Shown here: piece by piece, positions 1-58,394 of the stretch
Numbering within the stretch: position 1 is the stretch's first letter
Layout of the letters: every line of letters starts with the position of its first letter
NCBI GenBank assembly: GCA_902787825.1
Contig: CADAHS010000001.1
Span: 15,669-74,062, forward strand
DNA from: an uncultured Ruminococcus sp.
GTDB lineage: Bacteria; Bacillota; Clostridia; Oscillospirales; Ruminococcaceae
Direction of reading: 5' to 3'
DNA: 58,394 nt
The notes under the pieces: generated by a model
Databases searched by the model: none
What the model was told of the DNA's origin: nothing
Seen by the model: the letters and a program-made list of their open reading frames with translations, nothing else
Made by a program: the position numbers and the translations under genes

Positions 1-4
1 TGTA

Positions 5-883
5 ATGAGAAAGCCTGTTATACTGTGCATTGGCAGCGATGCGAGATATATCTACACCTGTGAGGAGCTTTGCAGCCTGGGCAAGGTTTATTCCTATGGA
101 ACTAATGGATCGGTGGCGGAGACTGCTGCGCTTGACTGCATCGGACAATTAAAGCAAAAGGTCGATCTCCTCGTACTTCCGGTCCTGTCCGGCAAAGGAC
201 TTGATATCACGCTGTCCGAAGGCGAGGTCGTGTCCTGCTGCGAGCTTTCACCGCTGCTTGCTAAAAATGCGGTTGTTACCGGCGGAAGACTAAACACACA
301 GATCATTGAGTACTTCTCATCTCTTGGTCATGATGTTGAGGATTACTTTGACAGAGAAGAGCTTGTTATCAGAAACTGCATTCCTACTGCTGAGGGAGCT
401 CTACAGATAGCGATTTCCGAAATTGCAGTGACTATAAACGGCACCAGCACGCTTATCATTGGCTACGGCAGAGTTGCAAAGGCTTGTGCACGTTTGTTTT
501 CGGCGGTCGGCTCAAAGGTGAGCGTAGCAGCAAGAAAGCTTTCCCAGCTTGCTATGGCACAAAACGATGGCTGTGAGTCTTTGCCGCTTGGTGAGCTGTC
601 TGTTGCAGCACAGAACGCTGATATAGTGATAAACACTGTACCGGCACTCGTCCTTACACGCAGTGAACTTGAAATGATGAAAAAAGACGCACTTATCATT
701 GATCTTGCCTCAAAGCCGGGAGGTACAGATTTTGAAGCTGCGCAACGCCTTGGCAGACGAGTAGTTCACGCACTTGCTTTGCCGGGCAGGACAGCACCCA
801 TTACAAGCGGAAAGATCATCGCAGAGGCGGTGAGGAACATATTTATTGAAAGGAGAGAAACAGATGTCTTTACAAGGCATTAG
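5..883 (+). CDS. dpaA: Dipicolinate synthase subunit A
   Basis: Oxidoreductase-like subunit of dipicolinate synthase (SpoVFA), which with DpaB converts the dihydrodipicolinate-pathway intermediate to dipicolinic acid in the mother cell, for deposition in the spore core. The 292-residue protein has the family's N-terminal 'IGSDAR' segment, a PTAEGA motif near residue 128, a Rossmann dinucleotide-binding loop (GYGRVAKACARLF, about residues 151-163), and the family signatures NTVPALVLT and DLASKPGGTDF. The start is the first ATG in the window; its ribosome-binding site would lie outside, so a start further upstream is not excluded, although the N-terminus looks natural. The end overlaps dpaB by 20 bases, suggesting translational coupling. 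Family assignment is firm; activity is inferred. Confidence 0.95.
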   Translation: MRKPVILCIGSDARYIYTCEELCSLGKVYSYGTNGSVAETAALDCIGQLKQKVDLLVLPVLSGKGLDITLSEGEVVSCCELSPLLAKNAVVTGGRLNTQIIEYFSSLGHDVEDYFDREELVIRNCIPTAEGALQIAISEIAVTINGTSTLIIGYGRVAKACARLFSAVGSKVSVAARKLSQLAMAQNDGCESLPLGELSVAAQNADIVINTVPALVLTRSELEMMKKDALIIDLASKPGGTDFEAAQRLGRRVVHALALPGRTAPITSGKIIAEAVRNIFIERRETDVFTRH

Positions 884-1442
884 GATAGGATACTGCCTGT
901 GCGGGTCGTTCTGTACGTTTGAAAAAAGCTTCAGTGCGGCAGAACGTCTTGTTGGCATGGGTGCGCAGCTTATCCCTGTGATGTCATATAATTCCGCTGA
1001 ACTGTCCACACGCTTTGGTACAAATGAGCATAACATCGCAAGGTTTGAAAGGATCACAGGCAGACCTGTGATAAAGACCATAGTTGATGCTGAACCTATA
1101 GGACCAAAGAAAATGTGTGATATAATGGTCATTGCACCCTGTACGGCGAACACGCTTGCCAAGCTTGCCCTTGGGATAACCGACACGCCGGTGACAATGG
1201 CAGTCAAGAGCCATTTGCGCAACGGGCTTCCCGTAGTAGTGGCAGTATCCACCAACGATGCGCTCGCAGGCTGTGCAAAGAACATTGGTGCTTTGCACAA
1301 TTACCGCAATTACTATTTCGTCCCGTACAGACAGGATGATACCGAGAATAAACCAAATTCGATAGTGGCTGACTTTGAGCTGATACCGCAGACGATTGAG
1401 CTTGCACTGATGGGAAGACAGATACAGCCGCTGATATTGTGA
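864..1442 (+). CDS. dpaB: Dipicolinate synthase subunit B (flavoprotein)
   Basis: SpoVFB/DpaB, the flavoprotein-fold partner of DpaA in spore dipicolinate synthesis. The 192-residue product begins MSLQGIRIGYCLCGSFCTF, typical of the family and of flavin-dependent HFCD-fold proteins. It carries the conserved PCTANTLAKLALGITDTPV segment, which in relatives lines the flavin phosphate site, and an AVSTNDAL motif. I chose the ATG at 864 because AGGAGAG lies about seven bases before it; an in-frame start 18 bases upstream lacks such a site. It overlaps the end of dpaA and is followed by a hairpin terminator, so dpaAB is probably the end of its transcript. No asd, dapA or dapG gene follows, unlike the Bacillus spoVF operon. 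Confidence 0.94.
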   Translation: MSLQGIRIGYCLCGSFCTFEKSFSAAERLVGMGAQLIPVMSYNSAELSTRFGTNEHNIARFERITGRPVIKTIVDAEPIGPKKMCDIMVIAPCTANTLAKLALGITDTPVTMAVKSHLRNGLPVVVAVSTNDALAGCAKNIGALHNYRNYYFVPYRQDDTENKPNSIVADFELIPQTIELALMGRQIQPLIL

Positions 1443-1446
1443 CGAT

Positions 1447-1490
1447 GAAGCTGTAAAGCCATGTGCTTTACAGCTTCTCTGCATATTTTT
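1447..1490 (+). terminator. Intrinsic terminator after dpaB
   Basis: Perfect 12-bp inverted repeat (1447-1458 with 1466-1477) with a 7-base loop, followed shortly by a T-rich stretch at 1485-1490. It lies immediately after the dpaB stop codon and before the glgA promoter. The T tract is offset by several bases, so efficiency may be moderate. Confidence 0.75.
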
Positions 1491-1512
1491 AATAAAATTC
1501 TTATAAAATGTG

Positions 1513-1541
1513 TTGACGTTTTTGTGTTAAAGTGATATAAT
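1513..1541 (+). promoter_or_regulatory. Sigma-A promoter of glgA
   Basis: TTGACG (1513-1518), a 17-bp spacer and TATAAT (1536-1541) form a near-consensus housekeeping promoter about 60 bases before the glgA start codon. Confidence 0.85.
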
Positions 1542-1600
1542 ATTCTAAATCAATGGCGATGCGCCGGATCAAAATCAAAAATCTGAAAGGATATAGTTTT

Positions 1601-3046
1601 ATGAAGAATGTATTGTTTGTTTCATCAGAGTGCGTTCCGTTTATCAAGACCGGCGGTCTTGCCGATGTGGTCGGGTCGCTTCCCAAATGCCTTGATAAAC
1701 AGTATTATGATTGCAGAGTGTTCCTGCCTAAGTATATGTGCATGGACGGAAAGTGGAAAGATCAGCTGGAATATGTGACTAATTTTTATATGGACTATGA
1801 CGGACAGAGCAGGTATGTTGGTGTTCTGACGATGGTCTATGAGGGTGTGAGATTCTACTTTCTTGACAACGAGTATTATTTCAGCGGAGATAAGCCATAT
1901 CTTGAGCATCACTGGGATATAGAGAGATTCATATTCTTCGACAAGGCTGTGCTTTCGGCTCTTCCTCTGCTTGAATTCAGACCTGATGTTATCCATTGCC
2001 ACGACTGGCAGACAGGTCTTATACCTGTATTTTTGCACGATAGTTTCCAGGGCGGCGAATTTTTCCGTGGCATAAAGACGGTAATGACTATACACAATCT
2101 CAAGTTCCAGGGAAACGACAATGTTGACAGGATCAAGTGGCTGTCCGGACTTTCGGATTACTATTTTTCGATCGACAAGCTCAGAACAGGTATTGACGGA
2201 AATATGCTCAAAGGCGGACTTGTTTATGCTGATGCTGTCACCACTGTCAGCAATACTTATGCAGAGGAGATCAAGACAGCTTTCTACGGAGAAGGACTTG
2301 ACGGACTTATGCGTGCAAGGAGCAACGACCTCAGAGGTATCGTCAACGGTATCGACTATGCAGAATACGACCCTAACACGGATCAGTATATCAATGTTAA
2401 GTATAACTATGATAATGTCCTGGAAAAGAAGATTCACAACAAGCGTGCGCTGCAGGCTGAGCTTGGACTTGAGGTCAACGATGACCGGTTCCTGCTTGGT
2501 ATAGTCAGCAGGCTTACCGACCAGAAGGGCTTTGATCTTATCGCTTATATGATGGAGAAAATGTGTCAGCAGGGCATTCAGTTCGCTGTGCTGGGTACTG
2601 GCGACGGAAAGTATGAAGATATGTTCCGCTGGTTCGCAGGAAGATTCCCGGGACAGGTTTCTGCCAACATCTATTACAGCAACGCTCTGAGCCACAGGAT
2701 TTATGCTTCGGTCGATGCTTTCCTGATGCCTTCGCTGTTTGAACCATGCGGGCTATCTCAGCTCATGGCGCTTCGTTACGGTACTGTGCCTATCGTGCGT
2801 GAGACAGGCGGACTCAAAGACACAGTTGAGCCATACAATCAGTTTGAACATACAGGTACAGGCTTCTCGTTTGCCAACTACAACGCTCATGAGATGTATA
2901 ACACTGTGATGTTTGCAAAGTATATATTTGATGACAGACGTGATGAATGGAACGGCATAGTCAAGCAGGCTATGTCAAAGGATTTCTCATGGCAGGCATC
3001 TGCCTCTAAGTATCAGGAGATGTATGACTGGCTCATAGGCTACTGA
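1601..3046 (+). CDS. glgA: Glycogen synthase (ADP-glucose)
   Basis: Transfers glucose from ADP-glucose to the non-reducing end of alpha-1,4-glucan (GT5 family, GT-B fold) in the cytoplasm. The 481-residue protein starts MKNVLFVSSECVPFIKTGGL, containing the KTGGL ADP-glucose-binding motif near residue 15. Further signatures are CHDWQTGLIP, the TIHNLKFQG segment, VTTVSNTYAEEI, and the C-terminal PSLFEPCGLSQLMALRYG with RETGGL nucleotide-binding motif. I chose the ATG at 1601 because GAAAGG lies about ten bases upstream and the N-terminus then matches the family; an in-frame ATG at 1553 would add 16 atypical residues. It has its own promoter and stands apart from other glg genes, none of which is in the window. 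Confidence 0.96.
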   Translation: MKNVLFVSSECVPFIKTGGLADVVGSLPKCLDKQYYDCRVFLPKYMCMDGKWKDQLEYVTNFYMDYDGQSRYVGVLTMVYEGVRFYFLDNEYYFSGDKPYLEHHWDIERFIFFDKAVLSALPLLEFRPDVIHCHDWQTGLIPVFLHDSFQGGEFFRGIKTVMTIHNLKFQGNDNVDRIKWLSGLSDYYFSIDKLRTGIDGNMLKGGLVYADAVTTVSNTYAEEIKTAFYGEGLDGLMRARSNDLRGIVNGIDYAEYDPNTDQYINVKYNYDNVLEKKIHNKRALQAELGLEVNDDRFLLGIVSRLTDQKGFDLIAYMMEKMCQQGIQFAVLGTGDGKYEDMFRWFAGRFPGQVSANIYYSNALSHRIYASVDAFLMPSLFEPCGLSQLMALRYGTVPIVRETGGLKDTVEPYNQFEHTGTGFSFANYNAHEMYNTVMFAKYIFDDRRDEWNGIVKQAMSKDFSWQASASKYQEMYDWLIGY

Positions 3047-3061
3047 TAAATAACTAACATA

Positions 3062-3105
3062 ACAGCCTCCGTGCAAACATATTATTGTTTAGAAACGGAG
3101 GCTGT
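3062..3105 (+). promoter_or_regulatory. Hairpin sequestering the Shine-Dalgarno of the DacF-like gene
   Basis: A perfect 11-bp inverted repeat (3062-3072 with 3095-3105) encloses a 22-base loop. Its 3' arm contains the GGAGG ribosome-binding site (3097-3101), 8 bases before the ATG at 3110. There is no T tract after it, so it does not look like a simple terminator of glgA. As drawn it would mask translation initiation of the downstream gene; whether it also attenuates glgA readthrough is unknown. Confidence 0.6.
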
Positions 3106-3109
3106 CCTT

Positions 3110-4321
3110 ATGAGAAGAAAAAATATTAGAAAGCTTGTTTGCTGTGTTGTTACGGCTGCTGCTCTTATCTTAGGCAGTGCGGAAACGGTGTTTGCGTCCT
3201 CAGGCGGGGAGCAGACAGCTGCAGCACAGCAGGCTTCAAAAAATATTACGCCCGATGAGGAGCTTCAGACGATATCCGCACAGGCTTATATCCTCACTGA
3301 GATGCAGACAGGAAAGGTGCTTTACGAGAAGGACGCAGACAAAAGTATTTTCTCATCTCATTTCAATAAGCTGATGACACTGCTGCTGCTGAGCGAGAAG
3401 ATTAAAAACGGCAGTATCTCTGTCGGGGATAGCTTTACGGCCACGGAGCGTGCGAATGCCTGTAATGATCCGCAGATCTGGCTTGACAAGGGCGAAAAGA
3501 TCACTGTCGATGAGCTTATAAAGTCGATAACAGTGGGAAACGCCAATGATGCAGCGGTCACAATAGCTGAGAATATTAGCGGGAACGAGGATAGCTTTGT
3601 TGAGTCGATGAACAAAAGATCCAGGGCTCTGGGAATGGACCATACGGTGTTCAAAGATCCCACCGGCGTAAATAAGGCTAATACGACTACGCCAAGAGAC
3701 CTTTCTAAGCTTTGTGCGAAACTAAGCAGATATGAGTTTCTGACACCGTATCTGAAAACATGGCTTGTGAAAGTCAGAAATGCAAAGGCAGAACTTGTAA
3801 ATTCAAATCGTCTTGTCAGAAATCTTCCGGGCATAACGGGAATGAAGGCTTGCTCTTCAGCTGAAAACGGAAGCTGCGGCTGTGTCACGGTTCAAAGTGC
3901 AGGAATGAAGCTGTGTGCAGTCGTTGTGGGCTGTGCAGACAGCGACAAAAGGGATCAGGATATCAAAAAGCTGTTCAAATGCGGTGCCCGGAGCTTTCAG
4001 CTGTACCGCCCGGAGATCCCCGGAGAGATGCTTGAAAATATACCTGTTACCGGCGGGGAGAAGCTTGAATGTGAGCTTGAAGCTGAAAATACACCGCTTG
4101 TTGTTATCAAACGCGGCACTGCTTCACAGCTTGAGGTCAGAATGAGCAGAGAACAGCTCATCAAGGCGCCTGTTGAAAAGGGACAGAAATATGCAGAATA
4201 TACTCTTTGCTATGAGAAAGATCCGGTCTGTACGGTTGATATTGTTTCCAAGGAGAGTATTGAGGTAATGAATTGGTGGTGTGGAGTTAAAAAACTGTTG
4301 TATAATCTGATTAAATTGTAA
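3110..4321 (+). CDS. D,D-carboxypeptidase-like protein (S11/DacF family), probable pseudoenzyme
   Basis: Exported 403-residue protein with the fold signature of penicillin-binding D-alanyl-D-alanine carboxypeptidases (DacA/DacF). It has a basic signal peptide (residues 1-34, MRRKNIRKL then a hydrophobic core ending VFA), the AYILTEMQTGKVLYEKDAD segment, and a C-terminal amphipathic tail (EVMNWWCGVKKLLYNLIKL) like the family's membrane anchor. The three catalytic motifs are altered: SxxK reads HFNK (84-87, His at the nucleophile position), SxN reads NAN (144-146), and KTG reads KAC (246-248). Flanking conserved residues (NKLMT, NDAAV, DPTG, TTPRDLSKL) are kept, so this is neither frameshifted nor decayed. 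Known family members need these residues, so I infer loss of peptidase activity and perhaps a binding or regulatory role. Confidence 0.85.
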   Translation: MRRKNIRKLVCCVVTAAALILGSAETVFASSGGEQTAAAQQASKNITPDEELQTISAQAYILTEMQTGKVLYEKDADKSIFSSHFNKLMTLLLLSEKIKNGSISVGDSFTATERANACNDPQIWLDKGEKITVDELIKSITVGNANDAAVTIAENISGNEDSFVESMNKRSRALGMDHTVFKDPTGVNKANTTTPRDLSKLCAKLSRYEFLTPYLKTWLVKVRNAKAELVNSNRLVRNLPGITGMKACSSAENGSCGCVTVQSAGMKLCAVVVGCADSDKRDQDIKKLFKCGARSFQLYRPEIPGEMLENIPVTGGEKLECELEAENTPLVVIKRGTASQLEVRMSREQLIKAPVEKGQKYAEYTLCYEKDPVCTVDIVSKESIEVMNWWCGVKKLLYNLIKL

Positions 4322-4370
4322 AGAGTTTTTCGTTAAAATGCACAAATGCTATTTTTGATTTGTAAAACCC

Positions 4371-4399
4371 TTGAAATGTACAAAAAAATATTGTATAAT
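4371..4399 (+). promoter_or_regulatory. Sigma-A promoter of pgi
   Basis: TTGAAA (4371-4376), a 17-bp spacer and a perfect TATAAT (4394-4399), about 34 bases before the pgi start codon. No clear terminator separates it from the preceding gene. Confidence 0.85.
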
Positions 4400-4432
4400 T
4401 TGATTAGTTGAAAGTGAAAGGATCTGACTGTA

Positions 4433-5770
4433 TTGTCTATAAAACTGCAAACAAAATATCTCAAAAATTTTATCCGTGAGGACGAGTATAAGGGAATTGC
4501 CCCTCTTGTTACGGCTGCTCACCAGTCTCTTGAAGCAAGAAACGGCCTCGGAAACGATTTCCTTGGCTGGGTAACTCTCCCGACAGATTATGACAAAGAG
4601 GAATTTGCAAGGATCAAGGCTGCTGCCGAAAAGATCAAAAAGACCTGCGATGTGCTGATAGTTATCGGTATCGGCGGTTCTTATCTCGGTGCAAGAGCAG
4701 CTATCGAATTTCTGAAATCACCTCTGTATAACAATCTGCCGAAGGACACTCCGGATATTTATTTTGTCGGGAACAGCATCAATCCTACATATCTTAATGA
4801 TGTTCTTAAGATCTGTGAGGGTAAGGATATCTGTGTGAACGTTATCTCAAAGTCCGGCACAACTACCGAGCCTGCGCTTGCATTCAGGATCTTTAAGCAG
4901 CTGCTTGAAAAGAAATATGGTAAGGACGGCGCAAAGGAGAGGATCTTTGCTACGACCGATAAGGCTAAGGGTACATTGAAGGAGCTTTCTGACACAGAGG
5001 GCTATGAAACTTTCGTTGTTCCTGATGATGTCGGAGGAAGATTCTCGGTACTTACCGCTGTGGGCCTTCTGCCTATTGCTGCTGCGGGATGCGATATCGA
5101 CAAGCTCATGCAAGGCGCAAGAAAAGCTCAGATCGCATATTCTAAGGACGATAACAACGATTGTTACAAGTATGCAGCTATCAGAAATATACTTGCCAAC
5201 AAGGGCAAATCTGTGGAGATGCTCGTTTCCTACGATCCCTCATTCACAATGATGGGCGAGTGGTTCAAGCAGCTGTTCGGCGAGAGCGAGGGTAAGGACA
5301 ACAAGGGTATCTTCCCGGCTTCCGCTACATTCTCGACCGATCTGCACTCGCTTGGTCAGTTCATTCAGGATGGTTCAAAGATAATCTTTGAAACTGTCGT
5401 TGATTTTGCAAAGCCTAAGACTGATCTGTGGCTGGAGAACGATGAGGCTAACCTCGACGGACTTAACTTCCTCACAAATCAGAATATGTCTGTCGTAAAC
5501 AAGAGGGCTTTCCAGGGAACAGTTCTTGCTCACACAGAGGGCGGAGTTGCAAATCTTATACTGGAGCTTGAAACCCCTGATGAGGAAAATCTCGGCGAGC
5601 TTATCTATTTCTTTGAAAAGGCGGTTGCTATCTCCGGCTATATGCTCGGCGTGAACCCGTTCAACCAGCCGGGCGTTGAGAGCTACAAGAAGAATATGTT
5701 CGCTCTGCTTGGCAAGCCCGGTTATGAGGGCGCAAAGGCTGAGCTCGAAGCAAAGATAAATGCCGAATAA
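4433..5770 (+). CDS. pgi: Glucose-6-phosphate isomerase
   Basis: Interconverts glucose 6-phosphate and fructose 6-phosphate in glycolysis and gluconeogenesis. The 445-residue length matches the short bacterial form. Signatures seen are [17 protein letters not shown] (sugar-phosphate loop, about residues 79-95), the [14 protein letters not shown] motif (about 140-153), [17 protein letters not shown], and [16 protein letters not shown] near the C-terminus with the conserved lysine. The start appears to be TTG at 4433 ([13 protein letters not shown]), preceded by AAAGGA about eleven bases upstream. It is transcribed from its own promoter, with glgA and the DacF-like gene upstream and a small P-loop gene 65 bases downstream. 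Confidence 0.97.
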
Positions 5771-5835
5771 AACAAGGGACAATGAGTGCAAAACACTCTT
5801 AAAATAAAGCTTTTTAGCAGAATGGAGAGAATATT

Positions 5836-6240
5836 ATGATTAATTTGATTCCAGGAAAAAAAGGCACAGGCAAAACCAAGATCCTCGTTGAGATGATCAA
5901 GAAAGCAGCTGAAAGTGCAACAGGTAATGTAGTGTGCATCGAAAGAGGAATGCAGCTCACATATGACCTTCCGCACAATGTAAGACTTGCTGATGCAGAG
6001 GAGTACGGCGTAAACAGCTATGACGCTTTCTATGGCTTTGTTGCTGGACTTCTTGCCGGGAATTACGATATACAGGAGGTTTTTGTTGACGGTATACTCA
6101 AGATCGGCGGCAGAGACTACGAGGCGCTCGGAAAGATGCTTGAAAAGGTAGCTATCCTGTGCAAAGACGTTAATATCGTGTTTACAGTTTCAGCTGATGT
6201 TGAAGAATTGCCTGTCAAGGTAAGAGCATATATCAAGTAA
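5836..6240 (+). CDS. Small P-loop ATP-binding protein, function unknown
   Basis: I cannot assign a function to this 134-residue protein. It has a Walker A motif at the extreme N-terminus (GKKGTGKT, about residues 7-14). A hydrophobic strand ending in an acidic residue (IQEVFVDG, about 79-86) could serve as Walker B, and a later strand (VNIVFTVSADVEELP) resembles a P-loop sensor strand. It is far shorter than a AAA+ or kinase domain and has no recognisable lid, DNA-binding or membrane segment. The ATG at 5836 follows GGAGAG by five bases. It lies between pgi and the DUF177-rpmF promoter, with no obvious partner gene. Proteins of this type in clostridia are generally left as hypothetical; nucleotide binding is inferred from the motif only. 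Confidence 0.75.
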   Translation: MINLIPGKKGTGKTKILVEMIKKAAESATGNVVCIERGMQLTYDLPHNVRLADAEEYGVNSYDAFYGFVAGLLAGNYDIQEVFVDGILKIGGRDYEALGKMLEKVAILCKDVNIVFTVSADVEELPVKVRAYIK

Positions 6241-6276
6241 TTGATCAGCCCCTCGGCAGAAAATTATAAAAAAGTA

Positions 6277-6305
6277 TTGACAAATCATAAAATTCGGTAT
6301 ATAAT
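6277..6305 (+). promoter_or_regulatory. Sigma-A promoter of DUF177-rpmF
   Basis: Perfect consensus TTGACA (6277-6282), a 17-bp spacer and TATAAT (6300-6305). It lies 27 bases before the DUF177 start codon, leaving a leader of about 20 bases, and fits the high expression expected for a ribosomal-protein operon. Confidence 0.9.
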
Positions 6306-6331
6306 AAACTTTGTGATGTTTGAGGTGTAGT

Positions 6332-6784
6332 ATGATTATACAGCTTAGACAGCTGTTCGACATCATTGGAGAGAGCGTTGATATCGACTATTCCATTGAT
6401 AAGGACGAGCTGAGGGACATAAAAGCGTATACGTTCGCTTCGCCGATCGCAGTCAAGGGAAAGATCATCAACCGTGCCGGAGTTGTCAAGCTGACATATG
6501 ATTGCAGGGCTGAGTTTGAACTTGAGTGTGACAGATGTCTGGCAAAGTTCGTAAGAGAGTATTGTTACAGCTTTGAACACATACTTGTCAGATCAACTGA
6601 GTCTGATGAAGATATGTATGTGGTTTGTAAGGATAACGTGCTTGATATGAACGAGCTTGCTGTATCAGATCTGTTACTGCAGCTGCCAACTAAAATACTA
6701 TGTAAAGATGACTGTAAAGGACTTTGCTTTTCCTGTGGACACGACCTTAATCAAGGTGAATGTGACTGCGTTAAGGAGAAATAA
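6332..6784 (+). CDS. DUF177/YceD family protein upstream of rpmF
   Basis: 150-residue member of the DUF177 (YceD/YlbN) family, which in most bacteria is encoded directly before rpmF and has been linked to 23S rRNA accumulation. Seen here: the central segment ECDRCLAKFVREY and the C-terminal cysteine cluster (CKGLCFSCGHDLNQGECDC), which suggests a zinc-binding end. The ATG at 6332 is preceded by GAGGTG; a slightly earlier in-frame start has no such site. The gene is followed 38 bases later by rpmF in the canonical arrangement. A role in large-subunit RNA metabolism comes from family knowledge, not from this sequence. Confidence 0.9.
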   Translation: MIIQLRQLFDIIGESVDIDYSIDKDELRDIKAYTFASPIAVKGKIINRAGVVKLTYDCRAEFELECDRCLAKFVREYCYSFEHILVRSTESDEDMYVVCKDNVLDMNELAVSDLLLQLPTKILCKDDCKGLCFSCGHDLNQGECDCVKEK

Positions 6785-6822
6785 AAAGTTCCTTTGTATG
6801 AAGCCGAGGAGGAGGTGCCAAA

Positions 6823-7005
6823 ATGGCAGTACCAAAGAGGAAAGTGTCCAAAGCAAGACGTGATAAGAGACGTTCAGCTGTTTGGAAACTCGACGCACCT
6901 GCACTTTGCAAATGCTCAAACTGCGGTGAGCTTACTTCACCACACAGAGTTTGCAAGAATTGCGGATACTATAAGGGTGTGGAAGTTATCAAGAAGGAAG
7001 CGTAA
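6823..7005 (+). CDS. rpmF: 50S ribosomal protein L32
   Basis: 60-residue L32 of the large subunit. It begins MAVPKRKVSKARRDKRRS, the usual basic start, and carries a four-cysteine zinc ribbon (CSNC around residues 31-34 and CKNC around 44-47), so it is the zinc-binding rather than the cysteine-free paralog. GGAGGTG lies a few bases before the ATG. It is co-transcribed with the DUF177 gene and followed by a strong terminator. Confidence 0.98.
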   Translation: MAVPKRKVSKARRDKRRSAVWKLDAPALCKCSNCGELTSPHRVCKNCGYYKGVEVIKKEA

Positions 7006-7040
7006 GCTATTTCTTGCTGACTAAAACAAATGATGATTAA

Positions 7041-7084
7041 AAGCAGAGGTCGATTTTTGTTCTTCCTCTGCTTTTTCTTTTTTT
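7041..7084 (+). terminator. Intrinsic terminator after rpmF
   Basis: 9-bp perfect stem (7041-7049 with 7065-7073) followed by a long T-rich run to 7084. It ends the DUF177-rpmF transcript. Confidence 0.9.
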
Positions 7085-7108
7085 ACACTATATTAATGTT
7101 GTTAAATG

Positions 7109-7137
7109 TTGATTTTTAAATTGAAATGTGCTATACT
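7109..7137 (+). promoter_or_regulatory. Sigma-A promoter, extended -10, before der
   Basis: TTGATT (7109-7114), a 17-bp spacer and TATACT (7132-7137), preceded by TGC to give an extended -10. It is the only clear promoter before the long der-to-polC run. Confidence 0.8.
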
Positions 7138-7182
7138 ATATGTTGGGTATGTGTGGAAATAAGATGAATTGGAGTTGATATG

Positions 7183-8514
7183 ATGGCTTTGCCTGTTGTT
7201 GCGATAGTAGGCAGACCAAATGTGGGTAAATCCACATTGTTCAATAAGCTGATAGGTCAAAGACTGTCTATTGTTGAAGATACGCCCGGCGTTACACGAG
7301 ACAGGATATACGGTAAATGTGACTGGCTTTCAAGAGAATTTATGCTGGTAGATACCGGAGGAATCGAACCGGACAGTACTGATGTGATCCTCGACCAGAT
7401 GAGAAGACAGGCTGAGGTCGCTATCACAAGCGCTGATGCTATAATTTTCGTGACCGATATGAAGACAGGTGTTACTGCGAGCGATTATGATGTTGCTCAG
7501 ATGCTGCAAAAGTCAGGTAAGCCTGTGGTTCTTTGCGTTAACAAGTGCGATAGCGTCGGGGAACCACCAATGGAATTCTATGAGTTTTATAATCTTGGCT
7601 TGGGTGAGCCTTTTGCGGTTTCGTCCGTTCACGGTCATGGTACCGGAGATATGCTTGATGAAGTCCTGAAATATCTTCCGCAGGAGCATGAGGATAATGA
7701 GGATGAGGACGTTATAAAGGTCGCTGTAATAGGTAAGCCAAATGTCGGTAAATCATCTATTATCAACAGGATTTGCGGAGAGGACAGGGTCATCGTGTCT
7801 GATATCGCAGGTACTACAAGAGATGCGACAGATTCTTCTGTCCAGAATGAACACGGCAAGTTCATTTTTATTGATACCGCCGGTATAAGACGAAAATCAA
7901 AAGTGCTTGACAGTATTGAGAAATTCTCGGTGCTCAGAGCATATATGGCTGTTGACAGAGCCGACGTTGCAGTTATAGTCATTGATGCGACTGTCGGTTT
8001 TACCGAGCAGGATTCAAAGGTTGCAGGCTATGCTCACGAAAAGGGCAAGGCTTGTGTTGTTGCGGTCAATAAATGGGATGCACTTGAAAAGGACACCAAT
8101 ACGATGAACGAGTTCAGGAAAGACCTTGATGAGAATTTCTCTTTCATGAGCTATGTCCCGTATGTCTTTATTTCTGCAAAAACAGGACAGCGACTCAACG
8201 ATCTGTTTGAAAAGATAAAGTATGTGGCTGAGCAGAATGCTGTAAGGATCCCTACCGGCAGGCTGAACGAGGTGCTTTCATATGCTACTTCAAGAGTGCA
8301 GCCGCCTTCAGACAAGGGTAGAAGACTGAAGATCTATTATATGACTCAGGCTTCAACAAAACCGCCTACGTTCGTTTATTTTGTCAACAGGGCGGATCTG
8401 TTCCACTTCTCTTATCAGAGATATCTGGAAAACCAGATAAGAGAGGTGTTCTCGCTTGATGGCACACCTATTGTGTTCAAGATCAGAGAGCGTGACAGAA
8501 ATGATGTTAAGTGA
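7183..8514 (+). CDS. der: Ribosome-associated GTPase Der (EngA)
   Basis: Essential tandem-domain GTPase needed for 50S subunit assembly. The first G domain has GRPNVGKS (residues 10-17), DTPGVTRDR, DTGG and NKCD. The second has GKPNVGKS near residue 184, AGTTRDA, DTAGIRRKSK and NKWD. A C-terminal KH-like domain follows (ATSRVQPPSDKGRRLKIYYMTQ). Total length about 443 residues is standard. Two adjacent ATGs exist at 7180 and 7183; GGAG at 7171-7174 sits 8 bases from the second, which I prefer. It heads a co-directional run and is followed 19 bases later by plsY, a neighbour pairing common in Firmicutes. Confidence 0.97.
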   Translation: MALPVVAIVGRPNVGKSTLFNKLIGQRLSIVEDTPGVTRDRIYGKCDWLSREFMLVDTGGIEPDSTDVILDQMRRQAEVAITSADAIIFVTDMKTGVTASDYDVAQMLQKSGKPVVLCVNKCDSVGEPPMEFYEFYNLGLGEPFAVSSVHGHGTGDMLDEVLKYLPQEHEDNEDEDVIKVAVIGKPNVGKSSIINRICGEDRVIVSDIAGTTRDATDSSVQNEHGKFIFIDTAGIRRKSKVLDSIEKFSVLRAYMAVDRADVAVIVIDATVGFTEQDSKVAGYAHEKGKACVVAVNKWDALEKDTNTMNEFRKDLDENFSFMSYVPYVFISAKTGQRLNDLFEKIKYVAEQNAVRIPTGRLNEVLSYATSRVQPPSDKGRRLKIYYMTQASTKPPTFVYFVNRADLFHFSYQRYLENQIREVFSLDGTPIVFKIRERDRNDVK

Positions 8515-8533
8515 TTCTTGGGAGGAAGTTTAG

Positions 8534-9217
8534 TTGAGTTATCTTGCGATAGCGTTCACTGTGATTTTTTCGTACCTTTTTGGTAGTCTTAATTCCGCAA
8601 TACTTGTTTGCAAAGCGTGGAAGCACAAGGACATCAGAGATTATGGAAGCAATAATGCGGGACTGACGAATGTGCTCAGAGTATTCGGAAAGGGTCCTGC
8701 GCTTGCAACATTGATCTTCGATCTGATAAAAGGTGTTGCGGCAGTTATAATCTGTCGTGTTGTAGTCACCAACGTGATGGGAGTAACGTTCTTTGGTGAC
8801 GATGAGTTCATAGGATATCTTGCAGGCTTTATTGTAATGCTGGGACACATTTTTCCCGTGTACTATGGATTTCACGGAGGAAAGGGCGTTCTGCTCGCAG
8901 CTACCACGCTGCTTACGATCGACCCGCTGACCTGTGCGTTGTCTGTGGGAGTTTTCATTCTGCTTGTGGTATTGACAAAATATGTTTCGGTAGGCTCGAT
9001 CGCTGCGGCAATTTCATATCCGATCTTTACATTTGTCGTGCAGACTTTTATTATCAAATATCCTGAGGGTGTGATACCCAATACGATAGTTGCTGCGATG
9101 ATAGGTGCAGTCATTGTTTATATGCACAAGCCTAATATAAAGAGGCTTATGAACGGTACCGAGAATAAGTTCGGCAGCAAAAATAAAACCGCTGAAACCG
9201 GATCAGCAGATAAATAA
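8534..9217 (+). CDS. plsY: Glycerol-3-phosphate acyltransferase PlsY
   Basis: Integral membrane enzyme that acylates glycerol 3-phosphate with acyl-phosphate, the first step of phospholipid synthesis. The 227-residue protein has about five hydrophobic segments and the family motifs FGSLNSAILVCK, GSNNAGLTN (canonical GSxNxGxTN) and GHIFPVYYGFHGGKGV (acyl-phosphate loop). It appears to start at TTG 8534, with GGAGG at 8521-8525. A lysine-rich tail (KFGSKNKTAETGSADK) extends past the last membrane span. It is directly followed by gpsA, which makes its substrate. Confidence 0.96.
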   Translation: MSYLAIAFTVIFSYLFGSLNSAILVCKAWKHKDIRDYGSNNAGLTNVLRVFGKGPALATLIFDLIKGVAAVIICRVVVTNVMGVTFFGDDEFIGYLAGFIVMLGHIFPVYYGFHGGKGVLLAATTLLTIDPLTCALSVGVFILLVVLTKYVSVGSIAAAISYPIFTFVVQTFIIKYPEGVIPNTIVAAMIGAVIVYMHKPNIKRLMNGTENKFGSKNKTAETGSADK

Positions 9218-9241
9218 TTTCTTGAAAGGAGAGGTTCGGAT

Positions 9242-10249
9242 TTGGCTCGTGTTACTGTACTCGGTTCGGGAGCATTCGGACTTGCACTGGCCATAATATG
9301 TGACAATCTTGGAAACGATGTCACTGTATGGTCAGCGTTCAAAGAGGAGATAGATACTATAAGGGAGACCGGCGAAAACGCCGCAAAACTCCCGGGAGTG
9401 AAGATAAATAAGACTATAAATCTTACAACCGATATATCCTGCGTCAAGGGTGCGGATATGGTCCTTCTGGGAATTCCTTCATCATTTCTCAGAAGTGTTT
9501 GTGAGCAGGCTGCGGAGTTTATGAGCCCGGATAGTATTGTTGTTAATACGTCAAAAGGACTTGAAGCTGATACATTCAAGACGATGAGTCAGGTCGCAAA
9601 AGAGTGTTTTCCCGATAACACAGTTGCGGTACTGACAGGACCCTCGCACGCTGAAGAGGTCGGCAGAGGTATACCAACAACTGTCATAACCGCCTGTGAT
9701 AATTACGAAGCGGCAAAGTTTATTCAGAAAACGCTTACGACAACTGTTTTCAGGGTATATCTGTGTGATGACGTTATGGGCGCTGAGATAGGCGGTTCGC
9801 TTAAAAATGTTATTGCTCTTGCAGCGGGTGTCTGCGACGGTCTGGGTTTTGGCGACAACACAAAGGCTGCACTTATGACAAGAGGGATAAGCGAGATACG
9901 CAGACTTGGTATCGCAATGGGTGCTCAGGAGGAAACTTTTGCAGGACTCAGCGGAATAGGTGATCTCATTGTAACCTGCTGCAGTATGCACAGCCGTAAC
10001 AGACGTGCGGGAATACTGATCGGAAAGGGCACTTCACCCGAAGAAGCGGTCAGACAGGTCGGTACTGTTGAAGGTTATGTATGCACCAAAAACGCTTATG
10101 CGCTTGCCAAGAAGCTTAAAGTCGAGATGCCTATAACGCAGGAGCTTTATGGTATACTGTTTGAGGCAAAGCCTGCAAGTATGGCTCTGTCCAACCTTAT
10201 GAACAGACCTTCTACGACCGAGACCGAAGCTGATTTTCTTAACAGATAA
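9242..10249 (+). CDS. gpsA: Glycerol-3-phosphate dehydrogenase [NAD(P)+]
   Basis: Reduces dihydroxyacetone phosphate to sn-glycerol 3-phosphate for phospholipid synthesis, supplying PlsY encoded just upstream. The 335-residue protein has the N-terminal Rossmann loop (VLGSGAFGLALA), NTSKGLE, the LTGPSHAEEV motif, the catalytic lysine region GGSLKNVIALAAG and GFGDNTKAAL, and the GLSGIGDLIVTC motif. The start is TTG at 9242, preceded by GAAAGGAGAG. Together with plsY it forms a phospholipid pair inside the der-polC run. Confidence 0.97.
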   Translation: MARVTVLGSGAFGLALAIICDNLGNDVTVWSAFKEEIDTIRETGENAAKLPGVKINKTINLTTDISCVKGADMVLLGIPSSFLRSVCEQAAEFMSPDSIVVNTSKGLEADTFKTMSQVAKECFPDNTVAVLTGPSHAEEVGRGIPTTVITACDNYEAAKFIQKTLTTTVFRVYLCDDVMGAEIGGSLKNVIALAAGVCDGLGFGDNTKAALMTRGISEIRRLGIAMGAQEETFAGLSGIGDLIVTCCSMHSRNRRAGILIGKGTSPEEAVRQVGTVEGYVCTKNAYALAKKLKVEMPITQELYGILFEAKPASMALSNLMNRPSTTETEADFLNR

Positions 10250-10259
10250 AGAGGTACAT

Positions 10260-10658
10260 ATGCTTAAAACTATACATCTTAGAACCAGAGAGCAATCTGC
10301 GTTTTACAATATCACCAGCTATGTCAGACAGGCTGTGAATGAGTCTGGCGTCAGCGAGGGTATCGCTGTGGTTTTCTGTCCGCACACTACGGCGGGGATC
10401 ACTATCAACGAAAATGCCGATCCCGATGTCGTTGAGGATCTGACATATGCTCTTGCCAAGACTTTCCCCGACAGACCCCAGTTCAAGCACGCTGAGGGCA
10501 ATTCGCACGCACATATGAAATCCACCTGTATCGGATGCTCGGAAACGGTAATAATCAGTGATAACAGGCTTATGCTCGGAACCTGGCAGGGGATCTATTT
10601 TGTGGAGTGTGACGGACCAAGGGAAAGGACATTCTACGTCAAGATAATCAGAGGATAA
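10260..10658 (+). CDS. YjbQ/UPF0047 family protein
   Basis: 132-residue member of the YjbQ (UPF0047) family, which forms trimers with a conserved His/Glu/Asp metal-binding pocket; some members show weak thiamine-phosphate synthase activity, but the physiological role is unsettled. Seen here: FCPHTTAGITINENADPDV near residues 39-57, a central HAEGNSHAHMKST histidine cluster, and GTWQGIYFVECDGPR near the C-terminus, all family hallmarks. The ATG at 10260 lies 10 bases after gpsA, with AAAGAGGT upstream. No thiamine genes are nearby, so I would not infer a thiamine role from context. Confidence 0.92.
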   Translation: MLKTIHLRTREQSAFYNITSYVRQAVNESGVSEGIAVVFCPHTTAGITINENADPDVVEDLTYALAKTFPDRPQFKHAEGNSHAHMKSTCIGCSETVIISDNRLMLGTWQGIYFVECDGPRERTFYVKIIRG

Positions 10659-10704
10659 ACGTTACGGGAGTACCCGAAAAAATGAATTATAAGGAGTGGC
10701 TGTT

Positions 10705-11409
10705 ATGGAACCAAAGTACAAAAGGATCCTGCTCAAGCTGAGCGGTGAGGCTCTTGCGGGAAACAAGAAAATGGGGCTTGATTTTGATGTTATCAACACC
10801 TTCGGAAAAAGCATAAAAAAATGTGTTGATGCAGGTGTAGAAGTAGGTATCGTAGTTGGCGGAGGAAACTTCTGGAGAGGACGCTCAAGCGGTGCTATGG
10901 ACAGAACAAGAGCAGACCATATCGGAATGCTCGCAACGATAATGAATGCACTTGCTGTTGCTGACGGACTTGAAGCCTGTGGACTTGAAGTGCGTGTGCA
11001 GACATCTATCTCGATGCCTCAGGTCGCTGAGCCTTACATAAGGAACAAGACTATGAGACATTTTGAAAAGGGCAGAGTCTGCATTTTCGGCGGCGGAACA
11101 GGAAATCCGTTTTTCTCTACCGACACTGCTGCTGCGCTCAGAGGCGTTGAGATCGAAGCAGACATCTTCTTTAAGGCTACAATGGTCGATGGTGTGTATG
11201 ACAAGGATCCTAAAAAATATCCGGATGCAGTCAAGTATGATGAGCTTTCTTTTGCTGAGATACTTGCAAAGGGCTTAAAGGTCATGGATTCCACGGCTGC
11301 TGCGATGTGTCAGGATAATAATCTTCCTGTGCTTGTTTTTGACCTCGCACGACCGGATAATATATATGATGCCTGCATGGGCAAAAATATCGGAACTATT
11401 GTAAAATAA
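10705..11409 (+). CDS. pyrH: UMP kinase
   Basis: Phosphorylates UMP to UDP in pyrimidine nucleotide synthesis (hexameric amino-acid-kinase fold). The 234-residue protein has [14 protein letters not shown] at the N-terminus, [11 protein letters not shown] (about residues 52-62), [18 protein letters not shown], the metal/ATP segment [15 protein letters not shown], and [13 protein letters not shown] chose ATG 10705 because AAGGAGTGG lies about five bases before it. It is followed closely by frr, the usual partner; rpsB and tsf, which precede pyrH in many bacteria, are absent here. Confidence 0.97.
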
Positions 11410-11432
11410 CTTATAAAAAGGAGCGAATTGTT

Positions 11433-11987
11433 ATGAAAGAACTTAAAGAAAAAGCTAAGAGCAAAATGGAAAAATCCATAAACGTTATGCTTTCAGATTT
11501 TGCTGCTATCAGAGCAGGCAGAGCTAACCCGAACGTGCTTGACAAAGTCAAGGTCGACTACTATGGAGCGCCAACACCTGTGAACCAGATGGCTGCTGTT
11601 TCTGTTGCAGAAGCAAGAGTGCTGGTTATAACACCGTGGGATAAGTCAACGCTCAAATCAATCGAAAAGGCTATCCAGGCTTCGGATATAGGTATCAATC
11701 CTCAGAATGACGGACAGGTTATACGCCTGACATTCCCTCAGCTCACAGAGGACAGACGTAAAGAGATCGTTAAGGACGTTAAAAAGGGCGGCGAGGATAC
11801 AAAGGTCGCTATCCGTTCTATCAGACGTGACGCAATGGAAAAGCTCAAGGCTATGAAAAAGAACAGCGAGATAACTGAGGACGAGCAGAAGGACGGCGAG
11901 GAAGCTATCCAGAAGATGACGGACAAGTTCTGCAAGGAAGTTGACGAGCACGTTGCTGAAAAGGAGAAGGAGATCCTTTCTATCTGA
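11433..11987 (+). CDS. frr: Ribosome recycling factor
   Basis: Splits post-termination ribosomes together with EF-G. 184 residues, standard length. It has a basic helical N-terminus (KEKAKSKMEKSINVM), the RAGRANPNVLDKV motif, PTPVNQMAAVSV, and long charged C-terminal helices with REDIRRDAMEKLK-like content (IRSIRRDAMEKLK). AAGGAG lies upstream of the ATG. The pyrH-frr-uppS-cdsA order is classical. Confidence 0.98.
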   Translation: MKELKEKAKSKMEKSINVMLSDFAAIRAGRANPNVLDKVKVDYYGAPTPVNQMAAVSVAEARVLVITPWDKSTLKSIEKAIQASDIGINPQNDGQVIRLTFPQLTEDRRKEIVKDVKKGGEDTKVAIRSIRRDAMEKLKAMKKNSEITEDEQKDGEEAIQKMTDKFCKEVDEHVAEKEKEILSI

Positions 11988-12013
11988 TCTGAACATCTTA
12001 CGGAGACTATACT

Positions 12014-12757
12014 ATGGCATTATTCAACAAGTCAGCTAAACAAAGCGAAAATGATGAGATCCTTAATATCCCGACCCATGTAGGGGTTATTATGGACGGA
12101 AACGGAAGGTGGGCTAAAAAGCGAGGCCTTCCCAGAAAATTCGGACACCGTCAGGGCGCTCAGAATTTCCGTGCGATCACAAGGCACGCAAAAGAAGTCG
12201 GCGTGAAATATATTACCTTCTATGCCTTTTCAACGGAGAACTGGAAGCGTCCGCAGGACGAGGTGGACGCACTTATGGAGCTTTTTGAAAAATATCTCGA
12301 TGAGCTGAATGATTTTCTTAAAGAAAAGGTGCGTATCCGATTTATCGGTGACCGCACAAAGCTTAGTCCATCGCTTCAGAAGAAGATGTATGAGTCTGAA
12401 CAGCTGTCAAAGGATTATGATATAATGACACTGCTGCTTGCGATTAACTACGGCGGCAGAGATGAGATATGCCATAGCTGCAAAACGCTTGCACAGTTGG
12501 TAAAACAGGGAAAGCTCGAGCCTGAGGATATAACTATGGATATGATACAGCAAAACCTTTATACTCAGGAGGTCCCGCCTGTAGATCTTGTTATAAGACC
12601 AAGCGGTGAACAGAGACTTTCTAACTTTATGATATGGCAGTGTGCATATGCGGAATTCTATTATTCTGATATTCTGTGGCCTGATTTCAATAATGCGGAA
12701 TTTGACAAGGCTATCCGTGCTTACAGCGACAGAAACAGACGATTCGGAGGAATATAA
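12014..12757 (+). CDS. uppS: Undecaprenyl diphosphate synthase (cis-prenyltransferase)
   Basis: Builds C55 undecaprenyl diphosphate, the lipid carrier for peptidoglycan and other wall polymers. The 247-residue protein shows the catalytic MDGNGRWAKKRGLPR motif with its Asp, the GHRQGAQ segment, YAFSTENWKRP, and near the C-terminus RPSGEQRLSNFMIWQ with YAEFYYSDILWPDF. A short charged N-terminal extension (FNKSAKQSENDEI) precedes the catalytic core. It is followed 3 bases later by cdsA. Confidence 0.97.
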   Translation: MALFNKSAKQSENDEILNIPTHVGVIMDGNGRWAKKRGLPRKFGHRQGAQNFRAITRHAKEVGVKYITFYAFSTENWKRPQDEVDALMELFEKYLDELNDFLKEKVRIRFIGDRTKLSPSLQKKMYESEQLSKDYDIMTLLLAINYGGRDEICHSCKTLAQLVKQGKLEPEDITMDMIQQNLYTQEVPPVDLVIRPSGEQRLSNFMIWQCAYAEFYYSDILWPDFNNAEFDKAIRAYSDRNRRFGGI

Positions 12758-12760
12758 ATA

Positions 12761-13588
12761 ATGAGCACTCGTATTAAATCAGCGGCAGTCGCAATCATAA
12801 TTGCGGTGATAATGCTGATACTTCATGACACTTTTGTATTCAACATTGCCCTGGGAGCTATAATCTGTATAGCTGTCTGGGAGGTGTTCAAAGCAACGGG
12901 TTATGTCAAGCACCAGAAGGTTGCGATAGCCTGCTATGCATTTATCGCTATTGATGCGATAATGCCTGCACTGTTCGCTCATGGCTGGATGATGTTTTTC
13001 AATTCAAATCTGTACTATCCGTTGTTTGTAACTGTTGTCTGTGTGATGTATCTTATCGACCACAAAAACTTTAATTATACCGATTTTTTTGTAATGATCG
13101 GCGTTACGTCACTTTTCAATTACTGTTTCTCAAAGCTGACTGTTATGGCTCGTGAGCCGGGCGGAGTTTTCCTGCTGCTTATCACACTTTGCGCAGCATG
13201 GCTCGCAGACAGCGGCGCATATTTTGCCGGAACATTTCTTGGCAAGACACCGCTTTGCCCTGAGATCAGCCCTAAGAAAACTGTTGAAGGACTTATCGGC
13301 GGTATTGCTTCAAACGGAATAATCATGCTTATCATTTCGCTTGTTTACAGGTATCTGTGCAAGGGAAATCCGCTCCATTTTGGTTGGATAATTATTGCCG
13401 GGATGGTATGCGCAGTCATTGGTCTTGTCGGTGATCTTACCGCTTCAATAATCAAACGACAGACAGGTATCAAGGACTATGGAAATATAATGCCCGGTCA
13501 CGGCGGAGTTATGGACAGGTTCGACAGCGTCCTGCTTGTTGCACCGTTCATGTACTACCTGTATACACAGGGCTTGATCTTTGCATAA
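12761..13588 (+). CDS. cdsA: Phosphatidate cytidylyltransferase
   Basis: Polytopic membrane enzyme making CDP-diacylglycerol from CTP and phosphatidate. The 275-residue protein has about seven to eight hydrophobic segments and the C-terminal CDP-diglyceride synthase signature (LVGDLTASIIKRQTGIKDYG, then MPGHGGVMDRFDS), together with LADSGAYFAGTFLGK and SPKKTVEGLIGG. It is co-transcribed with uppS and followed 65 bases later by dxr. Confidence 0.96.
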   Translation: MSTRIKSAAVAIIIAVIMLILHDTFVFNIALGAIICIAVWEVFKATGYVKHQKVAIACYAFIAIDAIMPALFAHGWMMFFNSNLYYPLFVTVVCVMYLIDHKNFNYTDFFVMIGVTSLFNYCFSKLTVMAREPGGVFLLLITLCAAWLADSGAYFAGTFLGKTPLCPEISPKKTVEGLIGGIASNGIIMLIISLVYRYLCKGNPLHFGWIIIAGMVCAVIGLVGDLTASIIKRQTGIKDYGNIMPGHGGVMDRFDSVLLVAPFMYYLYTQGLIFA

Positions 13589-13653
13589 TAATATCTATCC
13601 GATTAGGGGCAGGCTGTATGCTTACCCCTATGAGTATTTAAAGGACTTTGAAG

Positions 13654-14805
13654 ATGAAAAGAATTACTATACTTGGTTCGACCGGTTCTATCGGAACGCA
13701 GGCAATAGAGATATGCGACAAGCACGGTATCCGGATCGCTGCGCTGGCTGCGTACTCTAATACCGAACTGCTTGCAAAACAGGCAAAACAGCATAATGTA
13801 AAAACTGTCTGCATATACTGTGAGCAAAAACGGGATGAGCTTCAAACTCTTGTAGGCAGCGATGTCAGAGTGCTTACTGGAATGGAAGGTCTTAAAGAGA
13901 TCGCTGCAATGCAAGACGTTGATATAATGCTCAACAGTGTGGTCGGAATGGTCGGGCTTGTTCCGACGCTGACAGCTATCGAGCACGGCACGGATATTGC
14001 TCTTGCCAACAAGGAAACACTTGTTGCAGGCGGAAAACTCGTTATAAACAGCGCCAAGAAAAATGGTGTGAACATTTATCCCGTGGACAGTGAGCATTCA
14101 GCGATCTTTCAGTGCCTTCAGGGAAACAAGCGTGAACAGCTCAAAGGGATAATCCTTACGGCTTCCGGCGGCCCGTTTTATAAAAAGACAAAGAAGGACC
14201 TTGAAAACGTAGGAGTTGAGCAGGCACTCGCCCACCCGAACTGGTCAATGGGCAGAATAATTACAATAGATTCTGCAACGCTTATGAACAAGGGACTTGA
14301 GTTTATCGAAGCCATCTGGCTATTTGACCTCAGACCGGATCAGATAGAGATCGTTGTTCAAAGGGAAAGTGTTGTGCATTCGGCGGTTGAATATATGGAT
14401 AACTCAGTCATCGCACAGATGGGCGTACCGGATATGAAAATACCGATACAGTATGCGCTGCTTTATCCTGAAAGAGTTGATTGCCCGACAAAGCATCTGT
14501 CACTTGCTGACTATGGTACACTCAGCTTTGACAGACCGGATTATGATACGTTCGACTGTCTGAGCGCCTGCATAAAAGCGATCACCATCGGCGGTACCAA
14601 ACCTGCGATAGTCAATGGTGCTAACGAGGTAGCTGTTGCAGCATTTCTGGAAGGAAAGATTAAATTCCTTGCAATAGGAGAGCTTGTAACAAAGGCGCTT
14701 GAAAATGTAAAAGAAAAAGATATAACCTGTGTAGAAGATGTGCTTGATGCAGATAAAGAGGCAAGAGAGTACGTTAGAAAGCTGATAGACGAAAGGGATA
14801 ATTAG
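13654..14805 (+). CDS. dxr: 1-deoxy-D-xylulose 5-phosphate reductoisomerase
   Basis: First committed step of the MEP isoprenoid pathway: DXP plus NADPH to MEP. The 383-residue protein has the NADPH loop LGSTGSIGTQAIE at the N-terminus, ALANKETLVAGG, the metal/substrate motif PVDSEHSAIFQCL, the flexible-loop region ASGGPF, the NWSMGRIITIDSATLMNKGLE block, and NGANEVAV. The ATG at 13654 has AAGGA eight bases upstream; an earlier TTG two codons before has worse spacing. It works with ispG, two genes downstream, and feeds uppS. Confidence 0.97.
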   Translation: MKRITILGSTGSIGTQAIEICDKHGIRIAALAAYSNTELLAKQAKQHNVKTVCIYCEQKRDELQTLVGSDVRVLTGMEGLKEIAAMQDVDIMLNSVVGMVGLVPTLTAIEHGTDIALANKETLVAGGKLVINSAKKNGVNIYPVDSEHSAIFQCLQGNKREQLKGIILTASGGPFYKKTKKDLENVGVEQALAHPNWSMGRIITIDSATLMNKGLEFIEAIWLFDLRPDQIEIVVQRESVVHSAVEYMDNSVIAQMGVPDMKIPIQYALLYPERVDCPTKHLSLADYGTLSFDRPDYDTFDCLSACIKAITIGGTKPAIVNGANEVAVAAFLEGKIKFLAIGELVTKALENVKEKDITCVEDVLDADKEAREYVRKLIDERDN

Positions 14806-14808
14806 TAT

Positions 14809-15858
14809 ATGAGAACTGTGGGGTCTATTATTTTTGCGGTGCTGATGTTTGAGGTGATAATCGTTATTCACGAGTTCGGTCACTTCATTGCTGCAAGAAA
14901 GAATAAGGTCAGGGTAAATGAGTTTTCAATAGGTATGGGTCCTGCTTTGTTTAAGAAGAAAAAGGGCGATACGCTTTATGCGCTCAGGATAATACCATTT
15001 GGCGGATACTGTGCAATGGAAGGCGAGGACGGAGAAAGCGAAGACGATGGTGCATTCTGCAAAAAAGCCGTATGGCGCAGGATCATCATAGTCATTGCTG
15101 GTGTGGTGATGAATCTGATCCTTGGGATCGTTCTGCTGCTCATCAACACTGCGACAAGCGGTCCTTACGCATCCACGACCATCTCGTACTTTGAAGAAAA
15201 TGCATCTTCGCACAGATCCGGGCTTGAGCTTGGCGACAGGATCGTGAAGATCAACGGTATGCGTATTTTTACAACAATGGATATGTCCTTTCAGTTCAAA
15301 AATGATAAGGACGGTGTGTTTGATATCGTCGTTGAACGTGAGGGCGAGCTGAAAGAGTTAAAAGATGTTGCTTTTACCACTGACGATAAGACTATGCACG
15401 TTGATTTCAAAGTCAAGCCTGTCGAACTGAATGTTGGAACGGTCGTTGCTCAGACATTCAGACAGGGAGTGTCAGATGCAAGACTGATATATATTTCGCT
15501 CAGAGACCTTATCACCGGCAAGTATTCTCTTCGGGAGCTTAGCGGACCTGTTGGCATCGTTGATACGATCGGTGAGGTCGTAAAATCCGAAACTGACGAG
15601 TCGGGGAAAATTGACTGGGCAAGCCTTGCACATACGATGCTTTCAATGTGTGCCTTTATTACGATCAATATAGGATTATTCAATCTGCTTCCGCTGCCTG
15701 CACTTGATGGCGGAAGGCTGGTGTTCCTGATAATTGAAGCGATAAGAAGAAAACCGGTAAAACCTGAACATGAGGGTATGGTCCATTTTATCGGGCTTAT
15801 AGCATTGCTGGTCCTGATGGCGATAATTACAATAAGTGATATACTGAAACTGTTTTAA
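14809..15858 (+). CDS. rseP: RIP zinc metalloprotease RseP (site-2 protease family)
   Basis: Membrane-embedded protease that cuts anti-sigma factors and remnant signal peptides. The 349-residue protein has the HExxH zinc site in the first membrane segment (VIIVIHEFGHFIAARK, about residues 18-33), one PDZ domain (SSHRSGLELGDRIVKINGM), and the C-terminal NLLPLPALDGGRLVF motif carrying the third metal ligand region. The SGPVGIVDTIG segment is also typical. Its position between dxr and ispG is a conserved Firmicutes arrangement. Its stop codon overlaps the ispG start (TAATG). Confidence 0.96.
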   Translation: MRTVGSIIFAVLMFEVIIVIHEFGHFIAARKNKVRVNEFSIGMGPALFKKKKGDTLYALRIIPFGGYCAMEGEDGESEDDGAFCKKAVWRRIIIVIAGVVMNLILGIVLLLINTATSGPYASTTISYFEENASSHRSGLELGDRIVKINGMRIFTTMDMSFQFKNDKDGVFDIVVEREGELKELKDVAFTTDDKTMHVDFKVKPVELNVGTVVAQTFRQGVSDARLIYISLRDLITGKYSLRELSGPVGIVDTIGEVVKSETDESGKIDWASLAHTMLSMCAFITINIGLFNLLPLPALDGGRLVFLIIEAIRRKPVKPEHEGMVHFIGLIALLVLMAIITISDILKLF

Positions 15859-16913
15859 TGAAAATGGTGATTGAAATGAGAGAATGCAGACCGGTTAAGG
15901 TCGGGAAACTGACTCTGGACGGAAAAAAGATATATGTACAGTCAATGCTCAGTGTGCCTTCAACAGATATCGGGGCATCGGTCGCACAGGCTGTTGAACT
16001 TGAAAAAGCAGGCTGCGAGATAGTCAGGGCAGCAATACCTGATATGGAGGCTGTCAAGCTGATCCCGGCAATTAAGGAAAAAATAGATATACCGCTTGTG
16101 GCTGATATTCATTTTGATTATAAGCTTGCGCTTGCTTCTGCACAGGCAGGCGTAGATGCAATACGCATAAATCCCGGAAATATCGGTGATCCCGAGCGTG
16201 TTAAAGCGGTTGTGAAAGAGTGTACAAACAGAGGTCTGCCGATAAGGATAGGTGTCAACGGCGGTTCGCTTGAAAAGGACATTCTTGCCAAATACGGTTC
16301 GCCTTGCGCAGAGGCACTTGTGCAAAGCGCAATGGGTCATGTTAGGATACTTGAAAACTGTGATTTTGAAAATATTGTTATCTCGATCAAATCCTCTGAT
16401 GTTCCTACGATGATAAAAGCTTATCGGCTTCTTGCACAGGAGTGTGATTATCCGCTTCACCTCGGCGTTACTGAGGCAGGCACAGAAAGAATGGGCGTTA
16501 TAAAGTCAGCCGTCGGTATCGGTTCGCTGCTTGTGGACGGGATCGGAGAAACGATCAGAGTCTCACTGACAGACGATCCTGTAAAGGAGATTTATGCCGC
16601 AAAGGATATCCTGAAATCCATCGGGAAGGGAAGCGGTGTAAGGATAGTTTCCTGTCCGACCTGCGGAAGAACAAGGATAGATCTTATAGGACTTGCCAAA
16701 AAGGTCGAGGATATGACTAAAAACATTGAAAAGGATATCACTGTCGCTGTTATGGGCTGCGTTGTGAATGGCATAGGCGAAGCAGGTGAAGCTGATGTCG
16801 GTATCGCAGGAGGAAACAACTGCGTGGTACTTTTCAAGAACGGCCGCAAGCTTGCTAAGCTGCCTGAGGATAAGGCTCTTGACGCACTTATGGACGAGAT
16901 AAACAAACTTTAA
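15858..16913 (+). CDS. ispG: 4-hydroxy-3-methylbut-2-enyl diphosphate synthase
   Basis: [4Fe-4S] enzyme converting MEcPP to HMBPP, the penultimate MEP-pathway step. About 351 residues, a short bacterial form. Seen are QSMLSVPSTD, VADIHFDYKLALA, RINPGNIG, the cysteine motif SCPTCGRTR near residue 264, and MGCVVNGIGEAGEADVGIAGG with the third cluster cysteine near residue 299. The ATG at 15858 overlaps the rseP stop; an in-frame ATG at 15876 (MRECRPVKVG) is also plausible. It is followed by polC after 12 bases. Confidence 0.96.
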   Translation: MKMVIEMRECRPVKVGKLTLDGKKIYVQSMLSVPSTDIGASVAQAVELEKAGCEIVRAAIPDMEAVKLIPAIKEKIDIPLVADIHFDYKLALASAQAGVDAIRINPGNIGDPERVKAVVKECTNRGLPIRIGVNGGSLEKDILAKYGSPCAEALVQSAMGHVRILENCDFENIVISIKSSDVPTMIKAYRLLAQECDYPLHLGVTEAGTERMGVIKSAVGIGSLLVDGIGETIRVSLTDDPVKEIYAAKDILKSIGKGSGVRIVSCPTCGRTRIDLIGLAKKVEDMTKNIEKDITVAVMGCVVNGIGEAGEADVGIAGGNNCVVLFKNGRKLAKLPEDKALDALMDEINKL

Positions 16914-16925
16914 AGGATAAATAAA

Positions 16926-19900
16926 ATGAACGATAATTCTTTTGCACAGATCTTTTCTCAGTTTGAGTATGACTTTACGTCTGCTCTTGCTAATGCAAAG
17001 ATCCTGAAGATCACATCTTCTGATAATAACCATGTCCTGAATGTGACTGCATCATTTGAAGAGCTTGTCAGATACGATGATGTGGAGCAGTTTTGTACTT
17101 ATATGAAGTCAAAGCTTGGTTCAAGACATTTTTCAATAGATTGCAGATTTACTCCGGATATGCTCACAGCTGAGTATTTTACGGAGATATTCCGCTTTTT
17201 CAAGGATAAGTTCCCGCTTGTGAACGGCTTCTTTAACGGTGCTGAAGCAAGCATTGACGGGGATATCGTAACGATAACCTTAAAACACGGCGGATATGAC
17301 CTGCTCAAAAGGAACGGCGCATCAAATGCCCTCTCTACGCTTGTAAATGAGATGTTTTCAAGAAAACTCAAATTTGAATATAACGGCGTTCTGGAAACTG
17401 ATGCTGAGGCTTATGAACGTGAACAGAAGGAGTTTCTTGCTAATCTGCCTGCTCCGGCTGCCCCGACAGCAAACAGCAGTCCATCATCTTCGTCTGTAAA
17501 GCCGGATAAGAATGAGGCTGAGATCGTTTTTCGCACCTGCGATCTTGATTTTACAAGACTGCACCTTCTTTGCGACAATGCTCTTGTACTGAAAGGCTCT
17601 CCGATTGACCCGCAGACCAAGGTCACACAGATGAGTGATATAGCTGCTGATTATACAGGCTCTATCACCGTTTGGGGCGATGTTTTCAACGTTGAAACAA
17701 AAGAGACCAAAAAGGGTATGTTAATAGCTACGGTTTTCATTACCGATTACACATCTTCGTTCTCATTGAAATTCGTCGGAGCATTAAAAGCCACAAGATA
17801 CAATCCGCTTACCAAAACAGTGCTTGAAGCGATCCTTGCGAAAATGAAAAAAGGCAGTACCGTTATCGTTTCCGGAAATGTCGAAGAGGACGATTTTGAC
17901 CATTCGGTGAATATCGTTGCTGAATCAGTGCTGCTTGTAAAGCGTGAAAAGAAAAAGGATAACTGCGAGAAAAAAAGAGTTGAGCTGCATCTGCATACTA
18001 ATATGTCGCAGCTTGATGCGATGACTCCTGCTGAACTGCTTGTCAACAGAGCACACGAATGGGGGCAGAAAGCTATTGCTATCACCGACCACGGTGTTGT
18101 GCAGGCTTTTACTGCTGCGGGAAATGCCTGTGCAAAGATAAGGCAGAAGGATAAGGATTTCAAGATTATTTATGGTGTCGAGGACTATGAGGTAAATAAT
18201 GATGAGCAGATCGTGACAGGCCTTGGAAACAGCGAGCTTGACGAAACTTTTATCGCTGTTGATCTTGGCGTAAGCGGTTCAAATACCCAGACCGATACAA
18301 TAACGTCTATTGCCGCTGTAAGGATCAACAGCTTTGAGATGACTGACAGATTTGAGATCAGCGTCACAAGCGACTGTGATGAGAAAACAGCGCTTGAACG
18401 CTTTGTGGAATTCTGCGGCAGCGACAGTATACTTGTAATGTCAAATGCACTTTTCAATAACGCTATGCTTTCACAGAGCCTTGTGAGAAATCAGCTCTCT
18501 TTTGAACTCACAACAGTAGACGTTATCAGAATGTGTCAGCATCTTGTAGATGACTTTGAAGCTACAAGCATTGAACAGGCAGCGCAGCACCTGCAAATGC
18601 AGCAGTTCAGCGGTGCCGAGCTTGTGGCTGAGGTCTATGTGCTTGTTTGCAAAAAGCTGATAGAGCAATATCCGCTTCTTGTTGTGAGAACTGATATGAT
18701 AAACAGCCTGCTTGCAAATGAGGACGAGAACGACATCAGAAACCGCAGACGCTATCACCAGATAATCCTTGTTCGGAACAATACCGGTCTCAAGAATCTG
18801 TACAAGCTTATTTCTTATTCCAATCTGAAGTACTACAAGAAACGTCCGAGAATTCCTAAATCTGAACTTGTGAAGCACAGAGAGGGACTTATCATCGGCT
18901 CTGCCTGTGAGCAGGGCGAGGTGTTCAGAGCGATGGCTGAAGGTGCTTCGTGGGAAAAGCTAAAACAGATAGCTGCATTTTATGATTATCTTGAAATACA
19001 GCCGTGCGGAAATAACGAGTTTATGCTCAGAAACGGTACAGTGCAGACGTATGAGCAGCTGCGTGATTACAACCGCACTATATGCAGACTTGGCGAGGAG
19101 CTTGGGATACCTGTATGTGCAACCTGTGACGTGCATTTTATGGATAAGTCTGATGCAAAGTTCAGAGCAATTATCCTTGCAGGACAGGGCTTTGCCGATG
19201 CAGACCAGCAGGCTCCGCTATATATGAGAACAACAGAAGAGATGCTTGAGGAGTTTTCGTATCTCGGAGAAGAAAAAGCATACGAGGTCGTCGTAACAAA
19301 TACAAACCGGGTCGCAGATATGGTCGATCCTGATCTTAAAGCGTTCCCTAACGGTACATATACTCCGTACATTGAAGGCGCAGTCTACGAGCTTCAGGTC
19401 ATCTGTTGGAGAAAATGTGTCAAGATATACGGCGATTGTGAACCTGATGAGATAAGCGTTCCGCCGGAAAAGGAACTTGACGATGAGCAGCTCAAGCATA
19501 TCGGGGACTACTTTAAAGATCATATCCCGCCGATAGTATTTGACAGACTTGAAAGAGAGCTTGATTCGATCATTGAGCATGGTTTTGCAGTGCTGTATAT
19601 GATCGCACAGAAACTTGTTGCATATTCAAATCAAAACGGGTATCAGGTTGGTTCTCGTGGTTCGGTTGGTTCGTCATTTGTTGCTTCAATGTCGGGTATC
19701 TCTGAGGTAAATCCTCTTGAGCCTCACTATGTCTGCCCAAAATGCTGCCACAGTGAGTTTATCACGGACGGTTCGGTCGGCTCAGGATTTGACCTTCCGC
19801 CGAAAAACTGTCCGGAATGCGGAACGGATATGCTTCGAGACGGCCACGATATACCGTTTGAAACATTCCTTGGATTCCATGGCGACAAAGCTCCGGATAT

Positions 19901-21326
19901 AGACCTCAACTTTTCCGGAGATGTACAGACAAAGGTACATAAATATACCGAGCAGCTGTTCGGTGAAGATCACGTTTTTAAAGCCGGAACTATCAGCGGT
20001 GTTCAGGAGAATACAGCCTACGGCTATGTTATGAAATATCTTGACGACAGAGGAAAAACTCTGCCAAAGGCGGAGATCGAACGCCTTAAACAAGGATGTG
20101 TCGGTGTAAAGAGGACAACCTCTCAGCACCCGGGCGGAATGGTAGTTATCCCAAGCGATTATGAGGTGTATGATTTCACTCCTGTTCAGCATCCGGCTGA
20201 AAAGGTCGATTCGGATATGGTCACTACCCACTTTGACTTCCGATCAATGCACGATACTATCCTTAAACTCGATGAGCTCGGACACGATGTACCGACAGAG
20301 TATAAGTATCTTGAAATGTTCAGCGGCAAGGATATCACAAAGATCCCGATGTCTGACCCTGATGTATATAAGCTGTTTACCTCGCCTGAGGTGCTCGGCG
20401 TTAAACCTGAGGATATCCGCTGCCCTACGGGAACGCTGGGTATTCCTGAAATGGGAACAAAGTTCGTTTGCCAGATGCTTATGGACGCAAAACCCAAGAA
20501 TTTTTCTGACCTTTTGCAGATCTCCGGTCTTTCTCATGGTACAGACGTGTGGCTTGGAAATGCAAAGGATCTTATCGCTGAAGGTATCTGTGATATCTCA
20601 AATGTTATCGGAACCCGTGACAGTATTATGACTTACCTTATCTACCATGGCGTAGATAAGAGTTTGTCATTCCAGATCATGGAGATAACTCGTAAAGGTA
20701 AAGCTCCCGAAAAGCTGACGGAAGATATGAAAAACGAGATGAGAGCGCATGATGTACCTCAGTGGTATATAGACAGCTGTCTGAAGATCAAATATATGTT
20801 CCCGAAGGCTCACGCTGCAGCGTATGTTACGGCTGCGATCAGACTGTGCTGGTTCAAGGTGCATGATCCGCTGACATTCTATGCGACAATGTTTACCGTC
20901 CGTGGAGAGGATTTTGACGCTGAGCTTGTTATGAGAGGAATGTATGTTATCAGAAACAAGCTCGAAGAGATAGAAAACAAGTCCAAAGACGAAAAGACGG
21001 GAAAGGACAACGGAGTTTACGATATCCTTATGCTTGCAAACGAGATGCTCTCAAGAGGCTATGAGTTTTTGCCTGTGGATATCAACAAGTCACATTCGTT
21101 TATTTATCGTATCGAGGACGGAAAGATAAGACTGCCTTTCTGTTCGCTCAACGGAGTCGGACTTAATGCGGCTAATCAGATCTATGAAAAAGCCAACGCC
21201 GGCGGATTTATCTCGGTCGAGGAGTTTCAGATACAAAGCGGAGTTCAGAAATCTGTCGTTGAAACTCTTGACAGGAACGGCGCATTCGGAGATCTTCCAA
21301 AACAGAACCAGCTTTCGCTGTTCTAA
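16926..21326 (+). CDS. polC: DNA polymerase III PolC-type alpha subunit, with degenerate proofreading domain
   Basis: Replicative polymerase of Firmicutes, 1466 residues. Domains in order: N-terminal domain, OB fold (about 235-340), PHP domain split by an exonuclease insert (about 350-700), then the polymerase core with the zinc-binding cysteines (VCPKCCHSEF, CPECGTDM) and the catalytic PDIDLNFSG segment, and a C-terminal QLSLF clamp-binding motif. PHP motifs look intact (LHLHTNMSQLDA, ITDHGV, YGVED, CDVH). The exonuclease insert does not: the expected DxE reads D446-L-G448, the HNxxFD motif reads S506-N-A-L-F-N511, and the ExoIII region reads Q560-F-S-G-A-E565 where His-x4-Asp is expected. 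The reading frame is open throughout. Polymerase assignment is firm; loss of proofreading is inferred. Confidence 0.97.
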   Translation: MNDNSFAQIFSQFEYDFTSALANAKILKITSSDNNHVLNVTASFEELVRYDDVEQFCTYMKSKLGSRHFSIDCRFTPDMLTAEYFTEIFRFFKDKFPLVNGFFNGAEASIDGDIVTITLKHGGYDLLKRNGASNALSTLVNEMFSRKLKFEYNGVLETDAEAYEREQKEFLANLPAPAAPTANSSPSSSSVKPDKNEAEIVFRTCDLDFTRLHLLCDNALVLKGSPIDPQTKVTQMSDIAADYTGSITVWGDVFNVETKETKKGMLIATVFITDYTSSFSLKFVGALKATRYNPLTKTVLEAILAKMKKGSTVIVSGNVEEDDFDHSVNIVAESVLLVKREKKKDNCEKKRVELHLHTNMSQLDAMTPAELLVNRAHEWGQKAIAITDHGVVQAFTAAGNACAKIRQKDKDFKIIYGVEDYEVNNDEQIVTGLGNSELDETFIAVDLGVSGSNTQTDTITSIAAVRINSFEMTDRFEISVTSDCDEKTALERFVEFCGSDSILVMSNALFNNAMLSQSLVRNQLSFELTTVDVIRMCQHLVDDFEATSIEQAAQHLQMQQFSGAELVAEVYVLVCKKLIEQYPLLVVRTDMINSLLANEDENDIRNRRRYHQIILVRNNTGLKNLYKLISYSNLKYYKKRPRIPKSELVKHREGLIIGSACEQGEVFRAMAEGASWEKLKQIAAFYDYLEIQPCGNNEFMLRNGTVQTYEQLRDYNRTICRLGEELGIPVCATCDVHFMDKSDAKFRAIILAGQGFADADQQAPLYMRTTEEMLEEFSYLGEEKAYEVVVTNTNRVADMVDPDLKAFPNGTYTPYIEGAVYELQVICWRKCVKIYGDCEPDEISVPPEKELDDEQLKHIGDYFKDHIPPIVFDRLERELDSIIEHGFAVLYMIAQKLVAYSNQNGYQVGSRGSVGSSFVASMSGISEVNPLEPHYVCPKCCHSEFITDGSVGSGFDLPPKNCPECGTDMLRDGHDIPFETFLGFHGDKAPDIDLNFSGDVQTKVHKYTEQLFGEDHVFKAGTISGVQENTAYGYVMKYLDDRGKTLPKAEIERLKQGCVGVKRTTSQHPGGMVVIPSDYEVYDFTPVQHPAEKVDSDMVTTHFDFRSMHDTILKLDELGHDVPTEYKYLEMFSGKDITKIPMSDPDVYKLFTSPEVLGVKPEDIRCPTGTLGIPEMGTKFVCQMLMDAKPKNFSDLLQISGLSHGTDVWLGNAKDLIAEGICDISNVIGTRDSIMTYLIYHGVDKSLSFQIMEITRKGKAPEKLTEDMKNEMRAHDVPQWYIDSCLKIKYMFPKAHAAAYVTAAIRLCWFKVHDPLTFYATMFTVRGEDFDAELVMRGMYVIRNKLEEIENKSKDEKTGKDNGVYDILMLANEMLSRGYEFLPVDINKSHSFIYRIEDGKIRLPFCSLNGVGLNAANQIYEKANAGGFISVEEFQIQSGVQKSVVETLDRNGAFGDLPKQNQLSLF

Positions 21327-21359
21327 AGCGAATATTGCCTTAATAAATTATTTACAAAA

Positions 21360-21401
21360 TCAAGCCCTTGTTTTTGTGTATAATTACTTGACAGGGCTTG
21401 A
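21360..21401 (+). other. Inverted repeat between polC and the his operon
   Basis: Perfect 9-bp inverted repeat (21360-21368 with 21393-21401) with a 24-base loop. No T tract follows on the plus strand, so it is a poor candidate terminator for polC. Its 3' arm overlaps the end of the his promoter -35 box. It could be a weak terminator, a regulator site, or chance. Confidence 0.45.
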
Positions 21402-21416
21402 TGCGTATGTTACAAT
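21388..21416 (+). promoter_or_regulatory. Sigma-A promoter of the histidine operon
   Basis: Perfect TTGACA (21388-21393), a 17-bp spacer and TACAAT (21411-21416), giving a leader of about 60 bases before hisZ. I looked for a T-box or his-leader peptide in this leader and saw none; it is too short for a T-box. Confidence 0.85.
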
Positions 21417-21482
21417 AATTTAAGTTAATAGCATACTACCATGTTAGCACTTTACTATGATAAAGCAAAGGAATGAAGCATA

Positions 21483-22682
21483 ATGAATAGAAACGATCTG
21501 ATTACGCCCGAGGGAACGAGAGATCTGCTTTTTGATGAATGTCTTGCAAGACGTGAGGCTGAACAGAAGCTGAATGCATTGTTCAGCGGACTCGGATACA
21601 GCGAGGTCGTGACACCTGGTATCGAGTTTTATGACCTGTTCAGTTCCAGTACACGACATTTCAGACAAGAGAATATGTATAAGCTTGTTGACTCAAAGGG
21701 CAGGATCATTGTTATGCGTCCCGATTCTACTATCCCCATAGCAAGACTTGCTGCAACAAGGCTTAAAGACGCACAGTTTCCGCTGAGATTGTTTTATAAT
21801 CAGAGTGTCTATGAAAATAATACTCTTTTGAAGGGCAGATCTGATGAGGTCGTTCAGGCAGGAATTGAACTTCTTGGCGGCGAGATAGTTTACAGATCTG
21901 ATCTCGAAGTACTGACTACCGCCGCTGAGGCACTTGCAGGCTTTGATAACGATAATTTCAGACTGGAGATCGGACATATCGGTTATTTTAAGGAGCTTGT
22001 GCATAAACTTGATGCTGATGACAGCGTCAAGGAGGAGATCAGGACACTTATCTCTACAAAGAATTTTCCGGTGCTTAATGATGTTCTAAATGAGTTCGGT
22101 GATAATAAAGTTGCCAATGCCCTCAGACAGCTGCCAAGACTTTTTGGCGGTGCAGATGTCCTTGACAAGGCAGCAGAGCTTTATAATGATGATGATATCA
22201 ATTCGATACTTGAATACCTTCGTAAGGTCTATACAAAGCTTTGCGAGGTAGGCTATGAGGGTAAGATCTCACTTGATCTGGGTATTGTGAGCCACATAGA
22301 TTACTATACCGGTATCGTTTTCAGAGGCTATCTTTCCAATATCGGTGAAGCTGTGCTCAAAGGTGGACGCTATGACAAGCTTGTCGGTGAGCTGGGCAGA
22401 GACTGCAACGCCGTAGGATTTGGTGTAAATGTTGACAGCGCAGCAAGACATATGATCCTTCAGGGTACAAACACAGCAGGAAAGAGATCGGGTGTCATTG
22501 TTTTTGGTGAAAAAGGTTTTGAGGTCCAGGCTGTTGCGTATGTGCATAAGCTTGTGAAAAATGGCGAAAAGGCAGAAAACTCACTGTTTGATTCGCTTGA
22601 TGAAACGATAGAACACGCAAAGCAAAATGGTATCTCTAAAGTCGTTGTTGTAGGCTTGGAGAAAAAAGAGATATCTTTGTAA
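21483..22682 (+). CDS. hisZ: ATP phosphoribosyltransferase regulatory subunit
   Basis: HisRS-like regulatory partner of short-form HisG in the first step of histidine synthesis. The 399-residue protein resembles the class II catalytic core: ITPEGTRDLLFDE at the start, motif 2-like MYKLVDSKGRIIVMRPDST, GRSDEVVQAGIELLG, and the later GIVFRGYLSNIGEAVLKGGRYD. Its place at the head of a his operon, directly before a 209-residue HisG that needs HisZ, separates it from a true histidyl-tRNA synthetase. Confidence 0.95.
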   Translation: MNRNDLITPEGTRDLLFDECLARREAEQKLNALFSGLGYSEVVTPGIEFYDLFSSSTRHFRQENMYKLVDSKGRIIVMRPDSTIPIARLAATRLKDAQFPLRLFYNQSVYENNTLLKGRSDEVVQAGIELLGGEIVYRSDLEVLTTAAEALAGFDNDNFRLEIGHIGYFKELVHKLDADDSVKEEIRTLISTKNFPVLNDVLNEFGDNKVANALRQLPRLFGGADVLDKAAELYNDDDINSILEYLRKVYTKLCEVGYEGKISLDLGIVSHIDYYTGIVFRGYLSNIGEAVLKGGRYDKLVGELGRDCNAVGFGVNVDSAARHMILQGTNTAGKRSGVIVFGEKGFEVQAVAYVHKLVKNGEKAENSLFDSLDETIEHAKQNGISKVVVVGLEKKEISL

Positions 22683-22701
22683 GACAACGGAGGTATGCAA
22701 A

Positions 22702-23331
22702 ATGAATAAACCGCTTCGCATTGCTCTTACAAAGGGCAGACTTGAAAAGGATACGGTCGGACTGCTTGAAAAATTCGGCTATGACTGTACATCAATAAGA
22801 GAAAAGGGAAGAAAGCTGATCCTGCCGATAACTGACGGTAACCTTGAGGTGGTGCTTGCTAAGGCAAACGATGTTATAACTTACGTTGAGCACGGCGTTT
22901 GCGATATGGGTGTCGTCGGAAAGGACACGATAATGGAGATGCAGGGCAAATGCTTTGAGCTTGTAGATCTTGGATTCGGAAGATGCAAATTTGCACTTGC
23001 GACCAAGAAAGGATACGACTTTTATGCAGGGTATAATGTAAAGACGATCGCCACAAAGTACCCGAACATAACAAGAAAATTCTTTGAGAGCAAGGGCATG
23101 GACGTTGACATCGTCAAGATAGAAGGCTCTGTTGAGCTTGCACCGCTGCTGGAGCTTGCAGACGGGATAGTTGATATCGTTGAAACAGGTACAACACTCA
23201 AAGAAAACGGGCTTGAGGTGATCGAGGACGTATGCCCGATCTCAGCAAGGCTGATAGTCAATATGGTGAGTATGAAGCTCAGACAGAAAGAAATAGAGGA
23301 TTTTGTTTCACTTGTAGAGAACAATCTGTAA
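22702..23331 (+). CDS. hisG: ATP phosphoribosyltransferase, short form
   Basis: Catalytic subunit condensing ATP and PRPP to phosphoribosyl-ATP. At 209 residues it is the short form without the C-terminal ACT-like regulatory domain, consistent with hisZ next to it. Seen are RIALTKGRLEKDT at the N-terminus, GVCDMGVVGKDT, and the PRPP-binding ELADGIVDIVETGTTLKENG segment. It lies 19 bases after hisZ and 13 before hisD. It is probably feedback-regulated through HisZ, as in other HisZG systems. Confidence 0.97.
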   Translation: MNKPLRIALTKGRLEKDTVGLLEKFGYDCTSIREKGRKLILPITDGNLEVVLAKANDVITYVEHGVCDMGVVGKDTIMEMQGKCFELVDLGFGRCKFALATKKGYDFYAGYNVKTIATKYPNITRKFFESKGMDVDIVKIEGSVELAPLLELADGIVDIVETGTTLKENGLEVIEDVCPISARLIVNMVSMKLRQKEIEDFVSLVENNL

Positions 23332-23344
23332 GGAGGAAAGTAAA

Positions 23345-24634
23345 ATGTCACTTGTGAGAAAAATATATGTAAATGGTAAAGATGATGTTGAGTTCTTCAA
23401 ACAGCTGGAAAAAAGGAACGGCGAGACAAGCAAGGAGATCACTGCTGTTGTCAGCGATATACTTGATAATGTCAGGCAAAATGGAGATAAGGCTGTAAAG
23501 GATTACACAATAAAGTTTGATGGAAAGCTTCCACAGTACTATGAAGTGCCAAGAGATGTTATAAACGATGCATTGACCGAGGCAGACCCACAGCTCGTTG
23601 AGTCGCTGCTCAACTGCATCGAGAATATTACCGATTTTCACCAGAGACAAAAGGCGCAGAGCTTTGTGAATTGCACTTCGCAGGGCTGTATCCTCGGTCA
23701 GAAGGTGAGAGGCCTTGACAAGGTAGGAATTTATGTTCCCGGCGGCACGGCTGCTTATCCATCAAGCGTGCTTATGAATGCTATCCCTGCCAAAATTGCA
23801 GGTGTGAAGGAAATAACAATGGTCACTCCGCCTCTGAAGGACGGCACACCCAACAAGGATATACTTGTTGCAGCTGCTCTTTGCGGTGTGGACAGAGTTT
23901 TCCTTGCAGGCGGTGCGCAGGCTATTGCTGCACTTGCTTACGGTACTGAGGAGATGCCTAAAGTAGATAAGATCGTTGGCCCGGGAAACATCTACGTTGC
24001 AACTGCCAAGAAACTGCTTTACGGAACAGTTGATATAGATATGTTTGCAGGACCAAGCGAGATACTGGTCATGGCTGATGAAAAAGCAAATCCACGCTAT
24101 ATTGCTGCAGATCTTATGTCACAGGCAGAACATGACAAGCTTGCTTCGGCAATACTTGTAACAACAAGCGAAACTGTTGCTGAACAGACTGTTATTGAGA
24201 TCGAAAAGCAAATGCAGGAGCTCGAAAGGAAAGATATAATCAGGTATTCGCTTGAAAACTACGGCGCAATTCTTATCTGCGAAACCAAAGAACAGGCTTG
24301 TGATATGGCTAACAGATTTTCACCGGAGCACTTAGAAGTGTTGTTTGAAAATCCAATGGAGTATGTTGGAAAACTTGATAACGCAGGCTCGATCTTCCTC
24401 GGACAGTATGCCCCGGAACCGCTTGGCGATTATTATGCCGGACCCAACCATGTTCTTCCCACAAGCGGTACTGCAAGATTTTTCTCGCCGCTTTCGGTAA
24501 CAAGCTTTGAAAAGCGTTCAAGCTTTATATACTATACAAGAGAAGCTCTGCAAAAGGGCAAGGACGATATAATCTATGTCGCTGAAAAAGAAGGTCTTAC
24601 AGCGCACGCAAATTCCATAAAGGTCAGATTCTGA
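23345..24634 (+). CDS. hisD: Histidinol dehydrogenase
   Basis: Zinc-dependent four-electron oxidation of histidinol to histidine, the last two steps of the pathway. The 429-residue protein has DKVGIYVPGGTAAYPSSVLM, PPLKDGTPN, the FLAGGAQAIAALAYGTE block, KIVGPGNIYVATAKK, FAGPSEILVMAD, and the C-terminal GPNHVLPTSGTARF. GGAGG precedes the ATG by about seven bases. Confidence 0.97.
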   Translation: MSLVRKIYVNGKDDVEFFKQLEKRNGETSKEITAVVSDILDNVRQNGDKAVKDYTIKFDGKLPQYYEVPRDVINDALTEADPQLVESLLNCIENITDFHQRQKAQSFVNCTSQGCILGQKVRGLDKVGIYVPGGTAAYPSSVLMNAIPAKIAGVKEITMVTPPLKDGTPNKDILVAAALCGVDRVFLAGGAQAIAALAYGTEEMPKVDKIVGPGNIYVATAKKLLYGTVDIDMFAGPSEILVMADEKANPRYIAADLMSQAEHDKLASAILVTTSETVAEQTVIEIEKQMQELERKDIIRYSLENYGAILICETKEQACDMANRFSPEHLEVLFENPMEYVGKLDNAGSIFLGQYAPEPLGDYYAGPNHVLPTSGTARFFSPLSVTSFEKRSSFIYYTREALQKGKDDIIYVAEKEGLTAHANSIKVRF

Positions 24635-24661
24635 TCCTAAACTAAAGGCAGGTGTATTATA

Positions 24662-25240
24662 ATGAGAACAGCACAGATCACACGAAAAACAAAGGAAACC
24701 GATATCACTCTTTCTGTTGATCTTGATGGAAAGGGAAACGTTTCAATAAACACAGGCATCGGCTTTTTTGATCATATGCTAACAGCTCTTGCTGTACACA
24801 GCGGAGTAGATATGGACGTTAAATGTAAAGGCGATCTCAATGTTGACGGACATCACAGTGTCGAGGATATCGGTATCTGTCTTGGAAAAGCATTTGCTCA
24901 GGCTCTTGGCGACAAGACCGGAATTGCACGTTACGGTTCTGCTTTTGTTCCTATGGACGAATCGCTTGCGTTTTGTTCACTGGATATCAGCGGACGGGCT
25001 TTTCTTGTATTTGATGCTGATTTCACTAACGAAATGATCGGCGAGTTCGATACCTGCCTTACTGAGGAATTCTTCAGAGCATTTGCATTCAATGCAGGAA
25101 TAACTCTGCACATAAAGCAGGAGTACGGCAAGAACGACCACCATATCGCAGAAGCAATATTCAAGGCGGTCGCACACGCCCTCAGACAGGCTCTTGCGAT
25201 CAACGGAAATACAGTTTTATCTACCAAAGGAGTTCTTTGA
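24662..25240 (+). CDS. hisB: Imidazoleglycerol-phosphate dehydratase
   Basis: Dehydrates imidazole-glycerol phosphate to imidazole-acetol phosphate. The 192-residue monofunctional form (no histidinol-phosphatase domain) has the two manganese-binding repeats: GFFDHMLTALAVHSG with DGHHSVEDIGICLG, and later KNDHHIAEAIFKAVAHALRQ. Its stop codon overlaps the hisH ATG (TGATG), indicating coupling. The phosphatase step must be supplied elsewhere. Confidence 0.97.
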   Translation: MRTAQITRKTKETDITLSVDLDGKGNVSINTGIGFFDHMLTALAVHSGVDMDVKCKGDLNVDGHHSVEDIGICLGKAFAQALGDKTGIARYGSAFVPMDESLAFCSLDISGRAFLVFDADFTNEMIGEFDTCLTEEFFRAFAFNAGITLHIKQEYGKNDHHIAEAIFKAVAHALRQALAINGNTVLSTKGVL

Positions 25241-25842
25241 TGATAGCTATAATTGATTACGGCGCAGGCAATATTTTTTCGGTGAAAAACGCCCTTGATT
25301 ATCTTGGAGCTGAAAGCGTGCTGACTAATAACAGGCAGGAGATAGAAAAAGCAGATTCGATAATTCTTCCCGGTGTAGGTGCGTTTCCGGCGGCAATGAA
25401 AATGCTCAGCGAAAGCGGGCTTGTCCAGACTATAAAAGAACAGGCTCAGAGAAAGCCATTTTTGGGTATTTGTCTTGGAATGCAGCTTTTGTTTGAAAAA
25501 AGCTTCGAGTTTGAAGAGTGTGAAGGACTTTCGTTAATAAAAGGATATGTTGACAGGATAAATGAGCCTGACCTTGTTATTCCTCATATGGGTTGGAACA
25601 AGCTTGAGTTCTTGCAGGATTGTCCGCTGTTTAAAGATCTTGGTAATGATGAGTTTGTTTACTTTGTACACTCATACAAGGCGTACTGTGAAAACGATGT
25701 GCTGTATTCCTACTGCACATACGGTCACAATGTACCGGCAGTTGTCGGCGACGGGAGAAACGTTTTCGGTTGTCAGTTCCACCCTGAAAAGAGTGGAAAA
25801 ACAGGCTTGAAAATACTTGAAAACTTTGCAAAACTGCATTAA
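25240..25842 (+). CDS. hisH: Imidazole glycerol phosphate synthase, glutaminase subunit
   Basis: Class I glutamine amidotransferase that delivers ammonia to HisF. 200 residues. The catalytic triad is visible: the nucleophile in [13 protein letters not shown] (Cys near residue 78) and His/Glu in [10 protein letters not shown] (about 178-187). The N-terminus [11 protein letters not shown] is typical. It overlaps the hisB stop codon. HisF follows 13 bases later, but hisA, normally between them, is missing. Confidence 0.96.
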
Positions 25843-25855
25843 GGAGGCAGAAAGT

Positions 25856-26611
25856 ATGCTTGCTAAAAGAATAATACCCTGCCTTGATGTGCGTGACGGC
25901 AGAGTTGTCAAGGGTGTTAATTTTGAAGGGATCAAAGAGGTAGGCGACCCGGTCGAATGTGCTTATGAATACAATCTTCAGGGAGCTGACGAGATCGTTT
26001 TTTACGATATAACTGCTTCTCACGAGGGCAGAGGGGTAATGCTCGATGTCGTCAGAGAAACTGCAAAGAAAGTCTTTGTACCTCTGACCGTTGGCGGAGG
26101 AATTGCAACAGTCAATGATATCCGTGAAACGCTTCGGGCAGGTGCGGACAAGGTCTCGGTGAATTCGCAGGCGGTGAAAAATCCGCAGCTTATAAAAGAC
26201 GGCGCTGACATTTTCGGAAGTCAGTGTATCTGCGTTGGCGTCGATGCTAAAGCTGTCAGTCCAAAAAAATGGACTGTTTATATCAATGGCGGAAGAATAG
26301 ATATGCATATCGACCTTATAGACTGGGTCAAAAAATGTGAACAGCTCGGCGCCGGAGAGATATGTCTGAACTCTATTGATACCGATGGCGTCAGAGGCGG
26401 ATTTGATATTGATATGCTCAAAGCCGTTGTTGATGCAGTGAAGATACCTGTTATCGCTTCCGGCGGTGCTGGAAAGCTCGGGGATTTTGCAGATGCGTTT
26501 ATTAAGACAGACTGTTCCGCTGCGCTTGCGGCAAGTCTTTTTCATTTCAAAGAGCTTACGGTCGGACAGGTAAAGGCTGATTGCCGAAGCAAGGGAATAA
26601 TCGTTAGATAA
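25856..26611 (+). CDS. hisF: Imidazole glycerol phosphate synthase, cyclase subunit
   Basis: TIM-barrel enzyme cyclising PRFAR with ammonia from HisH to give imidazole-glycerol phosphate and AICAR. 251 residues. The catalytic aspartates sit in [17 protein letters not shown] and [10 protein letters not shown]; other signatures are [17 protein letters not shown] and [14 protein letters not shown]. The motif usually written LTSID is LNSID here, a minor change. The ATG at 25856 follows AAGGAGG by nine bases, and a longer in-frame start overlapping hisH is less likely. It is clearly HisF rather than HisA by these motifs. Confidence 0.96.
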
Positions 26612-26625
26612 GGTGGTATGCAGCT

Positions 26626-26997
26626 ATGTATTTTTCATCAGAATATGCAGATGTTCAGTATCTTGCTGACAAGAATAAAGTACTGCTGACGTGGAAAAAG
26701 GAAGCTAAACTTGACAACTACCGCAAGCCTGCAACAGCTGCGCTTGAATTGCTCAGAGAGTATAATTGTGATTTTATCATTGATGCAAGAAACGGCTTTG
26801 AAGACGAAAAAGAAGACGTAGAATGGGGCTTTTCGTTCCTTATTCCTGAAATGTCCAAGACAGGCTGCAGAAGGGTCTGGTTTATAATGACGCAGGTTAA
26901 TGAGACAGAGATAGGCGAGGAGATGGATATGTGGACTGCCGAGTTTTTGAAATACTTTGCAGTCAGCAAAGTTGACAGTCCTGATAAAATAAACTAA
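26626..26997 (+). CDS. Conserved hypothetical protein in the his operon (possible STAS-like fold)
   Basis: 123-residue soluble protein with no catalytic motif I can name. It begins MYFSSEYADVQYLADKNKVLL and contains WKKEAKLDNYRKPATAALE, a DFIIDARNGFEDEKEDVEWGF block and a CRRVWFIMTQ strand. The alternating strands and helices, with an aspartate after a hydrophobic strand, resemble small STAS/SpoIIAA-like proteins found in Firmicutes and Bacteroidetes. That resemblance is from memory and only tentative. It starts 14 bases after hisF and sits with a GNAT gene inside the his operon, so it is co-transcribed, but a role in histidine synthesis is not implied. Confidence 0.7.
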   Translation: MYFSSEYADVQYLADKNKVLLTWKKEAKLDNYRKPATAALELLREYNCDFIIDARNGFEDEKEDVEWGFSFLIPEMSKTGCRRVWFIMTQVNETEIGEEMDMWTAEFLKYFAVSKVDSPDKIN

Positions 26998-27018
26998 AGC
27001 TGTAATTCCGGTGATGTT

Positions 27019-27420
27019 ATGATAGAGTATAAGGATATACATGATTTTACAAGTGAACAGCTTGAACGACTGTTTCTTTCGGTTGAGTGGTCATCAGGTC
27101 ATTTTCCCGATAAGCTTGTAACTGCAATGAAAAACTTTGAAACTGTTTATTCTGCCTGGGACGGCGATAAGCTTGTGGGCATGATATGCGCAATGGACGA
27201 CGGCATTATGACTGCGTATGTTCACTATCTGCTTGTAGATCCGCAGTATCATGGGAAAACGATCGGCAGAACGCTTGTTGATATGACAAAACAAAAGTAT
27301 AAGGATTATCTGAGAGTGGTTCTTGTTGCTTATAAAAACGAAACACATTTTTATGAGCAGTGCGGATTTAAAATTGAGGACAAGTCTCTGCCAATGTGCA
27401 TTACATCACTATGGACATAA
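27019..27420 (+). CDS. GNAT-family N-acetyltransferase
   Basis: 133-residue single GNAT domain. Motif A, which binds acetyl-CoA, is [21 protein letters not shown] (about residues 75-94), with the Q/R-x-x-G-x-G/A pattern present as QYHGKTIG. A motif-B-like C-terminal segment follows ([15 protein letters not shown]). The substrate cannot be told from sequence. It lies between the STAS-like gene and hisI, with spacings of 21 and 10 bases, so it is probably transcribed with the his genes. Confidence 0.9.
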
Positions 27421-27430
27421 AGGAGTAATT

Positions 27431-27781
27431 ATGAGCTGCATAAAAATAAACATTAATGATCTTGACAAGTATTTTAAAAAAAGCGAGCTTATCCCTGCGA
27501 TCTGTTTTGAAGCGGATACAAAAACAGTGCTTATGCTTGCATATATGAACAGGCAAAGTCTGAAAAAGACTCTTGAAACGGGCTATACATGGTTCTGGAG
27601 CCGCTCACGGCAGGAACTCTGGAACAAAGGTGCAACAAGCGGTCATCTGCAAAAAGTCGTAAGCATATATTCTGATTGTGACGACGATACACTGCTTGTT
27701 AATGTTAAGCAGACTGGCGCTGCCTGTCACACCGGGTCTTACAGCTGTTTCTTTAATGAAATGTATAATGAGGAGGAATAA
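27431..27781 (+). CDS. hisI: Phosphoribosyl-AMP cyclohydrolase
   Basis: Opens the adenine ring of phosphoribosyl-AMP, the third histidine step. 116 residues, monofunctional. Metal- and substrate-binding motifs are [26 protein letters not shown] (with the conserved Cys and Asp residues) and [15 protein letters not shown] 27431 follows AAGGAG by five to six bases; an in-frame upstream start would overlap the GNAT gene. HisE is encoded separately just downstream. Confidence 0.97.
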
Positions 27782-27785
27782 TAAT

Positions 27786-28124
27786 ATGACAGTCTACCAG
27801 GAAATATATGAGGTGCTCAAGCAAAGAAAGATCGACAACGATAACGGCAATGCTCCGGAAAAATCCTATACTTGTTATCTTTATCAGCAGGGTGTTGATA
27901 AGATCTGTAAGAAAGTTGGAGAGGAAGCAGCGGAAACTATAATCGCTGCAAAAAACGGGGATAATGACGAGCTGAAAAATGAGATCAATGATCTTTTGTA
28001 TCATGTGATGGTGCTTTGCGCAAACCAGGGACTTGACTGGAGCGAGATAGAAAAGGTGCTTGAGGAAAGAAACGAAAAGATTGGAAATCTCAAGCAATTC
28101 CACACAACAGACAAGAACACTTAA
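27786..28124 (+). CDS. hisE: Phosphoribosyl-ATP diphosphatase
   Basis: Hydrolyses phosphoribosyl-ATP to phosphoribosyl-AMP, the second histidine step; all-alpha MazG-like fold. 112 residues. The signature is KKVGEEAAETIIAAKNGDND followed by NEINDLLYHVMVL, carrying the acidic metal-binding residues. The ATG at 27786 is 4 bases after hisI, with GGAGGAA upstream. It is the last gene before a terminator-like hairpin. Confidence 0.97.
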   Translation: MTVYQEIYEVLKQRKIDNDNGNAPEKSYTCYLYQQGVDKICKKVGEEAAETIIAAKNGDNDELKNEINDLLYHVMVLCANQGLDWSEIEKVLEERNEKIGNLKQFHTTDKNT

Positions 28125-28130
28125 TTAGTA

Positions 28131-28164
28131 TAAAAGGGTGGATTAATGTCCGCTCTTTTATTAT
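28131..28164 (+). terminator. Probable terminator of the his operon
   Basis: Stem of 11 bp (28132-28142 with 28149-28159) including two G-T pairs, with a 6-base loop. A short T/A-rich stretch follows. It lies 7 bases after the hisE stop codon. The weak T tract lowers confidence. Confidence 0.6.
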
Positions 28165-28229
28165 TAGCAGATTTTATGCACACAATTCTCATGGCTTGAA
28201 TAAGATGTAGGGAAGTAAAAACCTGCTTC

Positions 28230-28297
28230 TATAGTAAAAACACAAAGGCTTTCGTAAGATCCTGAGGATTTTCCGGCGAACAGTGTTGCTTACTATA
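28230..28297 (+). promoter_or_regulatory. Structured leader of the cysteine-rich gene
   Basis: Two long arms pair: 8 bp (28230-28237 with 28290-28297) plus 5 bp (28239-28243 with 28283-28287), separated by a small bulge. Inside lies a second hairpin, 28256-28262 with 28266-28272, with a triloop and one G-T pair. The ribosome-binding site begins about 15 bases later. I could not match it to a known riboswitch class and see no T tract. The 28165-28326 stretch has no gene and no convincing sigma-A promoter. Confidence 0.4.
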
Positions 28298-28326
28298 ACA
28301 TAATTATAAGTCAGGAGGATTTGACT

Positions 28327-29121
28327 ATGAGCGAACAAGTTAAACAGAACACATTTAAGGACGCTGTATGCGTCGAAGCGATGCGTGTGTTCGATTCCTG
28401 TTCTTCACAGGATTGTCTGGAGGATCTGCTTGTCAATGTTGATGCACAGACACAGACGCTTCTCAATGCAGCAAGCCATGTGAAAATACCATGTGCAGAG
28501 GTCGTCGATGCATCGTTCACGGTTGATGCAGTGCCGTTTAACAAAGGCTTTTACTCTGTGGACATAACTTACACATTCAGGCTGGAGATGGAGATAACCT
28601 CATGTGATGAGGGTGCGGTTGTAACAGATGCAGTCGGCTCAGCAAGATTCAACAAAAAAGTAATTCTTTTTGGAAGTGAGGGCAATACAAAGTCGTTCCG
28701 TTCTGATGAGAATAATGGACCGGTCATAAACGGCTGCGATTGCTGCTCAACATTGCCGATAGCTTCGGTAAGCGTCGTTGATCCTATCGTTCTGGGAACG
28801 AAGTTCATCTGCAATCCGTGTCAGCCCGTTCAGCCTTGCGGATTTGACTGCAACGATGGTCAGGGCTGCCAGGACGATACTGTTTTTGACCCAACGAATC
28901 GTCAGGTGAAAGTGACACTCGGACAATTCTCTGTCATAAAGCTTGAAAGACCTGTACCTGTGCTTGTGCCTGTATATGATTACTGCATACCTCTTAAAGA
29001 GTGTTCCAGCAATACCGATTCGCCTTGCGAGGTGTTTGAAAAGATATCGTTCCCAACTGAAGAATTCTTCCCAAGAGGCTTGGAATCTGATGATTCGACT
29101 GATGAGGGAGCACAGTGCTGA
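28327..29121 (+). CDS. Cysteine-rich clostridial protein, function unknown
   Basis: 264-residue protein without signal peptide or membrane segment, rich in cysteine (about 18). It opens with a CVEAMRVFDSCSSQDCLEDL motif, which I recall from uncharacterised proteins of spore-forming clostridia. VPFNKGFYSVDITYTFRLEM and KKVILFGSEGN follow, and a Cys/Pro/Gln-rich middle (CNPCQPVQPCGFDCNDGQGC). The repeating beta-rich pattern and cysteines suggest an assembled, possibly cross-linked coat-type protein, but this is inference. ATG 28327 has GGAGG 8 bases upstream. The gene is monocistronic, flanked by a structured leader and a strong terminator. Confidence 0.75.
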   Translation: MSEQVKQNTFKDAVCVEAMRVFDSCSSQDCLEDLLVNVDAQTQTLLNAASHVKIPCAEVVDASFTVDAVPFNKGFYSVDITYTFRLEMEITSCDEGAVVTDAVGSARFNKKVILFGSEGNTKSFRSDENNGPVINGCDCCSTLPIASVSVVDPIVLGTKFICNPCQPVQPCGFDCNDGQGCQDDTVFDPTNRQVKVTLGQFSVIKLERPVPVLVPVYDYCIPLKECSSNTDSPCEVFEKISFPTEEFFPRGLESDDSTDEGAQC

Positions 29122-29142
29122 TACTATCAATTCATACCACTT

Positions 29143-29171
29143 GCCGCCGCAGAAAACTGCGGCGGCTTTTT
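29143..29171 (+). terminator. Strong intrinsic terminator
   Basis: Perfect GC-rich 10-bp stem (29143-29152 with 29157-29166), an AAAA tetraloop and a five-T run. It ends the cysteine-rich gene's transcript just before the miaB promoter. Confidence 0.95.
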
Positions 29172-29184
29172 GGTCAGATTTGTG

Positions 29185-29213
29185 TTGACAAAAGAGTACA
29201 AAAGGTTTATAAT
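29185..29213 (+). promoter_or_regulatory. Sigma-A promoter of miaB operon
   Basis: Perfect TTGACA (29185-29190), a 17-bp spacer and perfect TATAAT (29208-29213), about 49 bases before miaB. Confidence 0.92.
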
Positions 29214-29261
29214 AAAATAGTATGATTATGCCTTTGCGGCGGTTTGGAAAGAGGAAATATG

Positions 29262-30653
29262 ATGGCTGAAACAATGCTGAAAAAAGAATATGCAAAGGCT
29301 GAACTGCTGAAACTCAACAACAGGTTCAGCGATCTGAACGGACACGCTCCGCTTGCATATGTGCACTCGTTCGGCTGTCAGCAGAATGTAAGTGACGCAG
29401 AGAAGCTTAAAGGTCAGCTTTCTCAGATCGGATATGATTTTACTGATGATATGACATCGGCTCAGCTTATCATTCTAAACACCTGTGCAGTTCGTGAAAA
29501 TGCAGAGGACAGGGTCTTCGGAACGATAGGAAACCTCAAAAAGTTCAAACAGCAAAATCCGGATACGATCATTGCAGTATGCGGCTGTATGGCGCAGCAA
29601 AAGCATATTGCCCAGAAAATAAAGTCTACATATCGTCAGGTCGATCTTGTTTTCGGAACGTTTGCATATAACGATCTGTATCAGATGTTGTTTGAGGTGC
29701 TTTCTCAAAAGACAAGGGTGTTCAATCAAACAGAGAAGATCACTGATATTTCCGAGGAATTTTCTCAGCTCAGAAGTGATAAGTTAAGAGCTTTTGTTCC
29801 GATAATGTATGGCTGCAACAACTTCTGCACCTACTGTATCGTTCCCTATGTAAGGGGGAGAGAAAGAAGCAGAAAGCCTGAGGCTGTTGTTAAGGAAGTC
29901 AGGGATCTTGTTTCAGACGGATATAAGGAAATAACCCTTCTGGGACAGAACGTGAATTCGTACAGTTACGGTTTTGCTGCATTGCTAAAAGAGATAGACC
30001 GTATCCCCGGAAAATTCAGGATACGTTTTATGTCGAGTCACCCGAAGGATGCGAGCAAAGAGCTTATTGATACGATAATTGAGAGCGAAAAAATATGTAA
30101 GTGTCTGCACCTGCCGCTGCAGTCAGGCTGTGACAGGATACTGAAGCTGATGAACAGGCATTATGATAAAGCTCAGTATCTGGATATAATAAACTATGCA
30201 AGAAGCAAAAAACCGGAATTCTCTTTCTCAACGGACATTATCGTGGGTTTCCCCGGCGAGACTTATGATGAATTCTGTGAAACCAAAGAGCTTATCAAGC
30301 AGGTGAAATACGATAATATCTATTCGTTTGTGTATTCCCGCAGAAGCGGCACAAAGGCTGCGGAGTTCGAGGATAATATCAGCGACAAGCAAAAAGGGCT
30401 CTGGCTCAGGGAACTTTTGCTTGAGCAAAGAGATGTGACCACAAACTGGCTTTCCAGATTTGTCGGAAAGACAGTTGAGGTGCTTGCAGAAGGAGAAGGC
30501 AGGCTCGCTGATGGCTATCTGACAGGAAAAAATGATGAAGGTATCATCGTTGAGTTCAAAGCGGATAAAAAGTATATCGGCGAATTCGTTCAGGTGCGTA
30601 TAACAAAGGCTATGAACTGGGCTTTGGAAGGCGAATCTGTTGAAGATAAATAA
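29262..30653 (+). CDS. miaB: tRNA-2-methylthio-N6-dimethylallyladenosine synthase
   Basis: Radical-SAM methylthiotransferase that converts i6A37 to ms2i6A37 in tRNAs reading UNN codons. The 463-residue protein has the UPF0004 domain with its three cluster cysteines (SFGCQQN, LNTCAVRE, VCGCMAQ), the radical-SAM CNNFCTYC motif followed by IVPYVRGRERSR, and a C-terminal TRAM domain. Two adjacent ATGs (29259, 29262) follow GAGG; the second has the better spacing. miaA, which makes the i6A substrate, is encoded later in the same run. Confidence 0.96.
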   Translation: MAETMLKKEYAKAELLKLNNRFSDLNGHAPLAYVHSFGCQQNVSDAEKLKGQLSQIGYDFTDDMTSAQLIILNTCAVRENAEDRVFGTIGNLKKFKQQNPDTIIAVCGCMAQQKHIAQKIKSTYRQVDLVFGTFAYNDLYQMLFEVLSQKTRVFNQTEKITDISEEFSQLRSDKLRAFVPIMYGCNNFCTYCIVPYVRGRERSRKPEAVVKEVRDLVSDGYKEITLLGQNVNSYSYGFAALLKEIDRIPGKFRIRFMSSHPKDASKELIDTIIESEKICKCLHLPLQSGCDRILKLMNRHYDKAQYLDIINYARSKKPEFSFSTDIIVGFPGETYDEFCETKELIKQVKYDNIYSFVYSRRSGTKAAEFEDNISDKQKGLWLRELLLEQRDVTTNWLSRFVGKTVEVLAEGEGRLADGYLTGKNDEGIIVEFKADKKYIGEFVQVRITKAMNWALEGESVEDK

Positions 30654-30675
30654 TAAATCAGTAAGGAGAATTGAA

Positions 30676-31086
30676 ATGTCAGTAATTGAAAAAACAAGAG
30701 AGCTCGGAAAAGCTATCCAGGAAGATGAAAGATATATCAGGTATATGAAGGCTTGTGAGATCAATGATACCGATTCTGAACTTCAGAAGGCTATCGGTGA
30801 ATTCAACCTCAAAAGAGCTGAACTCAGCAAAGAAATGAAAGAGCCTGATAAAAACGCAGACAAGCTTACAGAGCTTGACAAAGAGATCAGAGAGATGTAC
30901 GACAATATTATGGCTATGCCTAAAATGGTTGAGTATAATGAGGCAAAGGACGCAATGGACAAGCTTCTTAATTCGATCAATTATATCGTTTCAATGTCTG
31001 CCAACGGTGAGGATCCGATGACCTGCCCCGAGCAGGCTCCGCACGGGTGCAGCGGAAGCTGCAGCACCTGCGGAGGGTGTCACTGA
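30676..31086 (+). CDS. YlbF/YmcA (RicA/RicF) family protein
   Basis: 136-residue helical protein of the Com_YlbF family. In Bacillus, YmcA, YlbF and YaaT form a complex carrying [4Fe-4S] clusters that modulates RNase Y-dependent mRNA maturation, competence and sporulation. Position directly after miaB matches ymcA. The body is charged helices (IEKTRELGKAIQEDERYI, then KAIGEFNLKRAELSKEM). The C-terminus ends with a dense cysteine tail, CPEQAPHGCSGSCSTCGGCH, with five cysteines plausibly binding a metal or cluster. I chose ATG 30676, preceded by AAGGAG. The exact paralog (RicA or RicF) cannot be decided here. Confidence 0.85.
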   Translation: MSVIEKTRELGKAIQEDERYIRYMKACEINDTDSELQKAIGEFNLKRAELSKEMKEPDKNADKLTELDKEIREMYDNIMAMPKMVEYNEAKDAMDKLLNSINYIVSMSANGEDPMTCPEQAPHGCSGSCSTCGGCH

Positions 31087-31119
31087 TTTTCAGAGAGTTC
31101 AACGGTTAGGAGTGAGTTT

Positions 31120-33738
31120 TTGGTGTTAGCCAAGGATATAGATATGTCAAAGCTGTCTCCGATGATGCAGCAGTATTTTGAGGTCAAAAAAAAGTATAAG
31201 AACCATATCCTGTTTTACAGGCTCGGTGACTTTTACGAGATGTTTTTTGACGACGCCATAACTGCGTCAAGAGAACTGGAGCTCACCCTTACCGGAAGGG
31301 ACTGCGGGCTTGAAGAGCGTGCGCCTATGTGCGGTGTACCTCACCATGCCTGTGATATGTATATAAAAAAGCTCATAGACAAGGGCTATATGGTCGCTAT
31401 CTGTGAGCAGACCATGGATCCTGCAAAATGTAAAGGCATTGTTCCCAGAGAGGTCATCAGGGTGGTTACGCCGGGCACGCTTATCGAAAGCAGTATGCTT
31501 GACGAGACTTCAAACAATTACATCTGTTCGTTCTATACTAAGGATAAGGAAAGTGCACTGTGCTTTGCAGATATTTCTACGGGCGAGGTGCATTTGTTTG
31601 AGTTCTCGGGAAAACAGATGACCAACGAGGCGATCAATGAACTTTCAAGGTTTGAACCTTCGGAGGTGCTCATCAACGATGCCTTTTTATCAAATAAAGA
31701 ATTATCAAAATTTATCCGTGAAAAGCTTGATACCTCTGTTCAGCTGCTTGAGGAGATGGAGTTTTCGGTAAAGTATCATACCGAAGATGTGCTGAAGCAG
31801 TTCAGCGTTAACAGCCTCAGCGAACTGGGCATTGACGCTGAAAAAGTGAGTGCTAAAGCTGTTTGCGGACTTTTTGCGTATATACACCAGACGCAGAAGG
31901 CTCTTGTGGGAAGATTTTCAAAGATCATTCGTCACGATGTCGACCCTGTAATGACGATAGGCTTTACTGCAAGAAGAAATCTTGAGCTTACCGAAACGTT
32001 GAGAAATAAGGAGCGTAAAGGTTCGCTTTTGTGGGTGATCGACAGCACAAAGACTTCAATGGGAAAAAGAATGCTCAAAGCATGGCTGGAGCAGCCGCTT
32101 ATCAACCCGACGAAAATAATCAACAGACTTAATGCCGTGCAGCAGCTGACTGAAAACCCGGTAATGCTTGGAGAGATAAAGGAAGTCCTTAGCGGAGTAT
32201 ATGATCTTGAACGATTGATGACACGAGTTATGTACAAGACTGCGTCGCCAAGGGATCTCAAATCGCTTTCGCTCACAGCGCTGAAATTGCCTGCATTAAA
32301 AGATATGCTCAGAGAGTTTGATGCAAAACTGATAGCTGATTGTGAAAGCCGTATATCTACGCTTGAAGCTGTGTCAAATCTTATTGAGAATGCGATAGTC
32401 GATGAACCGCCTGTCAACGTCAAGGACGGTGGAGTTATCAAGGACGGATTCAACGAGCAGCTTGACGGACTGAGAAATATCCGTTCGGGCGGAAAGGATA
32501 TTATCGACGATATCTGTGAAAGAGAAAAAGAAAAGACGGGTATCAAGAACCTGAAGATCGGTTACAATCGTGTGTTCGGCTATTATATCGAAGTGACAAA
32601 GTCGTTCTATGATCTTGTTCCTCAGAACTATATCAGAAAGCAGACACTTGCAAACTGCGAAAGATTTATTACCGAGGAGCTTAAAGTTGCCGAGAATACT
32701 ATCCTCGGCGCAAGCGATAAGATAATCACTCTTGAGCAGGATATCTTTACCGAGATAAGAGATTTTGTTGCAACACAGCTGAGACTTGTACAGGAAACCG
32801 CTTCGGCAGTCGCACAGATCGATGTGCTTTGTTCATTTGCAAGTGTTGCTGTCAATAATAATTACACAAAGCCTGAGATCGCTATCGACGGCGTTATAGA
32901 CATCAAAAACGGCAGACACCCTGTTGTTGAGCTTATGCAAAAGGATGAGGTGTTTGTGCCGAACAATACATATCTTGACCTTACAAGTAACAGGATGGCT
33001 GTTATAACTGGTCCTAATATGTCAGGTAAATCTACATATATGCGTCAGGTCGCACTTATCACGCTGATGGCTCAGATAGGCTGCTTTGTGCCTGCGGATT
33101 ATGCAAAGATCTCTGTTGTGGATCAGATATTCACCCGTATCGGTGCTTCTGATGATCTCACCGCAGGACAGTCAACATTTATGGTCGAAATGGCAGAGGT
33201 AGCAGATATAGTCAAGCACGCCACCAAAAACAGCCTTGTTATACTTGATGAGGTCGGCAGAGGAACATCGACCTTTGACGGCATATCTATTGCAAGAGCA
33301 GTTTCGGAGTATATCTCAACATCTCGTTCACTTGGCTGTAAAACACTTTTTGCAACACATTACCACGAGCTTATCTGTCTTGAAAATGAGCTTGTCGGAG
33401 TCAGAAACTTTTCTGTGGCTGTCAAAAGACAGGGAGACACTATCAAGTTCCTCAGGAAGATCGTTCCGGGCGGAGTTGATGAGAGCTATGGCATAGAGGT
33501 CGCCAAGCTTGCCGGTCTGCCGGATAAGATCATCAGCCGTGCAAAAACTCTGCTGAATGAGCTTGAAGCGGAAAATCAAAAAGCAAGGCAGGCAGTTGAG
33601 AAGGCAGGATCCGAACAGGTTTCATTTGAAAAGATAAATGATTCTATCGTCATTGACAGGCTCAGGAAAACAAATATCGACGAAATGACCGATGAAGAAC
33701 TCAGAAGCTTTATAAAAGAGCTTACGACCTATCTTTAA
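31120..33738 (+). CDS. mutS: DNA mismatch repair protein MutS
   Basis: Recognises mismatches and small loops. The 872-residue length is standard. The N-terminal mismatch-binding domain carries the Phe-x-Glu motif in RLGDFYEMFFDDA (about residues 33-45). The ATPase has Walker A GPNMSGKSTYMRQ, DDLTAGQSTFMVEM, Walker B VILDEVGRGTSTFDG, and the FATHYHEL motif. A short C-terminal tail follows. The apparent start is TTG at 31120, with GGAG seven bases upstream; an ATG 24 bases later is possible. It is followed 25 bases later by mutL. Confidence 0.97.
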   Translation: MVLAKDIDMSKLSPMMQQYFEVKKKYKNHILFYRLGDFYEMFFDDAITASRELELTLTGRDCGLEERAPMCGVPHHACDMYIKKLIDKGYMVAICEQTMDPAKCKGIVPREVIRVVTPGTLIESSMLDETSNNYICSFYTKDKESALCFADISTGEVHLFEFSGKQMTNEAINELSRFEPSEVLINDAFLSNKELSKFIREKLDTSVQLLEEMEFSVKYHTEDVLKQFSVNSLSELGIDAEKVSAKAVCGLFAYIHQTQKALVGRFSKIIRHDVDPVMTIGFTARRNLELTETLRNKERKGSLLWVIDSTKTSMGKRMLKAWLEQPLINPTKIINRLNAVQQLTENPVMLGEIKEVLSGVYDLERLMTRVMYKTASPRDLKSLSLTALKLPALKDMLREFDAKLIADCESRISTLEAVSNLIENAIVDEPPVNVKDGGVIKDGFNEQLDGLRNIRSGGKDIIDDICEREKEKTGIKNLKIGYNRVFGYYIEVTKSFYDLVPQNYIRKQTLANCERFITEELKVAENTILGASDKIITLEQDIFTEIRDFVATQLRLVQETASAVAQIDVLCSFASVAVNNNYTKPEIAIDGVIDIKNGRHPVVELMQKDEVFVPNNTYLDLTSNRMAVITGPNMSGKSTYMRQVALITLMAQIGCFVPADYAKISVVDQIFTRIGASDDLTAGQSTFMVEMAEVADIVKHATKNSLVILDEVGRGTSTFDGISIARAVSEYISTSRSLGCKTLFATHYHELICLENELVGVRNFSVAVKRQGDTIKFLRKIVPGGVDESYGIEVAKLAGLPDKIISRAKTLLNELEAENQKARQAVEKAGSEQVSFEKINDSIVIDRLRKTNIDEMTDEELRSFIKELTTYL

Positions 33739-33763
33739 TATAAAGATTTAGAAAGGAACTTCA

Positions 33764-35761
33764 ATGTCAGAGATAAAACTGCTCAGCAAGGAGGTCTCCG
33801 AGCTTATAGCTGCGGGAGAGGTCATAGACAGACCCGCATCTGTTGCAAAGGAACTGCTTGAAAATGCTGTCGATGCAGGAGCAAACGTAATAACTATTGA
33901 GATCAAAAACGGCGGAAGAACATATATGCGTGTCACCGATAACGGCAAGGGCATTTCAATGCAGGACCTTCCGACAGCGTTTTTGCGCCACGCAACAAGT
34001 AAGATCGCTGACAAAAACGATCTTGAAAAAATTCTTACGCTCGGGTTCAGAGGTGAAGCGCTTGCCTCTGTGTGTGCCGTTTCGAGAGTGAGCGTTCTGA
34101 CCAAGCGTGTCAGCGACGATTACGGAACTCATTATGAGATAGAGGGCGGAGAAGAAAAAGTTTGCGAGCAAAGCGGCTGCCCCGATGGTACGACTTTTGT
34201 GATCAAGGATATTTTTTATAACGTGCCTGCAAGACTGAAATTTCTCCGCAAGGATTCCACTGAGGGAAATTATGTGGCAGAAATGGTAACAAAGCTTGCG
34301 CTTTCTCACCCGGAGATCTCTTTCAAGTTTATAAGAGATAATAAAGTAGAGCTGCTATCGGCGGGCGACGGAAAAGTATACTCAGCGATCTATTCAGTAT
34401 TTGGCAGAGAGTTTGCCGCTTCGCTTATCCCGGTCAATTACGAGTGGAAGGGTATACATATTACAGGTTATACCGTTAAGCCGCTTGAATCCAAGCCGAA
34501 CAGAAAGTTCCAGAATTTCTTTGTGAACCACCGCTTTATAAAATCGGTCGCCTGCTCATGCGCACTTGAGGATGCATACCGCAATCAGATAATGGTCGGT
34601 AAATTTCCTGCGTGCGTGCTTTATATTGATATAGCGCCCGATACGGTAGATGTAAATGTCCACCCGACCAAGATCCAGGTCCGTTTTTCAAATGAAGGGC
34701 TAATGCACGAGGCAGTATACTTTGCGATAAAGGATTCGCTGCTCAAAAACGATAAGCCAAGGGAAATGGTGCTTGAAACCAGACGTAATTTTACACAACA
34801 GCAGCTTTATGGCGTGCAGCCGGACAGCGGTGTGCAGATGAAATTTGCTTGTGCTGATGAAAAGCCCGTTCAGCCAAAGCCGCAGCCTCAACCGACTGCT
34901 GCATATGTTCCGCCTCCGCAGGAGAGCTTTGATACTACCCCTGCGGCAGAGAAAGCTCAGCCGACAGTAAAATCAGTAGTCGAGTCTGTGAGCAATGCCG
35001 TAGCTCAGAAGGAGCCCGAGCCAGCTAAACCACAAAACAGAGTTACGGTGGAGCAATTCAATAAATTTGTCAGTGAGATCCCGCTTCCCGAGGAGGATAA
35101 CGGCGGTTCGTTCAAGTATATCCAGAAACAAAGCTTTGAAAAAGTACCTCAGCAGGCTGCTCCGGTCATTGTTGAGGAACAGGAGCAAAAGCCTAAGCCT
35201 GTTGTTATTGGTGAACTGTTCAGAACGTTTGTTGTTGCTCAGTGCGGCGATGATATGATACTTATGGACAAGCACGCTGCACACGAGAGATATATATTTG
35301 AAAAAATAAAGGACGAAAAGAATACGCTTGACCCTCAGATGCTTTTGGAGCCTGTTATGGTCGTGCTTGCGTATGACGAGTATGATGCGCTGGCACAAAA
35401 CGTTGACAAGATCAGAACTCTTGGATTCGAGATAGAGCCTGATGTCGCTCCGACTGTTGCTGTGAAAGGAGTTCCGATAATTCTTGGAGATCAGAACCCG
35501 ACCGAAGTCGTGAGTGAACTTGCGAGAAACTTTATTGCAAACAAGCTTGATCCGCAGGTCGAGATATTTGATGACCTTTATCATTCGCTTGCCTGCAAAG
35601 CTGCGATAAAAGCTCACGACAAATCAAGCCTTGTAGAGCTTCAGGCATTGCTCGAAGCAGTATATGACAACGATGCCATCAGATATTGTCCCCATGGCAG
35701 ACCCGTGCTTATAAAGCTCTCAAAGAGAGATATCGAAAAACAGTTCAAAAGGATCGTATGA
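33764..35761 (+). CDS. mutL: DNA mismatch repair endonuclease MutL
   Basis: GHKL ATPase that nicks the daughter strand after MutS activation. The 665-residue protein has the N-terminal ATPase motifs (ELLENAVDAGA, RVTDNGKGI, LGFRGEALASV, GTTFVIKDIFYNVPARLKFL). A long Pro/Gln-rich linker follows (about residues 340-470), then the C-terminal domain with the metal-dependent endonuclease motif MDKHAAHERYIFE (canonical DQHAxxE, Gln replaced by Lys). The CPHGRP motif lies near the end. The endonuclease motif fits a non-methyl-directed system without MutH. Confidence 0.96.
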   Translation: MSEIKLLSKEVSELIAAGEVIDRPASVAKELLENAVDAGANVITIEIKNGGRTYMRVTDNGKGISMQDLPTAFLRHATSKIADKNDLEKILTLGFRGEALASVCAVSRVSVLTKRVSDDYGTHYEIEGGEEKVCEQSGCPDGTTFVIKDIFYNVPARLKFLRKDSTEGNYVAEMVTKLALSHPEISFKFIRDNKVELLSAGDGKVYSAIYSVFGREFAASLIPVNYEWKGIHITGYTVKPLESKPNRKFQNFFVNHRFIKSVACSCALEDAYRNQIMVGKFPACVLYIDIAPDTVDVNVHPTKIQVRFSNEGLMHEAVYFAIKDSLLKNDKPREMVLETRRNFTQQQLYGVQPDSGVQMKFACADEKPVQPKPQPQPTAAYVPPPQESFDTTPAAEKAQPTVKSVVESVSNAVAQKEPEPAKPQNRVTVEQFNKFVSEIPLPEEDNGGSFKYIQKQSFEKVPQQAAPVIVEEQEQKPKPVVIGELFRTFVVAQCGDDMILMDKHAAHERYIFEKIKDEKNTLDPQMLLEPVMVVLAYDEYDALAQNVDKIRTLGFEIEPDVAPTVAVKGVPIILGDQNPTEVVSELARNFIANKLDPQVEIFDDLYHSLACKAAIKAHDKSSLVELQALLEAVYDNDAIRYCPHGRPVLIKLSKRDIEKQFKRIV

Positions 35762-35794
35762 TCGAAGCGCAAAACGAAAGTGTGGTGTAATGCC

Positions 35795-36751
35795 TTGAAA
35801 AAAATACCGCTTCTTGTCGTGTGCGGACCTACTGCGTCCGGCAAAACAGCTGTTGCTGTGGAACTGGCAAAAAGGTTTAACGGCGAAGTAGTTTCGGCAG
35901 ATTCGATGCAGATATATAAGGGGCTTTGTATTGCCACCGCAAAACCAAATGAACAGGAGATGAGGGGAGTACCTCACCACCTTATAGATTTTCTTGGACC
36001 CGATAGATCATTCAGTGTCGCTGATTATGTCAGGCTGGCAGGAGAGATCATCAGGGATATCAATGAGCGTGGAAAGCTCCCGATCATCTGCGGAGGTACA
36101 GGGCTGTACATCTCTTCTCTTGTGGAAAATGTCAGGTTTGATGATACGGGAAGCGACGAGAATATCAGAAAACGGCTCAGCAGGGAAGCTCAGGAACTTG
36201 GTAATCATAGCCTGTGGAAAAAGCTTGAAAGCGTTGATCCCGAAACGGCTGCAAAGGTTCATGAGAATAATCTTCCGAGAGTTATCCGTGCGCTTGAGGT
36301 CTACGAAATGACAGGCGTGAAGCTTTCTTTGCACAAGAAAAACAGCAGGTCTGAGCAAAGCCCGTATAATGCGTGTATCATCGGTCTTACCTGTGCAGAC
36401 AGAGAAAAGCTTTATGATAATATAAACAAACGAGTAGATGATATGCTTGAAAAAGGGCTTGTGCAGGAATGCAGACTGGTGTATGAGCAGCACAAACTCG
36501 CAACAGCGTATCAAGCGATAGGCTTTAAGGAGCTTGTTCCTTACTTCGAGGGTTCGCAGAGCCTTGAAGAATGTGTTGACAAGATCAAGCTGGAGACCCG
36601 CCATTACGCTAAAAGACAGCTGACGTGGTTCAGAAATCTCAACGGTATTCAGTGGGTCGAAACGGATAAATTCGATTCTTTTGAAAAAATTCTAAAAAAT
36701 ATTGAAAATATTGTAGCCAAAACGGAAATAATGTGCTATAATATAGATTGA
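35795..36751 (+). CDS. miaA: tRNA dimethylallyltransferase
   Basis: Adds the dimethylallyl group to A37 of tRNAs, giving the substrate of MiaB. About 318 residues. Seen are the P-loop VCGPTASGKTAVAVELA, SADSMQIYKGL, GVPHHLIDFL, IICGGTGLYI and the C-terminal TRHYAKRQLTWFRN. The start is uncertain: TTG at 35795 has GGTG seven bases upstream, while an in-frame GTG at 35780 adds five residues. It follows mutL after 33 bases, and hfq follows, a conserved order. Confidence 0.95.
   Translation: MKKIPLLVVCGPTASGKTAVAVELAKRFNGEVVSADSMQIYKGLCIATAKPNEQEMRGVPHHLIDFLGPDRSFSVADYVRLAGEIIRDINERGKLPIICGGTGLYISSLVENVRFDDTGSDENIRKRLSREAQELGNHSLWKKLESVDPETAAKVHENNLPRVIRALEVYEMTGVKLSLHKKNSRSEQSPYNACIIGLTCADREKLYDNINKRVDDMLEKGLVQECRLVYEQHKLATAYQAIGFKELVPYFEGSQSLEECVDKIKLETRHYAKRQLTWFRNLNGIQWVETDKFDSFEKILKNIENIVAKTEIMCYNID
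36731..36742 (+). promoter_or_regulatory. Possible extended -10 promoter of hfq
   Basis: TGTGC followed by a perfect TATAAT (36737-36742) inside the 3' end of miaA. The -35 region at the right distance is poor, so it would depend on the extended -10. Confidence 0.45.
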
Positions 36752-36806
36752 GCAGCTATATATTGCTGTTTGGAAAATAAAGACATACAAATGAGGGGTG
36801 CTTAAA

Positions 36807-37052
36807 ATGACAAAGAATATTAATCTCCAGGACGTTTTTTTGAATCAGGCAAGAAAGGAAAAGGTCTGTGTAACTATATTCCTGATGAATGGCTACCAGT
36901 TCAAGGGCATTGTTAAGGGCTTTGACAGCTTTATAGTTATCCTTGACTGTGAGGGAAAGCAGAATATTGTGTATAAGCACGCTATCTCAACAATTTCTCC
37001 TTCAAGACCGATAAGCATTCAGGAACAGCAGGATAATAACGCAGAGCAGTAA
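36807..37052 (+). CDS. hfq: RNA chaperone Hfq
   Basis: Hexameric Sm-like RNA chaperone. 81 residues. It has the Sm1 block ([20 protein letters not shown], then [17 protein letters not shown]) and the Sm2 motif [13 protein letters not shown], which forms the proximal uridine-binding face. The tail is short and acidic/Gln-rich ([11 protein letters not shown]). ATG 36807 follows GAGGGGTG. It is located after miaA as in many bacteria and may also have its own promoter. Confidence 0.97.
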
Positions 37053-37066
37053 AAGGATAGTTTAAA

Positions 37067-38344
37067 ATGAATTCTTTGACCGTAAAGATACTTGCGGCAC
37101 TTTTGTCAGTGCTGATGGTCACTATGCTGGGCAGCCAGATCTATTATGTGATCAATGAAAAGCACGATACTGAAGAGGCGGTCATCTCAACAATAAATGA
37201 AAACATCTCGTTTGATGGTGTAATAATCAGGAACGAGACTGTTATCAATTATAACGGCAGCGGTGTTATTGATTACCTCTATCCCGAAGGGAGCAAGGTC
37301 AAAGCAGATGATGCGGTGGCTGAGGTCTATGCCGGAGAGGAACAGATCCTTTCAAAGCGCAAAACAGCAATGCTGGAGTCTGAGATCGAAAAGCTTGAAA
37401 AAGCACAGAATCCGGGCACGACAAATTTTGTTCAGCCTGAGGCTATCAAAAACAGGATCGACAACGAGTATAAGCAGATGCTCGGACGTGTTGTGAAAGG
37501 TGACTATTCTCAGCTTTCTGATGATAAGAGCGATCTGAATATGATAATGAATATTTACGATGTTGTCACAAAGTCTGAATCGGGCTTCAACAGCTTGATC
37601 TCTGATCTGAATGCCAAAAAAACCAATCAGTCCAGCCAGGCTCACAGCGTTAAGGATACAATAAAAGCTACCAAAACAGGATATTTTGTTTCTGTTGTAG
37701 ATGGATTTGAGAGCGAGCTTACGATTGATAAGATAGATTCGCTTACCGAGAACAAGCTCAATGAAATAATCAAGTCTACACCGCAAAAGCCGGCAAATGC
37801 CGTAGGTAAAATATTTGACAGTTACTCCTGTAAGATCGCAGGAGTTATGGATTCCGATAAAAGGATCTCAGAGGGCGTTGCTCTGAAGCTTGCTTTGAGC
37901 GCATCAAAGAATACCTATGACGTCTATGTTGAGTCGGTCAAAAACTGCGATGACGGTAAGATACTTGTAGTGATGAGCTGCGATAAGCTCGATGAACAGC
38001 TTGCAAGTACCAGAGTCGCCTCAAGTATGATCGTATTTGACGAGTATACAGGTATCAGAGTCCCCAGAGAGGCGATACGCTTTAACGGCGATCAGAAGGG
38101 CGTTTATGTGATCCTTGGAAAAGATATCACGTTCAAGAAGATAGAGGTTATCTATGAAGGCGATGATTTCGTGCTTTCAAAGAATACCGACGATCAGAAA
38201 TACCTGCTGCTGTATGACCAGATATTACTTGAAAATGTCCAGAGCAGCGACATTTCGCAGCCTGATACATCAAGCAGCAACAGCGACAGCAGCGACAGTT
38301 CACAAAGTAAAGGGGAAGATGACAGTGGATCCTCTTCAAAATAA
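37067..38344 (+). CDS. HlyD-like membrane-anchored protein, function unknown
   Basis: 425-residue protein with one N-terminal membrane segment (about residues 7-27) and an external part. The barrel-sandwich/lipoyl-like pattern (FDGVIIRNETVINYNGSGVI then YLYPEGSKVKADDAVAEVYA) resembles HlyD/RND adaptor proteins. A coiled-coil region follows (KRKTAMLESEIEKLEKAQ), then a C-terminal beta domain (VPREAIRFNGDQKGVYVILG). It ends in a low-complexity Ser/Asp tail. Similar proteins occur next to yggS-sepF in clostridia. No transporter partner is encoded here, so an export role is not supported. It overlaps yggS by 26 bases. Confidence 0.75.
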   Translation: MNSLTVKILAALLSVLMVTMLGSQIYYVINEKHDTEEAVISTINENISFDGVIIRNETVINYNGSGVIDYLYPEGSKVKADDAVAEVYAGEEQILSKRKTAMLESEIEKLEKAQNPGTTNFVQPEAIKNRIDNEYKQMLGRVVKGDYSQLSDDKSDLNMIMNIYDVVTKSESGFNSLISDLNAKKTNQSSQAHSVKDTIKATKTGYFVSVVDGFESELTIDKIDSLTENKLNEIIKSTPQKPANAVGKIFDSYSCKIAGVMDSDKRISEGVALKLALSASKNTYDVYVESVKNCDDGKILVVMSCDKLDEQLASTRVASSMIVFDEYTGIRVPREAIRFNGDQKGVYVILGKDITFKKIEVIYEGDDFVLSKNTDDQKYLLLYDQILLENVQSSDISQPDTSSSNSDSSDSSQSKGEDDSGSSSK

Positions 38345-39044
38345 TCAGTATAATTTTCAATATATCCTTGAAAATTATAAAGAAATATGCTATAATGTAG
38401 AGAATGCGAAAGCTAAGTATCAAAGCGAAAGCTCCGAAGTGCAGATAATGGCTGTGACCAAAACGGTAGAACCGGAAAAGATCAACTTTGCGATCAGTCA
38501 GGGTGTCAGACTTCTCGGTGAAAACAGAGTTCAGGAGTACATCTCTAAAAAGGATCAGTACGACAGTTCTGCACAGGTGCATTTTATCGGACATCTTCAG
38601 ACCAATAAGGTCAAATATATTATCAATGATGTTTCGCTGATACAGTCCGTGGACAGTGTAAAGCTTGCTGCGGAGATAAACAGGCTCGCTCAGAATAATA
38701 ATAAGATCATGGACGTTCTCATCGAAGTCAATGTCGGAAATGAACTTTCAAAAAGCGGCATTGGCTACGGTGATTGTGTTGGACTGATAAATGAGATCTC
38801 ACAGCTTGAAAATATAAAAGTCAAAGGACTTATGGCTATTCCGCCGATCGGCTGCGGCGAGGAAGAGTTTGAAAGAATGCACGAGCTGTTTGAAAAGATC
38901 AAAGCCGACAAGATAAACGGCGTCAGCATGGACGTTTTGTCTATGGGAATGTCGGGAGATTATGAGCTTGCGATCAAGCATGGTTCAAATCTTGTAAGGA
39001 TCGGAACAAAGCTCTTTGGAGCAAGAAAATATTTTGGAGGGTAA
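38319..39044 (+). CDS. YggS family pyridoxal phosphate homeostasis protein
   Basis: PLP-binding TIM-barrel protein involved in vitamin B6 and amino-acid homeostasis (YlmE of Bacillus). 241 residues. Seen are the PLP-lysine strand IMAVTKTVE, LLGENRVQEY, VHFIGHLQTNKVK, VLIEVNVGNELSKSGI, GLMAIPP and LSMGMSGDYELAIKHGSNLVRIG. ATG 38319 has AAGGGGA upstream and lies inside the end of the preceding gene. It is followed by sepF after 4 bases, the ylmE-ylmF arrangement. Confidence 0.95.
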   Translation: MTVDPLQNNQYNFQYILENYKEICYNVENAKAKYQSESSEVQIMAVTKTVEPEKINFAISQGVRLLGENRVQEYISKKDQYDSSAQVHFIGHLQTNKVKYIINDVSLIQSVDSVKLAAEINRLAQNNNKIMDVLIEVNVGNELSKSGIGYGDCVGLINEISQLENIKVKGLMAIPPIGCGEEEFERMHELFEKIKADKINGVSMDVLSMGMSGDYELAIKHGSNLVRIGTKLFGARKYFGG

Positions 39045-39048
39045 AAAA

Positions 39049-39507
39049 ATGGGATTCGTTCAGGGATTTAAAAACTTCTTCATCGGCGAAGATGAGGAAC
39101 CTGAAGTCTATCAGGCACATCCGGAAAATAATGAAATGCAGGAGGATAGAGATATGTTCAAGGAAAACACAATGGAGTATACACAGGCACCGGTTCAGAA
39201 CACTGCTACATACGAGAGAAAACCTGCACCTGTAATGCAGCTCGTTCTTGCAAGACCTAAGACTTTCCAGGAGGTAAAGTCTATCGGTGATGAGATCAAC
39301 GCTCAGAAAACTGTTATCCTTAACCTTGAAACAGTCAGCAATGATGTAGGAACAAGGATCGTTGATTTCCTGTCAGGTGTTTCATACGCTAACAGGGGAA
39401 CAATGAAGCTTATCGCTGCTAAGACATTCGCTATCCTGCCTGAGGTCGTTGCTTACGGCGGAGCAGATATAGCTCAGGAACTGGAGAAGAACGGCTATAA
39501 CTTCTGA
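39049..39507 (+). CDS. sepF: Cell division protein SepF
   Basis: Septum protein that anchors and bundles FtsZ filaments. 152 residues: an N-terminal amphipathic membrane-binding helix (MGFVQGFKNFFIG), an acidic variable linker, and the C-terminal domain VLARPKTFQEVKSIGDEI, LNLETVSNDVGTRIVDFLSG and GTMKLIAAKTFAILP. GGAGGG precedes the ATG. ylmH follows after one base; ylmG, normally between them, is absent. Confidence 0.96.
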   Translation: MGFVQGFKNFFIGEDEEPEVYQAHPENNEMQEDRDMFKENTMEYTQAPVQNTATYERKPAPVMQLVLARPKTFQEVKSIGDEINAQKTVILNLETVSNDVGTRIVDFLSGVSYANRGTMKLIAAKTFAILPEVVAYGGADIAQELEKNGYNF

Positions 39508-39508
39508 T

Positions 39509-40294
39509 ATGCCTCAAAAGAGCTTCTCTTTTCTTGAAAGTATAAACGATCAGGACAGGCTTTTGCTTACCAATGTCGTCAGCTGGGCTGAAAATGCAAG
39601 AGAAAAGTATGTGACGAAATTCACCTTCTTTCTTGACGAACGTCAGCAGGAGCTTTGCAGACAGGTGCTTGCTTCACAAAAGCTTGATAATTTTCGCTTC
39701 TGGGGCGGCATAGACGGTGCGCAGCGAAAAATGCTCGGACTTCTTTGCCCGTGTGATAGTGACGATGATAACGACATTTTTCCGATGAAATGCGTAAACT
39801 TTACATATCGTAAAGCTGATGAGCTGTCGCACAGAGATTTTCTGGGTGCGTTGATGAGCCTTCGTATCCAAAGAAGCTGTGTGGGTGATATCATAGTAGG
39901 GCAGGGAAGCACCAATGTTTTCGTTACAGATAAGGTTGCTCAGCTTGTCGCTGATGAGATCACGAAGATTGGCAGAGTTGGCGTGAGTGCAGGCATTGGT
40001 ATCGACACGAATGTCGTAACACAGTTGAAGACCATCGAGATCAACGGCACGGTCGCTTCACTCAGAGCTGATTGCCTTTTGAGCCTTGCTGTGCATATCT
40101 CAAGGGAGAAAGCGGCTGCTTTGATTAAAAATACAGGTGTGAGCATCGACTGCCTTACCTCTTACAAAGTGGACAGTATTATTAATGAGAACCAGACCTT
40201 TTCTGTAAAAGGCTATGGAAAGTTCATTCTGAAAAGTATAAACGGTGTATCAAAAAAAGATAGGATACACGTTACATTGTGTAAATTTATTTAG
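39509..40294 (+). CDS. YlmH family RNA-binding protein (S4 domain)
   Basis: 261-residue protein of the YlmH family, encoded between sepF and divIVA. YlmH has been linked to 50S subunit quality control and cell division. Seen are the N-terminal helical region (ENAREKYVTKFTFFLDERQQ), the middle domain with HRDFLGALMSLRIQRSCVGDI, and a C-terminal S4 domain (about residues 180-245, RADCLLSLAVHISREKAAAL onward). It is nearly contiguous with sepF and precedes divIVA by 12 bases. Confidence 0.93.
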   Translation: MPQKSFSFLESINDQDRLLLTNVVSWAENAREKYVTKFTFFLDERQQELCRQVLASQKLDNFRFWGGIDGAQRKMLGLLCPCDSDDDNDIFPMKCVNFTYRKADELSHRDFLGALMSLRIQRSCVGDIIVGQGSTNVFVTDKVAQLVADEITKIGRVGVSAGIGIDTNVVTQLKTIEINGTVASLRADCLLSLAVHISREKAAALIKNTGVSIDCLTSYKVDSIINENQTFSVKGYGKFILKSINGVSKKDRIHVTLCKFI

Positions 40295-40306
40295 GAGGAA
40301 AACCAT

Positions 40307-41125
40307 ATGATGAATCCAAACGGAATTAGGACCAAGGGCTTCTCTGTACAGAAAAGCGGTTACAGCACAGATGAGGTCACTGATTATCTGAGAGATGTCG
40401 CTGATGACTATGCTGCACTGCTGAAAGAAAATCAGGAAAAGGAAGCAAAGATCAACAAGCTCGTTGAAAAGGTAAATGAGCTTCTTGCCGATAAGGAAGC
40501 TATTACTGACGTTCTTGTTAATGCTCAGAAGGAAGCTAAGAAGATAATCAATGACGCAAAGATACAGTCCAAGGAAATGGTTGAAGGTGCAAAGACCGAA
40601 CAGATGCGTCTTGCAGAGCAGAGTGCTTCTGAGTGCGAGAGGATCGTAAAGGAGCATAAGGAAAAGTGCGCACAGCTTATCAGAGATAATACAGCGATAA
40701 CAGAAAATAAGATAAATACTATTCGTGCATCATATGAGGACGAACTCGAAAGATACAAGCAGCTCCAGGCTGATGTTACCTATTTCAAGTCTAACCTTAT
40801 CGAGCTTTATAAGCAGCAGATCCAGCTTGTTATGGATCTTCCTACAATGACTGAGGAGGAGCTTGACGAGTACGAGGCACAGTTTGAGACAGATGAAGCT
40901 TTTGATGCTGCACAGACCGAGGCAAGTGCGAGCGTCGCTGCAGTTCAGGCTCCTATCAGCGATATCCCTGCTGCGGCTAAGAAGGAAGAACCTGCTGCAG
41001 ATCAGACCCTTGAGTCTGTAATGTCACAGGAGGATAGAGTAGAACAAATACTTAACACAGGATCGTTTGAGCCGGTAATACCAAAGAGCACCCTCAATGA
41101 TCTTCAGTTCGGTAAGAATAATTGA
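40307..41125 (+). CDS. divIVA: DivIVA domain protein
   Basis: Coiled-coil protein that targets negatively curved membranes at poles and septa. 272 residues. The N-terminal DivIVA lipid-binding region is TKGFSVQKSGYSTDEVTDYL, with the conserved Phe and Gly. Long coiled coils run to about residue 180 (KLVEKVNELLADKEAI and DELERYKQLQADVTYFK), followed by an acidic, Ala-rich C-terminal tail. AGGAGG lies upstream of the ATG. It ends the sepF cluster and is followed by a strong terminator. Confidence 0.93.
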   Translation: MMNPNGIRTKGFSVQKSGYSTDEVTDYLRDVADDYAALLKENQEKEAKINKLVEKVNELLADKEAITDVLVNAQKEAKKIINDAKIQSKEMVEGAKTEQMRLAEQSASECERIVKEHKEKCAQLIRDNTAITENKINTIRASYEDELERYKQLQADVTYFKSNLIELYKQQIQLVMDLPTMTEEELDEYEAQFETDEAFDAAQTEASASVAAVQAPISDIPAAAKKEEPAADQTLESVMSQEDRVEQILNTGSFEPVIPKSTLNDLQFGKNN

Positions 41126-41129
41126 TCTC

Positions 41130-41174
41130 AAAGGCTCTGTAAACAAACAAATAAGTTTGAATACAGAGCCTTTT
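41130..41174 (+). terminator. Intrinsic terminator after divIVA
   Basis: Perfect 12-bp stem (41130-41141 with 41162-41173) with a 20-base loop; the 3' arm runs into four Ts. It lies 4 bases after the divIVA stop codon. Confidence 0.85.
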
Positions 41175-41179
41175 AATGA

Positions 41180-41359
41180 TTAAGGCAACACCGCACAACC
41201 AATGGCTGACGCCTTTTACGTCATAAACATGCATATTTTGCGTCATAGTAGCTTAAAATTCCTTGACTTACGTTAGTGAGCCTTCGTTGTTTTTTAGTCA
41301 CTCTGACGGAAGATCTGACTTCGTTTTTATCGCACAATGGTCGTGCGGTATTGCCTTAA
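41180..41359. mobile_element. MITE-like element, 180 bp
   Basis: Terminal inverted repeats of 25 bp (41180-41204 and 41335-41359) match at 22 positions. Both ends read TTAAGGCAA then ACCGCAC inward, and a TA dinucleotide lies at each end, consistent with a TA target duplication as in IS630/mariner-type MITEs. The interior has no open reading frame of note but contains an imperfect inverted repeat around 41266-41310. It sits between the divIVA terminator and lspA, leaving only 21 bases before the lspA ATG. No transposase is in the window. Family membership is inferred from structure only. Confidence 0.7.
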
Positions 41360-41380
41360 AAGAATTCGGGGAGACCACAG

Positions 41381-41911
41381 ATGTTTGTATTTTCGCTTGT
41401 TCTGATCGCAGTGCTTATCGCTGCGGATCAGATCATAAAGCTGATAGTAGATTCGACACTCGCTGTCGGTGAGATAGTCGAGGTAATAAAATTCGGAGAT
41501 TTTAAGCTTTTCAGCCTGAACCATGTTCGTAACAGCGGTGCAGCATGGAGCATGATGCAGGGCAAAACCTGGTTTCTTGTCGGCGTTCCGCTTATTATCT
41601 GCGGGTTGGGCATTTATTATATCTATAAACGCAGAGAACACAGCAGACTGGAATTAGTTTCGCTTTCAATGCTTGTCGCAGGCGGTGTTGGAAATCTTAT
41701 AGACAGGATCAGACTTCATGAGGTAATTGATTATATCAAGTTTGAGCCTTTTAATTTCCCGGTCTTTAATTTTGCAGATATATGCGTTGTTATCGGTGCG
41801 CTGCTCTTTGCTGTATATATTATCTTTCTTGATAAGCCTGAAAAAAAGACTGCTGAAGATGATGTGCAAAGCAGTGATCTGAATGTAAAAGAGCAGAAAA
41901 ATGATGAATGA
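41381..41911 (+). CDS. lspA: Lipoprotein signal peptidase (signal peptidase II)
   Basis: Aspartyl protease that removes signal peptides from prolipoproteins in the membrane. The 176-residue protein has four hydrophobic segments, the NSGAAWSM motif and both catalytic aspartates in GGVGNLIDRI and FNFADICVVIG. A charged C-terminal tail of about 25 residues (KPEKKTAEDDVQ onward) extends beyond the last membrane helix. GGGGAG lies about seven bases before the ATG. Its end overlaps the pseudouridine synthase gene by 11 bases, the classical lspA-rluD order. Confidence 0.96.
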   Translation: MFVFSLVLIAVLIAADQIIKLIVDSTLAVGEIVEVIKFGDFKLFSLNHVRNSGAAWSMMQGKTWFLVGVPLIICGLGIYYIYKRREHSRLELVSLSMLVAGGVGNLIDRIRLHEVIDYIKFEPFNFPVFNFADICVVIGALLFAVYIIFLDKPEKKTAEDDVQSSDLNVKEQKNDE

Positions 41912-42818
41912 TCTTTCGTTTAAGATAGACAGCGAAAATGTCGGTGCGAGGATAGATAAGTTCATTGCAGATAATGTTCACGAGCTGACAAGAAGTGCTG
42001 TGCAGAAACTTATTGATGACGGACTGGTCCTTTGCAACGCAGATCCTGTTTCTAAAAATTACAAGCTCAGGGAAAATGACAAGATAACCGTCACTATGCC
42101 TGAACCTGTCGAACTGGACGTCAAGCCTCAGGATATTTCCCTGGAAATAGTCTATGAGGATAATGACCTTTTGGTCGTGAACAAGCCTAAAGGAATGGTC
42201 GTTCACCCGGCTGCCGGCAATCCTGACGGCACGCTTGTCAATGCGCTTTTGTACCATTGCAAGGGGCGGCTGTCCTCTATCAACGGCGTTATCAGACCGG
42301 GAATAGTCCACAGGATAGATAAAAATACAAGCGGTCTGCTTATCGTTGCAAAAAATGACAGCTCACACCATAAGCTTGCTGAGCAGATAAAAGCTCATAG
42401 CTTTACCCGAGAGTATATGGCTGTTGTAACCGGTAGATTCAAGGAGAAAACCGGTACTATCGACGAACCGATAGGCAGAAGTAAATATGATAGAAAGAAA
42501 ATGTGCGTAACACAGCTCAATTCCAAAAATGCTGTTACTCATTATGAGGTCATTGAGGAGCTCGGTAACTTTTCACTTGTCCGTTTTCGTCTTGAAACAG
42601 GCAGAACTCACCAGATCAGAGTGCATTGTGCTTTTATGGGGCATCCTGTCTATGGCGACGATGTTTACGGTAAGCAGGTAAAAGGGATCGACGGACAGTG
42701 CCTTCACGCTAAAAAGATAGGCTTTATCCACCCGACGACAAATGAGTATATGGAATTTGACAGCGAGTTGCCCCAGTATTTTGAAGGGGTTCTCCAAAAG
42801 CTTAGAAAGTGCTGTTGA
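41901..42818 (+). CDS. RluA-family 23S rRNA pseudouridine synthase
   Basis: Pseudouridine synthase of the RluA/RluD family. 305 residues: an N-terminal S4 domain (GARIDKFIADNVHELTRSAV), then the catalytic domain with the HRIDKNTSGLLIVAKN motif carrying the catalytic Asp. GRTHQIRVHCAFMGHPVYGD also fits. The exact uridine modified cannot be read from sequence; RluD is the closest usual label for genes after lspA. It overlaps the lspA stop. Confidence 0.93.
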   Translation: MMNDLSFKIDSENVGARIDKFIADNVHELTRSAVQKLIDDGLVLCNADPVSKNYKLRENDKITVTMPEPVELDVKPQDISLEIVYEDNDLLVVNKPKGMVVHPAAGNPDGTLVNALLYHCKGRLSSINGVIRPGIVHRIDKNTSGLLIVAKNDSSHHKLAEQIKAHSFTREYMAVVTGRFKEKTGTIDEPIGRSKYDRKKMCVTQLNSKNAVTHYEVIEELGNFSLVRFRLETGRTHQIRVHCAFMGHPVYGDDVYGKQVKGIDGQCLHAKKIGFIHPTTNEYMEFDSELPQYFEGVLQKLRKCC

Positions 42819-42825
42819 GGTAAAT

Positions 42826-43644
42826 ATGTTTGAGGATATAAATAAAGTCTTGCTTATAACCGATATGGACGGAACATTTCTGCCTGCAAGCAAGATACCC
42901 GGCAGAAGAACACTCCAAGCCGTTGAAAGATTTCAGAGAGCAGGCGGAAGATTCTCCATTGCGACCGGGCGTTCGCTGCAAGCTTCGCAGCAGTATTTTA
43001 ACAGCGTTAGTGTAAACTGTCCGATCGTTATGTGTAACGGCGGAATGATCTACGATATCAATACCAAAACACAGATCTATGATGTTTATGTTCCACGTGA
43101 AACTAAAGATATCGTCCGTAAGATACTTGAAGATAATGATTATGTCGGCTGTGAGGTTCTCAGGCTTGATAATGTGTATGTCCCTAAGCTCACGCCGCTT
43201 GAACAAAAACATTTACAGATCTGTAAAGTCAATAAGCCGGTTATATGCGATATAAACAGCATTCCAGATGATTGGTACAAGGTGCTTTTTGCAGTTGAGC
43301 CGGAAAGAATGGATGAGCTTATCGCATATGTCGCTGAGAAAGGCTTTGAGGGCGTTGATTTTGTAAGGTCAGCAAATGAGTATTATGAAATTCTTCCGCA
43401 GAATATATCCAAGGGATATGCGCTGAAAATGATGCGTGAAGTGTGCAATATGCAGGATTATACTTTCGTTTCTGTAGGCGATTATAATAACGATATTGAG
43501 ATGATAATCGAAGCAGATGTCGGGATATGCCCGTCAAATGCAACCATTGAAGTGAAAAATGCAGCTGATATAGTCTTGAAGCAGTCCTGTGAGCAGGATG
43601 CGATAGCCGCAGTTGTTGATTATATTTTTGATAAAGTAAAATAA
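42826..43644 (+). CDS. Cof-type HAD-superfamily phosphatase
   Basis: Small-molecule phosphatase of the HAD Cof/IIB subfamily. 272 residues. Motif I is ITDMDGTFLP (nucleophile Asp), motif II is SIATGRSLQ, the C2B cap lies between about residues 90 and 190, and motifs III/IV are KGYALKMM with SVGDYNNDIEMI. The substrate, usually a sugar phosphate or FMN, is not predictable. ATG 42826 follows GAGGTAAAT. It lies between the pseudouridine synthase and transketolase genes. Confidence 0.93.
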   Translation: MFEDINKVLLITDMDGTFLPASKIPGRRTLQAVERFQRAGGRFSIATGRSLQASQQYFNSVSVNCPIVMCNGGMIYDINTKTQIYDVYVPRETKDIVRKILEDNDYVGCEVLRLDNVYVPKLTPLEQKHLQICKVNKPVICDINSIPDDWYKVLFAVEPERMDELIAYVAEKGFEGVDFVRSANEYYEILPQNISKGYALKMMREVCNMQDYTFVSVGDYNNDIEMIIEADVGICPSNATIEVKNAADIVLKQSCEQDAIAAVVDYIFDKVK

Positions 43645-43662
43645 ATATTGGAGGTTTACAGT

Positions 43663-44502
43663 ATGGATGCAACATTAAAAAAACAGCTTGAAGTTACAGC
43701 CTGCAAGATACGTCTGGGTATCATTGAGGGTGTTTTCAACGCTAAGTCGGGCCATCCGGGCGGATCACTTTCAATAGCAGATGTTTTGACATATCTGTAT
43801 TTTGCAAAGATGAACGTATACCCGGATAAGCCGGATGAACCGCACAGAGACAGATTGGTGCTGTCAAAAGGTCACACCGCACCTGCTCTTTATTCGACAC
43901 TTGCCGAGAAAGGATTTTTCCCAAAGCAGGAACTCAAGAGCCTTCGTCATATCGGCGCAATGCTCCAGGGACACCCATGTATCAATATTCCCGGTGTAGA
44001 TATGTCATCCGGTTCACTTGGACAGGGTATATCAGTTGCCTGTGGAATGGCACTTTCAGGTAAGATCTCAAACGATACATATAAAGTTTACACTATACTC
44101 GGCGATGGTGAGATCGAGGAGGGTCAGGTCTGGGAGGCTGCTATGTTTGCCGCACACTATAAGCTTGACAATCTCGTTGCTATCGTTGATAATAATGGCT
44201 TGCAGATAGACGGTAAGGTCGAGGACGTAATGAGCGTTTACCCGATAGCTGATAAGTTTGAGGCTTTCGGCTGGCACGCTATAAGTGCCGATGCACACGA
44301 TTTTGATGCGCTTGAAAAAGCATTCAATGAAGCAGAGACGATCGCCAATCAGCCTGTTGTCATTATACTCAAGAGTGTTAAAGGCAAGGGCGTATCGTTT
44401 ATGGAAAACAATGTGTCATGGCACGGCTCTGCTCCGAATAAGGAACAGTATGATCAGGCAGTTGCAGAGCTTACTGCACATCTCAAGGAACTGGAGGGTT
44501 AA
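43663..44502 (+). CDS. Transketolase, N-terminal (TPP-binding) subunit
   Basis: First half of a split transketolase, which shuttles two-carbon units in the pentose phosphate pathway. 279 residues. Seen are the SGHPGGSLSIADVL segment, LSKGHTAPALYS, the GSLGQGISVACGMAL block and the thiamine-diphosphate/Mg motif GDGEIEEGQVWEAAMFA with DNNG. GGAGG precedes the ATG by about seven bases. The C-terminal half follows after 3 bases; split transketolases are common in Firmicutes and are not a frameshift. Confidence 0.96.
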   Translation: MDATLKKQLEVTACKIRLGIIEGVFNAKSGHPGGSLSIADVLTYLYFAKMNVYPDKPDEPHRDRLVLSKGHTAPALYSTLAEKGFFPKQELKSLRHIGAMLQGHPCINIPGVDMSSGSLGQGISVACGMALSGKISNDTYKVYTILGDGEIEEGQVWEAAMFAAHYKLDNLVAIVDNNGLQIDGKVEDVMSVYPIADKFEAFGWHAISADAHDFDALEKAFNEAETIANQPVVIILKSVKGKGVSFMENNVSWHGSAPNKEQYDQAVAELTAHLKELEG

Positions 44503-44505
44503 AAA

Positions 44506-45453
44506 ATGGCTGATATAAAGAAGGTCGCTACAAGAGAAAGCTATGGTAATGCGCTTGCAGAGCTTGGCGATAAGTATGAAAACCTTTATGTTTTTGATGC
44601 TGACCTTGCTGCAGCAACAAAAACAGGAATATTCAAGAAAAAGTTCCCGGATAGATTTTTTGACTGCGGCATTGCAGAATCAAATATGATGGGCGTAGCA
44701 GCAGGTATGGCAGCAACAGGAAAGATCCCGTTTGTTTCTACATTTGCTATGTTTGCAGCCGGCAGAGCTTTTGAACAAGTGAGAAACTCAATAGGTTATC
44801 CTCATCTCAACGTTAAGATAGGTGCGACACACGCAGGTATATCTGTAGGAGAGGACGGTGCAACACACCAGTGTAACGAGGACATAGCACTGATGAGAAC
44901 TATCCCGGGTATGACTGTAATAATCCCTGCTGATGATGTTGAGGCAAAGGCTGCTGTCGAAGCAGCTATCAACTACGAAGGCCCTGTATATATGAGGTTC
45001 GGAAGACTCGCTGTTCCTGTTTTCAATGACCCTGAAACATACAAATTTGAAATAGGCAAGGGCATCAAACTGCGTGACGGTAAAGATATTACTATCGTTG
45101 CAACCGGTCTTATGGTTTATGAGGCTATCGAAGCTGCAAAGACTCTTGAACAGGATGGTATACAGGCAACAGTTATCAATATCCATACGATCAAGCCGAT
45201 AGATAAGGATATCATTATTCAAGCTGCAAAGAATACTGACCTTGTGCTCACAGTTGAAGAGCATAGTGTTATCGGCGGACTTGGTGAGGCTGTTTGTGAT
45301 GTGCTTTGTGAGAACTATCCCACAAAGGTCGTTAAGATCGGCGTAAATGATGAGTTCGGTCACTCGGGTCCCGCTGTTGATCTTCTCAAGCAATTCGGTC
45401 TTAGTGCGGAAAACATCGTAAAGACTGCAAAAGAAGCTGTAAAAGCAAAGTAA
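44506..45453 (+). CDS. Transketolase, C-terminal subunit
   Basis: Second half of the split transketolase. 315 residues: the pyrimidine-binding domain (RESYGNALAELGD, DCGIAESNMMGVAAGMA with the catalytic Glu, FVSTFAMFAAGRAFEQ, THAGISVGEDGATHQ) and the C-terminal domain (IVATGLMVYEAIEAA, VEEHSVIGGLGEAV). It must pair with the upstream subunit to form an active TPP site. It is followed by a terminator. Confidence 0.96.
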   Translation: MADIKKVATRESYGNALAELGDKYENLYVFDADLAAATKTGIFKKKFPDRFFDCGIAESNMMGVAAGMAATGKIPFVSTFAMFAAGRAFEQVRNSIGYPHLNVKIGATHAGISVGEDGATHQCNEDIALMRTIPGMTVIIPADDVEAKAAVEAAINYEGPVYMRFGRLAVPVFNDPETYKFEIGKGIKLRDGKDITIVATGLMVYEAIEAAKTLEQDGIQATVINIHTIKPIDKDIIIQAAKNTDLVLTVEEHSVIGGLGEAVCDVLCENYPTKVVKIGVNDEFGHSGPAVDLLKQFGLSAENIVKTAKEAVKAK

Positions 45454-45465
45454 ACTGTTCCTTTT

Positions 45466-45501
45466 GAGACTATCACTTGTTAAGTGGTAGTCTCTTATTT
45501 T
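45466..45501 (+). terminator. Intrinsic terminator after transketolase
   Basis: 13-bp stem (45466-45478 with 45482-45494, one G-T pair) with a 3-base loop, followed by TTATTTT. Confidence 0.85.
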
Positions 45502-45546
45502 AACCATCTGACATTCTCGAGAGTATAATAATCCGGGGGTGTGCTG

Positions 45547-46170
45547 ATGAGTGCATACAGAAGAACACGCAAAAGCAGAGGTTATCGTCTGCTATTTGCA
45601 ATTATTGTTGTCTTAATTTCGCTGGTTGTGATCTTTGTGTATAATGTATTTGTACATATGGACGAAATCAGCAGGATCGAAAGTGAACGATTTGCAGTAA
45701 AACTTATAAATTCAGCTGTGAGTGAGGCAGTGCCTGATGAACTGCTTCAGGAAATGATATCAAGCAGCGCTGATGAAAACGGAGATGTCAGATCGCTTTC
45801 GCTTGACCACGCAAAGGCGAGTCGGATCAACACACTCATCAGTGAAGCTGTCACAAGAAAGCTCGAAGAGTGTGAGAACGAAGCCCTGAGCGTTCCCATC
45901 GGGACTCTTTCAGGAATAAGCTTTCTTAATGGTAAGGGCTTTGGACTATCACTTGATCTGAGCTGTATCGGCTCGGTCTTCACCGATATTACATCAGAAT
46001 TTGTTTCCTGTGGTATCAACCAGTCCAAATACCGTGTTTACGTCAAGATCAGTGTCAAGCTGAATGCGATACTGCCTATAAGCAGTACCGAGGTGTCTGT
46101 GGACTACAACTATCTGCTCGGTGAAAGGATAATTGTAGGTGACGTTCCGCAAGCTTATTTTTCAGCGTAA
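45547..46170 (+). CDS. yunB: Sporulation protein YunB
   Basis: Sporulation-associated membrane protein, under sigma-E control in Bacillus. 207 residues: a basic N-terminus, one membrane segment (about residues 17-37), and an external domain with the family pattern VPIGTLSGISF, SCIGSVFTDITSEFVSCGIN, VYVKISVKLNAILPISS and IIVGDVPQAYF. The ATG at 45547 has GGGGGTG upstream. A TATAAT at 45524-45529 lacks a good -35, so control by a sporulation sigma is possible but not shown. It supports a spore-forming host, as do dpaAB. Confidence 0.9.
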   Translation: MSAYRRTRKSRGYRLLFAIIVVLISLVVIFVYNVFVHMDEISRIESERFAVKLINSAVSEAVPDELLQEMISSSADENGDVRSLSLDHAKASRINTLISEAVTRKLEECENEALSVPIGTLSGISFLNGKGFGLSLDLSCIGSVFTDITSEFVSCGINQSKYRVYVKISVKLNAILPISSTEVSVDYNYLLGERIIVGDVPQAYFSA

Positions 46171-46175
46171 AATGC

Positions 46176-46204
46176 TTGTATTTTTCTGCTGTCTGTGGTA
46201 TAAT
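46176..46204 (+). promoter_or_regulatory. Sigma-A promoter, extended -10, of ligA-gat operon
   Basis: TTGTAT (46176-46181), a 17-bp spacer and perfect TATAAT (46199-46204) preceded by TGG. It starts 5 bases after the yunB stop codon. Confidence 0.83.
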
Positions 46205-46237
46205 ATCATTTGGATTTGTTATTATAAAAACTTTTAG

Positions 46238-48232
<1,995 letters not shown>

Positions 48233-48246
48233 CATCGGAGATAGTT

Positions 48247-48516
48247 ATGAAAATTGATGTTAAAAGAGCTGCGCAGCTTTCAAAGCTGAATATATCTGAT
48301 AATAAGGCTAAGTCTTTTGAAAAGCAGATGAACGATATCGCACAGATGATCTCTGTGCTTTCGCAGATAAACAACGATATTTCCGATACCGACGAACGCC
48401 GTGCGGAGCTTCGTGCAGATCAACCGCACGAGCAGTCGCTCTCACAGCAGCAGATCATGCAAAATGCACCGGCTTTCAGCAACGGAGTATTCTGTGTGCC
48501 AAAAACGGTGGATTGA
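48247..48516 (+). CDS. gatC: Asp/Glu-tRNA amidotransferase subunit C
   Basis: Small subunit that stabilises the GatCAB complex. 89 residues with the family pattern at the start (VKRAAQLSKLNISDNKAKSF) and the central QMNDIAQMISVLSQIN helix. The end is short (GVFCVPKTVD). It starts 14 bases after ligA and ends 2 bases before the gatA ATG. Confidence 0.92.
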   Translation: MKIDVKRAAQLSKLNISDNKAKSFEKQMNDIAQMISVLSQINNDISDTDERRAELRADQPHEQSLSQQQIMQNAPAFSNGVFCVPKTVD

Positions 48517-48518
48517 CT

Positions 48519-49979
48519 ATGCAGCTTTATGAAATGACTTTACATCAGCTAAGCGAAATGCTCGCTGATAAACTTATAAGCTCAAAAGAGCTGACTCAGT
48601 CTGTGCTTGAAAGGATCCAAAGCCTTGACAGTAAGCTGAACGCATTTATTACTGTTGACAGCAACGGTGCATTAAAGCAGGCGGAAAGTGTTGATAATAA
48701 ACGCCTGAAAGGGGATTCGCTTTGCGTAATTGCAGGTATCCCGATCGGCTTGAAGGATAACATCTGCTTGAAAAATATGCGCACGACCTGCGGTTCAAAA
48801 ATGCTCGAAAATTATATCTCGCCTTACAATGCAACGGTCGCTCAAAAGCTTCTTGCAGCGGACGCAGTTATAGTCGGAAAGCTGAATATGGACGAGTTTG
48901 CGATGGGTTCATCGACTGAAAACTCATATTTTGGAGTTACCAGAAATCCTTATGATATAACAAAAGTTGCAGGCGGATCTTCCGGCGGCTGCGCTGCTGC
49001 GGTAAGCTGCGGTGAAGTCATTGCTGCACTTGGTTCTGATACAGGAGGTTCTGTTCGTCAGCCTGCATCATTTTGCGGAGTTGTCGGACTGAAGCCAACT
49101 TATGGCAGCGTGTCACGGTATGGCCTTGTTGCTTTTGCATCATCACTTGACCAGATCGGTCCTGTTTGTAAATGTGTTAAGGACACTGCAATTATGTACA
49201 GCGCTATCGTTGGCGGTGATAAACTTGATATGACATCGCAAAATAAGGAATATCCGAATTTTGAGGTCGGGCAGAAAGACCTTAAAGGTTTGAGGATCGG
49301 ACTGCCTGTTGATATGTACGAAAACATAACTGAACCTGATGTGCTGGAGAGATTTGAAAATGCGATCAGGCTTCTTGAAAAAAACGGTGCCCGGATCAGA
49401 CGGATCAGCATTGCTGAAACTGGCTATGCACTGCCTGCTTATTATGTGATCTCATCAGCTGAGGCTTCGTCCAATCTTGCACGTTTTGACGGGGTAAGAT
49501 ATGGATTTCGTGCGCAGAATATCCAAAGCATTGATGAGCTTTTTGTCAAGACTCGCTCTCAGGGCTTTGGTGATGAGTGCAAACGTCGTATCATGCTTGG
49601 TACATCTGTTTTGAGTGAGGGCTATTATGATGAGTATTATTCAAAAGCTGTTAAAGCTGCAAAAATGATGACTCATAACGTGAAGCAGCTTTTTGAAAGT
49701 GTTGATATCATCGCAACCCCGACCTGTGCGGAAACTGCATTTGATATTGGTAAAAAGGTTGATGATCCTGTAAAAATGTATAACAGTGACATTTTCACAG
49801 TTCTTGCAAATCTTACAGGTGTTCCGGCGATAAGCGTGCCCTGTGGGTGTGCGGGCAACGGTCTGCCTGTTGGTATCCAGCTTATGGCTGACAGCTTTTG
49901 CGAGCAGACTTTGTTCGATGCCGCATACTGGTTGGAAAGCTTAGTGAATGCTCCTGAACGGGGGTGTGAAGATGTCTGA
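48519..49979 (+). CDS. gatA: Asp/Glu-tRNA amidotransferase subunit A
   Basis: Amidase subunit that hydrolyses glutamine for transamidation of Glu-tRNA(Gln) or Asp-tRNA(Asn). 486 residues. The Ser-cisSer-Lys triad is visible: Lys in GIPIGLKDNICL, and the serines in AGGSSGGCAAAVSCG and GSDTGGSVRQPASF. The MDEFAMGSSTENSYFG block is also conserved. ATG 48519 is two bases after gatC. It overlaps gatB by 8 bases. Confidence 0.97.
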   Translation: MQLYEMTLHQLSEMLADKLISSKELTQSVLERIQSLDSKLNAFITVDSNGALKQAESVDNKRLKGDSLCVIAGIPIGLKDNICLKNMRTTCGSKMLENYISPYNATVAQKLLAADAVIVGKLNMDEFAMGSSTENSYFGVTRNPYDITKVAGGSSGGCAAAVSCGEVIAALGSDTGGSVRQPASFCGVVGLKPTYGSVSRYGLVAFASSLDQIGPVCKCVKDTAIMYSAIVGGDKLDMTSQNKEYPNFEVGQKDLKGLRIGLPVDMYENITEPDVLERFENAIRLLEKNGARIRRISIAETGYALPAYYVISSAEASSNLARFDGVRYGFRAQNIQSIDELFVKTRSQGFGDECKRRIMLGTSVLSEGYYDEYYSKAVKAAKMMTHNVKQLFESVDIIATPTCAETAFDIGKKVDDPVKMYNSDIFTVLANLTGVPAISVPCGCAGNGLPVGIQLMADSFCEQTLFDAAYWLESLVNAPERGCEDV

Positions 49980-51408
49980 TTATGAAACCGTCATCGGACT
50001 CGAAACTCATGCAGAGCTTAATACAAAAACGAAAATATTCTGCGGTTGTAAAAACGAATTTGGCAGCGAGGCAAATTCAAATGTATGTCCTGTCTGTCTG
50101 GGACTTCCCGGCGCATTGCCCGTGCTCAATGAAAAAGTCGTCGAGTATGCCGTGAAAATGGGACTTGCTCTTAACTGCACTATCAACAGCGTATCTGCAC
50201 TTGCTCGTAAAAACTATTTCTATCCTGATCTTCCCAAAGCATATCAGATCTCTCAATCGTATCTTCCGCTTTGTGTGAATGGTTATGTTGAATTTCTGTA
50301 TAACGGTTCGATAAGCCGTGTAAGGATAAATAGAATACATATCGAGGAAGATGCGGGAAAGCTCGTTCATTCTGAAAATGGGGAAGATAAGACCTATATC
50401 GACTTCAACCGCTGCGGAGTTCCGCTTATTGAGATCGTTTCAGAGCCTGATATCCATTCGTCAGGTGAAGCGGTAGCTTATCTAAAAACCTTGAAGTCAA
50501 TACTCAGATATCTTGATATCTGTGACTGTAAAATGCAGGAAGGTTCGATACGATGTGATGTAAATGTTTCACACAATCGTAAAGGTGGACCGCTTGGAAC
50601 AAGATGCGAGATGAAAAATGTCAACAGCTTTTCGGCAGTTGGCAGAGCGATCGAATTTGAGATCAAAAGGCAAAAACAGCTTTTGGCTGACGGCTCAAGC
50701 ATTGTTCAGCAGACAAGACGCTGGGACGATATCATGGGCAGGAGCTTTGTAATGCGCACAAAGGAAAACGCCGATGATTACAGGTATTTCCAGGAACCGG
50801 ATATTCCGCCGTTTGAAGTAAGCAAGCAAAAGATCGAAGAGCTTTCAGCCTTGATACCACAGCTTCCTAACATCAAGATCATCCGCTATGTGACCGAGCT
50901 TGGTATCAGCGTGAAAGATGCAGAGTTTATCGCTGATAATATAGAGCTATCCGCTTTTTTTGATGAGTGTGTTGTTTCAGCAAGGCATAGACCCAAGAGC
51001 TATTGCGACTGGATAATGGGAGAGCTTGTAAAGTATCTCAACTCTCACAGCATAAGCTTTGGGCAGACAAGATTAACGGTCGGCGGACTGAACGATATGC
51101 TTGATGCTATCGCCAATGGCATCATATCAAATTCTGCCGCTAAAAAGGTTTTTGAAGTCCTGCTTGAGGATCAAAAGAGCGTGGATGAAATAATTAATGA
51201 GCTTGGTCTTGCGCAGCTTAATGATATATCTCAGCTTGAAGTCATCGCTGAACAGGTCCTAAGCAGTAATGAGAAGTCCGTGCAGGATTATAAAAGTGGT
51301 AAGACCAATGCACTTGGCTATCTTGTCGGGCAGTGTATGAAAGTATCAAACGGCAAAGCTGATCCCGTCAGAATGAAAGAAATCCTTCTTTCTTATCTGA
51401 TGTTGTGA
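49972..51408 (+). CDS. gatB: Asp/Glu-tRNA amidotransferase subunit B
   Basis: Kinase/transamidase subunit that activates the misacylated tRNA. 478 residues. Seen are ETVIGLETHAELNTKTKIFC, the cysteine pair NVCPVCLGLPGALP, LARKNYFYPDLPKAYQISQ, IHIEEDAGKL, FNRCGVPLIEIVSEPD, and a C-terminal YqeY-like tRNA-binding domain. ATG 49972 follows GGGGGTG. The presence of gatCAB suggests that glutaminyl- and/or asparaginyl-tRNA are made indirectly. Confidence 0.97.
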   Translation: MSDYETVIGLETHAELNTKTKIFCGCKNEFGSEANSNVCPVCLGLPGALPVLNEKVVEYAVKMGLALNCTINSVSALARKNYFYPDLPKAYQISQSYLPLCVNGYVEFLYNGSISRVRINRIHIEEDAGKLVHSENGEDKTYIDFNRCGVPLIEIVSEPDIHSSGEAVAYLKTLKSILRYLDICDCKMQEGSIRCDVNVSHNRKGGPLGTRCEMKNVNSFSAVGRAIEFEIKRQKQLLADGSSIVQQTRRWDDIMGRSFVMRTKENADDYRYFQEPDIPPFEVSKQKIEELSALIPQLPNIKIIRYVTELGISVKDAEFIADNIELSAFFDECVVSARHRPKSYCDWIMGELVKYLNSHSISFGQTRLTVGGLNDMLDAIANGIISNSAAKKVFEVLLEDQKSVDEIINELGLAQLNDISQLEVIAEQVLSSNEKSVQDYKSGKTNALGYLVGQCMKVSNGKADPVRMKEILLSYLML

Positions 51409-51437
51409 TATATTTTAATTTGAAAGGAGTGATTACT

Positions 51438-51944
51438 ATGGCATTTTGTCCCGTTTGCGGTGAAAGGGTAGCAGATAATGCTATGAGCTGTCCTAAGTGC
51501 GGCGCACCTCTTGGTGAGCAGGCAAAGGCTCAGAACAATACGCAGCAGGCAGTGAACAACTTTGTCAATAACTTGAATAACACAGCTGATTATTCAAGTG
51601 AGATGGATCCAAAGGATGCCGAAGATAACAAGGCAATGGGAATACTTGCATACATAGGTATTCTTGTGTTTATCCCGATATTTGCTGCGCCTCAGTCGAA
51701 GTTTGCACGATTCCACGCTAATCAAGGACTAACGCTTTTTATTTTTGAGGTGATCTATTCTGTGATAATGACAGTTTTAAAACATACTGTCGGAGAGATC
51801 CCTGTTGCAGGGCCTATCACGCTTACGATCTGCGGACTTGTTACTATCGTATGGCTTGCTCTTGCGATCTGCGGTATTGTTAATGCGGTCAACGGCAGGG
51901 CAAAAGATCTACCTGTGATCGGCAATATTCACATTATGAAGTAA
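51438..51944 (+). CDS. Zinc-ribbon, DUF4870-like membrane protein
   Basis: 168-residue protein: an N-terminal zinc ribbon (CPVCGERVADNAMSCPKCGAP), a Gln/Asn-rich linker, and a membrane part with about three hydrophobic segments (ILAYIGILVFIPIFAAP, TLFIFEVIYSVIMTV, TLTICGLVTIVWLALAICGI). The KFARFHANQGL motif matches DUF4870-type proteins. Function unknown. ATG 51438 follows AAAGGAG. It starts 29 bases after gatB with no separate promoter seen, and ends in a bidirectional terminator. Confidence 0.85.
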   Translation: MAFCPVCGERVADNAMSCPKCGAPLGEQAKAQNNTQQAVNNFVNNLNNTADYSSEMDPKDAEDNKAMGILAYIGILVFIPIFAAPQSKFARFHANQGLTLFIFEVIYSVIMTVLKHTVGEIPVAGPITLTICGLVTIVWLALAICGIVNAVNGRAKDLPVIGNIHIMK

Positions 51945-51985
51945 AAAGAACACGCTGACATCGCTTTAGGTGCCAGCGTGTTTTT
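51943..51985. terminator. Bidirectional terminator between convergent operons
   Basis: 9-bp stem (51949-51957 with 51974-51982), extended by a short inner stem. Five Ts follow on the plus strand (51981-51985), and five As precede on the other side (51943-51947), serving as the T tract for the minus-strand operon. It overlaps the stop codons of both flanking genes. Confidence 0.88.
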
Positions 51986-52562
51986 ATGTTCTGTTGGTCT
52001 TATACCATTGAAGAAAACCTTTTATGTACTCCTCGTGCGGAGTGATGACCTCAATATCTATGCTTTTATCCGAATCTGCATAAGCTTGAAGTGTTTCTTT
52101 CAGGTTTTCGGCTGACAGCATATAATCATTGATTATATATTCATCGTCAAACCCGAGAGTGTAAAGTATGATTGCCGAAACAACACCTGTCCTGTCCTTT
52201 CCGGCATTACAGAAGAAAAGTACACCGTTGTAAGAATAAATGATCTTGTCGATGATACGCTCCATTTGCTCATCACACATTTTTATATATGATAATGCAA
52301 CATCTTCAGGCTTTGATGGTATCACATTTCCACCTATAACAGGCATACTGAAATATTCAAAGCATGGCTCATTCATTAACACACAGGGTTTTAAAACCTG
52401 CTCTGTCTGTTCACGCAGATCTATTACCGTAAGGACATCTTCGCTTTTCAGCCAGTTTATCTCATCATCAGTCAAATTCAAAGGCACATCACTTCTGATA
52501 AACCTGCTGCTGCCGGAGATGAGCCTGCGTGTGTTTTTAGTACTTGAAAATAAGCTGCCCAT
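51984..52562 (-). CDS. Tyrosine-protein phosphatase (Y_phosphatase3-like)
   Basis: 192-residue cytoplasmic phosphatase of the dual-specificity/tyrosine class. The catalytic loop is FFCNAGKDRTGVVS (CxxxxxR with Cys and Arg present, about residues 115-128). The N-terminal strand VLTVIDLREQTE and the GSSRFIRSDVPLNLTDDE start are typical of this bacterial family (tyrosine/serine or phosphoinositide phosphatases). The substrate is unknown. It starts 4 bases after the mutS2 stop codon, so the two are co-transcribed, and it is the last gene of the phoH operon. Confidence 0.9.
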   Translation of the reverse strand: MGSLFSSTKNTRRLISGSSRFIRSDVPLNLTDDEINWLKSEDVLTVIDLREQTEQVLKPCVLMNEPCFEYFSMPVIGGNVIPSKPEDVALSYIKMCDEQMERIIDKIIYSYNGVLFFCNAGKDRTGVVSAIILYTLGFDDEYIINDYMLSAENLKETLQAYADSDKSIDIEVITPHEEYIKGFLQWYKTNRT

Positions 52563-52566
52563 CGTT

Positions 52567-54960
52567 TCACTTCAGCTCCACAACTGTAACTCCGTCCTCA
52601 CCTTCACCATAAAGACCTTTCCTTGATGACTTAACACTGGGGTGGTGCTTGAGATGCGATCTTATTGCATTTTTGAGAACCCCGGTCCCTTTGCCGTGAA
52701 TGATCGTAACTATACCGACACCTGACATCACTGCATCATCAATAAAGCTGTCAACGGCGTATATACCGTCGTCAGCAGCATATCCTCTTATATCCAGTTC
52801 AGTGGATATTTTTCTGGTCAATCTGCTTTCAACGCCCTTTGTAGAAACTGCACCCTGCTTGTTCTTGTTCTTGACCTTGACTGGCTGCTGCTTTTCAACA
52901 AGCCTCAGCTTGCTCACATCGACCTTGGTCTTCATTACTCCTATCTGAACAAAACAGTTTCCCTTAGAATCAGGCGGTGTGATAACTATACCGTTTCTCT
53001 TGGTATCCCACACAAGCACTCTGTCACCTTTGACAAGCGCCCTTGGCAGCACATATCCATCGTCGTTTTCTTCAATGACCGGGTTTGCTTCAAGATATAG
53101 CTTGTTCATTGTAGACTTCTGCTTGTGCCGAGCGTCGATAGCTTTTTGCGTAAAGCCTTCCTTTTCTTTTTCCTTGCGCAGAGAATCAAGTTCATCAACA
53201 AGCTGCTGTGATTCACGCTGCACTCGTCTGACGATCTCCTGAGCTTCAAGTCTTGCACGCTCGAGTATGTCCTCTCTGTCACGGGCAAGCTGCTGCTTGT
53301 CATTTTCAAGTTTGTTTTTCAGCTCGTCAGCTTCACGCTTGTAAATCTGAGCAAGTTCGTTGTTCTTTTCAAGCTCTGCCTTTGTGCGTTCCAGGTCATC
53401 AAGAATATTTTCAAATTTTTTGTTTTCCGATGAAATAAGCGAGCTTGCGTGCTTGATGATATCCTCGTCGATCCCAAGGCTGCGGGAGATCGCAAATGCG
53501 TTGGATTTGCCGGGGAACCCGATCACAAGCTTGTATGTCGGCTTGAGCGTTTGCGGGTCGAACTGGCAGCTTGCATTCTGGACGCCATCAGTTTCTATTG
53601 CGTACATTTTAATTTCCTGATAATGAGTCGTTGTTATAAGTGTAGCTCTGAAAGTGTGTATCCTATCTATTATTGAAACAGCAAGTGCTGCACCCTCAAC
53701 AGGGTCAGTTCCCGAACCAAGCTCATCCAGAAGTACAAGGCTTTCGCTGTCTGCCTCGTCAAGGATCGTCTTTATCGTGCTTATATGAGAAGAGAATGTC
53801 GAAAGGTCATTTTCAATCGACTGCTGATCTCCGATGTCAACCAGAACTTTTTTATAAACACAGATCCTGCTGCCGTCTGATGCAGGAATCATTAGTCCAC
53901 ACATCGTCATCAGCGTCAGCAGACCTACCGTTTTCAGGACGACAGTTTTACCGCCTGTGTTCGGACCTGTAATGACAAGTACACTGTTCTCTCCGCCAAT
54001 CTCCAGATCTATTGGCACGACCTTTTTTTCATCAATAAGCGGGTGCCTTGCCTTTTTGAGGATTATAACTCCGTCATCGCCGATCTCCGGCTCCATAGCT
54101 TTCATTTTTGCGCCAAGGTTTGCCTTTGCAAAATAAAGACAAAGCTCGCACGAAGCATTGTAGCTTGAAATGAGCTTTTCTTTAAGCTGACCGCATTCAG
54201 CGGAGAAGCTGCTGATGATACGGTGTATCTCATCCTGCTCCTGTGCAGCAAGGATCCGTATGTCGTTATTTGCCTCAACAACACTCATCGGCTCAATGAA
54301 AAGGGTAGATCCCGATGCGGATATATCGTGTACAAGTCCGCTGACATTAGATTTGAACTCACGCTTGACCGGGATAACGAATCTTCCGTCACGGATCGTA
54401 ACGATCGAATCCTGCATATATTTTTTACCCTCGCTTGACTTTATCATCTTGTCAAGCGATTCTCTTATAGAAAGCTGTGAGCGTGAGATCCTGCGGCGGA
54501 TACTCCTCAGCTCCGGGCTTGCATCATCTGACAGACTGTTCTCGTCGATTATAGCTTCATTCAGCCGCCTTAAAAGTGAGTTCTCCGGGAACAGACTCTC
54601 AAAAAGATAGTTCAGTTTTGTTTGTTTGTCCTCCAACTGATCGAACCATTTTGTCAAAGCATCAGTCTGCATCAGAACACGGCGGATCTCAAGCAGTTCC
54701 TTTATTGAGAGCACGCCGCCCTGCTCAGCTCTCATAGCTATGGCAGAAATGTCGTTTACCTTGTAAAACGAAGGCGTGCCATACCTTACGCTCAGTTCAA
54801 AAGCCTGTGATGTCTTTGACATTTCTTCTTTGACCGTGTAAAGATCGCTTTGCGGAGTTATCCTGTTAGCCATCTGCTTGGCTTTTGGGATAACACATTC
54901 CATCGCAAGCATTTCAAGTATTTTATGTAATTCAAGTGGTTTGCAGTTTATCATTTCCAT
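52567..54960 (-). CDS. mutS2: Endonuclease MutS2 / ribosome rescue factor
   Basis: MutS-like ATPase lacking the mismatch-recognition domain; homologs act on collided ribosomes (RqcU) and have been linked to suppression of recombination. 797 residues. Walker A is GPNTGGKTVVLKT near residue 333, Walker B is LVLLDELGSGTDPVEGA, a coiled coil spans about 510-620, and the C-terminal Smr domain carries LDIRGY and HGKGTGVLKNAIR. The LDLR motif of relatives reads LDIR here. AGGTGA lies 7 bases before the ATG. It is 11 bases downstream of recO. Confidence 0.95.
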   Translation of the reverse strand: MEMINCKPLELHKILEMLAMECVIPKAKQMANRITPQSDLYTVKEEMSKTSQAFELSVRYGTPSFYKVNDISAIAMRAEQGGVLSIKELLEIRRVLMQTDALTKWFDQLEDKQTKLNYLFESLFPENSLLRRLNEAIIDENSLSDDASPELRSIRRRISRSQLSIRESLDKMIKSSEGKKYMQDSIVTIRDGRFVIPVKREFKSNVSGLVHDISASGSTLFIEPMSVVEANNDIRILAAQEQDEIHRIISSFSAECGQLKEKLISSYNASCELCLYFAKANLGAKMKAMEPEIGDDGVIILKKARHPLIDEKKVVPIDLEIGGENSVLVITGPNTGGKTVVLKTVGLLTLMTMCGLMIPASDGSRICVYKKVLVDIGDQQSIENDLSTFSSHISTIKTILDEADSESLVLLDELGSGTDPVEGAALAVSIIDRIHTFRATLITTTHYQEIKMYAIETDGVQNASCQFDPQTLKPTYKLVIGFPGKSNAFAISRSLGIDEDIIKHASSLISSENKKFENILDDLERTKAELEKNNELAQIYKREADELKNKLENDKQQLARDREDILERARLEAQEIVRRVQRESQQLVDELDSLRKEKEKEGFTQKAIDARHKQKSTMNKLYLEANPVIEENDDGYVLPRALVKGDRVLVWDTKRNGIVITPPDSKGNCFVQIGVMKTKVDVSKLRLVEKQQPVKVKNKNKQGAVSTKGVESRLTRKISTELDIRGYAADDGIYAVDSFIDDAVMSGVGIVTIIHGKGTGVLKNAIRSHLKHHPSVKSSRKGLYGEGEDGVTVVELK

Positions 54961-54971
54961 TTTGTTTTCAC

Positions 54972-55724
54972 CTATATGCTTTTGTAGTAATCAAGTGTCT
55001 GAAATCTGTTTTTGAAGTTATATGCTATAAACGATTCTGTAAAAGCTGTGAGTTTGTCCAGATATCTCCGGCTTATCCTGAAATAAAAAAGCTTTTCAAA
55101 TTCGCTGAGCGCAATAAATCTAACAATATACAGAAGTGTTTTATCCATTAAGTGATCGTCAGAGCGCTCGTCAGATATATAGCAGTCATTACAGAAGATC
55201 TTGTTTTCTTTGAAATCAAAGTGCATATTGTCATCTTCATATTTGTAGCAGTTTGCGCATCCGACAAGATCGGGGCGTATACCTATCTCGCAGGGCAGTC
55301 TGAACTCAAATACACATTTGAGGAGCTCGGGATCCATTTTATCGTTGTCAAGAAAATGCATCGAATTGAGCACAAGCCGCATAACATCGCTGTACCCTGC
55401 CTGCTCAGTGCGGGAAAAGAGTATAAGTTCATTGAAATATGCCGCAAGAGCTGTCTTTTTGATGTCCAGCCTGATGCTGTGAAATGAGCTGATAAGCTCG
55501 CTGCTGTTGAGATAGTACTCGATCTGTCCTGAGGCTTTTCTCTTCTCGTCGATGCAAAGCTTTGAGTAGGAAAAAAGCTGCGTGCTTGCCGAGTTTTTAA
55601 CGCTTTTCTGACCGCCTCTTATAAAGATATCTATTACACCTTTTTCAGCAGTGATGACACTTACGGATTTGTTGATCTCACCTATGTTCTTTTCCCTGAG
55701 TATCAGCCCTTTGAGCGTCAGCAT
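54972..55724 (-). CDS. recO: DNA repair protein RecO
   Basis: Recombination mediator that loads RecA with RecR/RecF. 250 residues: an N-terminal OB fold (LTLKGLILREKNIGEINKSV, then GVIDIFIRGGQKSVKNSAS), a helical middle, and a zinc-binding cysteine set (CANC near 170, CNDC near 190). The ATG at 55724 has GAGGTG 6 bases upstream; the adjacent ATG at 55727 is too close. Its start overlaps the end of the yqzL-like gene by 47 bases. Confidence 0.94.
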   Translation of the reverse strand: MLTLKGLILREKNIGEINKSVSVITAEKGVIDIFIRGGQKSVKNSASTQLFSYSKLCIDEKRKASGQIEYYLNSSELISSFHSIRLDIKKTALAAYFNELILFSRTEQAGYSDVMRLVLNSMHFLDNDKMDPELLKCVFEFRLPCEIGIRPDLVGCANCYKYEDDNMHFDFKENKIFCNDCYISDERSDDHLMDKTLLYIVRFIALSEFEKLFYFRISRRYLDKLTAFTESFIAYNFKNRFQTLDYYKSI

Positions 55725-55806
55725 CATTCACACCTCTTTTATCTCTTGCGTATTTCAGATAATCAGAAATTTTTCCGCTTGCAAAAAACTTGTCCCAAAG
55801 GTCCAC
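55678..55806 (-). CDS. YqzL-like small protein between era and recO
   Basis: A 42-residue product beginning at GTG 55806 (MDLWDKFFASGKISDYLKYA), matching the W-x-x-F-x-x-[ST]-G-x-[IV]-x-x-Y-L pattern of YqzL, a 47-residue protein encoded between era and recO in Bacillus. The ribosome-binding site AAAGGTGG ends about 7 bases before this GTG. A longer frame starting at TTG 55899 would add 31 atypical residues and overlap era. The tail is charged (DAQRADTQGKEHR) and overlaps recO. Function unknown. Confidence 0.75.
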   Translation of the reverse strand: MDLWDKFFASGKISDYLKYARDKRGVNDADAQRADTQGKEHR

Positions 55807-55891
55807 CGAAAGCCCACCTTTCATAGTCATCTGAAAGTAGTATCTGCTCGGTGCAAGTTTATTATAAGCGGAAATTTTTAACGAGTATTTA

Positions 55892-56800
55892 TCAGTCAAG
55901 TCCGAAATTTTTTATCATGCCCTCACGGTTACGCCAGCCTTCTTTGACTTTGACCCAGCATTGAAGATTTACTTTTATTCTGAAAAATTCTTCAAGCTCC
56001 TGACGTGCCTCGCTGCCGATCTTTCGCAGCATTGAGCCGCCCTTGCCGATGAGTATGCCCTTGTGAGATTCCTTTTCGCAGAATATCGTAGCTGTAACGT
56101 CCATTATAGGGCTGCCGTCCTTAGCGTCACGTTCAGAAACGCTTTCTATTGTTACCGCAATTCCGTGCGGTACCTCATCGTTCAGATCGTTCAGCGCTTT
56201 TTCCCTGATCATCTCAGCCATAAGCACCCGCTCCGGCTGGTCTGTGAATTTGTCGTCAGGAAAGAAATGAGGCCCCTCAGCTGCATATTTTTCAATACAC
56301 CGAAGCACTGTGTCAAGTCCATCTGCCTGTGTAACGCTGACAGGTATCACCTCAGCAAAATCATATATGCTGCTGTATTCTGCAAGCTTGGTTATAAGCT
56401 CGTCCTTATCGCTGAGAAGATCAGTCTTGTTGAGAACAAGTATAACATTATCATTTTTACGAAAACTTGCAACAAGATTCATCTCCGGCTGAGAAACCTT
56501 TTTTGTGCAGTCGCAAACAAGCATTATCACATCAACGTCTGCAACGCTCTCACTTACAGCCTTGAGCATATGCTCTGAAAGTTTGTTTACCGCCTTGTGC
56601 ATACCGGGTGTGTCAATAAAGACATATTGAGTTGCTTCCTTGGTCAGTACGCCGGTTATTTTTGTTCTTGTGGTCTGCGGCTTGCTGCTGACAGCGGCGA
56701 TCTTTTCACCGACAAGTGCGTTGAGCAGAGAGGATTTGCCTGCGTTTGCTCTTCCTACTATTGTTACAAATGCATTTTTTGTGGTTATGTTCTTATCCAT
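55892..56800 (-). CDS. era: GTPase Era
   Basis: Essential GTPase binding the 3' end of 16S rRNA during 30S maturation. 302 residues. G motifs: GRANAGKSSLLNALVG, KPQTTRTKI, DTPGMHK and NKTDLL. The C-terminal KH domain has GKGGSMLRKIGSEARQELE and the terminal LQCWVKVKEGWRN. ATG 56800 follows AGGAAAG. It lies 32 bases after ybeY, another 16S maturation factor, which fits a ribosome-biogenesis operon. Confidence 0.97.
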   Translation of the reverse strand: MDKNITTKNAFVTIVGRANAGKSSLLNALVGEKIAAVSSKPQTTRTKITGVLTKEATQYVFIDTPGMHKAVNKLSEHMLKAVSESVADVDVIMLVCDCTKKVSQPEMNLVASFRKNDNVILVLNKTDLLSDKDELITKLAEYSSIYDFAEVIPVSVTQADGLDTVLRCIEKYAAEGPHFFPDDKFTDQPERVLMAEMIREKALNDLNDEVPHGIAVTIESVSERDAKDGSPIMDVTATIFCEKESHKGILIGKGGSMLRKIGSEARQELEEFFRIKVNLQCWVKVKEGWRNREGMIKNFGLD

Positions 56801-56832
56801 TCTAACTTTCCTGTCTTTGGTTTTATATGTAT

Positions 56833-57348
56833 TCACGCATCATTGTGCTCGTGCTCGCCGATAAACGTTGCATCTCTTGATATGCCCAGATTTCCGAGTA
56901 TAGCCTCTTCTTTTTCACGCATGATACGTTCCTCAAGCGAGCTTTTTTCGTGATCGTATCCAAGCAGGTGCAGCATAGAATGAACTGTAAGGAAGCCTAC
57001 TTCACGTTCAAGTGAATGATCGTAGACCTCAGCCTGCCTGCAAGCTGTTTCAAGGCTGATGACAATATCACCAAGAAGATATGCGCCTGTTTCGTGGTTC
57101 AGATCGTACTTTCCGTTTTCTCCCAAAGGGAAGGAGAGTACGTCAGTTGGACGGTCTATATTTCTGTGTTCAAGATTGAGCTGGTGTATGGTTTCGTCAT
57201 CAACAAATGAAACCGAAACCTCAAAATCATCATTAAAACCTTCATATTCTGTTACAGCATGGCAGCAGCGTCTGACGAGCAGTCTGATACCAACGGGGAT
57301 CTTTACCTGAGTCTGATTATTTGATATTGAAACCTTTACCTTACCCAT
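56833..57348 (-). CDS. ybeY: Endoribonuclease YbeY
   Basis: Zinc-dependent single-strand RNase for 16S rRNA 3'-end processing and ribosome quality control. 171 residues. The metal site is HSMLHLLGYDH (HxxxHxxxxxH complete; the usual Gly after the first His is Ser). NxxxRxxDxPTDVLSFP is present as LEHRNIDRPTDVLSFP, and GDIVIS also fits. Its start overlaps the phoH stop by 8 bases. The phoH-ybeY-era order is conserved in many bacteria. Confidence 0.96.
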   Translation of the reverse strand: MGKVKVSISNNQTQVKIPVGIRLLVRRCCHAVTEYEGFNDDFEVSVSFVDDETIHQLNLEHRNIDRPTDVLSFPLGENGKYDLNHETGAYLLGDIVISLETACRQAEVYDHSLEREVGFLTVHSMLHLLGYDHEKSSLEERIMREKEEAILGNLGISRDATFIGEHEHNDA

Positions 57349-58312
57349 TGTTTTTCACATTCCTTTTACTGTATTTTTCATAAGCCATAATAATATCCTG
57401 AACGAGCTTGTGCCTTACAACATCGTTCTGATTGAACCGACAAATACTGATATCATCAATGTCTTTTAAAATATTCATTGCCTGTATCAGTCCCGATCTC
57501 CTTTCGTCGGGGAGATCTATCTGCGTGATGTCACCGGTGATTACAATTTTTGAGTTGAAACCGAGTCTTGTCAGGAACATCTTCATCTGTTCGTGAGTCG
57601 TATTCTGAGCCTCGTCAAGAATAATGAATGAATCGTCCAGTGTTCGTCCCCTCATATAAGCAAGCGGTGCTACCTCGATGCAGCCACGCTCCTGCTGCTT
57701 GTTGAAGGTGTCAGGACCAAGCATCTCAAACAATGCATCGTACAGAGGTCTGAGGTATGGATCCACTTTGTTTTGCAGATCGCCCGGAAGAAATCCAAGC
57801 TTTTCCCCAGCCTCTACTGCCGGTCTTGTGAGGATTATCTTTTCCACCTCATGAGCCTTGAATGCTTTTACAGCCATTGCCACTGCAAGATATGTCTTTC
57901 CGGTTCCCGCAGGACCTACACCAAGAACTATCGTTTTGTCCTTGATAGCCTGAACGTATTTTTTCTGTCCCAGCGTCTTTGGTTTGACTACCTTGCCCGA
58001 AACTGTCACACAGATCCCGCCGTCGGACATATGGCTGACCTCATACTGTCTGCCCTCTCTGACAAGAGAAAAGACGTATCTTATCATAGTTTCATTCAGC
58101 GATTCACCTTTTTCGATAAGTGATATAAGTGCCTTTATCGCTTCACTTGCCTCAAAGACATTTTTCTCTTCACCTGATATCGTAAGGTTATCCCCACGTC
58201 CAAGAATCACCACCGAGTATTCACGCTGTATAAGATTAACATTTTCATCATAGTTTCCGAAAAGACTGAGTATGGTTTCTATCTTATCGGCTTTGATCTC
58301 TTTTTGTACCAT
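57341..58312 (-). CDS. phoH: PhoH-family ATPase
   Basis: P-loop ATPase of the PhoH/YbeZ family; family members show RNA-helicase-like activity and are often paired with YbeY. 323 residues. An N-terminal KH-like region (YSVVILGRGDNLTISGEE) precedes Walker A GVGPAGTGKTYLAVAMA near residue 140, LTRPAVEAGEKLGFLPGDL, and Walker B FIILDEAQNTT. It is the first gene of the minus-strand operon, with a near-consensus promoter 40-70 bases upstream. Confidence 0.96.
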   Translation of the reverse strand: MVQKEIKADKIETILSLFGNYDENVNLIQREYSVVILGRGDNLTISGEEKNVFEASEAIKALISLIEKGESLNETMIRYVFSLVREGRQYEVSHMSDGGICVTVSGKVVKPKTLGQKKYVQAIKDKTIVLGVGPAGTGKTYLAVAMAVKAFKAHEVEKIILTRPAVEAGEKLGFLPGDLQNKVDPYLRPLYDALFEMLGPDTFNKQQERGCIEVAPLAYMRGRTLDDSFIILDEAQNTTHEQMKMFLTRLGFNSKIVITGDITQIDLPDERRSGLIQAMNILKDIDDISICRFNQNDVVRHKLVQDIIMAYEKYSKRNVKNNG

Positions 58313-58354
58313 CAGCAGATTTCCTTTAGAAATTAATAATAATCATCTTTTGAT

Positions 58355-58383
58355 AGTATACCACAATTTTTCTCTGATTGCAA
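58355..58383 (-). promoter_or_regulatory. Sigma-A promoter of the phoH operon
   Basis: On the minus strand: TTGCAA (58383-58378), a 17-bp spacer and TATACT (58360-58355) preceded by TGG, an extended -10. The AAAGGA ribosome-binding site is near 58322-58327. Confidence 0.82.
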
Positions 58384-58394
58384 TAATAATCGGA

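Follow-up and report, generated by a model that had tools for sequence, protein, structure and literature searches.

The polC gene and its domains

A gene for a DNA polymerase III of the PolC type lies in the window, by which the whole analysed stretch of 58,394 nucleotides is meant. The genes and features listed below are all found on the forward strand.

16926..21326, + strand: polC, DNA polymerase III PolC-type, 1466 amino acids (open reading frame and whole-protein profile scores)
17976..18206, + strand: PHP domain, N-terminal half, residues about 351-427, with ligands H355, H357, D364, H389 and E419 (Pfam, alignment)
18231..18725, + strand: DnaQ-like (DEDDh) insert, catalytically degenerate as aligned, residues about 436-600 (alignment, profile comparison)
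18261..18269, + strand: ExoI position, D446-L-G448 in place of D-x-E (alignment)
18366..18374, + strand: junction of a deletion of 21-27 residues, near residue 483 (alignment of seven degenerate species)
18441..18458, + strand: ExoII position, S506 and N511 in place of His and Asp (alignment)
18603..18620, + strand: ExoIII position, Q560...G563-A-E565 in place of H-R-x-x-D-D-A (alignment)
18732..19220, + strand: PHP domain, C-terminal half, residues about 603-765, with ligands H611, C661, D735 and H737 (alignment)
31120..33738, + strand: mutS
33764..35761, + strand: mutL

In profile searches the protein scored 1316.6 bits against TIGR01405 (cut-off 1043.45) and 1475.4 bits against NF001688 (cut-off 873). 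It belongs to the PolC type by these scores above the curated cut-offs and by its Pfam domains, which follow the order NTD-OB-PHP-Pol-HhH, with the NTD and OB models in the right order at scores below their own cut-offs. The PHP domain is split over residues 353-686, and the Pol core, the finger domain and the helix-hairpin-helix region were also matched. The palm aspartates D991, D993 and D1116 are all in place in the alignment, and the protein ends in QNQLSLF (residues 1460-1466), which we take to be a clamp-type motif. The mutS and mutL genes, mentioned in an earlier note on this DNA, are indeed present. The same 58-kb window also carries an NAD-dependent DNA ligase gene and a MutS2-type gene with a Smr domain, at 46238-48232 and 52567-54960.

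Loss of the catalytic residues in the DnaQ-like insert

At the six signature columns of the DEDDh site, D E H D H D is read in 95 of the 114 aligned PolC frames, and the window protein has D G S N gap G at these positions. Five of the six residues are gone, the first Asp (D446) alone remains, and the catalytic set of an active DEDDh enzyme (DxE, Asp, His-x4-Asp) is absent from the insert. The earlier note had claimed that the domain keeps its pattern and loses its catalytic residues, which is borne out by these five changed columns. Its numbering of D446, G448, S506, N511 and Q560 is right, with E565 lying five residues past Q560, but Q560 and E565 are not the positions of the ExoIII His and Asp. 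The family alignment puts the Asp column at G563 and the His column in a gap, while E565 aligns with the Glu after "DDA" and not with the catalytic Asp. The note's description of a degenerate domain was correct as to the residue losses and overlooked a deletion of 21-27 residues, counted against the intact L008. This deletion is common to all seven degenerate species, lies directly after the third strand (near residue 483, window position 18372) and takes out the conserved "LTGI..DMV" segment. The six other members of the clade read SKQC-E, HDYSAG, HDYAAG, SSDIGG, SSDMKG and DDYAAK at the signature columns. As judged from these alignments, the DEDDh site of the PolC insert is lost in the clade.

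Descent of the insert from the DEDDh family is indicated by an hhalign probability of 99.9% between degenerate and intact PolC inserts, and the region can still be aligned to the PolC chain 9qpc. The stretch between the two PHP halves measures 163-168 residues in the clade versus 3-23 in seven exo-less rows, and the window protein is therefore not an exo-less PolC. The Pfam exonuclease model PF00929 is absent from the matches of the window PolC at E<=0.001 and up to E<=1, and it recovers none of the seven clade inserts at E<=0.001.

The insert might still edit through a rearranged active site, for which the retention of D446 in the window species speaks, together with an Asp in the same column of L007. 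Against it, the six positions vary among the clade members, no new acidic set is shared at them, and identity at the invariant non-hydrophobic columns falls to only 17%. Such a site is very improbable. A displacement of the catalytic motif to another part of the insert was considered as well and rejected, with few invariant polar columns left. The earlier note would have given up its reading for an intact DxE, Asp and His-Asp at another place of the domain; at the six columns the clade has no new acidic set in common.

One clade and one origin

The degenerate PolCs, L001-L007, come from the window genome G000 and from six relatives, G009, G016, G006, G008, G012 and G020, whose PolCs share 72-85% identity with that of the window. 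Among named records, RUG13226 ("uncultured Ruminococcus sp.") comes nearest at 84%, followed by RUG060 ("uncultured Clostridiales bacterium") at 75%, both presumably of rumen origin from their RUG prefix. The records of the relatives are labelled mostly Oscillospiraceae, Ruminococcus or Clostridia. The two further sequences L031 and L032 are the same as L002 and L003 (L031 was compared) and do not count as independent evidence.

A tree of 109 PolC rows was built from residues 603-1466 only, so that the trait's own columns stood outside it; it held 95 intact rows (L047 with one unreadable position), 7 degenerate rows and 7 rows without insert. Five of the 114 rows were left out, namely the duplicates L031 and L032, L027 and L077, which are cut at the insert, and L029 with its short core. 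The seven degenerate rows form one side of a single branch with an SH-aLRT support of 100 and adjoin 18 intact species of the same genus. A mixture-model tree of 51 chosen rows recovered the same degenerate group and placed the insert-less L141 (G125) as sister to the genus. Both trees were quick searches, with long-row warnings for L094 in both and for L152 in the 51-row tree. The loss of the signature is clade-wide, a point that the earlier note had proposed to examine by aligning relatives: all seven species of one clade lack the DEDDh set and the sisters are intact. These trees place the loss of the DEDDh site and of the segment at a single origin, in an ancestor shared by seven or more species of one genus of Ruminococcaceae/Oscillospiraceae-type Clostridia.

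With its 85 contigs, the draft genome of the window species leaves room for an error of assembly or reading frame as the source of the degenerate stretch. Such an artefact is very unlikely, hardly worth entertaining, because seven different species have a continuous frame through the insert, and they share one common deletion.

Selection on the insert and probable retention of its fold

The insert has evolved fast in the clade, with a median dN of 0.674 (21 pairs), versus 0.224 when 16 intact species of the genus were compared in 120 pairs. The Pol core gives a median dN of 0.085 in degenerate versus 0.121 in intact species, and a mean p-distance of 0.123 versus 0.155. When 20-residue windows from 200 to 859 were set against 13 intact species, the excess relative to Pol was 1.5-5.5-fold at 420-599 and strongest at 540-559, around ExoIII; the windows at 200-419 and 600-839 gave 0.4-1.5-fold. 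The linker before the Pol core (residues 840-859, window 19443-19502) is also faster in the degenerate clade, by 3.0-fold relative to Pol.

The losses fall unevenly on the domain. The seven intact rows that were compared agree in being hydrophobic at 50 columns, and 91% of the residues in the degenerate clade are hydrophobic at these columns, while at 25 invariant non-hydrophobic columns the identity is kept in the degenerate rows at the low rate given above. For the closest pair, L005/L006, the dN/dS of the insert is 0.18 (bootstrap 0.09-0.32) versus 0.014 for Pol; four further pairs gave 0.13-0.31 for the insert, and Pol ranged over 0.014-0.038 in the pairs tried. These ratios are rough: dS reaches about 1 or higher in every degenerate pair used, and bootstrap draws with saturated dS, up to 286 of 1000 in the case of the insert, were discarded. 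Neutral drift of the whole insert was rejected on the dN/dS of 0.13-0.31 in the five pairs and on the retained hydrophobic core. The open frame through the insert is in itself no evidence of constraint, since Pol downstream forces the frame open. The view of the earlier note that the domain is kept for structural reasons agrees with these signs of structural constraint, the hydrophobic core among them. The insert is thus best described as a pseudo-exonuclease that is probably kept for its fold. The fold itself, which would be RNase H-like and agrees with the kept core hydrophobicity, is inferred, as are the absence of exonuclease activity in the insert and a scaffold role.

Other exonucleases and mismatch repair

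If the insert no longer edits, the editing could be supplied from elsewhere in the cell. In G000 (90.25% complete) PF00929 had no match at E<=0.001, and at E<=10 it met only the organism's own PolC insert (E 0.83 and 2.6); in G009, the closest relative and likewise a draft of about 90% completeness, no match was found at E<=10. Both drafts, at about 90%, may lack a gene that the organism has. A PF00929 match at E<=0.001 is present in 264 of the 297 genomes of the family sample. Among the exceptions, G125 (99% complete) and G173 (93%) have a PolC without insert and no PF00929 match at E<=0.001, which means that some genomes of the family have no recognisable RNase_T protein. Two other candidates were tried and dropped. 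A Pol I exonuclease (PF01612) as helper found nothing over the cut-off in G000, where the best E was 0.32, and for a second PolC or DnaE as replacement, the matches to P0001 at E<=0.001 in G000 were PolC and one DnaE only.

Proofreading could be exerted in trans by a separate DEDDh exonuclease of about 178 amino acids, in which case the built-in domain would have become redundant and decayed. A small DEDDh family with intact D-E, HN-FD and HH...D motifs does exist (the motifs were read in copies other than the second one of G012), and its gene occurs in five of the seven degenerate species, with two copies in two of them, versus three of 20 intact species (Fisher p 0.011, weak and uncorrected for kinship). 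In this count the intact species G017 was entered by the PF00929 match in its PolC fragment rather than by the six columns, and G004 and G010, of the 29 genus genomes, stand outside it for want of a listed PolC, although G004 carries the small DEDDh gene. The gene was not found in the drafts G000 and G009, the window species and its sister. Its contexts are unrelated, a PTS/LacI region in G012 and G008 and a sortase region in G006 and G016; copies in the degenerate G020 and the intact G005 and G026 are 90-94% identical, which suggests lateral spread, and fragments occur in G011, G019 and G023. A trans proofreader would be expected to need a C-terminal tail, after the example of E. coli epsilon. 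The G012 protein has no long C-terminal tail past the domain and reaches no NCBIfam cut-off. A trans proofreader of this kind is considered unlikely. For the separate DnaQ-like subunit that the earlier note offered as an alternative, five of the seven species have a possible candidate, and none was found in the G000 and G009 drafts. The small DEDDh protein may help in its host species, and it does not explain the window species.

The loci of this small gene (L122, L123, L124, L125, L126, L127, L128, L131, L132 and L133) are spread over nine of the 29 genus genomes in changing places, and the gene is apparently mobile.

A different explanation is that PolC proofreading is truly reduced and fidelity comes from base selection and MutS/MutL, with DnaE1 perhaps doing much of the high-fidelity synthesis. 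The position of mutS and mutL, about 10-14 kb downstream of polC, fits this explanation, as do the insert-less relatives at several places of the tree, two of which (G125 and G173, at least 90% complete) have no PF00929 match at E<=0.001. The Pol core has evolved no faster in the clade than in the intact sisters by the dN medians given above, a pace that does not suggest a mutator, weak as this evidence is, and the PHP ligands of the clade PolCs remain complete. A true reduction of proofreading, with the reliance on mismatch repair that the earlier note had named as an alternative, is possible and rated as distinctly unlikely.

The PHP site and DnaE1

The nine PHP ligands of the window PolC are complete (H355, H357, D364, H389, E419, H611, C661, D735 and H737, or HHDHEHCDH), and the same HHDHEHCDH is found in all seven clade PolCs and in the DnaE1 of all seven clade genomes. 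An active PHP site is scored by the nine ligands HHDHEH[C/H]DH in PMC12926913, and the window PolC has each of them. The proofreader of M. tuberculosis DnaE1 is a PHP-exonuclease, while the Geobacillus PolC, with one of the nine PHP ligands mutated, shows no exonuclease activity, as described in PMC5636811. The D735 column is Asn in the aligned chains 3f2b and 9qpc. The title claim of the earlier note, that the replicase probably lacks its own proofreading site, is not sustained, since the PHP domain keeps all nine metal ligands and DnaE1 does likewise; among its three alternatives, editing at another site fits best, with the PHP site as that site.

Completeness of the ligands is not peculiar to the clade. 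It extends to 110 of the 114 PolC rows, the other four being cut or having one unreadable position, with no substitutions, and to all 13 readable PolCs without insert. Because no readable PolC lacks any of the nine, the ligands are ancestral and do not point to compensation. The complete set would permit PHP proofreading, without proving a shift to PHP.

Insert-less PolCs and the sampling of the family

PolCs without insert are L141 (G125), L143, L144, L146, L147, L152, L069, L073, L076, L080, L094, L108 and L114. On the 51-row tree, which holds 12 of these 13, the label "no insert" changes eight times, and at least five of the changes are forced by starred branches. Trees alone cannot tell loss from gain, and the insert-less states are read here as losses. 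The degenerate clade is a plausible intermediate between intact and exo-less PolC, because insert-less relatives stand at at least five places of the tree.

Further degenerate inserts were sought in 31 genomes, made up of 19 of the 32 genomes other than G000 without a PF00929 match and of 12 genomes with a weak match, with G131 left out. None was found in these 31; six PolCs that could be read at the site were without insert, two (L140 and L148) had part of an intact-looking insert, and in the rest the PolC was truncated, masked (a piece of G099 went unscored) or absent. The search covers one order plus 58 loci, and it would overlook a degenerate insert wherever the genome also has a separate DnaQ gene with a strong match.

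In three genomes of 94-98% completeness, G034, G119 and G210 (DnaE1 loci L166, L165 and L167), TIGR01405 gave no match over its cut-off and PF00929 none at E<=0.001. All that was found in them is a DnaE with complete PHP ligands; two of the three measure 0.7-0.8 Mb, and they may be DnaE1-only, DnaQ-free Clostridia.

A proposed mechanism of proofreading

The proposed mechanism starts from the loss of the DEDDh proofreading site of PolC, along with the 21-27 residue segment, in the ancestor of the clade. Two constraints would preserve the insert as a folded shell without catalysis, namely its position within the PHP domain and some role in binding or as a scaffold. Editing of the primer 3' end would most likely fall to the zinc-dependent PHP site in PolC, with the DnaE1 PHP site as a possible helper. 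Such an arrangement would be the mirror image of the Geobacillus-type PolC, in which the DnaQ domain proofreads and the PHP site is incomplete. The reading of a pseudo-exonuclease insert with the PHP site of PolC as the likely proofreader is given a probability of about two in three, and a PHP exonuclease activity of the clade PolC is predicted from its ligands. A stronger version, in which PolC proofreads by PHP only and the former DnaQ domain has a selected role of its own, such as steering the primer towards the zinc site or anchoring a partner, is put forward tentatively, at somewhat less than even chances.

If this stronger version is true, the clade, its intact sisters and the exo-less relatives would represent a stepwise return of proofreading from the magnesium DEDDh site to the zinc PHP site. 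The clade also makes it testable whether the PHP domain of clostridial PolC, with ligands so conserved, is a working proofreader. A practical consequence concerns surveys, in that a PolC drug-target survey chose its sequences by the PF00929 insert, according to PMC11963600. Since PF00929 finds none of the seven inserts at E<=0.001, a PolC survey based on it would miss the degenerate PolCs, and such a selection would drop the exo-less PolCs too. The Oscillospiraceae are said to be among the groups spared by a PolC-targeting antibiotic.

Comparison with known systems

The Geobacillus PolC (3f2b) and the full-length PolC-type chain 9qpc have the same domain order and Pol core as the window protein (phmmer 1032 and 988 bits), and 9qpc shares the DnaQ-like insert with it. 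The 9qpc chain has Ala at both ExoI positions and is probably an exonuclease-deficient construct. Geobacillus-type PolCs are considered to proofread with a catalytic insert, according to PMC3919608, whereas the window insert is degenerate; conversely, both chains have Asn at D735, whereas the nine PHP ligands of the window PolC are complete. The exo-less PolCs treated in the same source, which there make up 6% of PolCs and occur in all but one case in Clostridia and Negativicutes, share with the clade the missing DEDDh site and the complete PHP ligands. Their insert is gone, whereas about 165 insert residues remain in the clade PolC, hydrophobic core included.

A DnaQ-like domain kept without its catalytic residues is known, from PMC12926913, in the actinobacterial PolA2/APEX and in Firmicutes Pol I with an inactive 3'-5' exonuclease domain. 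Those enzymes belong to the A-family with a DEDDy domain, whereas the clade PolC is a C-family replicase. M. tuberculosis DnaE1, according to PMC5636811, has a nine-ligand PHP site like the window PolC but is of the DnaE type, with no DnaQ insert in its PHP domain. Searches of the open-licence PMC literature listed no paper that was recognised as describing a PolC which keeps its DnaQ domain in an inactivated state. The inactivated site in Pol III alpha subunits is PHP and not DnaQ by the statement of a 2026 survey. In conclusion, the clade, as read from its aligned sequences, is a counterexample to that statement in seven species.
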